A stretch of 42,391 bases of DNA, from assembly GCA_009786825.1 (NCBI GenBank), contig WQRI01000007.1:1-42391 (forward strand). The letters are read 5' to 3'. This document shows, piece by piece, positions 1 through 42,391 of this stretch (its first letter is position 1; every line of letters begins with the position of its first letter). Source of the DNA: Bacillota bacterium. Lineage in GTDB: Bacteria; Bacillota; Clostridia; Christensenellales; WQRI01. Both the position numbers and the translations under genes were made by a program. Under the pieces are notes generated by a model. That model saw only the letters and a program-made list of their open reading frames with translations, was not told where the DNA came from and searched no databases.

Positions 1-405
1 TATTATGCCCTTCTTTTTGCATTCTAAATAATATTCTATCGCTTCCCAATGCCCCCGTATCGTATGCTGATTATCCGTTCCGTGAAGCAACCATATATCC
101 ACATAATCTCTGCCAATCCCGCTAAGGCACTCTTCCACCGCCCGCTTAGCCTCTGCCTTAGTCTCGGCGAAAGATTTAGAAGCAACAATAACGTCCTTTT
201 TCATTTTTATCGCTTCGCGGCACACGTGATAACTACCATAAATTTGCGCACTATCAAAAAAGTTTATGCCCACATCTAAGCACTTTTTAACAACGGGCTT
301 AGCTTGCTGTGCAGAAAAACCCTTTTGCAAAGTACCCATCGTAAGCGTGCCAAGCCCAAGGCTAGACACCCTTATCCCCGTTTTACCAAGTTCATTATAA
401 ATCAT
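1..405 (-). CDS. Aldo/keto reductase, N-terminal part (truncated by window left edge)
   Basis: Not in ORF track because it runs off the edge. Manual minus-strand translation from 405: MIYNELGKTGIRVSSLGLGTLTMGTLQKGFSAQQAKPVVKKCLDVGINFFDSAQIYGSYHVCREAIKMKKDVIVASKSF..., typical of the AKR family (GINFFDSAxxYG). Confidence 0.88.
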   Translation of the reverse strand, partial: MIYNELGKTGIRVSSLGLGTLTMGTLQKGFSAQQAKPVVKKCLDVGINFFDSAQIYGSYHVCREAIKMKKDVIVASKSFAETKAEAKRAVEECLSGIGRDYVDIWLLHGTDNQHTIRGHWEAIEYYLECKKKGII

Positions 406-417
406 AAATTTTTTAGT

Positions 418-580
418 GTAAAATGCAAAATGCTAAATGTTAAATGTTAAATGGCTTCACTCGCTTCGCGAGAAAATTAACTATTCCAAAGGCACACGAA
501 TACAAATTTCCGACTGTTCAAACGCATTGCATCTAATTGCTACAACCATTTAACATTTACAATTTACAATTTAACATTGT
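418..580. repeat. Heptamer-arm intergenic element A
   Basis: Left arm aaaatgc/aaaatgc/taaatgt/taaatgt/taaatgg; right arm ccattta/acattta/caattta/caattta/acattg is its inverted complement; core contains gcttcactcgcttcgcgagaaaa and gactgttcaaa. Confidence 0.8.
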
Positions 581-934
581 CTAGAAAGCTTTTAGTGCTT
601 CCTCTATCGCCTCTTCCGCCAAAACGCTACAATGAATTTTTTCTGCTGGCAAACTGCCTAGTACATCTAGCACTTGCTTATTTGTAATTTTTTTGGCTTG
701 CTCTACAGTTTTGCCAATTACAAGCTCGCACGCAACGGACGACGATGCTATAGCAGCAGCACAACCAAAGGTCTGAAACTTAGCGTCTGTAATAACGCCT
801 TTTTCAACCCTCATATAAATTTTCATAATATCGCCACACGACGCGTTGCCAACCTGCCCAACAGCATCTGCATTTTCAATAACGCCCGCGTGCTTAGCCT
901 CCGTAAAAGCCTTAAGTACCTTATCGTTATACAT
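581..934 (-). CDS. NifU/IscU-like Fe-S cluster scaffold protein
   Basis: 117 aa with NASCGD, FGCAAAIASSS and HCS cysteine motifs of the NifU N-terminal domain; adjacent to nifS/iscS-like gene. Confidence 0.93.
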   Translation of the reverse strand: MYNDKVLKAFTEAKHAGVIENADAVGQVGNASCGDIMKIYMRVEKGVITDAKFQTFGCAAAIASSSVACELVIGKTVEQAKKITNKQVLDVLGSLPAEKIHCSVLAEEAIEEALKAF

Positions 935-944
935 AATTCCCTTT

Positions 945-1100
945 TAATGTTTAATTTAAAATGTTAAATGTTTAATGGCTTCACTCGCTTCGCGAGAAAA
1001 ATTAACTATTCCAAATTGCACACAAATACAAATTTCCGACTGTTAAACCCCAACGGCTTAAATGGTTGTAGCAATTTAACATTTACAATTTAACACTTAT
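945..1100. repeat. Heptamer-arm intergenic element B (near-copy of element A)
   Basis: Shares atggcttcactcgcttcgcgagaaaa...attaactattccaaa...acaaatttccgactgtt with element A; arms of TTAAATG / CATTTAA-type units. Confidence 0.78.
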
Positions 1101-2316
1101 CATTTAATCTCGCTCTTGCTTCTTTAGTGTAAAGCGGTGAGATTGCCCTTAATTTTTCTACTATGCCCTTTAGTTTTTCTACAGTAATATCTAATTCTTC
1201 TTTCGTTGTTTTTTTAGATAGCGTAAACCTTATAGAGCCGTGCGCTAGTTCTATCGGCACGCCCATAGCAACCAAAACGTGAGAAGCCGCTAGTGAGCCT
1301 GAGGCGCAAGCCGAGCCAGTAGAGCAGTATATACCCAATAAGTCCATATGAATAAGCATACCCTCGCCCTCTATAAAATAAAAACAAAAACTCACATTGT
1401 TTGGCAAGCGCTCTTTAGCGCAACCGTTTAAACGCGTATACGGAATGTGCTGCCTTATTTGCTGAATTAGATAGTCTCTGTTTTTTGCTATATCTTTTGC
1501 GTTTTTTTCTCTGTTAGCCTCTGCTAGTTCTATTGCCTTGCCAAGCCCAACAATGCCCGCCATATTATGCGTACCCGCACGCTTGTTACGCTCTTGCGCC
1601 CCGCCGTATATCAACTTGCCAACTCTAACACCATTTCTAACAACCAAAGCGCCACAACCTTTTGGTCCATTAATTTTATGCGCAGACAAACTTAGTAAGT
1701 CTATATGGCACTCTTTAACGCATATTTTAACCGCCCCTATAGCCTGAACCGCATCTGTGTGGAAGTATATTTTGTGAGATGGCTCACTTCTTTTAGCGTC
1801 TTTATTTGCTTTAGCAATGACCTTACCAATTTCTTTTATCGGATAAAGCGTACCCACTTCGTTGTTAGCAGCCATTATGCTTACTAGTATGGTTGTATCT
1901 TTTATTGCATCTTTTAACTGCTTTAAGCAAATTTGTCCATCTGAGTCTACATCTAAATACGTTACTTCAAACCCTTCTTTTTGTAACTGTTTGCAAACAT
2001 TTAAAACTGAGTGATGCTCTACCTTTGTTGTAATTATGTGGTTGCCCTTATCTTTGTTAGCAAAAGCCACACCCCTTATTGCCCAGTTGTTAGCCTCCGT
2101 TCCGCTTGAAGTAAAATAAACTTCTGTAGGCGCACACCCCAAAACATCTGCAACCCTTTTTCTAGCATTCTCTACCGCCTCGCTCGCTTGTCTGCCCAAA
2201 TAATATTGCGAGGCTGGGTTAGCATAAACATCGGTAAAAAAAGGAAGCATCTCATTTAATACCACCTCATCTACTGGCGTTGTTGCTGCATTATCTAAGT
2301 AAATGTGTTTTATCAT
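1090..2316 (-). CDS. Cysteine desulfurase (NifS/IscS family)
   Basis: IYLDNAATTPVD N-terminus, HTDAVQA, SAHKINGPKG (PLP lysine), CSTGSACASG active-site loop. Confidence 0.95.
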   Translation of the reverse strand: MIKHIYLDNAATTPVDEVVLNEMLPFFTDVYANPASQYYLGRQASEAVENARKRVADVLGCAPTEVYFTSSGTEANNWAIRGVAFANKDKGNHIITTKVEHHSVLNVCKQLQKEGFEVTYLDVDSDGQICLKQLKDAIKDTTILVSIMAANNEVGTLYPIKEIGKVIAKANKDAKRSEPSHKIYFHTDAVQAIGAVKICVKECHIDLLSLSAHKINGPKGCGALVVRNGVRVGKLIYGGAQERNKRAGTHNMAGIVGLGKAIELAEANREKNAKDIAKNRDYLIQQIRQHIPYTRLNGCAKERLPNNVSFCFYFIEGEGMLIHMDLLGIYCSTGSACASGSLAASHVLVAMGVPIELAHGSIRFTLSKKTTKEELDITVEKLKGIVEKLRAISPLYTKEARARLNDKC

Positions 2317-2373
2317 TAATATCCTTTGTTTTTTGTTTTGCTTTAAACAGATTTATTTTTCGCACTTTTGGGC

Positions 2374-4494
2374 TTACCTTTTAGGTTTGCCCTTTAGGTT
2401 TTTTGGTTTTTTGTCTCTCTTGCCTTTTTTGTCTCTATTACTATTATAAATTAATTGCTTGTTTTTGTCAACTTTTATTGCTAACTTTTCTGCTAAATGC
2501 AATTTTTTTGCTAGCCCAAGCGCATCTATAATTATATCTTTATTCTCTGGTTTTCTGTATTGTAACAGCGCCCTTTGCACCGCTTTATCACCCGCACTTT
2601 TCGCAACAAAAATTTTTACAAACTCTGTGGTGGTTTTGTTAGACTGCTTACCACCGCCCGCCGAACCACCGCCCGCTGAATGCTTATCGCTTAACTGCTG
2701 TTCACTTTGCCCGCCACCCGCCGAACTTTGACCGCTTACCGCTGACTGCTTACCGCTGAACTGCTTACCGCTTTCTACCAAACCAACAGGCGCTAGTTCT
2801 GTATAATACATAGCGGTAGAAAGCGTGAATGGTGTTGGGTAAAAATCTTGCACTTGAAGCGGCATATAATTTATGCTTTTTAAATAAAGCGCCAAATTAA
2901 TAGCATCATCAAGCGTCGCGCCCGGGTGGGCAGATATAAAGTACGGCACTAAATACTGCTTGTCATTATGGCTTTTGTCTTGCTTTTTAAGTTTTGCATT
3001 AAGCGCTTTAAACTGCTTAGCAAATTCTAGATAAACCCTATGCGGCGGCTTGTTCATAAGCCTTAAAACCCTATCCTCTGTATGCTCTGGCGCAACCTTT
3101 AGTTGCCCGCTTATATGGTGCTTTACTAACTCTGTAAAAAACGCTTGTGCGCTGTCACTATCTAGCACGATTTTATCAAACCTAACCCCGCTTCTTACAA
3201 AAACCTTTTTAACCTTTGGCAAGGCTCTTACTTCGCGAAGCACTTCTAGATATTCTTTATGGCTATACTTATAATAGTTTGCCGATGGTCCGCCTATATC
3301 GTGAATGTAGCCTTTAAAGTCGGGTTTTTCACTAAGCGCTTTTGCTTCAGCCACAATACTGCGCCTAGACCTACTTTGTATGCTAGCGCCTTGGTGCGCC
3401 GCAAGAGAGCAAAAACTACAACCGCCAAAACAACCCCTATGAGAAGTTATACTAAACTTAACCTCTTCAAGCGCCGGAATAACTTCTTTGCTATGCCCTT
3501 TACTGCTTTGCGCTTCATTGCTATGCCCCTGACTACCTTGCCACTCGTTGCTTTGCCCTTTACTGTTTTGCCATTTATCGTTTTGCGCTTTGTCGTTTTG
3601 CGTACGCGGTTTATACATTGGGTGTGCTTCTTTAGTAAATGGAAGTGCGTAAATCTCATCCATCTCACTCTCGCTAAGTGGCAAACTCGGCGCGTTAACA
3701 ACCAAGTATACACTACTGCTTTGCTTTTGTATAAACCTTTTCCCAACTTCTGCACCCTTACAAGAAGTAATTTTCAAAAAGGTTTTTAAATATTTTTCTT
3801 TGTTGCTTGCGCATTTAAGCGTAAAATAATCGTCTAGCAAAATGTGGCTACCATCGTTACTACCACTTAAAGCGCCACTAGCCCTTTTGTCCAAATTCGC
3901 AAAATTACCAATGTAAGCCGTACCCCTAACATTTTTTATATCGGCTATAGTCGCCCCGCCCTTAACTAAGTCTAATATCTCACCCAAAGGGCGCTCGCCA
4001 GCGCCATACACAAGTAAGTCCGCACCCGTGCTAGTTAGTATACTAGGCATAACGCTATCGCTCCAATAATCGTAATGTACAAAGCGCCTAAGGCTAGCCT
4101 CTACCCCGCCTATAATAATTGGCGTGTCTCTATACAAACGCCTTAGTGCCTTACAATAAACTTCTAAAGCTCTGTCTGGTCGCTTACCTGCCTTTCCGCC
4201 CTCGCTGTAACTGTCATCATTCCTTTTCTTTTTGGCGGCAGTATAGTTATTAACCATACTATCAATCACACCGCTTGTCACCAAAAAAGCAACGCTGGGT
4301 CTGCCTAGTTTAGTATAGTCGCTGTCTACTTGTGGCTGAGCAATTATCCCAACAGAAAAGCCTTTGCTTTGCACAAACCTTGCAATTATAGAATGCCCAA
4401 AACTTTGGTGGTCTACATAAGCGTCCCCACTTATAAGCACAAACTGCGGCGACTGCCCACCTAACTCATCTATTGTTGTTGGAATAAAACTCAT
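2374..4494 (-). CDS. YgiQ-type radical SAM protein (UPF0313-like) with two low-complexity insertions
   Basis: SITSHRGCFGGCSFCSLAAHQG (CxxxCxxC), KVAPEHTEDRVLRLMNKP, YLVPYFISAHPGATLDDAINLA; low-complexity stretches TQNDKAQNDKWQNSKGQ... and SGKQSAVSGQSSAGGGQ.... Confidence 0.92.
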   Translation of the reverse strand: MSFIPTTIDELGGQSPQFVLISGDAYVDHQSFGHSIIARFVQSKGFSVGIIAQPQVDSDYTKLGRPSVAFLVTSGVIDSMVNNYTAAKKKRNDDSYSEGGKAGKRPDRALEVYCKALRRLYRDTPIIIGGVEASLRRFVHYDYWSDSVMPSILTSTGADLLVYGAGERPLGEILDLVKGGATIADIKNVRGTAYIGNFANLDKRASGALSGSNDGSHILLDDYFTLKCASNKEKYLKTFLKITSCKGAEVGKRFIQKQSSSVYLVVNAPSLPLSESEMDEIYALPFTKEAHPMYKPRTQNDKAQNDKWQNSKGQSNEWQGSQGHSNEAQSSKGHSKEVIPALEEVKFSITSHRGCFGGCSFCSLAAHQGASIQSRSRRSIVAEAKALSEKPDFKGYIHDIGGPSANYYKYSHKEYLEVLREVRALPKVKKVFVRSGVRFDKIVLDSDSAQAFFTELVKHHISGQLKVAPEHTEDRVLRLMNKPPHRVYLEFAKQFKALNAKLKKQDKSHNDKQYLVPYFISAHPGATLDDAINLALYLKSINYMPLQVQDFYPTPFTLSTAMYYTELAPVGLVESGKQFSGKQSAVSGQSSAGGGQSEQQLSDKHSAGGGSAGGGKQSNKTTTEFVKIFVAKSAGDKAVQRALLQYRKPENKDIIIDALGLAKKLHLAEKLAIKVDKNKQLIYNSNRDKKGKRDKKPKNLKGKPKR
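2731..2773. repeat. Intragenic heptamer tandem tract
   Basis: accgctt/accgctg/actgctt/accgctg/a/actgctt/accgctt; period 7 with one 1-nt slip, inside the ygiQ-like ORF. Confidence 0.75.
3483..3603. repeat. Intragenic 15-bp-period tandem repeat encoding degenerate pentapeptides
   Basis: Encodes QNDKA-QNDKW-QNSKG-QSNEW-QGSQG-HSNEA-QSSKG-HSKE just before the radical SAM CxxxCxxC motif. Confidence 0.8.
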
Positions 4495-4512
4495 AAATTT
4501 AGTAAACTAAAT

Positions 4513-4676
4513 TTAATGAACATTGAATATTGAATAATGAATAATGGTTGCAAGCAATCAAATGCCATTACATTTTAACAGTCTGCGATATGCACTTATA
4601 CACAATTTGCAAAACGTAAATTTTGCCTGCGAAGCAGGTGAAACCATTGTTCAATATTCATTGTTCATTATTCATT
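4513..4676. repeat. Heptamer-arm intergenic element C
   Basis: Left aatgaac/attgaat/attgaat/aatgaat/aatgg; right ccattgt/tcaatat/tcattgt/tcattat/tcatt (inverted complement). Confidence 0.82.
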
Positions 4677-4701
4677 AGATTTGTTCCTACGGAACAAATC
4701 T
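4677..4701. other. Perfect hairpin overlapping the purL stop codon
   Basis: AGATTTGTTCC-TAC-GGAACAAATCT: 11-bp perfect stem, 3-nt loop, directly abutting element C. Confidence 0.75.
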
Positions 4702-7700
4702 ACCTGAAGTATTTAACCCCGCTCTCAAATATTTTCATATCGAAGTTACCATCAAAGTTTTTGTAAAGCCCGTCCCCAATGCGCTCTGAATGCCCCATTT
4801 TACCTAGTATCCTACCGCACTTAGAGAATATACCCTCTATCGCCATTCTAGAGCCATTCGGGTTGAAAGGGTGGCGCATACTAGCAATATGTTCCACATT
4901 ACCTTGCCCATTAGCCAAAGCCCTACCTTGCCCCGCACCCAAGCCTATAGTCTTTGGCTCTACATACTGAGTTGCTATCTGCCCATTTTTGATAAGCGCC
5001 TTAATCGTTTTGTCATCTGCTACAAACTTACCCTCGCCGTGAGAAATAGGCACAGAAAAAACATCTCCCACAGACACACCGCTAAACCACGGGCTGTTGT
5101 TAGAGGCTACCCTAACATTTACAATGTTAGACATATGCTTGCCAATGTCGTTAAAAGTAAGCGTTGGCGAATTTGCCGTAAGCGGTTTAATCTCGCTATC
5201 CGGCAAAAGCCCTAACTTTACTAGCGCTTGAAAGCCGTTGCAAATACCTATTATAAGCCCGTCTTTATTTTGCAAAAAGTTGTGCAACTTATCTTTTAGC
5301 ATCGGGTTTCTAAAAAGCCCCGCTATAAATTTACCGCTCCCCTCCGGCTCGTCCCCACCAGAAAAGCCGCCCGGAAATGCTATTATATTTGCGCTGTCTA
5401 TCAACTTCGCAAGGTTCTCTATGCTCTGCTTTATACGAAGCCCAGAGTTATCTAGCCTAACGCCGCCCGCTTGCAAATTAGATGGCATATTTTTTACCAC
5501 GTAAATATCTACGCTAGCCCCCGCCTTTTCAAACGCGCGCGCCGTATCTATCTCGCAATTTGTTCCCGGAAAAACCGGAATTAAAACCTTAGGTGACGCT
5601 ACTTTACTCTTAGCAACAAAAGGCGCTTTCGCTTCAAAGCTTATATTTTCTGCGCTAATTCTCTCTCGCCCATCTGCTTTTTCTGCCTTACCGCCCTTGT
5701 CCCCCTTGTCTTTTGGCGGCACATCTAGTGGGAAAAGTGTGCTTAAAGTGCTTTCAAAACTGCTAAGCGCATTAGCCGTAGAGATAGATGTTTGCCCAAC
5801 GCTAATTCGCCCATCAGCCGTAGTTTGCCCCAAAAATAGTGCTTCTACGCCCTCTAAAAGCGATATATCGTCCGCTTGTATAATTATGTCTGCCAAATAA
5901 GGCTTAAATAACGACGCCGATATATTAGAAAAATCGAAGCCCAAACTGTTGCCCAAACACGACTTTATAACGGCAATAGCCGCCCCGCCCTCACCCGTTA
6001 CAGTTGCCACACCAACATTTTTGCTAACAATATTTTTATGGACTTGCTCGTACAAATTGTTAAGGTAGGCAAAATCTGGCACCCAAAACTCGTCTCTTTT
6101 AAGCGGTAGCAAATAAAGTTTTTTGCCCGCTTCGCGCAAAACATTTGTGATTATATTATTTTTGTCCCCCACCCCAAAGCCAAATGTTATAACAGTTGGT
6201 GGCACATCTATCTCTTTATAACTGCCCGTTACTTCATCGTATTCTTTGTATGTGCCAGACATACTATCCTTACCGCCAATTGCCGCTAGGTTTAAATTAA
6301 CCTTTGCAAGAAGCGCGCCTAAAAGTGCCGATACCGGCTTCCCCCACTTTTTCGGCTCGCGTTTAAGGCGCTCGAAATACTCTTGCATACTAAGCGTTAC
6401 GCGGCTTTTACAAACCCCGCTAGCCACAAGTTTAGACATCGCGCTAACAACAGAATACAGCCCGCCCAAAAATGGCGAAGACATTGCAAGGTGCGGATTA
6501 TATCCATACGCCGATATTGTTGCCGTGTCTGTGTCTATAAAAGGGATTGTGCTTGCCATAGCAATACTCGGCGTTGTCTGGCTAGCGCCACCGTATGGCA
6601 AAAGCAAAGTGCTAGCAGTTATGGTGCTGTCAAACATCTCGCCCATACCCCTTTGGCTAGTTACGTTAAGCCTTTTAAGTTCGCGCTCTATCGCCGCTTT
6701 ATAATCTTTAGCAACAATCAACACCTTTATCGCCTCATTAACATTATCTAGATAATCTGAAATCTCATCAGTTATAACCGCCCGCGCCGTTTGCACAACA
6801 CCCGCTGTATCTAAAAATTCGCGCGATAAATCTATTATCTTTTCTTGCTTGCCCGTTACGCTATTGGTAACAAACATCTGCATTCTGCCCGTGTCTGTAA
6901 CTTCGCCAACAACAACCGCTTCTAAGTTTTCTTCTTCGGCTAATTGCAAAACCTTTTTAGCATCTTTGCTATCAACCACAATTGCCATACGCTCTTGGCT
7001 TTCTGAGAGCGCAAGTTCTTTCCCCGTAAGCCCTTCATACTTTTTCGGAATTTTATCTAAGTCTATTTTTAAACTATCGGCAATCTCACCAATCGCAACA
7101 GTTACACCACCAGCACCAAAGTCGTTACATTTTTTTATAAGTTTAGTAAAGTCGGGGTTTAAAAACAAGCGCTGAAGTTTACGCTCTTCTGGCGCATTAC
7201 CCTTTTGCACTTCCGCACCAGCCTTAGCAACACTTTGCTCTGTATGCTCAATAGAGCTTCCCGTAGCCCCACCAACGCCGTCTCTACCTGTTCTGCCACC
7301 AATTAGTATAATTTTATCAGACTTAGCCGGCTTCTCTCGCCTAACTTGCTTAAGTGGCACAGCACCCACAACGTAGCCAACTTCCATTCGCTTTGCAACA
7401 AAATTAGGGTGGTAAACTTCACTAACCAAACCCGTTGCAAGCCCAATTTGGTTACCATAACTAGAAAAGCCTTCCGCCGCAACGCTCGTTATTAAAGACT
7501 GCGGAAGTTTACCCTTCATCGTTTGCTCTAGTGGCGCAAGCACATCGCCCGCCCCCGTTAGCCTCATAGCCTGATAAACATAACCCCTAGCCGCCAAAAC
7601 GTCTCTAATTGCGCCACCAAGGCACGTAGCCGCGCCACCAAAAGGCTCTATTTCTGTTGGGTGGTTGTGAGTCTCGTTTTTAAACAAAAGTAGATAATCC

Positions 7701-8680
7701 TCTTCTCGCACCTTTCCGCACGCCTCTTTAATACTCACTTTCTCGATTATAGTACACGCGTTAACTTCATCGCTCTCATCTAAATTTGTTAAAAGCCCCC
7801 TGTGCTTCATTTCCTTAACGGCAATTGTTGCAATGTCCATCAAACATATGTACTTATCTGCACGCTCTGCATTGTGCTTGATGTATAACTGGTTATATAA
7901 ATCGAACGCGTCCGATATGCGCTTGTTCTCGCTCTCAATTTTTATACTCTCAAGTTTTGTATAAAAGGTTGTGTGGCGACAATGGTCAGACCAATAAGTG
8001 TCTAGCGCCTTTAACTCTACAAAATAAGGGTCGCGCTTTTCTTTAATAAAATACTCTTGTATAAACTTTAAGTCTAAAAATGTAAACGAAAAGCCGACCT
8101 CCTCGTAATACTCTTTAAGTTTGTTCTCTTTTAAATTTATAAAGCCGTCCACCTTGTTTTCTGGCGGAATAACTTGTTTTGGAAGCGCTAAAGTTTGTGG
8201 TACGCCCTCAATCGCCTCTTGCTTTTCTATAGGGTTTATTAAAAACGCTTTAATTTGCGACAGTAATTCAGCACACACAGACTTTTGCTTTTTCTTGTTT
8301 TTCTCGCACACACCACTAAACTTTATAGCATAAACACTAGCAACCCGAACCAAAGGGCGCTCTGAGAGCAACAAAAACTGAATGCATTGGCTAGCACTCT
8401 CAGCGCGCAAATCAAACTGCCCATCAAGCAGTTGCGTTCTTACAATTTCATACCCCGCAAGTTTTGGCAGTTTAGATAAAGTCTCATCTACTGGTGGCTC
8501 TGCAAAAACAACATCTCTCACCGCCGCAAACTGACTCTCAGTAATGCCCTCAACATCATACCTTATAAACTCGATAAGGTCGTCTATCTCAACAGAAAAA
8601 TTACGCTCTAGTCTTTTTCTTAACCCTCGCGCCGCAATGTCAAACCCCGGCTTTTTGTAAACATATATTCTTTGTACCAT
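4700..8680 (-). CDS. purL: Phosphoribosylformylglycinamidine synthase, single-chain with C-terminal glutaminase domain
   Basis: 1326 aa; TYWSDHCRHTTFYTKL, KNETHNHPTEIEPFGGAATCLGG, and C-terminal VLIPVFPGTNCEIDTARAF...GICNGFQALVKLGLLP glutaminase motif. Confidence 0.97.
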   Translation of the reverse strand: MVQRIYVYKKPGFDIAARGLRKRLERNFSVEIDDLIEFIRYDVEGITESQFAAVRDVVFAEPPVDETLSKLPKLAGYEIVRTQLLDGQFDLRAESASQCIQFLLLSERPLVRVASVYAIKFSGVCEKNKKKQKSVCAELLSQIKAFLINPIEKQEAIEGVPQTLALPKQVIPPENKVDGFINLKENKLKEYYEEVGFSFTFLDLKFIQEYFIKEKRDPYFVELKALDTYWSDHCRHTTFYTKLESIKIESENKRISDAFDLYNQLYIKHNAERADKYICLMDIATIAVKEMKHRGLLTNLDESDEVNACTIIEKVSIKEACGKVREEDYLLLFKNETHNHPTEIEPFGGAATCLGGAIRDVLAARGYVYQAMRLTGAGDVLAPLEQTMKGKLPQSLITSVAAEGFSSYGNQIGLATGLVSEVYHPNFVAKRMEVGYVVGAVPLKQVRREKPAKSDKIILIGGRTGRDGVGGATGSSIEHTEQSVAKAGAEVQKGNAPEERKLQRLFLNPDFTKLIKKCNDFGAGGVTVAIGEIADSLKIDLDKIPKKYEGLTGKELALSESQERMAIVVDSKDAKKVLQLAEEENLEAVVVGEVTDTGRMQMFVTNSVTGKQEKIIDLSREFLDTAGVVQTARAVITDEISDYLDNVNEAIKVLIVAKDYKAAIERELKRLNVTSQRGMGEMFDSTITASTLLLPYGGASQTTPSIAMASTIPFIDTDTATISAYGYNPHLAMSSPFLGGLYSVVSAMSKLVASGVCKSRVTLSMQEYFERLKREPKKWGKPVSALLGALLAKVNLNLAAIGGKDSMSGTYKEYDEVTGSYKEIDVPPTVITFGFGVGDKNNIITNVLREAGKKLYLLPLKRDEFWVPDFAYLNNLYEQVHKNIVSKNVGVATVTGEGGAAIAVIKSCLGNSLGFDFSNISASLFKPYLADIIIQADDISLLEGVEALFLGQTTADGRISVGQTSISTANALSSFESTLSTLFPLDVPPKDKGDKGGKAEKADGRERISAENISFEAKAPFVAKSKVASPKVLIPVFPGTNCEIDTARAFEKAGASVDIYVVKNMPSNLQAGGVRLDNSGLRIKQSIENLAKLIDSANIIAFPGGFSGGDEPEGSGKFIAGLFRNPMLKDKLHNFLQNKDGLIIGICNGFQALVKLGLLPDSEIKPLTANSPTLTFNDIGKHMSNIVNVRVASNNSPWFSGVSVGDVFSVPISHGEGKFVADDKTIKALIKNGQIATQYVEPKTIGLGAGQGRALANGQGNVEHIASMRHPFNPNGSRMAIEGIFSKCGRILGKMGHSERIGDGLYKNFDGNFDMKIFESGVKYFR

Positions 8681-8682
8681 AT

Positions 8683-10131
8683 CTATTTTATCCTCTCACA
8701 GCCCGCTATATCTTTTCTAAACATCATACCATCAAAACTTATGTGCTTTATATTATTATACACAAGTTGTCTTGCTACGGCTAAATCTTTATGCGTTGCG
8801 CTAACCCCCAAAACGCGCCCCCCACTTGTAAGTAAAGCGCCACTAGCCTTGGCTGTGCCTGCGTGCGTAATAATAATATCTTTGTCTAGCAAATCTGCGT
8901 TAATGCTTATAGGTCTATTTTTAATAGGGTTTTCTGGGTAGCCCTCGCTTGCCAAAACAACCGTAACACAATTTTTGTCTTGCCACTCTATTTTAACCTT
9001 GTCTAAGCGCGTATCCGTAACAGCCACAAAAATTTTAGATATATCCGTTTTTAAAAGTGGTAGTATGCTTTGTGTTTCAGGGTCGCCAAAACGCGCGTTA
9101 TACTCTATCACCTTTATGCCTGTGTCCGTTACCATCAGCCCAAAAAACAAAACCCCCTTAAATTCGCGCCCTTCACTCTCAAGCCCTCTAATAGTAGGCA
9201 AATAAATGTTGTCCATAGCCTCTTTTTTAAGTTTGCTATCAAAAAAACTAGGGCTTGCAAAAGTTCCCATACCGCCCGTGTTTGCCCCCAAATCGTTGTC
9301 ATATGCCCTTTTATAGTCACACGCCGCGGGCATCGGCACAATTGTTTTGCCATCAGTAAAAGCCAAAACGCTAACTTCGCGCCCAACCAAAAACTCTTCT
9401 ATAACCACCCTGCTTCCGCTATCGCCAAACGCGCTCTCTAACATCATCTCTTTAAGCGCCTGCTTTGCGTGCGCTACATCGCCTGCGATTATTACACCCT
9501 TGCCAAGCGCTAGACCATCTGCCTTTATAACAAGCGGATAGGTTATAGCTTGCTCAAAAATAGTCTCACTAGCAGTCTCACCTTTTTTTGAAATAGAATT
9601 TTCGTAATCTATGTCAACACTTTGCTCGCCCCACAGCCCGCCATCTATAAAGCCCACCGCGCTGTTATAACTATCAAATGTTTTGTACCTAGCGGTCGGA
9701 ATATTATGTCGCTTCATAAAGTCTTTAGCAAAAGCCTTAGAACTCTCAATTTCAGCCGCCGCCTTTTTTGGTCCGAATGCCCTAACACCAACAGCCTCAA
9801 GCCTATCCACAAGCCCCATAGCAAGCGGATTATCCGGCGCAACAACCACCAAATCAAACTTCGGCTCACACTTACTAGCCTCGCCGCCCGATAAAACCTT
9901 ATCAATTGCTAACTCGCGCGCACCCCCCGTTTGCACATACGCAACAATTCCGTCCACATCGTCCGCCTTTATGTCAACGCACCTAACCGCATTCTTTGTG
10001 CTACTCACAATCTCACCCGCAATCCCCGCATTACCCGGCGCACAAAAAATCTCACTAACACCCCCATCTCTACACAAAGCCTGCACAATAGAATGCTCTC
10101 TACCCCCACCACCAATAACTAAAACTCTCAT
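8683..10131 (-). CDS. purD: Phosphoribosylamine--glycine ligase (start likely MRVLVIGGGGREH at 10131 rather than 10167)
   Basis: MRVLVIGGGGREHSIV, GLALGKGVIIA, GANTGGMGTFASP, EYNARFGDPETQ. Confidence 0.96.
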   Translation of the reverse strand: MRVLVIGGGGREHSIVQALCRDGGVSEIFCAPGNAGIAGEIVSSTKNAVRCVDIKADDVDGIVAYVQTGGARELAIDKVLSGGEASKCEPKFDLVVVAPDNPLAMGLVDRLEAVGVRAFGPKKAAAEIESSKAFAKDFMKRHNIPTARYKTFDSYNSAVGFIDGGLWGEQSVDIDYENSISKKGETASETIFEQAITYPLVIKADGLALGKGVIIAGDVAHAKQALKEMMLESAFGDSGSRVVIEEFLVGREVSVLAFTDGKTIVPMPAACDYKRAYDNDLGANTGGMGTFASPSFFDSKLKKEAMDNIYLPTIRGLESEGREFKGVLFFGLMVTDTGIKVIEYNARFGDPETQSILPLLKTDISKIFVAVTDTRLDKVKIEWQDKNCVTVVLASEGYPENPIKNRPISINADLLDKDIIITHAGTAKASGALLTSGGRVLGVSATHKDLAVARQLVYNNIKHISFDGMMFRKDIAGCERIK

Positions 10132-10229
10132 AACCACCACCTTTGTATGTAACTTGTTAAAAAACAAATCACCTATAATATTTTTACCAAATTTAGTCGC
10201 TTAACCATATAACTAAGCAACCCTTTACT

Positions 10230-11813
10230 TTAATGCCTGAAGTGCCTTTTGCCCGTTAGTACCATTGCTATGCCCAGTTCATCGCACTTGTCTATGCTTA
10301 GTTTGTCGTTTTGCGAGCCGCCCGGTTGTATTATTGCTTTTATGCCCGCTTTTGCCGCCGCTTCTACACAGTCTGGAAATGGGAAGAAAGCGTCGGACGC
10401 CATAACCGCCCCTTTGCTTGTTGGCAAACTATGCTTAATTGCAAGTTCTGTTGCCCATATTCTGTTTGTCTGCCCGATGCCAATTCCAACAGTAGTCAAA
10501 TTATTTGCAAAAACAATCGCGTTAGATTTTATATGCTTAACAACCTTAAAAGCAAACTCTAAGTCTTCTAGTTGCTTTGCTGTTGGCTTCTTTTTTGTTA
10601 CAATCTGTAAATCTTCTTGGCTGTAATTTTCTATATCATTATCTTGCAAAAGCAAACCGCCGTACACATTCTGAACACGTTGCCCCGCCTTAAGTGGTTG
10701 CTCTATTCCATCTAAAACTAAAAGCCTTATGTTTTTTTTCTTTTTTAAAATATCAAGCGCAGCAGACTCAAAAGACGGCGCAACAACAATCTCTACAAAA
10801 ATCTCACTTATCTTTTCTGCCGTGCGCTTACAAATTTTTCTGTTAGCAGCAATTATACCGCCAAAAATAGACACAGGGTCTGCCTTATATGTATTGTTAA
10901 ACGCAGTAAAAATATCGTCCGCGCTAGACACCCCACAAGCGTTCGCGTGCTTTATGGCTACTACTGTTGGGCGCGAAAACTCTTTTAAAAGTTCTATCGC
11001 GCCTGTCGTATCATTTATGTTGTTAAAAGATAACTCTTTGCCGTGAATTTGCCGAGCCGCAGGAAGCGTACCAGTGGTCTCCAAAACATTCTCGTAAAAT
11101 GCGGCAGACTGATGAGGGTTCTCGCCATATCTTAAAACCTCTTTCAAGTTATAAGTAAGCGTAAGCGTTTTAGGGTACTTTATGTCTTGCTTTTTTAGCA
11201 TATATTGCGCCACCAAACTATCGTACCCGGCCGTGTGAGAAAACACCTTGCTTGCTAAATAAAGCCTTGTCTCGTCCCCCATAACGCCCTCACTTAACTC
11301 TTTAAGCACCATCTCATAGTCTTTTGGGTCTACAACCGCCGCCACATACTTATAGTTTTTAGCGCTAGAGCGAAGCATCGCCGGTCCGCCAATATCTATA
11401 TTTTCTATAATATTGTTGTGGGCATTTTCACTTAAACTTAAAAGCCCAGCGCCACCAACAACACCCTCCGCCGCGCCCTCTTTTATAAGCGTATCTTTAA
11501 ACGGATATAAATTAACCACCACAACATCAATTGTGTTTAACTTATGCTTTTTTAAAAAGTCCATATGCCCCGCATTATCCCTAACGCTTAAAAGCCCCGC
11601 GTGAATATTTGGGTGAAGCGTTTTAACGCGCCCGTCCAAACACTCTGGAAATTTAGTAACATCACTAATCGCCAAAACCTTAAGCCCCTCGTTTTCTAAT
11701 AACTTTGCCGTGCCACCCGTACTTATAATCTCATAGCCAGCCTTTGCCAAACCCTTAGCAAAAGCAACAACCCCCGTCTTATCAGACACACTTATCAGCG
11801 CTCGTTTTCTCAT
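10230..11813 (-). CDS. purH: Bifunctional AICAR transformylase/IMP cyclohydrolase
   Basis: RALISVSDKTGVVAFAKGL, LDGRVKTLHPNIHAGLL, RYGENPHQSAAFY, KHANACGVS, DAFFPFPDCVEAAAKAGIKAIIQPGGSQND. Confidence 0.97.
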   Translation of the reverse strand: MRKRALISVSDKTGVVAFAKGLAKAGYEIISTGGTAKLLENEGLKVLAISDVTKFPECLDGRVKTLHPNIHAGLLSVRDNAGHMDFLKKHKLNTIDVVVVNLYPFKDTLIKEGAAEGVVGGAGLLSLSENAHNNIIENIDIGGPAMLRSSAKNYKYVAAVVDPKDYEMVLKELSEGVMGDETRLYLASKVFSHTAGYDSLVAQYMLKKQDIKYPKTLTLTYNLKEVLRYGENPHQSAAFYENVLETTGTLPAARQIHGKELSFNNINDTTGAIELLKEFSRPTVVAIKHANACGVSSADDIFTAFNNTYKADPVSIFGGIIAANRKICKRTAEKISEIFVEIVVAPSFESAALDILKKKKNIRLLVLDGIEQPLKAGQRVQNVYGGLLLQDNDIENYSQEDLQIVTKKKPTAKQLEDLEFAFKVVKHIKSNAIVFANNLTTVGIGIGQTNRIWATELAIKHSLPTSKGAVMASDAFFPFPDCVEAAAKAGIKAIIQPGGSQNDKLSIDKCDELGIAMVLTGKRHFRH

Positions 11814-11838
11814 AAATATTTTACTCCTTAATAATCTT

Positions 11839-12417
11839 TCACGTAAGTAATTTTATAGCCCTTATTAAAATTTCGTTTTCTGCTGTTTGAACCTTTTTTT
11901 GTAGGCTTTCTATTGTGTCTTTTTGGCGGTCTATGGCTACTGGTTTTTGAAAAATTATTTTGCCCGTGTCGTAGTTTTCATCTACAAAATGGACTGTTGC
12001 CCCCGTATATTCTACACCGCTTTTTAATACCGCGTCATATACCCGCGTGCCATACATTCCTGCACCAGAAAAAGCGGGAATTAAACTTGGGTGTATATTT
12101 ATAATTTTATTCTCGTACGCCCCCACCACACACTTTGGCATCAAACTTAAATATCCGCTTAAAACAATTAAGTCTATACTATGCTTTTTTAAATGCTTAA
12201 GAAGTTCTGCGCCAAATGCTTGCTCGCTAGCATAATCTTTTTTGCTAACCACAACGCTTGGCAAACCGTTTTCTAAGGCCCTAGTAAGCGCATAAATATT
12301 TGGTCTAGAAGCAATTACTAAAGCGGGCGCAAAACTTAAGTCGCCCTTATTCAAAGCATCTAATACCGCCTGCATATTAGAGCCACCACCAGAAACAAAA
12401 AACGCAATTCTCTTCAT
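11839..12417 (-). CDS. purN: Phosphoribosylglycinamide formyltransferase
   Basis: RIAFFVSGGGSNMQAVLDA, IVLSGYLSLMPKCVVGAYENKIINIHPSLIPAFSGAGMYG. Confidence 0.95.
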   Translation of the reverse strand: MKRIAFFVSGGGSNMQAVLDALNKGDLSFAPALVIASRPNIYALTRALENGLPSVVVSKKDYASEQAFGAELLKHLKKHSIDLIVLSGYLSLMPKCVVGAYENKIINIHPSLIPAFSGAGMYGTRVYDAVLKSGVEYTGATVHFVDENYDTGKIIFQKPVAIDRQKDTIESLQKKVQTAENEILIRAIKLLT

Positions 12418-12439
12418 AATTTTTTACAGCAAATCATAC

Positions 12440-12528
12440 ACAACTTTGTTTCAACTTGCAACTGTTCAAAAGTTAGATAATTAATGTCAGCAACATTTGT
12501 ACACTGTAATTTGTACATTGTAATTTAT
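12440..12528. repeat. Heptamer-arm intergenic element D (left arm missing or decayed)
   Basis: Core gcaactgttcaaaagttagataatta and right arm acatttgtacactgtaatttgtacattgtaattta. Confidence 0.6.
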
Positions 12529-13595
12529 AACAACTTCACGCCCGCTCCCTTAACTACCTTACCTATTACACTTACGCCCTCGCCCAAACTCTCTAACTGC
12601 TTAACCACAGCGCTAACACTTTTAGGCTCTACAACCAGCACCATACCAATGCCCATATTAAATGTGTTATGAGCCTGCTCTCTTGTAAGCCCCGCTTTTT
12701 TAACAACTTCGGTAAATACCGGAAGCGTCGGATACTTAGATAAATCTAACTCTACGCCAAGCCCGCTCGGGATAATACGCGGTATGTTTTCTATAGCGCC
12801 GCCCCCCGTGATATGCGCAATGCCCCTGATAACCTGCTCTCTTCCAGCCTGCGTTTTAGCGTTATGCTTTTTTAAAACTTCTAAAACGGGCTTCACATAC
12901 ACACGAGTTGGCTTAAGTAAAGCCTCGCCCCAAGTTGCGCCTAACTCAGTACAAAAAACGTCTAAAGCTTCTTTACTCTCACCCACAACGCGCCTTACAA
13001 GTGAAAAGCCATTAGCGTGAACCCCGCTAGAGTGAAGCCCCACTAAAACATCGCCTTCTTTAATTTTACTGCCATCAATTATATTCGCCTTGTCTACTAT
13101 GCCAACGGCAAAGCCCGCCAAATCATACTCGCCATCTTTATAAAAGCCGGGCATCTCGGCAGTCTCACCACCAAGTAAAGACACCCCCGCCATTTTACAA
13201 CCATCAGCAATGCCCTTTACTATGCTAGCAATTTTTATAGGCTCGACCTTACTTGTTGCAATATAATCTAAAAAGAAAAGGGGCTTAGCACCGCTACAAA
13301 CTATATCGTTAACGCTCATAGCAACTAAGTCTATCCCTACTGTATCGTGCTTGTCTAATTTAAAAGCCAACTTTATTTTAGTGCCAGCGCCATCAGCACC
13401 AGCCACCAAAACCGGCTCTTTCATTTTTAATTTAGACGCCTCGGCAAAAAACTCTTTAAGCGAATACATTCCGCCAAAGCCACCAAAACCACCCAAAACA
13501 TTTTTAGAAAATGTAGACTTAACATCATCTTTCATAAGCCTAACACTCTCATAGCCAGCCTCGACGTCGACACCACTGTCTTTATAAGTAATCAT
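12525..13595 (-). CDS. purM: Phosphoribosylformylglycinamidine cyclo-ligase
   Basis: MITYKDSGVDVEAGYESVRLMK, VAMSVNDIVCSGAKPLFFLDYIA, LLGGETAEMPGFY, HITGGGAIENIPRIIP, NTFNMGIGM. Confidence 0.97.
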   Translation of the reverse strand: MITYKDSGVDVEAGYESVRLMKDDVKSTFSKNVLGGFGGFGGMYSLKEFFAEASKLKMKEPVLVAGADGAGTKIKLAFKLDKHDTVGIDLVAMSVNDIVCSGAKPLFFLDYIATSKVEPIKIASIVKGIADGCKMAGVSLLGGETAEMPGFYKDGEYDLAGFAVGIVDKANIIDGSKIKEGDVLVGLHSSGVHANGFSLVRRVVGESKEALDVFCTELGATWGEALLKPTRVYVKPVLEVLKKHNAKTQAGREQVIRGIAHITGGGAIENIPRIIPSGLGVELDLSKYPTLPVFTEVVKKAGLTREQAHNTFNMGIGMVLVVEPKSVSAVVKQLESLGEGVSVIGKVVKGAGVKLL

Positions 13596-13828
13596 AATAA
13601 TTTGCTCCTAATGAAGCCCTATGTGCTGCGTTATACTTCGTCGAGTGTTACGTTTTGTCTCAGTCACGTACAGAAAGTACGCTCCTTCACAAATCCGCCA
13701 CTCTCCTTGTCTAACTTGCACCTAGAACTTCATTGTCATTCCCCATTTGTTTTTTTAAAAATTTAAGTTTTAATTAGGCTACATTCCGCCTAATCAAAAT
13801 CTCTTTACCTAAATTGATTTTCTAAGCG

Positions 13829-14371
13829 CTACTTTAAGTTTTTTTTGACATACGCTTCCGCGCCCAACCTTTCTAATTCGGCATTCTTTTTAGCTACTGT
13901 GTCCGCTAGGCTCTGCTTGTATTTTAGTAGGGCTTCGTATAGTTTGCTATCTGTTAAAGCCAAAATTTGTAGTGCCGCAAGGGCTGCGTTTGCGCTCGCA
14001 TCAATACCCATCGTGTTTACAGGAATGCCGGGTGGCATTTGCACAATAGATAAAAGCGCCGCAAGTTCTGGCTTACTAGATATAGGTACGCCAATAACAG
14101 GAAGCGCTGTATCCGCCGCTATCATACCCGGCAAGTGAGCCGAGCCACCCGCCGCCGCGATTATAACCCTAAGTCCCCTAGAATAAGCCGACTTAGCGTA
14201 CTTTACAACTTCGTCCGGCGTTCTGTGCGCTGATACTATCTTAGTCTCAACAGCAACCCGAATGCCGTACTCTTTTTCGAACAATTTAAAAATCTCAAAC
14301 GCCGGCAGCATTTTTGGTAAGTCGCTGTCACTACCATAAATCACCCCGATTTGTATATTCTGTTTACTCAT
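13829..14371 (-). CDS. purE: 5-(carboxyamino)imidazole ribonucleotide mutase (start likely MSKQNIQIG)
   Basis: GVIYGSDSDLPKM, SAHRTPDEVVKYA, IIAAAGGSAHLPGMIAADTALPVIGVPI. Confidence 0.96.
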   Translation of the reverse strand: MSKQNIQIGVIYGSDSDLPKMLPAFEIFKLFEKEYGIRVAVETKIVSAHRTPDEVVKYAKSAYSRGLRVIIAAAGGSAHLPGMIAADTALPVIGVPISSKPELAALLSIVQMPPGIPVNTMGIDASANAALAALQILALTDSKLYEALLKYKQSLADTVAKKNAELERLGAEAYVKKNLK

Positions 14372-14379
14372 AACTTTTT

Positions 14380-14558
14380 TAAAATTACAAATTACAATGC
14401 ACAAATTGTTGCATATGCTTAATGCCCTAACGTTTGAACAGTTACAATTTGCTATTTATAATAGTACAAATTTTTGTAAATACACATTGCTGGCTGTTCA
14501 AAAGTTTTGTATATAATGAGTTTAACATTTGTACATTGTAATTTGTACATTGTAAATT
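14380..14558. repeat. Heptamer-arm intergenic element E
   Basis: Left attacaa/attacaa/tgcacaa; right ttgtacattgtaatttgtacattgtaaattt; core gctgttcaaaag. Confidence 0.75.
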
Positions 14559-15730
14559 TACTCCGCTACCGCCTCCACTTTTATTCCGCTCAGCACCCCC
14601 GCTACTTCTTTTACGCTTTTGCCAGTAATAGTTAAATGCCCCATCTTGCGCCCCTTAGCCACATCACCCTTGCCATATATATGCACATTTACATTTGAGC
14701 TTTTGGCGTAAGCCTCTTCAACGCCCGTATACTTAACCTTGCCATTCTCTTGCCCTATTATGTTTTTCATAATAACGCCGCCAACAACCAAATCTGTACT
14801 ACCAAGCCCAAGCCCCACAATAGCCCTTATATGATTTTCAAACTGCGAAACCCGACAAGCCTCTATAGTGTAATGCCCGCTGTTATGCACGCGCGGCGCA
14901 ATCTCATTAACCCATACCGTGCCGCGCTTGTCATCTATAAACAACTCGGCACAAAATGTCCCTACGCCGTTAAAACAGTCCATAACAGCCCTAGCAACGC
15001 GCATAATCTCTTTGTTAACAGCCCCGCTAATTTTATTTGCCGGCACTGTGGTCGTATCCAAAATACTATCTGTGTGTACATTCTCTGCAATCGGATAAAC
15101 CACAACGCTTCCGTCCTTACCCCTTGTAACAATAACAGATAACTCCCTAGAAAAATTAATAAGCTCTTCTAGCATTAACTCTCTGTTAGGTACGCCGCCT
15201 ATATCACCCCCGCTAAGTTTGTCAAACCCCGCGTCCACACACGAGACACACTTAACCAAAGCGTTACCCTTACCATCATACCCACCACGCCTAGACTTAA
15301 GCATAATAGGCTGTTTATGCTCACTTATATACTCTAAAAGTTCTGCCCTAGAGTTTACAGACAAAAACTTTGGCACTAATATACCAGCCTCTCTCAAGGC
15401 TTCTTTTTGCCAAAGTTTGTCTTGTATAATTTTTAAACTTGCAACGGACGGATAAATTTTAGCGCCCGCTTTTTCTAGCGCCTCTAAATGCTCTACATTA
15501 ATATGCTCAAACTCGTATGTAATAACATCTACTTTGCTTGCTAGCTGCTCGTACCCCGCCCGCTCATCAAAGCCACTAACAACCATCTCATCAGAAATAC
15601 TAGAAGACGGACAACTCTCACTCGGGTCTAGCGTAACAACGCGAAGCCCCAACTTCTTAGCCTCTAGTATCATCATTTTACCAAGTTGACCACCGCCAAC
15701 CATACCAATTGTTTTAATATTGTTTACCAT
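14558..15730 (-). CDS. purK: 5-(carboxyamino)imidazole ribonucleotide synthase (start likely MVNNIKTIGMVGGGQLG)
   Basis: TIGMVGGGQLGKMMILEAKKLG, KSRRGGYDGKGNALV, VNEIAPRVHNSGHYTIEAC. Confidence 0.96.
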   Translation of the reverse strand: MVNNIKTIGMVGGGQLGKMMILEAKKLGLRVVTLDPSESCPSSSISDEMVVSGFDERAGYEQLASKVDVITYEFEHINVEHLEALEKAGAKIYPSVASLKIIQDKLWQKEALREAGILVPKFLSVNSRAELLEYISEHKQPIMLKSRRGGYDGKGNALVKCVSCVDAGFDKLSGGDIGGVPNRELMLEELINFSRELSVIVTRGKDGSVVVYPIAENVHTDSILDTTTVPANKISGAVNKEIMRVARAVMDCFNGVGTFCAELFIDDKRGTVWVNEIAPRVHNSGHYTIEACRVSQFENHIRAIVGLGLGSTDLVVGGVIMKNIIGQENGKVKYTGVEEAYAKSSNVNVHIYGKGDVAKGRKMGHLTITGKSVKEVAGVLSGIKVEAVAE

Positions 15731-15924
15731 ACTTTTTATTATACCAAAAAGTGTAATTGTTTGCAAGCATAATAGCAAATAATTTGTACATACTAAAGCA
15801 AATTGTTCTAACAAAACTAAACTTGAAAAAAGGTTCTTTACTAACTTAGAATGTAATTTGGGTGTTGAGACTAACTAAAGCATTTCAAGTTAAAACTGAA
15901 CCTGAAAAATAAAAGGAGAAAATT

Positions 15925-16269
15925 ATGCTAAAAATAATCTTTGCAATTTCACTTATAATTTTTAACATCGCGGGCTTTGTAGTTGTTTTAATAGACAGAA
16001 GGCGAGAGCTTGCAGCAGAAAAAGGCGAGTACTCAGATAACGAGCCACGCGATATCGGCTGGCCTATATACGCGCTTATTGGCGCACTAGGCGGCTCGCT
16101 TGGCATACTTGTTGCGATGTTTTTAAAGCGCTTTAAACTAGACGAAGCAAAATACCTTGTTATAATGCTAGGTCTTCTAATTTTAAACATAGCAACAGCA
16201 CTACTAGTATTCTTTCCGGGTATGTTCTTTATATCCGCCGCAGACAACGTAGTTAAAACCCTGTTTTAA
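15925..16269 (+). CDS. DUF1294-like small membrane protein
   Basis: 114 aa, several TM segments, IDRRRELAAEKG...YALIGALGGSLGILVAMFLKRFK pattern; AAAAGGAG Shine-Dalgarno upstream. Confidence 0.7.
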   Translation: MLKIIFAISLIIFNIAGFVVVLIDRRRELAAEKGEYSDNEPRDIGWPIYALIGALGGSLGILVAMFLKRFKLDEAKYLVIMLGLLILNIATALLVFFPGMFFISAADNVVKTLF

Positions 16270-16392
16270 CAGCATACAGCAGTCAGCGGTCAGCATTCAA
16301 ATTTAAAAGAGTTTGCTTTTATAACATAGCAAACTCTTTTACATTTTCAAAAGCTCATCACTCAACGCTCAACGCTCATTACTCAACGCTCA
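16270..16392. repeat. Heptamer tandem tracts K flanking a bidirectional terminator
   Basis: Left acagcat/acagcag/tcagcgg/tcagcat; right ctcatca/ctcaacg/ctcaacg/ctcatta/ctcaacg/ctcatta/ctgtacg. Period 7; the arms are not clearly complementary. Confidence 0.78.
16305..16340. terminator. Bidirectional Rho-independent terminator between convergent genes
   Basis: AAAAGAGTTTGCT-tttataacat-AGCAAACTCTTTT: 13-bp perfect stem with A/T-rich flanks. Confidence 0.85.
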
Positions 16393-17235
16393 TTACTGTA
16401 CGCTGAACTCAGGCATACTCTCATAACTTAGCAAATATGCATTTTTTCTGTTAAAGGCAATTAACACTTTTTCATTTGCTTTTGGCAAAACCTGAACCTT
16501 TAGTTGCTCGTTTGTAATAGGGTCTAGTGCTACCCTTGTTCTGCTGTAGTATATGCCTTGTCTAAACTCTCTTATCACTATGCGCCCAACACCTTTACGC
16601 ATTTCGCTACCCCTACTAACAACCTTACTACTGCCCCCACTAACACTCTTACCGCCCCCACCAACAACCTTACTACTTGCACTATTATCCTTAAACTCGT
16701 ACTCTATAACCACATACTCTCTATGCTCTATAATGTTAGATGGGTTATTAAACTGCGAAGCCCCGCGCGCCGCTATGTGCGTACCACCCCTAGTCTTTAT
16801 AAAGTGCGAATTTTTTACACCCGTTATACTACCACGCGTAACATAAATACTCTCGCGCGTACCACTTTTCGTTTTGCCATTTTGCATAGCATTGCCAGAG
16901 CCAAACTCTACACCAAATTCAGCCTCCATTCCAAAAGTTGTTATCTCGCGCACACCCATATCAAACACTCTGCCTTTTATAAACTGCCTTAAGTAAATTA
17001 CCAAAAACACAAGCCCAACAACGCTTATAGCAAAACACCCCAAAGCACTAAAAAATACGTCCCCGCTAGTCTCTTGCACATTATACATAACAAGCAAAAA
17101 AATACCAGTAGCAACAGGCAACGCAAAAAACAACAAACCCAAAAGCAAAAACATAGGCGTCGTACGCGGAGCAATCTCACTAACACGCCCGTGCCTATTT
17201 ATATTATATACTTCGTAATGATTATCGAATAACAT
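16393..17235 (-). CDS. Membrane protein of unknown function (paralog of 17388..18281)
   Basis: 280 aa, two N-terminal TM segments, YNINRHGRV start and C-terminal domain ending AYLLSYESMPEF. Confidence 0.7.
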   Translation of the reverse strand: MLFDNHYEVYNINRHGRVSEIAPRTTPMFLLLGLLFFALPVATGIFLLVMYNVQETSGDVFFSALGCFAISVVGLVFLVIYLRQFIKGRVFDMGVREITTFGMEAEFGVEFGSGNAMQNGKTKSGTRESIYVTRGSITGVKNSHFIKTRGGTHIAARGASQFNNPSNIIEHREYVVIEYEFKDNSASSKVVGGGGKSVSGGSSKVVSRGSEMRKGVGRIVIREFRQGIYYSRTRVALDPITNEQLKVQVLPKANEKVLIAFNRKNAYLLSYESMPEFSVQ

Positions 17236-17239
17236 ACTT

Positions 17240-17378
17240 TCAAATTACAATTTACAAATTACAATGTACAAATCTTAACTTGGCGAACAATTTAATTTTA
17301 CAAAGCTTTTATAAATTTATTATGCCCGCGCTAGCGGTTAAACATTTGTAATTTGTACATTGTAATTTGTAATTTTTA
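17240..17378. repeat. Heptamer-arm intergenic element F
   Basis: Left attacaa/tttacaa/attacaa/tgtacaa/at; right aacatttgtaatttgtacattgtaatttgtaattt (inverted complement); core contains cccgcgctagcgg. Confidence 0.82.
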
Positions 17379-17387
17379 AAGTTTATA

Positions 17388-18281
17388 CTAATTATTTTGT
17401 TCAGAAATAGCAACTGTGTCTAAATTCACATTAGCCCTTATATTATCTAAACTTTGCATATTGTCAAAAGATACAAGAGCTGAGTGGCTTTTGCTATGTA
17501 CAATTACAACATTTTGCATAACGCCCGGCTGGAAGTTTCTTGCCAAATCTGTAAGGGTGCTTCTTAGTGTCTCTACCCTTTCAAAGCCGGCATTTTGCCC
17601 ATTATTATCTGGCGCACCAAAAGGTAGTGGTGGTTGCCCAATTTGCGAAGCCCCTTGCCTTTGTTGGTTAGCATTATTGTTTGGTGGTGGCGGTGCAAAG
17701 TTAAAAGAAAACTCACCCGAACTCTCACTTGCGCTATCAACTTCTTGCGGTTGATTAACTTGATTGTTTGGTTGCCCGCCATCAAAACTAAAGTTTGTGC
17801 GCCTTTCTATTGCTTTGTTTGTAAAACGCTCTACCGCTTCATCAATCCTTTCTTGCGGTATGTTTGCCCTAGACCTAAAGTTATCGTCCCTATCAGTAAT
17901 AGATAGCACAATGGTTTGCCTGCCCTGCTTTTCTTTGCCCCAGTTGTCTGTAAACTTATAGCGTATCCTTATAAAAGTTGCTTGCCGTGTATTAGTTAAA
18001 AACTGCTCGTCAAGCCCAATAGCCGTTTTAACAGCCCCAAAAGTACCCCTAACTTCCGTTATAACGCCATTTGCAATAAACCCGCCGTCTCTAACAAGTC
18101 GCCTATACTTTCTACGGCGGCGACGCGCAATTACAGAAGCCCCTATAAAATAACCAAGAAGCGCCAAGCCAACAGGTGGCATCAATAAAAAGATAAGCCC
18201 AAAAGGAATAAGTTCCCAAAAAGTAGTATCGTGACTATCCAGCACCCTACCGTGCTGCCCCTCGTTATACATCTCTCTCAT
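17388..18281 (-). CDS. Membrane protein of unknown function (paralog of 16393..17235)
   Basis: 297 aa, MREMYNEGQHGRVLD start, TM segments, Q/N/P-rich linker, C-terminal SALVSFDNMQ. Confidence 0.7.
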   Translation of the reverse strand: MREMYNEGQHGRVLDSHDTTFWELIPFGLIFLLMPPVGLALLGYFIGASVIARRRRRKYRRLVRDGGFIANGVITEVRGTFGAVKTAIGLDEQFLTNTRQATFIRIRYKFTDNWGKEKQGRQTIVLSITDRDDNFRSRANIPQERIDEAVERFTNKAIERRTNFSFDGGQPNNQVNQPQEVDSASESSGEFSFNFAPPPPNNNANQQRQGASQIGQPPLPFGAPDNNGQNAGFERVETLRSTLTDLARNFQPGVMQNVVIVHSKSHSALVSFDNMQSLDNIRANVNLDTVAISEQNN

Positions 18282-18292
18282 AAAACCTCCGT

Positions 18293-18436
18293 TTTAAATT
18301 ACAATGTACAAATCGCAAATTACAAATGTTACGTACGTTAATTATCTAACTTTCGAACAGTCGCAATTTGAAACTGTTAAAAAGTGTTGTTTTAAATGCG
18401 TGTAATATTTGTAATTTGTACACTGTAATTTGTAAT
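18293..18436. repeat. Heptamer-arm intergenic element G
   Basis: Left aaattacaatgtacaaatcgcaaattacaaat; right atttgtaatttgtacactgtaatttgtaat; core tcgaacagtcgcaatttgaaactgtt. Confidence 0.78.
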
Positions 18437-20263
18437 CTATTTTTTCGGTGTTGCTCTTTTCCTAGCAATCTCACCCAATATTTTTTTTCTTAGCCTTATG
18501 TTTTTTGGCGTAATTTCTAACAACTCGTCATCTGCCAAAAACTCTATGCTTTGCTCTAAACTTAGTATTGTTGCTGGCTCTAACCTAAGCGCATCGTCCG
18601 CACCCGAGGCTCTAAAATTTGTTAACTGCTTTTTCTTACACACGTTAACAACCATATCTTCAGAGCGATTGTTTTTACCAACTATCATACCCTCGTAAAC
18701 TTCCGTGCCAACCGGTATAAAAAGCGTACCCCTCTCTTGCGCCCCATAAAGCCCATAACTTGTAGCAGCACCTTGCTCGTGCGCAATAAGCACACCATTC
18801 ACGCGCCCCTCATACTCACCCTTAAAAGCCTCGTAGCCAATCAGCCTATGTGTCATAATTCCGTTACCCTTTGTGTCTGTAAGCATCTCACTTCTATAGC
18901 CCATCAAACACCTTGTAGGCACTTTAAACTCTAAGCGCGTACCACCGCGCTCGTCCGGCGTCATAGTAACCAGTTCTGCTTTTCTAGCGCCCGTTTTAGA
19001 CATTATAGCGCCAACATAATTATCCGGCACATCTATAACAAGGGTTTCTATAGGCTCTAGTTTAACCCCGTTTTCTACTTTAAACAAAACCTTTGGTCTG
19101 CTAACCGCAAACTCAAAATTTTCCCTACGCATTGTCTCTATCAAAATAGATAAGTGCAACTCACCCCTACCAAAAACAACATACGTATCGGCAGAACCCG
19201 TAGCCTCTACTCGCATACTAACGTTTGTCTGAACCTCTTTAAACAGCCTATCCCTAATATGTCGGCTTGTTACATACTTGCCTTCTTTACCAGCAAAGGG
19301 TGAAGTATTAACAGAAAATTCCATACTCATTGTTGGTGGGTCTATATCCTGAAAATCTACCGGATTCGCTTTACCCGTGCAAATCGTATCGCCAATATTC
19401 AAGTTGTCAAAACCCGCAATAACAACAATATCGCCAAATTTCGCGTCCGTCGCCTCATATTTTTTAAGCCCCTCAAACTTGTAAAGTTTAGTAATTTTAC
19501 CTTTCTTTTCGGTTAAAACCCCGCCACTTTTGTTACACGCAATAACTTCTTGCCCATACTTAATTTTACCATTTATTATTCTGCCAATGCCAAGCCTACC
19601 TAGATATTCATCATAATCTAGGTTAGAAATTACCAATTGCAAGTCTGTGTTTTCTGTGCCTTGCGGCGCTGGAATATGGCTTATTATAGTGTCTAACAGC
19701 GGTAAAAGCCCCTCAGCCTCGCCGTCCGTCAAATTAACCTTTGCATAGCCTTGCTTACCACTTGCATAAAGAATTGGAAAATCTATTTGCGCATCAGTCG
19801 CGCCAAGTTCAAAAAACAACTCGTAAATCTCATCAGATACTTCCGCCACACGCGCGCCGTCTCTATCAACCTTGTTAATAACAACAATCGCCTTAAGCCC
19901 TAACTCTATACTCTTTTTAAGTACATACCTAGTCTGCGGCATACACCCCTCAAACGCATCAACCAACAACACAACACCATCTACCATACCCAAAACGCGC
20001 TCAACCTCGCCCGAAAAATCTGCGTGACCCGGCGTGTCTACAATGTTAATTTTGTGTCCCTTATAATTTAGCGCCGTATTTTTTGCTAGTATAGTAATGC
20101 CGCGCTCGCGCTCTAAATCCATACTATCCATCACGCGCTCTCTAATCTGCTCGTTCTCTCTAAATTTGCCGCTTTGTTTAAGCAGGCCATCAACCAACGT
20201 AGTCTTACCGTGGTCTACGTGTGCAATAATTGCAATGTTTCTTATGTCTTCTCTTATGTCCAT
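18437..20263 (-). CDS. typA: GTP-binding translation factor TypA/BipA
   Basis: RNIAIIAHVDHGKTTLVDGLLKQSG, RGITILAKNTA, DTPGHADFSGEVERVL, NKVDRDGA. Confidence 0.97.
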   Translation of the reverse strand: MDIREDIRNIAIIAHVDHGKTTLVDGLLKQSGKFRENEQIRERVMDSMDLERERGITILAKNTALNYKGHKINIVDTPGHADFSGEVERVLGMVDGVVLLVDAFEGCMPQTRYVLKKSIELGLKAIVVINKVDRDGARVAEVSDEIYELFFELGATDAQIDFPILYASGKQGYAKVNLTDGEAEGLLPLLDTIISHIPAPQGTENTDLQLVISNLDYDEYLGRLGIGRIINGKIKYGQEVIACNKSGGVLTEKKGKITKLYKFEGLKKYEATDAKFGDIVVIAGFDNLNIGDTICTGKANPVDFQDIDPPTMSMEFSVNTSPFAGKEGKYVTSRHIRDRLFKEVQTNVSMRVEATGSADTYVVFGRGELHLSILIETMRRENFEFAVSRPKVLFKVENGVKLEPIETLVIDVPDNYVGAIMSKTGARKAELVTMTPDERGGTRLEFKVPTRCLMGYRSEMLTDTKGNGIMTHRLIGYEAFKGEYEGRVNGVLIAHEQGAATSYGLYGAQERGTLFIPVGTEVYEGMIVGKNNRSEDMVVNVCKKKQLTNFRASGADDALRLEPATILSLEQSIEFLADDELLEITPKNIRLRKKILGEIARKRATPKK

Positions 20264-20295
20264 ATTCCCTCCTAATTCCCATTATACCACAAAAC

Positions 20296-20330
20296 AAAAA
20301 AAGTTGCAAACGCTTACCCGCAACTTTTTT
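20296..20330 (-). terminator. Rho-independent terminator downstream of exonuclease gene
   Basis: AAAAAAGTTGC...GCAACTTTTTT immediately after the stop of 20336..21229. Confidence 0.7.
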
Positions 20331-20335
20331 AAAAT

Positions 20336-21229
20336 TTACTTTTGTAGCATTGTGTCTAACTCGGCTAGAGTTATTTCTTTTCGCATTGCTTTTTTGGTTT
20401 TTGGCGGTGGCTCGCTTTGCACCTTTGGGGCTTTTTCTAGCACTACTATGAAGTGGGCGTCTTGTCGCTTTTTTGTATAGTCGAACCCGCGTTTGTAAAT
20501 GCGGCTTATTAAAGTTAAAAGGGCATCTTGCTCTAAGCCATTTTCTACATCTTTAGTTATGTAAACCTTTTTTGTGCCGCGCTTTAATTTATAGCCAGAC
20601 CTTATCTCTTTAAGTTGCCTTTTAAAATTCATTTGGCTTAGTGTCTGTTTTGTGTTAATTTTACTGCACTTAAACATATCTAGCACGGCAAAAACATCTA
20701 ACTCTTTAACAGGCTCTAACTCGCAAATATACTTTAAAATCAGCATTGTAATGTGGGCGTCATCGCACGACTTATGCTCGCTGAAATGGCTTGTGTCTAT
20801 CTCTAACTCTCTAGCAATTTTAATAAGCCCGCTAGGCTCACGCGCCCCAGTAAGTTTTTTATGCACATACTGAACATCGTAACAATCTGCAATTATAGGC
20901 TCTAGCAAATACCTAACACACTCGTCGTTAATATGCTTTATGTCGTTTAAAACCGCAAAGCCCAGCGGTATATTCTCACTAAGCAAATGCCTAACCTTGT
21001 GGTGTACACTAGCAAAAGTTGGCTTGTCTAAAAAGTCGTCCTTTTCGTACACTAGAATATTTTTAACAACGTGCCAGTCCCACCTAGTGTTTGGGTTTAT
21101 AAGTATGTCGTCCTTTTGCAAAATATTAAATTGGCTATCAGTAATAACATAGCCAAACGAATAAATCTTACCCGTGCCACTAAAATTGTTAGCACACTCT
21201 ACATCAAAAAAAATTAAGTTTTTGTCCAT
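20336..21229 (-). CDS. DnaQ-like (DEDD) 3'-5' exonuclease domain protein
   Basis: NLIFFDVECAN (motif I), C-terminal HKSCDDAHITM (motif III-like). Confidence 0.72.
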   Translation of the reverse strand: MDKNLIFFDVECANNFSGTGKIYSFGYVITDSQFNILQKDDILINPNTRWDWHVVKNILVYEKDDFLDKPTFASVHHKVRHLLSENIPLGFAVLNDIKHINDECVRYLLEPIIADCYDVQYVHKKLTGAREPSGLIKIARELEIDTSHFSEHKSCDDAHITMLILKYICELEPVKELDVFAVLDMFKCSKINTKQTLSQMNFKRQLKEIRSGYKLKRGTKKVYITKDVENGLEQDALLTLISRIYKRGFDYTKKRQDAHFIVVLEKAPKVQSEPPPKTKKAMRKEITLAELDTMLQK

Positions 21230-21230
21230 A

Positions 21231-22457
21231 TTACTCTAAAATCTGTTTAAGCGCTTCGCAAAATTTTTTTATCTCACCAATCGTAGTATCCTTACTAAAC
21301 GACAGCCTAAGCGTGCCGCCCGCCATATCTTTTGATAGCCCCATAGCAAGCAACACCCGATTAACCCCTATTTTAGAACTGCAAGCAGCACCATTACCAA
21401 CAATAACACCCTTAATAGATAACTGTCGCACCAACACTTCGGCTTTAGCATATTTGCCTTTATGCCCGCCCCGCTTATCTTCTTTAACAGAAAACACAAA
21501 TATATGTTCCGCCGTATCTGCCATATTATAAAGCACTATGTGTTGGCTCAGGCTTTCTTTAATGTATCGCTTAAATTCGTTAAAACGATTATCATTTGTA
21601 AAGCCCACAGCACACTTAAACGCACTAGCAAAAGCCATTATGCCCGCCACATTCTCTGTACCACTTCTCTTGCCACTCTCTTGCCCGCCCCCTACAATTT
21701 GCGGGCTTAGCAAAACCTTATCCCTAATAAACAGCCCACCAATCCCTTTTGGCGCGCCCAACTTATGCCCGCTAACACTATATAAATCTACACTTGAAAA
21801 ATCTAACTTCGTAAAATCTAGTTTACCAAAAGCCTGTACACCATCGCTATGAAAAACCAATTTAATATTGCCTAAAGCCCTTGCCCTGTCCTTTACAGCG
21901 CTAGCAATCTCACCCAAGTTATTAACAACGCCCGTCTCATTATTTACGTGTATAACACTTACAAGCGCCGTGTCCGCACGAATAAGGCTTAACAAATGCT
22001 GTAAGTCAACACCCCCGCCCCTATTAAGTTTAGCAAACCGAACTTCATATCCGCGCGCTTTTAAATCTTTACCCACATCGTAAACAGATGGATGCTCACC
22101 TTCCGTAGTAACAAACACGCGCCTTTTACCACTACTTACAACACCAACACTACTACTAATGCCACCTACACTACCCCCAACAATGCCCCTTACCGCCAAA
22201 TTATTAGCCTCTGTGCCACCAGATGTAAAAACCAAATTCCAGCGCCCCCAACCACTACCCAAATCACTTCGCCCACCACTAAAGCCCTCAATCAACTCAC
22301 CCCTTGCCCTTTCTATATCCCGCCTAACCTCATAAGCTTGCTCGTACGCGGCAGAGGGATTAAAAAACGAAGCACTAGAGTACAAATTAAAAACCTCTAG
22401 TGCTTCCCTACCTACCTTAGTAGTTGCACAATTGTCCAAGTATATTACATTCCGCAT
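21231..22457 (-). CDS. Second cysteine desulfurase family protein (start likely MRNVIYLDNCATT)
   Basis: VIYLDNCATTKV, FTSGGTEANNLAVRG, FHSDGVQAFGKLDF, SVSGHKLGAPKGIGGL, GNGAACSSKIGVNRVLLAMG. Confidence 0.93.
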   Translation of the reverse strand: MRNVIYLDNCATTKVGREALEVFNLYSSASFFNPSAAYEQAYEVRRDIERARGELIEGFSGGRSDLGSGWGRWNLVFTSGGTEANNLAVRGIVGGSVGGISSSVGVVSSGKRRVFVTTEGEHPSVYDVGKDLKARGYEVRFAKLNRGGGVDLQHLLSLIRADTALVSVIHVNNETGVVNNLGEIASAVKDRARALGNIKLVFHSDGVQAFGKLDFTKLDFSSVDLYSVSGHKLGAPKGIGGLFIRDKVLLSPQIVGGGQESGKRSGTENVAGIMAFASAFKCAVGFTNDNRFNEFKRYIKESLSQHIVLYNMADTAEHIFVFSVKEDKRGGHKGKYAKAEVLVRQLSIKGVIVGNGAACSSKIGVNRVLLAMGLSKDMAGGTLRLSFSKDTTIGEIKKFCEALKQILE

Positions 22458-22554
22458 ATTTTCAAAAATTCTCAAACCCTAATTCCCAAACGCCCAAATG
22501 TAAAATTGCATTCTAAAACCCGCTATCTTATTAAAGTTCTAGGTTGTGGTGAAT

Positions 22555-22680
22555 GTTAGAGTTATGATGTATGAAATTTCGGCATTGTGACTACGCCCGC
22601 AATTCTCAAACAATCAAACGCCACCTACAATACTGCGGAGGCACTTAGCAAGAAATTTCATACTCATAACTCACTCTAAC
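22555..22680. repeat. Heptamer-arm intergenic element L
   Basis: Left gttagagttatgatgtatgaaatttc; right gaaatttcatactcataactcactctaac; overlaps the end of the downstream CDS. Confidence 0.7.
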
Positions 22681-24368
22681 GCAATAAGATAATAATACAC
22701 AGGTTGCGCGCCATTTAACACAGACACTTCCAAACCTTGATATTTGTCTTGCAAGCGCGTAGCCAGCCTATTTGCGTCTCTTTCTGTTATGTCTGCCCCG
22801 TAATAAAGCGTCAGTACGTAGTGTTCATCACTCACGTAAAGTTTTTCTACAAGCGCCACTACCGCATCCGGCACTTTTTTCGCCTTACACAAAATATCTT
22901 TTAAATCTAGCCCGATAATATCGCCCTCTTTTATTTTTATATCACCAACACTTGTTGTTCTTACCGCGCGCGTCACTTGCCCAACCTTTACCATAGCAAA
23001 GGCTTCTTTCATTAACTCTTCGTTCTCTTCTACTGATAGGGTCGGGTCGTAACCTAGAGACGCCGATATCCCTTGCGGTATAGACTTTGTAGGTATAACC
23101 ACAATCTCAATTGGCTTTGCGCCACTACCGCCACCATTTTTACCCTTCGCTTTAGATTGCGCTGCCGCCCTTTCATACGCTAACTCTTTTGCTTGATTAG
23201 CCGCCAGTATAATATTGCTGTTGTTTGGCAACACAAAAACAACTTCTGCATTAACGCGCCTTACCGCCTTTAGAATATCCTCGGCCGAGGGGTTCATAGT
23301 CTGCCCGCCCGCCAAAACATCTACATTTATATCCTTAAATATTGCCTTAAACCCATCCCCCGCAGATATCGCTAAAATGCCGTGCGGCTTGCGCTTAGAC
23401 TCTCGCTTTTTAAGAAGTTGGCGCACTTGCTCTTTCATATTGTCTATTTTAATATCGTGAACCTCGCCCAACTTAAGCGCTTGCGCAAGCGCCCTGTGCG
23501 GCTCGTTTGTATGAATATGCACCTTAACGCTAGATAAATCCCCCACGCATAAAACGCTATCACCCAAAGTATCTAAGTAATTTTTAAGTTTTTCTATATC
23601 CGTTGTAGTCGTGCGCTTTTTTAAGTTTACAATAAAAAACTCGGTGCAATACATAAAGGCAATCTCATCTTCACTCTCAAAAGCCAAAACTTCAGACTCT
23701 GTCTCTTCCGCGCTTCCACTATCCGTATCCACCAACTCTAAACTCTCGTCCCCAACAAGCGCCTTGTAAAAGCCTATCAAAATTGTAACAAGCCCCTTAC
23801 CGCCAGAGTCTACAACGCCCGCGTCCTCTAACACCTTTAAAAGTTTTGGCGTATCCTTAACGCTTTGCTCGCCGCGCTCTATAATGGCATTTAAAAAGTC
23901 GTCCACACCCTCAAACTTTTTTACATTAGCCTTAGCAAACTCTGCCATCTCTCTTATTACTGTAAGGATAGTGCCTTCTTGTGGCTTGCTTATAGCCTTG
24001 TACGCAACGGCAGAAGCGCTCTCGAGCGCCCGAGCCAAAACTCTTTTGTCAAACTCTTTACATTGCTCTACTTCTAAAGCAAAGCCTTTAAAAATCTGCG
24101 ATAATATAACGCCCGAGTTACCCCTTGCGCTTTTTAAAGCCCCGCTTGTAATTGCCTTTGCAATGTTCTCGTAAGTTGTGTCGGCAACATCCTCTACCGC
24201 GCGACACATACCTTGCATTGTTAAAGACATATTTGTTCCAGTATCGCCGTCTGGCACTGGAAAAACGTTTAAATCGTTTACTATTTCTTTGTTTATATCT
24301 AAATATTTAGCGCCGTACTCAACCATTTTAACAAGCACGTTTGGCTCTATTATTTTTATTATACTCAT
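22671..24368 (-). CDS. DAK-domain protein, YloV/FakA-like (fatty acid kinase family)
   Basis: LNVFPVPDGDTGTNMSLTMQ, ARGNSGVILSQIFKGF, DAGVVDSGGKGL. Confidence 0.92.
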   Translation of the reverse strand: MSIIKIIEPNVLVKMVEYGAKYLDINKEIVNDLNVFPVPDGDTGTNMSLTMQGMCRAVEDVADTTYENIAKAITSGALKSARGNSGVILSQIFKGFALEVEQCKEFDKRVLARALESASAVAYKAISKPQEGTILTVIREMAEFAKANVKKFEGVDDFLNAIIERGEQSVKDTPKLLKVLEDAGVVDSGGKGLVTILIGFYKALVGDESLELVDTDSGSAEETESEVLAFESEDEIAFMYCTEFFIVNLKKRTTTTDIEKLKNYLDTLGDSVLCVGDLSSVKVHIHTNEPHRALAQALKLGEVHDIKIDNMKEQVRQLLKKRESKRKPHGILAISAGDGFKAIFKDINVDVLAGGQTMNPSAEDILKAVRRVNAEVVFVLPNNSNIILAANQAKELAYERAAAQSKAKGKNGGGSGAKPIEIVVIPTKSIPQGISASLGYDPTLSVEENEELMKEAFAMVKVGQVTRAVRTTSVGDIKIKEGDIIGLDLKDILCKAKKVPDAVVALVEKLYVSDEHYVLTLYYGADITERDANRLATRLQDKYQGLEVSVLNGAQPVYYYLIALE

Positions 24369-24391
24369 TTTTTTGCTCTCCGATAGTTAAT

Positions 24392-24745
24392 CTATTCTAG
24401 TTTACTTCCAACAACACTCACCCTAACGGTATCAACAATCATACCCGAAAAATTCTCTAAAGAAAACTTGACCGCCTCTTGCAAAGATTTTGTAACTTCC
24501 GCAACAGGTACGCCACTTTGCATAATAACATTCAAATCTATTGTTATTTTATCTTTGTTAGTAATTACCCTAACACCCTTTGTGTTTTTTTGTTTGTTAA
24601 ATAATTCTGCTATGTTGTCCGTTAAAGAACGCGGCACAAGTTCTGCCACCCCATAAGTAGACAAAGCAACATACCCGGCCACAGCAGCCAGGCAATCGTC
24701 CGATATAGATACCTTTCCAAATATGTTTTTTGTTGTAACAGACAT
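24392..24745 (-). CDS. Asp23/Gls24 family protein
   Basis: 117 aa; GKVSISDDCLAAVAGYVALSTYGVAELV ... IDLNVIMQSGVPVAEVTKSLQEAVK; next to the DAK/YloV gene as is common in Firmicutes. Confidence 0.92.
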   Translation of the reverse strand: MSVTTKNIFGKVSISDDCLAAVAGYVALSTYGVAELVPRSLTDNIAELFNKQKNTKGVRVITNKDKITIDLNVIMQSGVPVAEVTKSLQEAVKFSLENFSGMIVDTVRVSVVGSKLE

Positions 24746-24769
24746 AACTTTTTTAGCGCGAGCCTACAC

Positions 24770-24945
24770 CCGCGAATGAATAATAAATACTCAACTGAAC
24801 ATTGAACATTGAATATTGAACAATGGCTTTACCGCTAGCGCGGGCAAAGTTTTGTTTGCAAATTGCGTTAAAAAACAAAACGCAGACTGTTCAAAAGAAA
24901 ATTACATAATAGAATACAACAATTGTTCATTGTTAAATGTTCATT
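24770..24945. repeat. Heptamer-arm intergenic element H
   Basis: Left attgaac/attgaat/attgaac/aatgg; right caattgttcattgttaaatgttcattgtt; core accgctagcgcggg and gactgttcaaaag. Confidence 0.8.
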
Positions 24946-24973
24946 GTTAGAGTTGTTGCAAAACAACTCTAAC
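24946..24973. other. Perfect hairpin abutting element H
   Basis: GTTAGAGTTGTT-GCAA-AACAACTCTAAC: 12-bp stem, GCAA loop. Confidence 0.8.
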
Positions 24974-25206
24974 TTAAATTGTACCACATCTTAAAAATAA
25001 TTGCAATATTTTTATACGACAAATTGAATAAAAAACAACTATTTTTTGCTAAATTAACAAAAAACTGCCAGTTTGAATAGCATATAACATTAAACTAACA
25101 AAATTATAGGCATACTTTTTTAATTTGCAATCTGTTTTGAAATCTTTAATTGTGGACTTTTAGGTTAGCGATTTTAAACTTGTATGCACTTAGGAGTTTT
25201 TTATAT

Positions 25207-26313
25207 ATGCTTACAGTTGTAATAGACCCCGGTCACGGGGGACACGACCCCGGCGCCGTTAATGGAAGTAGATTTGAAAAAGACGATGCGCTTCGCTTGG
25301 GGCTTAGGGTGCGCCAATATTTGCTTTTGCGCCCAGATGTACGCGTTGTTATGACGCGCAGTACAGATGTATTTGTCCCGCTTGCAGAGCGCTCTCGCAT
25401 TGCTAATAATGCAAACGCAAACGCGTTTATATCACTACATAGAAATTCTTTCACGTCACCTCAAGCAGCCGGCAACGAAACTTTCATACGCCCAAACCCA
25501 CCAGCAATTGCCGTGCGCTACGCCAACGAAGTACTATCTCGCGTTAATGCGGTTGCTACTCAGGGCAACAGAGGCGTTAAAACCGCAAGTTTTTCCGTTT
25601 TAGTAAACACGCACATACCAGCAAGCCAACTGCTAGAGTTGGGCTTTATATCTAATGCGCAAGATAACCTTTTGTTTGATACACATTTTGATGGATACGC
25701 AAGGGCTATTGCCGAGGGCATACTAGCAACCTTTAATATGGTCTTGCCCAGTACCCCAATACCGCCTCCAGTCGGACCCCCTTTTCCCCCGCCCGTTGTA
25801 CCGCCTATCCAGCCCCCTAATCCACCACCAATTAACCCGCCTAGTCCGCCAACTACTGTAATACCACAACCTATAGGACCAACCCTACCATCTCGCAACA
25901 CAGTTATGTTTATACAGCAAACGCTAAACTCGCGCTATAATGCAGGGCTTGCGGTAGATGGCGTATTTGGTCCGCTGTCTAGAAGCGCTATGGTAAAAGC
26001 CTTGCAAATAGAGTTAAACAGAATGGGCGCAAACCCACAACTTGTAGTAGACGGCGTATTTGGTCCGCGTACGCGCGCGGCTGTTATGCTGCTAAGACAA
26101 GGCGACAGAGGCTTTTTAGTGTGGATATTGCAAGCGATGCTTGTGGTGAACGGCTTCCCGCTTAACCCAAATGCCCCAAGCGGAAATTTTGGCATAGACG
26201 GCATTTTCGGACCAAACACAGACCGCGTACTTCGCGAATTTCAACGCGCAGCACGCATTTCAGCAGATGGCATAGCCGGACCAATAACATTCACAGAACT
26301 ATTCAGAACATAA
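25207..26313 (+). CDS. N-acetylmuramoyl-L-alanine amidase (Amidase_3) with Pro-rich linker and peptidoglycan-binding repeats
   Basis: TVVIDPGHGGHDPGAV, ISLHRNSFTSP, VLVNTHIPASQLLELGFISN; three VDGVFGP/IDGIFGP-type motifs of PG_binding_1. Confidence 0.94.
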   Translation: MLTVVIDPGHGGHDPGAVNGSRFEKDDALRLGLRVRQYLLLRPDVRVVMTRSTDVFVPLAERSRIANNANANAFISLHRNSFTSPQAAGNETFIRPNPPAIAVRYANEVLSRVNAVATQGNRGVKTASFSVLVNTHIPASQLLELGFISNAQDNLLFDTHFDGYARAIAEGILATFNMVLPSTPIPPPVGPPFPPPVVPPIQPPNPPPINPPSPPTTVIPQPIGPTLPSRNTVMFIQQTLNSRYNAGLAVDGVFGPLSRSAMVKALQIELNRMGANPQLVVDGVFGPRTRAAVMLLRQGDRGFLVWILQAMLVVNGFPLNPNAPSGNFGIDGIFGPNTDRVLREFQRAARISADGIAGPITFTELFRT

Positions 26314-26428
26314 AACACAAAACCAACGCAACGAATTTTCGCACTACGCGATATTTACTATATCATAACAAATTTCTGCCACGATATAATTACTATAATC
26401 TCAACCGAATTTCTAAAACCCACAACTT

Positions 26429-26459
26429 AAAAAAGTCGGCACACTTTTGCCGACTTTTT
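26429..26459. terminator. Bidirectional terminator
   Basis: AAAAAAGTCGGC-acacttt-tGCCGACTTTTT between convergent amidase and rhuM genes. Confidence 0.87.
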
Positions 26460-26504
26460 GCGTTATATTGTCATTAAACTTTCTTGTCAATTTTTCATTA
26501 GCAC

Positions 26505-27506
26505 TTACTCTTTTTCTTTATTATCAATTAGTTTTAGCATTTCATCAAAGTCGCTTACTAGTTTTTTTAACTCACGCCCACGATAAATCTCATATTCTTT
26601 TTCAGCTTTTTCTATTGCTGTTTTGTGTGAGATTTTGCCTTTACCTTTTAACAATTTTTGTTTTAGGTTTATAATCTGGTTGTCTAGAGCCTCTTCCCAG
26701 TCTCTCATACTCATAGGGTTTTGCACAAGTGCTTGATATTCTGCATAATCTAAAAACTGTGAAACAAGCAAATTAAGGCGCGTGAGTTCAATTTCGCTTA
26801 AATAGTTTTTGGCAATTTTAACATCGTCTTTCGTTACATAATTGCCTTTAAAGTTTGTCATACCTACAAGTGGTTTTTGATTGTCTACACGCTTGTAAAT
26901 AATTTCTGCCGCCGTGTTTTCGTGCACCGCATAATGCAATTTGTTTTGCACAGTTGCAAAAAACTCTTTTGTAATGTCCGATTTTTTGTCGTAGTCTATG
27001 CTTGTTGCGTATATGTCGGTTACTTGCTGATAAAAGTTTCGCTCACTACTTCTAATGTCTCTAATGCGCCACAGCAACTCTTTAAAATAGCGGTTACCGC
27101 CTTGTTTGAGCCTTTCATCATCCATTGCAAAGCCTTTTTTGATGTATTCGTGAAGCCTAGCAGTTGCCCATTGGCGAAAGCGTGTGGCTATTTGCGACTG
27201 TATGCGATAACCTAGTGCAATAATCATATCTAGGTTGTAATGCAAAACATCTCGCTTAACTTCACGACCACCCTCAGTTTGAACTAGCAAATATTTTTTG
27301 CTAGTTGCTGTTTCTTGCAATTCGCCATCGGCATAAATACCATCTATATGGTGTGCCACATTTTGTCTTGAAGTGTTATAAATGTCTACAATCTGCTTTT
27401 GCGTAAGCCACAAGTCTTCATCAGAAAATCTGACCGAAATTTTAGCAGAACCATCTTCATATTGTTCAACTATTATTTTGTTTTGCTTGCTATTTTCTTT
27501 ACTCAT
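26505..27506 (-). CDS. RhuM family protein
   Basis: DLWLTQKQIVDIYNTSRQNVAHHI, LHYNLDMIIALGYRIQSQIATRFRQWATARLHEYIKKGFAMDDERLK: classic RhuM signature. Confidence 0.93.
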   Translation of the reverse strand: MSKENSKQNKIIVEQYEDGSAKISVRFSDEDLWLTQKQIVDIYNTSRQNVAHHIDGIYADGELQETATSKKYLLVQTEGGREVKRDVLHYNLDMIIALGYRIQSQIATRFRQWATARLHEYIKKGFAMDDERLKQGGNRYFKELLWRIRDIRSSERNFYQQVTDIYATSIDYDKKSDITKEFFATVQNKLHYAVHENTAAEIIYKRVDNQKPLVGMTNFKGNYVTKDDVKIAKNYLSEIELTRLNLLVSQFLDYAEYQALVQNPMSMRDWEEALDNQIINLKQKLLKGKGKISHKTAIEKAEKEYEIYRGRELKKLVSDFDEMLKLIDNKEKE

Positions 27507-27593
27507 AATTTCTTTTGCGATGTCCCGACTTGTTCGCCATCTCTTTTGTCGTATTCAAAGCAAAGCAAGTTTTACACTCTACACTCTCAACTT

Positions 27594-28700
27594 CTACACC
27601 ACCTTATAAGTCGTAGTGACATTGTTTGGGTCTGTGTAAAACTTTTTTTGATATATCGTGTAGTAAATTACCAAATTAAATACGTGCAACATCAAAAGCG
27701 TTGCTGGTATCGTTATTATAAGCCCAAGCCCCATAAAAAATGTTCCCATATAGTTTATAAAAAACAACACTATCATCATATTAAACGCAGCAAACCATAT
27801 CCTAAAAAACAAATTTCTAGCGCGCGAAGAAAACAACGTAACAAAAGAACTTGCTACAACTTCCAAAGCGCTTGTCGCATCGGCACTCTCTTGCTTTAGT
27901 TCTTGAGTTGTGGCTATGCTACCTAAAACTTCACCGTCACTTTCACTTTTACTTTCTTTAAAGGCCCCCAAGCCACTAGTACTCTCACCCCCTTGAGTGC
28001 TACCACCTTGCCCACTTGCACTCTGCCCGCTTGCTTGCCCATTTGATTTATCTTTACCAAAAAGCAAAGTCGGCGCAAAAAGAGACAGCAGAGTAATGCG
28101 AAGCGAAATTGCCACACACAAAAATATTACTGTTAAAAATGGTATAAGCCCACCAGCCCACGTGTTTACAGCACCCAAAATTAAAAACGCAATAGCAACA
28201 ACTATAAAGTCGTACGGCAGAGTAAACAATGTTTTAACGCCCGAATACCTTGCCGACTTATTTAAAGTTCTGATAAAGCCACCCGTAAAAGAATAAGATG
28301 TTAAACTAGACATATAGCCATTTACGCTGTCTGTAACCGATAAGTCAGATAAATTTAGCAAAAAGTAAAGTAGCGAAATTAATAAAATAAGCCCCGCAAC
28401 CCTTATCCAAAAGCCTTCCGTATAAGCATAAATCACTTCTAGTAATGGCCACAGCACGTAATTATAAAACTCTGTTATTAAAACAACCACGCTTTTGTTG
28501 GCTTCGTTACGCCAAAGCTGTGCTAGTTTGTCGTATATGCCATCTGTTTCTAACGCCGCATTAATTGGCTCTATTGCCGGAAAAACAAGCGCAACGCCTA
28601 AAGCCAAAGCAATAATAACCGCTATTGCCTTGTAAAGCACTAAACGCCACGAAATACCAAAGTTGGCAAGTGTCAATTTAATTGTATTAGTAAAAATCAT
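27594..28700 (-). CDS. Polytopic membrane protein of unknown function
   Basis: 368 aa, multiple hydrophobic segments and a Ser/Gly/Gln-rich cytoplasmic loop. Confidence 0.7.
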   Translation of the reverse strand: MIFTNTIKLTLANFGISWRLVLYKAIAVIIALALGVALVFPAIEPINAALETDGIYDKLAQLWRNEANKSVVVLITEFYNYVLWPLLEVIYAYTEGFWIRVAGLILLISLLYFLLNLSDLSVTDSVNGYMSSLTSYSFTGGFIRTLNKSARYSGVKTLFTLPYDFIVVAIAFLILGAVNTWAGGLIPFLTVIFLCVAISLRITLLSLFAPTLLFGKDKSNGQASGQSASGQGGSTQGGESTSGLGAFKESKSESDGEVLGSIATTQELKQESADATSALEVVASSFVTLFSSRARNLFFRIWFAAFNMMIVLFFINYMGTFFMGLGLIITIPATLLMLHVFNLVIYYTIYQKKFYTDPNNVTTTYKVV

Positions 28701-28737
28701 TTTTATACTTAAACCTTAATTATCAAATAAAATAGAA

Positions 28738-28890
28738 GAAATTACAAATTACAGTTTACAAATTACAAATATTTCACCGCTAGCGCTAGCAAGATTTTCT
28801 AGTGCGTTAAATAGAAATATCTAACTGTTCAAAAGTTTGGTATTAATTGAGTTTAAAATTTGTACATTGTAATTTGTACATTGTAATTTT
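28738..28890. repeat. Heptamer-arm intergenic element I
   Basis: Left attacaa/attacag/tttacaa/attacaa/at; right tgtacattgtaatttgtacattgtaattt; core accgctagcgctagc and aactgttcaaaag. Confidence 0.8.
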
Positions 28891-28896
28891 GTAACC

Positions 28897-29736
28897 TTAA
28901 ATCCTATATCCTAAATTTCTGATATCTATTAAGTCTACCCTTTCTTTATTTGTCGCGTTATAAAACGCAGTAAAAGAAAATGCTATAAAATATATAACAA
29001 CAAAGGTATACACAATAGACTTAAGCGCTATCTCTACCGCCGCGTAATTAACTTCCATATAATACAGCGCAAAATGCAAGCCTACATTTACGCCGTACAC
29101 AACAAGCGTTATAATTAAAATATTAAATAAAATTCTGAACGACCTACCACGCATAGCCTTCAAACCATACGCTAGCGCCGGATTTGCCTGATAGCCCGAT
29201 GTTAACATTGTCGGAACCCAAAACAGAAAAAGCGATATTACATACAGCAAAATTAAAATCATAAGCCCAGCAACACCCGCCTTTATATAAACTAAAAACT
29301 CTGCAGACAAAAAAGTTTCTATCAAAAACAACAAACTAGCAACCAACAACTGCCACACCAAAAGCAAAGCAACCAAAACAATAGTGATTAAACAAATCGC
29401 AATAAGGCAGTCTATAAACCTGCTTGGTGGCTTAGCCAACTCGAAAATGCCCAGTCGCATATGCTTATCTATATAACCTATTGCAAGCGCGCCAAAAATA
29501 ATAAACAAGGCGGCTGCGCCAAGCAAAATATACCAATAGTCTAAAACAAGCCAACTAGTGTTAGACCAAACCCTAGAAAAAGAAGCCTCGTCCGCAGGCT
29601 GATAATTAACAAGCCAATCGAAAAAAGCCAAGTGGTTAAGCGCAAATGCTAAAACCACCCCTAAAGGCACAGACAACAAAAAAAGCCTACCGAAATTGTC
29701 GCGTATATACGCAAACGCAATTGGAAAATATCTCAT
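28897..29736 (-). CDS. Polytopic membrane protein of unknown function
   Basis: 279 aa with multiple TM segments. Confidence 0.72.
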   Translation of the reverse strand: MRYFPIAFAYIRDNFGRLFLLSVPLGVVLAFALNHLAFFDWLVNYQPADEASFSRVWSNTSWLVLDYWYILLGAAALFIIFGALAIGYIDKHMRLGIFELAKPPSRFIDCLIAICLITIVLVALLLVWQLLVASLLFLIETFLSAEFLVYIKAGVAGLMILILLYVISLFLFWVPTMLTSGYQANPALAYGLKAMRGRSFRILFNILIITLVVYGVNVGLHFALYYMEVNYAAVEIALKSIVYTFVVIYFIAFSFTAFYNATNKERVDLIDIRNLGYRI

Positions 29737-29862
29737 AAATAATATCTTAACTTAAATAAAACAAAAAGTCAAGCGTTTTGAAATTTTTGTAGGTGGAAAA
29801 GTTGTAGTGTGAGTGAAAAGTGTAGTCGCGGGCTATTTTTTGTATGGGGTTTGTGGGCTTTT

Positions 29863-30333
29863 TTACACGCCAAACTTGCCTTGTAGATTACAAGTATGCT
29901 CTTCACAACCAGCCACCAAACAAGTAAACTTCTCGGCTATACACTCTTCTGTGTTAAGTTTGCTTATAAGTTCTTCTAACTTTTGAGTTGTCTCGTGAGA
30001 GAGCGTATGCTCTATTTTACAAGCGTCTATTTCCGCTTGCGCCTCAGATACCCCCAAAAGTTTTGTTAAAAGCAACTTAATATTATCGTGCTTGCGCTTT
30101 ATAGACTTTGCTAAATTTATACCGCAGTCTGTAAGCGTAACCGCACCATAATCTTCTTTTTCTACATAGCCATACTCAATTAAAATATTAAGCGCTCTGT
30201 TAGTAGATGGCTTAGACACACCCAAATAATTAGCAATATCTACACTCTTAACTTTCATCTTGTTGTATTTAGACTTAATCGTGTAAATTGCCTCTAGATA
30301 ATCTTCACCACTTTTTTTAAGTGTTTTACTCAT
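29863..30333 (-). CDS. DtxR/MntR-family metal-dependent regulator
   Basis: GEDYLEAIYTI, VKSVDIANYLGVSKPSTNRALNILIEYGYVEKEDYGAVTLTDCGINLA, CKIEHTLSHETTQKLE. Confidence 0.92.
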   Translation of the reverse strand: MSKTLKKSGEDYLEAIYTIKSKYNKMKVKSVDIANYLGVSKPSTNRALNILIEYGYVEKEDYGAVTLTDCGINLAKSIKRKHDNIKLLLTKLLGVSEAQAEIDACKIEHTLSHETTQKLEELISKLNTEECIAEKFTCLVAGCEEHTCNLQGKFGV

Positions 30334-30340
30334 ACTTTCT

Positions 30341-30518
30341 TAATGAATAATGAACATTGAATAATGAATAATGGTTGCATTCATTAAATGCTCTACGTCT
30401 GAACAGCCAGCGTTTTGGGTCACGGGGACGTCTTTCGCTGACCCAACTCTTAAGTTAATTTTATACCGCGCTAGCGGACGAAGCAATTGTTCAATGTTCA
30501 ATGTTCAGTGTTAAATGT
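30341..30518. repeat. Heptamer-arm intergenic element J
   Basis: Left aatgaat/aatgaac/attgaat/aatgaat/aatgg; right caattgttcaatgttcaatgttcagtgttaaatg; inner hairpin TTGGGTCA...TGACCCAA and core accgcgctagcgg. Confidence 0.78.
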
Positions 30519-30535
30519 TTCCCCAACTTAAAAAA

Positions 30536-30572
30536 GTTAGAATGCTCTAACCATATGTTAGCATATTCTAAC
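30536..30572. promoter_or_regulatory. Two tandem near-palindromic operator-like sites, candidate DtxR/MntR binding sites
   Basis: GTTAGAATGCTCTAAC-catat-GTTAGCATATTCTAAC upstream of the DtxR/MntR-type gene. Confidence 0.55.
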
Positions 30573-30708
30573 TTTTTTGTCAATACATTTTATGATATTA
30601 AAATCTAGAAAAGTCAATATATTTGCAGTAAGTTTTTTATTTTTTTGTAACTTTTTTTATAAGGGGTTTTTGTTAGGTGCAAGCGGTTGTTTGGTAGAGA
30701 GTGCCTTT

Positions 30709-30949
30709 GGTAATGCGAAAACCTTTGTAATGGGCATTACCCCCTACTAGTAGGGGGTAAAAATTGGCTTTAGATAATTTGTTCTTTTTATTCTGTTTGT
30801 TTTTGGATATCTTTAGACAGCGGACACAAATCCGAAAAACAAACAGAACGCTATGTGGCGAAAGATATTCCCTAGACAAGTTGCGCCACAATCAACTTGT
30901 CCCCTTTCCGTCTATCACCCTAGCCGTGAGACGTGTCTTGCAGACGGCT
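30709..30949. other. Densely nested inverted-repeat region
   Basis: GGTAATGC/GCATTACC; TTACCCCCTACT|AGTAGGGGGTAA; TTCTGTTTGTTTTTGGAT/ATCCGAAAAACAAACAGAA; TGTGGCG/CGCCACA; GACAAGTTG/CAACTTGTC; AGCCGT/ACGGCT. Confidence 0.75.
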
Positions 30950-32158
30950 TTATATTTCTAGTCTTGGTTTTGGATATGGATTTAATGGTGGTTGTTCTAT
31001 ATGTCGCATAACTGGTACATCTGATTGTGGTCTAAGTTTATACTTACCAGTTTGATTATCGCGCGCTATAAAACGTATTCTTTTTATTATTCGCTTTTCT
31101 AGTTTTGTACTTTCTACATCAGTTTTATTTCTTGCTTGTAGCGGTTTGTCTTGTTTTGATTTTACTTCGAATTCTAGATTTAAGTTATTTTGTTGCTCTG
31201 CTAATTGTTCTAAAAATTCTGCACGCTTTTGAATAGGGCTTTGCCACGTTTGTTTGCCAAATCGATTACGTATTGCAGAATGTGGTTTATTATTATATCT
31301 TTTGTTCCAAATTTCTAACTCACGCCTTAGTTCTGCTAATGTTGAAAATTTTAGATTGCTGTAAAATTTATTGTCTGTTCTATGCGAGCGCTCTACTTTT
31401 CCGTTGTGCCTTGGTGTATAAGGTCTTATAAGCATATGTCTAATACGAAGTTTATTAACTAACTTTGTTATAAGGTGTATTTTGTTTTCACCCGTTCCTT
31501 TTGGATGCACAAATGCGTAGTCATTGTCTGATTGAATTATGTATGGTAAATAGCCAAAGTACATTAAAGCGCGTTGAACAAAATCGTAGGCTGAATTTGA
31601 ACATTTATTTGCATATGGATAAATAAAACGTTCGCGAGTAGCCTCATCTATCATAGTAAATTGATAAAATCTTATATCGTGTATCTTACCTATATAGCAT
31701 TCTTTGGGTACGTATTTAATATCTATTTGCGTTTTTATACCTAGCATAGTAGGCGTATTATAATTTTTGCTGATGTGCTTTATTATGAGTTGTGGCGCTA
31801 CCAGATGTGACAAATTCTTTTTAATAAACTTATTAAGTGCCGGTAATGTTCGCGCGTAGGCATATTTCAAACGTAGCATTCCGTATAACTCTGCTCTACT
31901 TACTGTTGGGTTCTGATGTAGCAATCTTTCTATTGCCTTACGTTCTTTTCTTGTGTGCGCATTCGGATGTCTTTTTCGTGGCTTGCTTGTATCGCGTTTT
32001 AAACTCTCAGGTGTGCCTTTCCAGCGTGATTTCCAATACCAGAGCGCACGCTCGCAACAATTATGCTCTGCCATCACACGCTGTATGCTTTTCTTTTCAA
32101 CTAGCCATTTGGCTAATGCATTGTGCTTTTGCTTTGGTGTTAACTGTTTTAATTTCAT
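30950..32158 (-). CDS. DDE transposase/integrase-core protein (IS481-like or related)
   Basis: HTH N-terminus then IDIKYVP (D), IIQSDNDYAF (D), TPRHNGKVERSHRTDNKFYSNL (E). Confidence 0.85.
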   Translation of the reverse strand: MKLKQLTPKQKHNALAKWLVEKKSIQRVMAEHNCCERALWYWKSRWKGTPESLKRDTSKPRKRHPNAHTRKERKAIERLLHQNPTVSRAELYGMLRLKYAYARTLPALNKFIKKNLSHLVAPQLIIKHISKNYNTPTMLGIKTQIDIKYVPKECYIGKIHDIRFYQFTMIDEATRERFIYPYANKCSNSAYDFVQRALMYFGYLPYIIQSDNDYAFVHPKGTGENKIHLITKLVNKLRIRHMLIRPYTPRHNGKVERSHRTDNKFYSNLKFSTLAELRRELEIWNKRYNNKPHSAIRNRFGKQTWQSPIQKRAEFLEQLAEQQNNLNLEFEVKSKQDKPLQARNKTDVESTKLEKRIIKRIRFIARDNQTGKYKLRPQSDVPVMRHIEQPPLNPYPKPRLEI

Positions 32159-32203
32159 AATTTAGCCCCATTTTTGTAATTATGACTTTTATTTTGCATT
32201 AAC

Positions 32204-32232
32204 ATTTTACTACAAATTTTACCAAATTGCAA
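32204..32232 (-). promoter_or_regulatory. Candidate sigma70-type promoter for the transposase gene
   Basis: Minus strand TTGCAA - 17 nt - TAAAAT. Confidence 0.55.
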
Positions 32233-32240
32233 ATACTTGT

Positions 32241-32269
32241 TTGCCTTTTGAAAAATTTTGTTGTATAAT
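32241..32269 (+). promoter_or_regulatory. Candidate sigma70-type promoter for 32302..33000
   Basis: TTGCCT - 17 nt - TATAAT, 32 bp before the start codon. Confidence 0.7.
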
Positions 32270-32301
32270 AGTTTTAGATTAATTTTAGGGGGCTAACTAA
32301 A

Positions 32302-33000
32302 ATGGCTGAATATCAAGGGAATTATTGTCTAATATGTGGCTATCAGAGCAAACAGTACACCTATTGCTACATCTGCTCGCAAGCTAGAGAACTTGACAAA
32401 ATATTATTTTGCAAAGAATGCAACTACTATTATTTAAAACACCAAGAATGCAAATGTGAAGTTGTTGTTGAGCGCTCTTCACTTTGCGTAGTTTGCGGAA
32501 CTCAATCTGCTGGATATTGGTTTTGTAAAAGTTGTTACAAAAAATATAGTAATAAGGTAGTTGCTATTGAATTTACAAACTGCACTCAGTCGAGCGTTTT
32601 AGAAGAAGGTTACAAAGCAAAACACTTTCTTAAAAATGGTAGAAATGTAAGAAGCACTCACGAGCAACTTATTGGCAATATGCTTATAGATTTAGGCATT
32701 GAGTTTGAATATGAAAAGGTGATACAGACTTCTGCAAATGTAAAGGACGATATTAAACCCGATTTTTATCTTGTTGAACATAATGCATTTTTAGAACATT
32801 TTGGAATAGAAGATAAAGGTAGATACGCCGCTAGCAAACAGTTTAAGTTAGACAAATATAAAGAAATGGGGCTTACAATCATATATACACAAGCAAAAGA
32901 TTTAGCAGATTTGCCTAATAGGTTGCCAAGGCTAATTAAATTCCACGAGAAAAACAAAATAAACTACTTAGATGATACTGGTAATGTTAAACAAGAGTGA
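32302..33000 (+). CDS. Zinc-ribbon protein with C-terminal PD-(D/E)XK-like nuclease domain
   Basis: Multiple CxxC pairs in the N-terminal half; C-terminal STHEQLIGNMLIDLGIEFEYEK...IKPDFYLVEHNAFLEHFGIEDKGRY...KLDKYKEMGLTIIYT resembles helicase-associated PDF...E(H/Y)FG nuclease folds. Confidence 0.6.
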   Translation: MAEYQGNYCLICGYQSKQYTYCYICSQARELDKILFCKECNYYYLKHQECKCEVVVERSSLCVVCGTQSAGYWFCKSCYKKYSNKVVAIEFTNCTQSSVLEEGYKAKHFLKNGRNVRSTHEQLIGNMLIDLGIEFEYEKVIQTSANVKDDIKPDFYLVEHNAFLEHFGIEDKGRYAASKQFKLDKYKEMGLTIIYTQAKDLADLPNRLPRLIKFHEKNKINYLDDTGNVKQE

Positions 33001-33478
33001 TTTGTAATTCTGATTCTGATTATACTTTGCTTTAGTTGTTTGTTTTGCTTTGGTTTTTTTTCTTTGGTCTGATTTTTGACTCTCTGCGTTATACACAAGG
33101 TGGGGTTATGTTCTTTATGGCTTTGGTTACATTAACTCCATAACACACAGGTTATAGGAAGTTTTTTGGGCTTGTTGGTCGCGCACCGTTCTAAAATTCC
33201 GTGATATTGGTGTCTTCCGCAATGGGTGATTTCCACGAGAATTTTTTCACTATTATTCGCCGCAATGGGTGAATTTAAGATTTCGGTTTTCTTTGGCGAA
33301 TTACGCGGGGTCGTTTGAGAATTTTTTAGTTTTTTTGCAGAAAACGGGGTGGGGTCTTTTCGTATGGTCTGATTTTGGCACTCTAGCATAGGCAAAGCGG
33401 TTATTTGCGTTGTGTGCTTTTATTTTAGGGCTTTTGTAGTCCTTTTTGTTTGTTGTTTATGGCTTGAGAGAATTACAC

Positions 33479-33524
33479 GCACGTTATTATTATCAAGAGG
33501 CGCGCTTCGCGCGCCTTACGTGCC
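33479..33524. other. Strong GC hairpin in nested inverted repeat
   Basis: AGGCGCGC-TTC-GCGCGCCT flanked by GCACGT...ACGTGC. Confidence 0.7.
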
Positions 33525-33559
33525 TAATTCTGCCATATAAGTACCAAAATGCCAATAAC

Positions 33560-33604
33560 AAAGAGAGGTGGTTTCCGCTATTCGCTTTAAAACCACCTCT
33601 CTTT
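33560..33604. other. Perfect 15-bp stem-loop downstream of rep
   Basis: AAAGAGAGGTGGTTT - ccgctattcgcttta - AAACCACCTCTCTTT. Confidence 0.85.
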
Positions 33605-33714
33605 ATTTGTTAAAGGGCATTTTTGCACTTACTGAGCCGTCTCTTCTCAATAAGGACAAAATACAGACAGCACCGCTTAGGGTGCTTGTTTAATTTTTCA
33701 TACTTTAGATAAGA

Positions 33715-35265
33715 TTACATCACAAAAGTTATCTGTTCTATCACTTCTGCTTTTTTTGCAGGAAGTGGAACTGGCTCTGGTAGTCTTCCAAAGTCTATCA
33801 TTTGTTTAAATGTAATCTGTGTTTTAGGTTTTGACAGCAATAAAGGTTCTTGCTTTTTCTTTTTAGGGTTGCCTTTGGTTCTTACGTTTTTGATATCTTC
33901 ATCGGTTATAACTTCGTGTGATAATATGAACGATTTTATTGTTTCTGAATTTCTGTAGTAAACCGGCAGTTTGAATTGTTTTTGCGATATATCTTTAATC
34001 AGATGCGCGGGCAAGCCTCTGCTGTAAACTGTGCTTTCGGTTGCCTTTGTCATATACTTTAGTATGTAGTTTACAAGTGGGTTATTTAGGTTTTTAAGTG
34101 AAATATCTACTTCCACTATGTGTTGCCAATCGTTTATGCCGTAGGCTTTTTTGAAAAAAGCACACTCTAACCTTTGCGTTTTTCTTCTTCTTACGGGGTC
34201 GTATCTCTTTTTTGTGGGCTTCAACTCAGACATCATTTGTCCAGTCGGAACATACACAAGCATATGAAAATGAAGCCTACCCTTGTGGTAACCTACACTT
34301 TGGCAATACTTGCAAAGGTTGTCTTTTTCGCAATATCCCCTACCATATTCAAACACGCCCATTTGCTTCCAGCCTTTTCTGTCTGCGTTATTTGCTAGTG
34401 TTCTTAAAAGTTTTTCCCTGAAAACTTCTTCTGCTTGTACCTTTGTAAGTTCGCCCGTTGGGTTAAAAATCTTGTCGTTCATAGTTATAGTTGCAAAATA
34501 GTTAAAGTTATTAAGTTGGGCTTTTTGTCTGAACAACCTTAGTCGTTTATTAAAGTTTCTTGCCTTGCGTTTGATTACTTTTTCTACAAAACTTAAAAGT
34601 TCTAAATACTCTTCAGACTTTTTAAAATTTTCGTTATCCGCTTCATTATAATAGAAATTATCTATCAGACCATCGATTACGTATTGACGCTGTTGTTCTT
34701 TACCCTTTTTTGTACTTACTTTAAAAAGGTGTAAACTCTCGGCAAAAAAATAATCTAACACTAACTCTCTGTTATCAACTTTTCTTGTCTTTAGTCTTGC
34801 AAGTTTCTTTTTAATTAGCGTGTCCAGTTGTTCAGTATAATATCTATCTTTAGAATAAAGTAATATGTACGCCGACTTTATGCCCTCAAACACTCTGCTT
34901 AAATTGCCTTGCGCTATTTTGTTCTCGCTATCTAACTCGCTAAAGAAATTATCTATACTACCAAAAGTTAACTTAATTCGCTCTATATGCCAATCAAAAT
35001 GTCTATCTACCAAAGCCTTTCTTTCTTCACAAACTATCCAAGGTAGCATTAACGGGTGGTGTCCATCCATTTGCACCTTATGTGTTGTAAAACTTATTTC
35101 GCCCGGTTGCTCTAAGCCGAATTGCCCGTACATATCCGCTTCTAAAGCAAGCATAAGTTGTTCTTTTTCTACTTCCCCTAAAGTGTTTATATATGTTTCG
35201 TAAGCCGCATAGTTTTCAGCGTTCAGATAACTTTTAACCTTTTTTACAATCTCTTTATTTGTCAT
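33715..35265 (-). CDS. HUH-superfamily rolling-circle replication initiator
   Basis: Motif 1 FNYFATITMND; Cys pairs CEKDNLCKYC; HUH motif GRLHFHMLVYV; tyrosine motif VNYILKYMTKATE. Confidence 0.85.
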   Translation of the reverse strand: MTNKEIVKKVKSYLNAENYAAYETYINTLGEVEKEQLMLALEADMYGQFGLEQPGEISFTTHKVQMDGHHPLMLPWIVCEERKALVDRHFDWHIERIKLTFGSIDNFFSELDSENKIAQGNLSRVFEGIKSAYILLYSKDRYYTEQLDTLIKKKLARLKTRKVDNRELVLDYFFAESLHLFKVSTKKGKEQQRQYVIDGLIDNFYYNEADNENFKKSEEYLELLSFVEKVIKRKARNFNKRLRLFRQKAQLNNFNYFATITMNDKIFNPTGELTKVQAEEVFREKLLRTLANNADRKGWKQMGVFEYGRGYCEKDNLCKYCQSVGYHKGRLHFHMLVYVPTGQMMSELKPTKKRYDPVRRRKTQRLECAFFKKAYGINDWQHIVEVDISLKNLNNPLVNYILKYMTKATESTVYSRGLPAHLIKDISQKQFKLPVYYRNSETIKSFILSHEVITDEDIKNVRTKGNPKKKKQEPLLLSKPKTQITFKQMIDFGRLPEPVPLPAKKAEVIEQITFVM

Positions 35266-35311
35266 TGTTTAGCCCCCAATAAATTTTAATAAAGTTTTTT
35301 ACATAAAATAG

Positions 35312-35340
35312 TTGACTTTATGGGTAAAATTGTATACTAT
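35312..35340 (+). promoter_or_regulatory. Candidate + strand promoter in the rep leader
   Basis: TTGACT at 35312-35317 with TATACT (15-nt spacer) or TACTAT (17-nt spacer). Confidence 0.45.
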
Positions 35341-35344
35341 TAAT

Positions 35345-35397
35345 AAGTAGGTATTGACTTAGGGCGGACTTCCGCTTACTCTGCCTACTTTTTTTTA
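35345..35397 (+). ncRNA. Candidate counter-transcribed (antisense) RNA to the rep leader
   Basis: AAGTAGG...GCGG-ACTT-CCGC...CCTACTT followed by a T-run, directly downstream of the + strand promoter and antisense to the rep 5' leader. Confidence 0.4.
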
Positions 35398-35825
35398 TTT
35401 AAATCTTTAATCTTTTTTTGGTCTTTGGGGTCTAAGTTATCCCAATTTTTTATTTCTGGTCCGAAAAGTTTGCTCTCTCTTGTCGTGACTTTAGGAATAA
35501 CATAACTATCTCGTAGATTGCCTTGCTCATCCACATCTTTTGGGTCTGGATTCTTTTCTAACTTTATATTAGCCTGCTTTTCCTTTATCCCATCGCCTAA
35601 CTCCTTTTCTAAGTGAGACTTATGTGTCAAAGTAACAAATGTATGCTTATCCTTTTTTGTTTTTATTATGTACGCTGGATGGTTTCGATTTGCTCTAGCC
35701 CCCCACCTATAATAAGATTTACGCCTTAAACCTAAAATAAAACCTATTAACTTCAAAGGTAACGAAATTATAAAAACTACCACTAAAGTAAATAAGTAAG
35801 TTATTCTTTTTGCAATTGTTGCCAT
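35385..35825 (-). CDS. Small protein with N-terminal TM segment, unknown function
   Basis: 146 aa, TYLFTLVVVFIISLPLKLIGFILGL then a charged soluble tail; AGGAG SD upstream. Confidence 0.7.
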   Translation of the reverse strand: MATIAKRITYLFTLVVVFIISLPLKLIGFILGLRRKSYYRWGARANRNHPAYIIKTKKDKHTFVTLTHKSHLEKELGDGIKEKQANIKLEKNPDPKDVDEQGNLRDSYVIPKVTTRESKLFGPEIKNWDNLDPKDQKKIKDLNKKK

Positions 35826-35839
35826 TTTAATTTCTCCTA

Positions 35840-38077
35840 CTATTTCGCATTCTTAAAATGTTGTTCTTCTGAATGCTCTTGTGTGATTTCAGTTATAAAG
35901 TTGCTCCCTTGCCACATTAGTTGGTCTTCTGTAGCCTTATGAGATGTATATTTCGGCAAGTCGTTTATACCCTTAGTTGTACTGTCCATACGCTCTGAAA
36001 ACATATCACTATAAGCGTCTGTTGCAAACCTATCCGAGTATATCTTTTTGTTAGAAAGATAATATTTGCGGTTAACACTCCAGCCATCCAGCCTACCTTT
36101 TTCTACCTTGAGTTTTATTACTCTGTAGCCAAATCTGTTGTATGTATGTTTATAGCGCTGGTGGTTGATAGCGCCAACTTTTTTAATGGTATGCATTAGC
36201 AAAGTATTATCACCCCTATTAACTCTAAACTGCTTGTACAGTCTTTGAAAGCGCGCGTGAATAAAATTGTATATAAGTTCGCCAATAAAGAAAAATGGTT
36301 TGGCTAGGCGCATTTCGCTTTTGTCTTCTATTCTAACTATTTCGGCAAGTTCTCTTGCATCTGCCCCTAAACTTTGTTCTCTCTGCTCATCCATAACAAT
36401 ACGCACAAATGGGAAGCCGGCTACTGTAGCCTTGTGTCTGATTAACTTAATTGCTTCAGTAACCTTACCATATAGATATGCCAAATATTGTCTAAGGCGT
36501 TGTCTCTCTTGTGATGTATCCAAATAGTCCTTTTCTAACTTTTTTACTGTTGCCCTTATCTCTTTTAATAGGTCTGTTATTTCTTTCTGCTTATATTGAT
36601 TGCCAAGTTCTTTGCCTATCTCTGTAATAGACATTATGCCAAACTCAAATATCTCAGCATAAGGATTATCCTTTAAAACCTTGAAGCCCAAGCGCAACAT
36701 ATCAAAATGCAATACATTAGAATACCTAGAATGCAAATGCATTCTCTTAGCAGACCTGTTAAAAAAATCTAAATCCCACTCTGGTAAATTGCCTTCGTCG
36801 TCCATTATGAAGTCTGTCCTAATTGCGTGATTTGAAATTATAAGGCTACTTTTTATTATGTAAATAAAGTAAAGTTTTGCATAATCACTAAGTTCTGAAA
36901 ATAGATGTCTGATGTTCTTTTTACTGTCATACTCTAAACCATATTTCTTATAATCATAATCAAAGCAAGCACCGCCTTTTTTAAATCTGTTGTGCTTTTT
37001 CTTTATCCACTTTTCTACTGTACGTAGGTTATATACGTGACCAAATTTTATAGCGCGCTTAAGTTCGTTCTCTAAGTTTATCCAAGGGAAATATGGGAAT
37101 TTCAAGTCTATCTCTAACATCATATCGTATGCCGTTTGTCTGAACCACGCTTCTAAACTCAATGATACATCTACCTTTAGAGTTGTTTTGCCTAGCCCCA
37201 TCTCTCCTACAAACATAAACGCTATTTGCCTTTCTCTTATAAAGCCTTTGTTCCTTGCCTCAAAGCGTCTTAGCCAAGCAAGCGCCCTACCCTTGCGCCA
37301 CATATCTAGTTTGTAATAAACAATTGCAACAGCAATTGGAACAGTTAAAGGGTGTAACATAAAGCGTATGGCGGGCATTAAATCTAGCACAGTTTTATAA
37401 ACAAAATGGTAAATTGCGGCAACATCAAGTGACACAAAAAAGTAAAGCAAAAAGCCAAATAGTGTTGCAACTATGCCAAAGATGTTAAAGTTTAAGAGCC
37501 AAATTAGCAACAAAATTTTTTTAAAGCGCGATGTATCGAAGTAATCTATAAAGCCAAATATGTAATTTTTTGTAGGTACGTACGTTTGCTCTGACACACG
37601 CTTTACTAGCGCTAGTTGTTTGCTGTCTACGTTATAATTGTTGTTTATACGGCTAAAATGGCGCTTAAAAAGCATATTAGCAACTAGCCACAGCGGAATT
37701 ACTAACATTAAAACCCTTGTCAGTATCTCTGTTGCTTGCCCTAAAACAATACTATATCTTGCCATATTTTGAGAGCAAATAAGTAAGTTTAAAAACTCTG
37801 AAAGATTACTTCTAAACTCTTCGGGCGTATCTGGTAGCACGTTAATATCTTGGTCGGGCGTAGCACTATCGGCGGGCGGAACTATCGGGCTAGCCTCCGG
37901 TATTATCCAAAAAAAGAATTGCACAAAACTAACTAGACCAAACCACAACTCCCTTAAACCCTCTAGCACTCTAAGCAAAGAATGGCTAAAAGCAGTAAGC
38001 ATAAAAAATATACTTACTGCTATTGCAATCACGCACAGTATCGCATAACTGTGTTTCTTTACAAAACTTTTAGCCAT
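35840..38077 (-). CDS. Membrane-anchored P-loop ATPase (Zot/pI-like or coupling-protein-like)
   Basis: N-terminal hydrophobic segments; Walker A FMFVGEMGLGKTTLK; Walker B-like FVRIVMDEQREQSLGADARELAEIV. Confidence 0.65.
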   Translation of the reverse strand: MAKSFVKKHSYAILCVIAIAVSIFFMLTAFSHSLLRVLEGLRELWFGLVSFVQFFFWIIPEASPIVPPADSATPDQDINVLPDTPEEFRSNLSEFLNLLICSQNMARYSIVLGQATEILTRVLMLVIPLWLVANMLFKRHFSRINNNYNVDSKQLALVKRVSEQTYVPTKNYIFGFIDYFDTSRFKKILLLIWLLNFNIFGIVATLFGFLLYFFVSLDVAAIYHFVYKTVLDLMPAIRFMLHPLTVPIAVAIVYYKLDMWRKGRALAWLRRFEARNKGFIRERQIAFMFVGEMGLGKTTLKVDVSLSLEAWFRQTAYDMMLEIDLKFPYFPWINLENELKRAIKFGHVYNLRTVEKWIKKKHNRFKKGGACFDYDYKKYGLEYDSKKNIRHLFSELSDYAKLYFIYIIKSSLIISNHAIRTDFIMDDEGNLPEWDLDFFNRSAKRMHLHSRYSNVLHFDMLRLGFKVLKDNPYAEIFEFGIMSITEIGKELGNQYKQKEITDLLKEIRATVKKLEKDYLDTSQERQRLRQYLAYLYGKVTEAIKLIRHKATVAGFPFVRIVMDEQREQSLGADARELAEIVRIEDKSEMRLAKPFFFIGELIYNFIHARFQRLYKQFRVNRGDNTLLMHTIKKVGAINHQRYKHTYNRFGYRVIKLKVEKGRLDGWSVNRKYYLSNKKIYSDRFATDAYSDMFSERMDSTTKGINDLPKYTSHKATEDQLMWQGSNFITEITQEHSEEQHFKNAK

Positions 38078-38104
38078 ATTTTGTGTTAATGTTTTAGTGA
38101 TGTA

Positions 38105-38221
38105 CTATTCCCCCACTTGCACCCACGTGAAAATTATGTAGCCTAAAAATATCACTACAAAAACAAGCAGTAGCAATTTTACTATGTTGTAGCGGAATAG
38201 ATTTTTAAAAAATTTTATCAT
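38105..38221 (-). CDS. 38-aa single-TM peptide (not in ORF track), candidate minor coat/assembly protein
   Basis: Manual translation MIKFFKNLFRYNIVKLLLLVFVVIFLGYIIFTWVQVGE*; start overlaps the upstream stop as ATGA, suggesting translational coupling. Confidence 0.65.
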   Translation of the reverse strand: MIKFFKNLFRYNIVKLLLLVFVVIFLGYIIFTWVQVGE

Positions 38222-38700
38222 AGTGCATCAAATATATCGTCTCTACCGTGCAAGTTTAAAAGCTCTTTGTTTTTTAGTCTGTTTTGCTCACGCCACTTTT
38301 CAAGTTCTTTCTCTCGCTTTGCCATTTCTAGTTTTTTGCCACAAAAGTTACATCTGCCACAGCTACAATCTAAGCGGTAACCATACTCGCATTGCTCTGC
38401 TATAAACGGTCTGCCCATTTCCTGCATTTGCCTCTTAGAACCTGTTAGTGTGTCTTGCCCATCTCCATATTTTTTGTCCAGTTTGCGTATTTGTCTTTCT
38501 ACTCTTTTCTTGCTTTTAAAAAACAACCCAAATGGCAACCACAAGAGGCTTAGTAGAGATATTAAGCCGGCGAATACGCTGAGTAGTCCCGCGAAAAATA
38601 GTGTTAGGGCTTTGGCGATCGCAGTCTTAGCCATAGTGGCTAGTGTTGATAGTGCGCTTAATGCTTGAGATAAAATTGTTAAAACTGCAGTTAAAACCAT
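38218..38700 (-). CDS. Small membrane protein with Cys cluster
   Basis: 160 aa; long hydrophobic N-terminal half; CEYGYRLDCSCGRCNFCGKK zinc-binding-like cluster. Confidence 0.7.
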   Translation of the reverse strand: MVLTAVLTILSQALSALSTLATMAKTAIAKALTLFFAGLLSVFAGLISLLSLLWLPFGLFFKSKKRVERQIRKLDKKYGDGQDTLTGSKRQMQEMGRPFIAEQCEYGYRLDCSCGRCNFCGKKLEMAKREKELEKWREQNRLKNKELLNLHGRDDIFDAL

Positions 38701-40140
38701 CTACCTATCCTCCCGCCTTTTAGGGCTTGCCGCTTCCCTTACCGCACCTACAAGCATTAGAGCAACAAATATCACTAGCACAAAGCCCGCTACTGCAATT
38801 ACATTAGCAAGCCCGCCAAACAGACCACTAGAGCCATCAGACCCCCAAAACACGCGACCTAAACCACTTCTTGTGTTATTCACATTTCTACCTAGCCACG
38901 TGCCGAAACTCTCACCATCGTCCACTTCAGATGGGCGCATATCTTTGATTACACCATCTGCGCACTCGCCATTCATTAAGCGCCAATCTGGGTCGTGTGG
39001 GTTAGCGTTGTTCCTTAACACCGGCACATCGAAGTAGCCAAAATGTGTTGGTACAGTTGCCATATAAAAACTTGTGCCACTCTCTAACAACCCCCAAACT
39101 GTGAACGCGTCTACTAAAATAGACCTTGCCACACCATCTACAACTCTACGCTCTACCCTTTGTTGCTCTAAGTTTGTTGTAATAATATCGTTGTTATGAT
39201 AGACAATGGGAAGCGCATTTACACTATTAAAAAGCGCAAATCCGAAAAAGTCTGATACTTGATTTGTTCGCGGATTTACCAAAACTTCTCTGCCATCTTC
39301 CGTTAGCAAAAACTCGTTGGTGTTGAAACACCTTAGCCTATCCCACGGGTGTATTGTTGCGTGAGATATTAATGTTGTTAACGCGCCTAGTGTCGTACGC
39401 TCGTGTATTTCAACAAATGCTACTAGGTGGTTACCCGTTAACCCCATACCTAGCCTATATGGCGGAAACGCAAAACCTATTGCCACTCTCCACCAAGCCG
39501 GGCGCTGAAACTCTGCAATATATCTCTCATATATCCGCCGCCCGTTCATATCAAAGAAGCGGTAGCCGTGCCTATCACCAAAAACACCATTAAGCCAACC
39601 CCTGTCGTAGCGCTCCCTAAATGTGTAGATTAATCTTTGCCCATCTCGCCCGTTAAAGTTGATTAAAAAAACTGCGCTGTCTAGCCTTATCTCTCTTACT
39701 CGCGTGCCGTTTTTGTGTAAGTAGTGCCTATCTAGCCTACTATCCAAAAATAGTGCAAGTGAGCGGTTAGCACCATCTATAAAACTTTGTGTGTACTTAC
39801 AATATGTTATAATCGTGGTCTCGCCCGTGATATGTGGGTTGCCCGGGTTCATTAGTGGTACGCCATCGGCATTCGTAACGATACCAGTTTCGCGCTGAAA
39901 CCTTGCAGGTCTTCCACAAGGTCCATACACGTGGCGCTCGACAATATCATAAGGGTTATCGTGGATGCGCGAACCCCTTACAGTCAGTGGCATAAGGTCT
40001 TGCTTATCATTTTTATACTCTAAGCCTACGATTTCAGCGCCGTACGCTTTAGCCACATAGGCATTTGTTACTAATGGCAACGCCAAAACGCTTGCTAGCC
40101 CTAGCGCAAAAACCAAACTAAATGTGATTATGTTTTTCAT
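38701..40140 (-). CDS. Secreted, C-terminally membrane-anchored protein (candidate pIII-like or virion-associated)
   Basis: Signal peptide MKNIITFSLVFALGLASVLALPLVTNAYVAKA and C-terminal TM VIAVAGFVLVIFVALMLVGAV followed by positive residues; AAGGAG SD. Confidence 0.65.
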   Translation of the reverse strand: MKNIITFSLVFALGLASVLALPLVTNAYVAKAYGAEIVGLEYKNDKQDLMPLTVRGSRIHDNPYDIVERHVYGPCGRPARFQRETGIVTNADGVPLMNPGNPHITGETTIITYCKYTQSFIDGANRSLALFLDSRLDRHYLHKNGTRVREIRLDSAVFLINFNGRDGQRLIYTFRERYDRGWLNGVFGDRHGYRFFDMNGRRIYERYIAEFQRPAWWRVAIGFAFPPYRLGMGLTGNHLVAFVEIHERTTLGALTTLISHATIHPWDRLRCFNTNEFLLTEDGREVLVNPRTNQVSDFFGFALFNSVNALPIVYHNNDIITTNLEQQRVERRVVDGVARSILVDAFTVWGLLESGTSFYMATVPTHFGYFDVPVLRNNANPHDPDWRLMNGECADGVIKDMRPSEVDDGESFGTWLGRNVNNTRSGLGRVFWGSDGSSGLFGGLANVIAVAGFVLVIFVALMLVGAVREAASPKRREDR

Positions 40141-40152
40141 TTTGTTAACTCC

Positions 40153-41436
40153 TTATCTTCTCTTGGTTGTTGTAATCTTTTCTAAAACCACAACAACCCC
40201 CATAAGTAAAATTAATATCCCCACTACTGCAAATAGTAAGCGCCAAATTGGCACTTCTTGCGCTTCGTAGTAAGTTGGTGGTGCAACTATATTTGGTGGT
40301 GGCTCTATTGGTGGAAGCCCGCCATCTGCCCCTAGCATACTTATGCTTAAACTTGTTGATATTTCAGATAGCGCACCCGTTTGCTCTAGTGCTGTAAGTG
40401 TCACAACAACAGCCCCTACCCCAACCGCTGTTAAAAGCCCGTTTGAGTTAATGGTTGCAACATTAGTGTTGTTTACTTGCCAACGCACATTTCTACTAGC
40501 ATTTAAAGGTTGTACACTAAAGTTTAATTGCAAAGTGTCCCCCACTCTCAAAGTTGTGCTTCCCATCGCTTGTATACTTATGTTTGTTGGTAAAGGTGGC
40601 GGTGGTGGCTCTACAACTTCGGGCGGAAGTACAGTAAAACTGAGTTGCGAATAAATTTCGCCATCTGTTAACATTCTAGCCGTTATCGTTACGCTACCCA
40701 CACTAAACGCTTGCATAAGCCCCGTGCTTGAGACCATCAAAACAGATTGATTGCTTGAAGTCCAAACAATGTTTTGCGAAGCGGTTGCTGGAACTACACT
40801 AGCGCTCAACTGCAATATTTCATTCACTCTTATTGATGTTACATTATTCGGTGTTATAACTACGCGCGGTGGTGGTGGCGCTCTAAAGCCCCGTACTGAA
40901 AACTGTAAACGTGTGGCTTGAAACGCATAACCGCACACAAAAGAAATTTGCATAAGCCCGTAGTATGCTACAACACTAACCGGCATCATTTGGTGCATTC
41001 TTGTCATCGCACCATTCCTAAACGCAAAAACTCTAAATTTATAATCAATCTCGCCATTATACCAAATTATAATATAGTGAAAAATGTTGTCTGATAAATG
41101 TTCAAAAAATGCTTGTGTAATTCGCACGTTAAAGTCTATTATTATGTGGTAAGGGTTACCCGGCGCTCTCTTTTTTTGTATAATTACTATATCTCTTAGT
41201 GAGTAGAATGAAAATGAACTTCTACTTTTGTAACCAAAGAAAACAGAACGCAATTCGCCACTCATAATTCTGTTTGCTGACGCTGGTGTATGACTTGCCG
41301 AGTGTCTAACTTCTAACCAATGCTCGTACTCTATGCTTTTAGGCTCTATTGTTTGAACATTAACATCTGGCTTTGTAAATGCTAAAAGCGGTATTGCTAA
41401 AACCATTAACAATACGCACACTATTATCTCTCTCAT
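40153..41436 (-). CDS. Secreted Big2 (bacterial Ig-like) domain protein with C-terminal TM anchor
   Basis: Signal peptide MREIIVCVLLMVLAIPLLAF; two Big2-type repeats (WTSSNQSVLMVSSTGLMQAFSVGSVTITA; WQVNNTNVATINSNGLLTAVGVGAVVVTL); C-terminal WRLLFAVVGILILLMGVVVVLEKITTTKRR. Start MREIIV gives a TAG-T-ATG junction with the upstream gene. Confidence 0.8.
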   Translation of the reverse strand: MREIIVCVLLMVLAIPLLAFTKPDVNVQTIEPKSIEYEHWLEVRHSASHTPASANRIMSGELRSVFFGYKSRSSFSFYSLRDIVIIQKKRAPGNPYHIIIDFNVRITQAFFEHLSDNIFHYIIIWYNGEIDYKFRVFAFRNGAMTRMHQMMPVSVVAYYGLMQISFVCGYAFQATRLQFSVRGFRAPPPPRVVITPNNVTSIRVNEILQLSASVVPATASQNIVWTSSNQSVLMVSSTGLMQAFSVGSVTITARMLTDGEIYSQLSFTVLPPEVVEPPPPPLPTNISIQAMGSTTLRVGDTLQLNFSVQPLNASRNVRWQVNNTNVATINSNGLLTAVGVGAVVVTLTALEQTGALSEISTSLSISMLGADGGLPPIEPPPNIVAPPTYYEAQEVPIWRLLFAVVGILILLMGVVVVLEKITTTKRR

Positions 41437-41437
41437 A

Positions 41438-42391
41438 CTATCTCCCCCTATACTTGCGCGCATTTTTATACCCTGCTATACCACCGCGCACAAAACCCGA
41501 TATTATGTGGTAGGCTAGTGATGTGGTCATCAAAAGGAACATAACAGCAAGTAACATTCTAAAGCCGTGATTGTCCCATACAGCGTGGTTAGTAACATTA
41601 TTGCCCGCTGTGTCACTATCAGTTGCGCCACCTACATAGTCATCACAATTATAATCACCGCCATAGTACGCGCACTCTTCTAGTTCTAGATTTAGAGTTG
41701 CCACTACTCCAGTTGCTAAGCCCCTATTATCTACAGACATAACGGATATAATCACACTACCAGCGCCTACCGCTGTAATAAGCCCGTTATCACTTACAGT
41801 AGCAACGCCTACGTTACTGCTAGACCAAACAACATCACGTGTAGCATTTGCAGGCAAAACATTAATTGACAACTGCAAACTATCCCCGATATATATCCTT
41901 GTACCGCCATTAGCAAGTATGGTTATCGATGTGGGCAATGGTGGCAAAACTTCTACGGGCAAACTATCCCCTACAGTCTGATTAACAGTTATACTCACGC
42001 TTTGGCTTATGGCTGTATTTGCTGTAGAGCGCGCGGTTATGCTAACAGTACCCGCAGATACGGCACGCACTAAACCTTGTGCTGTGACTGTTGCTACGTT
42101 TGTATTGCTACTTGTCCACGTGACACTCTGAGGCGGGCTATTTTGCCCTTGTACTGTAGCAGTCAGTTGCACGCTCGGTCGGCTTGCCACCGCCGGTATG
42201 GGATAAGGTATTGTGAGCGGGCTTGTAGCGCCACTTATTGTTACACCCGTTATCACCGGCGCGAGCGCTTGTGTGACTGTTATCGTTGTCTGTGCAGTAA
42301 CTGCCGTGTTAAACGTAGACCTTGCCGTTATTACAGCCGTGCCGGCAGTTACTGCGCGCACCATACCCAACGTATCTACTGTGGCTACCGC
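41438..42391 (-). CDS. Big2-domain surface protein with C-terminal TM (5' end outside window)
   Basis: Reading frame is open through 42391 (AVATVDTLGMVRAV...), so the ORF-track start at 42370 is not a true start; repeated VTWTSSNTNVATVTAQGLVRAVSAGTVSITA units; C-terminal TM. Confidence 0.82.
   Translation of the reverse strand, partial: AVATVDTLGMVRAVTAGTAVITARSTFNTAVTAQTTITVTQALAPVITGVTISGATSPLTIPYPIPAVASRPSVQLTATVQGQNSPPQSVTWTSSNTNVATVTAQGLVRAVSAGTVSITARSTANTAISQSVSITVNQTVGDSLPVEVLPPLPTSITILANGGTRIYIGDSLQLSINVLPANATRDVVWSSSNVGVATVSDNGLITAVGAGSVIISVMSVDNRGLATGVVATLNLELEECAYYGGDYNCDDYVGGATDSDTAGNNVTNHAVWDNHGFRMLLAVMFLLMTTSLAYHIISGFVRGGIAGYKNARKYRGR

What the first reader, a model, noticed from the sequence alone, without database searches (positions are those of the whole stretch)
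30709..30949. 240-bp region of nested, partly mutually exclusive inverted repeats at the likely left edge of the mobile DNA
At least six inverted repeats occur here, including 18-19-nt arms with a ~21-nt spacer (30791-30808/30830-30848) and alternative pairings (GGATATCTTT with AAAGATATTCC; TGTGGCG with CGCCACA around GACAAGTTG/CAACTTGTC). It lies just downstream of the transposase stop and no feature explains it. Options are a structured RNA, a single-strand recombination or transposon end, or a phage origin/packaging signal.
Basis: partly seen in the sequence, partly recalled or inferred. Interest (0 to 1): 0.65.

Follow-up and report, generated by a model that had tools for sequence, protein, structure and literature searches.

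The report
Orphan hairpin cluster in phage end
Near one end of an integrated filamentous-phage-like virus, just after its transposase gene, lies a short non-coding stretch that folds back on itself far more than chance allows; no relative carries it, so its role is a guess, and the virus's recognisable replication hairpins sit about 2.6 kb away.

Summary
Window 30786-30925 holds four perfect, non-overlapping, interlocked inverted repeats (order 1-2-1'-3-2'-4-3'-4'). A helix score of 89 compares with a shuffle mean of 6.8 and maximum of 49 in 1000. Beside it lies a separate 24-bp loop-less palindrome (30737-30760).

The region is not the edge of the mobile DNA. It lies inside a filamentous-phage (inovirus)-like prophage, between the stop of its IS481-like transposase and the element's conserved terminal sequence (30605-30699), which is shared with the ends of relatives (z = 5.9-7.3).

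The hairpin segment itself has no detectable homologue: not in Rfam, not in 396 genomes of the order, not in related prophages, plasmids or phages. Covariation therefore cannot be tested. The family's conserved replication hairpins (a single-strand-origin-like loop AAGCG-TAGCG with covarying stems, plus a nick-site-like hairpin) lie elsewhere, at 33470-33604, and this phage has both.

Best reading: a lineage-specific cis-acting fold of the phage-sense single strand, either an accessory ssDNA origin/packaging-type element or, nearly as likely, a structured RNA 3' of the transposase. Template-switching scars are not excluded. Interest is modest because the feature is striking but unconserved.

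The parts
30605..30699 (-). Conserved terminal sequence of the transposase-bearing element (...TTACTGCAAATATATTGAC at its outer end); the real edge of the mobile DNA
   Evidence: local alignment against L043, L045, L053 element ends, z 5.9, 7.3, 6.9, 0/200 shuffles; motif list
30737..30760 (.). Loop-less GC-rich palindrome TTACCCCCTACTAGTAGGGGGTAA, a counterpart of palindromes after the transposase in relatives (L043 TCTCTTCCCCTAGGGGAAGAGA, L057, L054, L083); no T-run here
30786..30925 (-). Orphan self-complementary segment, drawn on the phage-sense strand: 5' domain 30850-30925 (closing stem plus hairpin 4) and 3' hairpin 30790-30849
   Evidence: no homologue
30791..30848 (-). Helix 1: 14-bp stem TTCTGTTTGTTTTT/AAAAACAAACAGAA, 30-nt loop
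30807..30868 (-). Helix 2: ATATCTTT/AAAGATAT between the loop of helix 1 and the sequence outside it; weak as RNA
30854..30901 (-). Helices 3 and 4: potential H-type pseudoknot, S1 GACAAGTTG/CAACTTGTC 9 bp, L1 2 nt, S2 TGTGGCG/CGCCACA 7 bp, L2 0, L3 14 nt; the loop lengths suit the minus strand
30950..32158 (-). IS481-like DDE (rve) transposase, the presumed integration gene of the prophage
   Evidence: relatives beside Zot and G2P Rep genes
33470..33530 (-). Nick-site-like (double-strand-origin-like) hairpin GGCACG...CTTGATAATAATAACGTGCG, conserved in family
33560..33604 (-). Single-strand-origin-like hairpin with loop TAAAGCGAATAGCGG; loop conserved and stem covarying across the family
33715..35265 (-). 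G2P-like rolling-circle Rep
   Evidence: PF23343, below cut-off; homologues above cut-off in L128, L057, L053, L061
35840..38077 (-). Large membrane P-loop ATPase, Zot/pI-like by position and Walker A (FVGEMGLGKTT)
   Evidence: sequence read; family in 47/337 genomes of the order; no Pfam/PHROG match

Best explanation
The flagged region is the non-coding 3' end of an inovirus-like prophage, between its IS481-like transposase gene and the element's terminal sequence. It has two parts: a palindrome plus terminal sequence that related elements also have, and a 140-nt densely self-complementary segment found only in this phage. The segment most likely acts in cis as a folded single strand of phage (sense = window minus) polarity, as an accessory ssDNA element of the rolling-circle/packaging cycle (complementary-strand start or packaging-type hairpins), added to the conserved origin hairpins at 33.5 kb. 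Shown: the fold is non-random, its place inside the element, its absence from relatives, and the separate conserved origin module. Inferred: that it is functional, that the ssDNA form is the active one, and which step it serves.
For: Helix density far above shuffles and folding z about -5 to -6 with DNA parameters on both strands. It lies within a prophage that carries a G2P-type Rep, a P-loop membrane ATPase and pIII-like and Big_2 surface proteins; the same transposase family sits beside a bona fide Zot (PF05707) and G2P Rep in L053 and beside Rep and the ATPase in L055-L058 and L061. The helices named in the finding are pure Watson-Crick, as expected for a DNA-level feature. The pseudoknot loop lengths suit the sense strand, which filamentous phages package (family knowledge; for the geometry).
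Against: No homologue anywhere searched. The family's origin hairpins are elsewhere and present in this phage. A CS-6-like TAGCGT occurs in the segment, but not in a hairpin loop and well within chance. No direct sign of packaging or priming.
Confidence: 0.36

Rival explanations
1. A structured RNA of the minus strand: the 3' untranslated region of the transposase transcript, or, in the excised circle, a leader before the first phage genes, with a hub sequence (30854-30872) that can pair with three partners (closing stem, pseudoknot, helix 2).
For: Minus-strand RNA fold -47.5 kcal/mol, z -4.9. The H-type pseudoknot has feasible loop lengths on the minus strand; one such GC-rich case was found in 1.03 Mb of strand searched. 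No terminator-like site between the transposase stop and the segment. The minus fold uses 5 G-U pairs against 1 on the plus strand.
Against: No Rfam match at gathering, only chance-level matches at E up to 10. No homologue or covariation. The plus strand has an equally extreme z (-5.5), so the strand is not determined. By a rough energy estimate the pseudoknot is weaker than the nested closing stem.
Confidence: 0.3
2. No function: inverted repeats left by intrastrand template switching during ssDNA replication of this one phage lineage, retained in a non-coding gap.
For: The segment is unique to this copy. The arms are perfect Watson-Crick, as copied sequence would be. Relatives have a shorter gap here (L043: element end 186 nt after the stop against about 333 nt in the window).
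Against: Four interlocked helices would need several independent events, and 0/1000 shuffles approach the score.
Confidence: 0.26
3. Transposase-binding or recombination end of the element (subterminal repeats or a folded ssDNA end).
For: It lies within about 330 bp of the element end, and the transposase family is always close to its end.
Against: Elements with 38-60% identical transposases keep the terminal sequence and often a palindrome, but none has this segment. DDE transposases use dsDNA ends (family knowledge).
Confidence: 0.05

Closest known systems
Intergenic hairpin region of filamentous phages (M13/f1 hairpins A-E: packaging signal, minus and plus origins)
   Same: Several stable hairpins in a non-coding stretch of a phage with G2P-type Rep and a morphogenesis ATPase
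   Different: In this family the recognisable origin hairpins are a separate module at 33.5 kb after rep; the flagged segment follows the transposase and is not conserved. The M13 comparison is from memory
ssoA-type single-strand origins of rolling-circle plasmids (CS-6, TAGCGA/T in a hairpin loop; described in PMC10378824)
   Same: The conserved hairpin at 33560-33604 presents TAGCG in its loop in the window and in 11 other phage loci
   Different: In the flagged segment TAGCGT is outside any loop. In the window's conserved loop the sixth base is G, not A/T
IS481 family transposase elements (NF033577)
   Same: DDE/rve transposase with best match to IS481 (124 bits)
   Different: Below the family cut-off (224 bits), part of an inovirus genome, element at least 11.8 kb (cut by the contig end)
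Inoviruses with domesticated transposases (Roux et al. 2019, PMC6813254)
   Same: Inovirus genome with a transposase as integration gene
   Different: Lineage with a ~745-aa ATPase that Pfam and PHROGs do not recognise

Membership tests
Inovirus-like prophage | Zot/pI-type morphogenesis ATPase | tested here: inconclusive
   Walker A and N-terminal membrane segments by reading, but no Pfam/PHROG match for the window's protein. A true Zot (PF05707, 3.9e-7) with the same transposase family is in L053
Inovirus-like prophage | G2P-type rolling-circle Rep | tested here: met
   window Rep PF23343 1.4e-4, below cut-off; its homologues L128 2.7e-9, L057 5.4e-10, L061 4.6e-10 are above cut-off
Inovirus-like prophage | Filamentous virion / ssDNA packaging | not testable with these tools
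   needs culture or virion DNA
IS481 family | Curated score for an IS481 transposase | tested here: not met
   NF033577 124 bits against cut-off 224; rve domains present
IS481 family | Short terminal inverted repeats and target duplication | tested here: inconclusive
   no convincing inverted repeat pair found; the window's other end is off the contig
Known Rfam RNA family | Match at or above the gathering score | tested here: not met
   0 matches in the whole window; best sub-threshold matches are chance-level
ssoA-type single-strand origin (flagged segment) | CS-6 TAGCG(A/T) in the loop of a hairpin | tested here: not met
   TAGCGT just before helix 1 on the minus strand lies between helices, not in a loop
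ssoA-type single-strand origin (33560-33604) | CS-6 in a hairpin loop, stem kept by compensating changes | tested here: inconclusive
   TAGCG in the loop of all 12 hairpins examined (not all phage loci carry it); stems pair better than with arms swapped (94 against 65.9, sd 4.4); sixth base in the window is G; function untested
Conserved structured RNA/DNA (flagged segment) | Homologues with covariation | tested here: not met
   covariance model finds only the window in 396 genomes; one weak hit in related loci lies in a coding gene

The most novel reading that the evidence does not exclude
A phage-lineage-specific folded element in which one hub strand (30854-30872) can pair with three partners: an upstream closing stem, a pseudoknot with hairpin 4, and the loop of hairpin 1. 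It could act as a conformational switch of the phage-sense strand (RNA or ssDNA) between transposition/lysogeny and rolling-circle replication or packaging.
Probability: 0.15. Interest if true: 0.6.

Novelty: new member of a known kind. Interest (0 to 1): 0.3.

Why it matters
If functional, the segment would show that transposase-integrated inoviruses add extra cis-acting folds beside their standard origin hairpins. More solid is the by-product: a conserved pair of origin-like hairpins and a widespread, profile-invisible morphogenesis ATPase define an inovirus family present in 47 of 337 sampled genomes of this bacterial order. For the flagged segment alone, with no second copy, the significance is limited.

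Tried and rejected
Rfam: no match. Similarity to phages and plasmids: only A/T-rich chance pieces; the longer 1.7-kb query also found nothing in phages. Exact pattern GTGGCGCAACTTGTCNAGG in viral contigs: three hits without the hairpin context, chance. Covariance model from the single sequence: only itself in 396 genomes; a weak hit in L063 is inside a coding gene. Viral-contig scans with the transposase, ATPase, Rep and pIII-like proteins gave no close relative of this phage; a transposase alignment gave 29 distant loci, none seen to carry the segment. Long terminal inverted repeats: BLAST pairs fell inside genes or in A/T-rich sequence. The TTGACA motif as a direct repeat at both element ends was dropped, because the upstream copy in L043 is an ordinary promoter. 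A small ORF explanation: only short, unremarkable frames. tRNA/tmRNA: none. The M13-like 10-mer TGATAGACGG in the segment was not pursued (recalled sequence, chance-level).

Full report
WHAT IS THERE. Between 30791 and 30901 four perfect Watson-Crick helices use 76 of 111 bases without sharing any: 30791-30804/30835-30848 (14 bp), 30807-30814/30861-30868 (8 bp), 30854-30860/30884-30890 (7 bp), 30875-30883/30893-30901 (9 bp). Their order is 1-2-1'-3-2'-4-3'-4', so each interlocks with the next. With dinucleotide shuffles, the score of non-overlapping helices of 7 bp or more in 30785-30910 is 89 against a mean of 6.8, sd 9.9, maximum 49 in 1000. Folding of the 140-nt core gives z of -4.9 (minus) and -5.5 (plus) with RNA and -5.1 and -5.9 with DNA parameters. 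A separate loop-less 24-bp palindrome lies at 30737-30760.

WHERE IT LIES. The gene upstream on the minus strand (30950-32158) is a DDE transposase closest to IS481. Behind it come a nuclease-like gene (32302-33000), a G2P-like Rep (33715-35265), a large membrane P-loop ATPase (35840-38077), a pIII-like protein and Big_2 proteins, up to the contig end. Homologous sets of ATPase, Rep and transposase occur together in L055, L056, L057, L058 and L061. In L053 the same transposase family stands beside a Zot protein above the Pfam cut-off and a G2P Rep. The window's right part is therefore an inovirus-like prophage with a transposase as its probable integration gene, a known arrangement (PMC6813254).

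THE REAL EDGE. Relatives carry a conserved terminal sequence, usually 170-260 nt after the transposase stop, of the form TTACTGCAAAATGCTTGACA. In the window it is at 30605-30699, about 333 nt after the stop; it aligns with the ends of L043, L045 and L053 with z of 5.9, 7.3 and 6.9, no shuffle reaching the score. The first coordinate of the finding is thus about 100 bp inside the element. A GC-rich loop-less palindrome after the transposase recurs in L043, L057, L054 and L083. The segment 30786-30925 itself matches none of the 17 element ends compared.

NO HOMOLOGUE. Rfam gives nothing. A covariance model of the segment finds only the window in 396 genomes of the same order and, in 0.6 Mb of related loci, one weak match that lies inside a coding gene. 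Distant BLAST against plasmids and phages gives only A/T-rich chance pieces. The nearest element (L043/L014/L063, a Bacillota MAG, Lab288P1bin55; transposase 59-60% identical) lacks it. Two other phages of the same lineage in the same genome (contigs C4 and C25, pIII-like 52-57% identical) show no similar sequence. Covariation therefore cannot be tested.

THE PHAGE'S OWN ORIGIN IS ELSEWHERE. Downstream of rep, the family has a hairpin whose loop reads AAGCG-N(2-3)-TAGCG. A motif scan found it with a stem of at least 5 bp in 13 loci, and the window has a variant with a shorter spacer. Twelve representative hairpins pair far better with their own partner arm than with arms swapped between phages (94 pairs against 65.9, sd 4.4). 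The TAGCG resembles the CS-6 site of plasmid single-strand origins (PMC10378824). Next to it lies a second hairpin followed by CTTGATAATA(ATA)ACGTGCG, conserved between the window and L128. In the window these are 33560-33604 and 33470-33530, and they include two of the most strongly folded stretches of the 42 kb. The flagged segment is not this origin.

HOW IT MAY WORK. Two readings are close. As ssDNA of the packaged sense strand it could be an accessory priming or packaging-type fold: the repeats that define it are pure Watson-Crick and the context is an ssDNA phage. As RNA it would be the transposase 3' UTR or, in the circle, a leader: the helix 3/4 pair makes a classical H-type pseudoknot only on the minus strand (9-bp S1, 2-nt L1, 7-bp S2, no L2, 14-nt L3), a combination found once with that GC content in 1.03 Mb of strand. 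However, the nested fold is estimated to be more stable than the pseudoknot (the pseudoknot penalty is an assumption), and z-scores do not choose the strand. Non-functional template-switch scars are the third possibility. I put 0.36, 0.30 and 0.26 on these.

VERDICT. A real, statistically strong but unconserved fold inside a known kind of element. It is not a transposon junction and not the phage's main origin. Interest is modest until a second copy is found.

Noticed in passing
33470-33604: Two conserved origin-like hairpins after rep (loop AAGCG-TAGCG with covarying stem; nick-site-like CTTGATAATAATAACGTGCG), shared across an inovirus family of this order.
   Followed up: partly
35840-38077; relatives L129-L145: A ~745-aa membrane P-loop ATPase with no Pfam/PHROG match, present in 47 of 337 sampled genomes of the order: a widespread inovirus lineage invisible to profile libraries.
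   Followed up: partly
L127 (own genome, contig C4): 4111-5241 and 6394-8073: A phage of the same lineage with a circovirus-like Rep (PF02407 Viral_Rep) and a serine integrase instead of G2P Rep and transposase: module swapping within one host.
   Followed up: partly
30530-30578: 22-bp inverted repeat, 86% complementary, over the promoter of the DtxR/MntR-like gene 29863-30333, probably its operator.
   Followed up: no
30577-30617; L043, L046, L050, L052, L068, L070, L084: Ends of these transposase elements sit at or about 30 bp upstream of TTGACA promoter-like sites, suggesting a target preference for promoter regions, or an outward -35 at the element end.
   Followed up: partly
32302-33000: Cys-rich plus nuclease-like protein (weak Holliday-resolvase/endonuclease PHROG match), shared with the related phage loci L056, L058, L061, L134, L142, in different positions relative to the transposase.
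   Followed up: no
30330-30515: Short repeated AATGTTCAATGTTC / GAACATTGAATAATGAATAATGG runs flank a stretch between the DtxR-like gene and its operator, possibly a small host repeat element.
   Followed up: no
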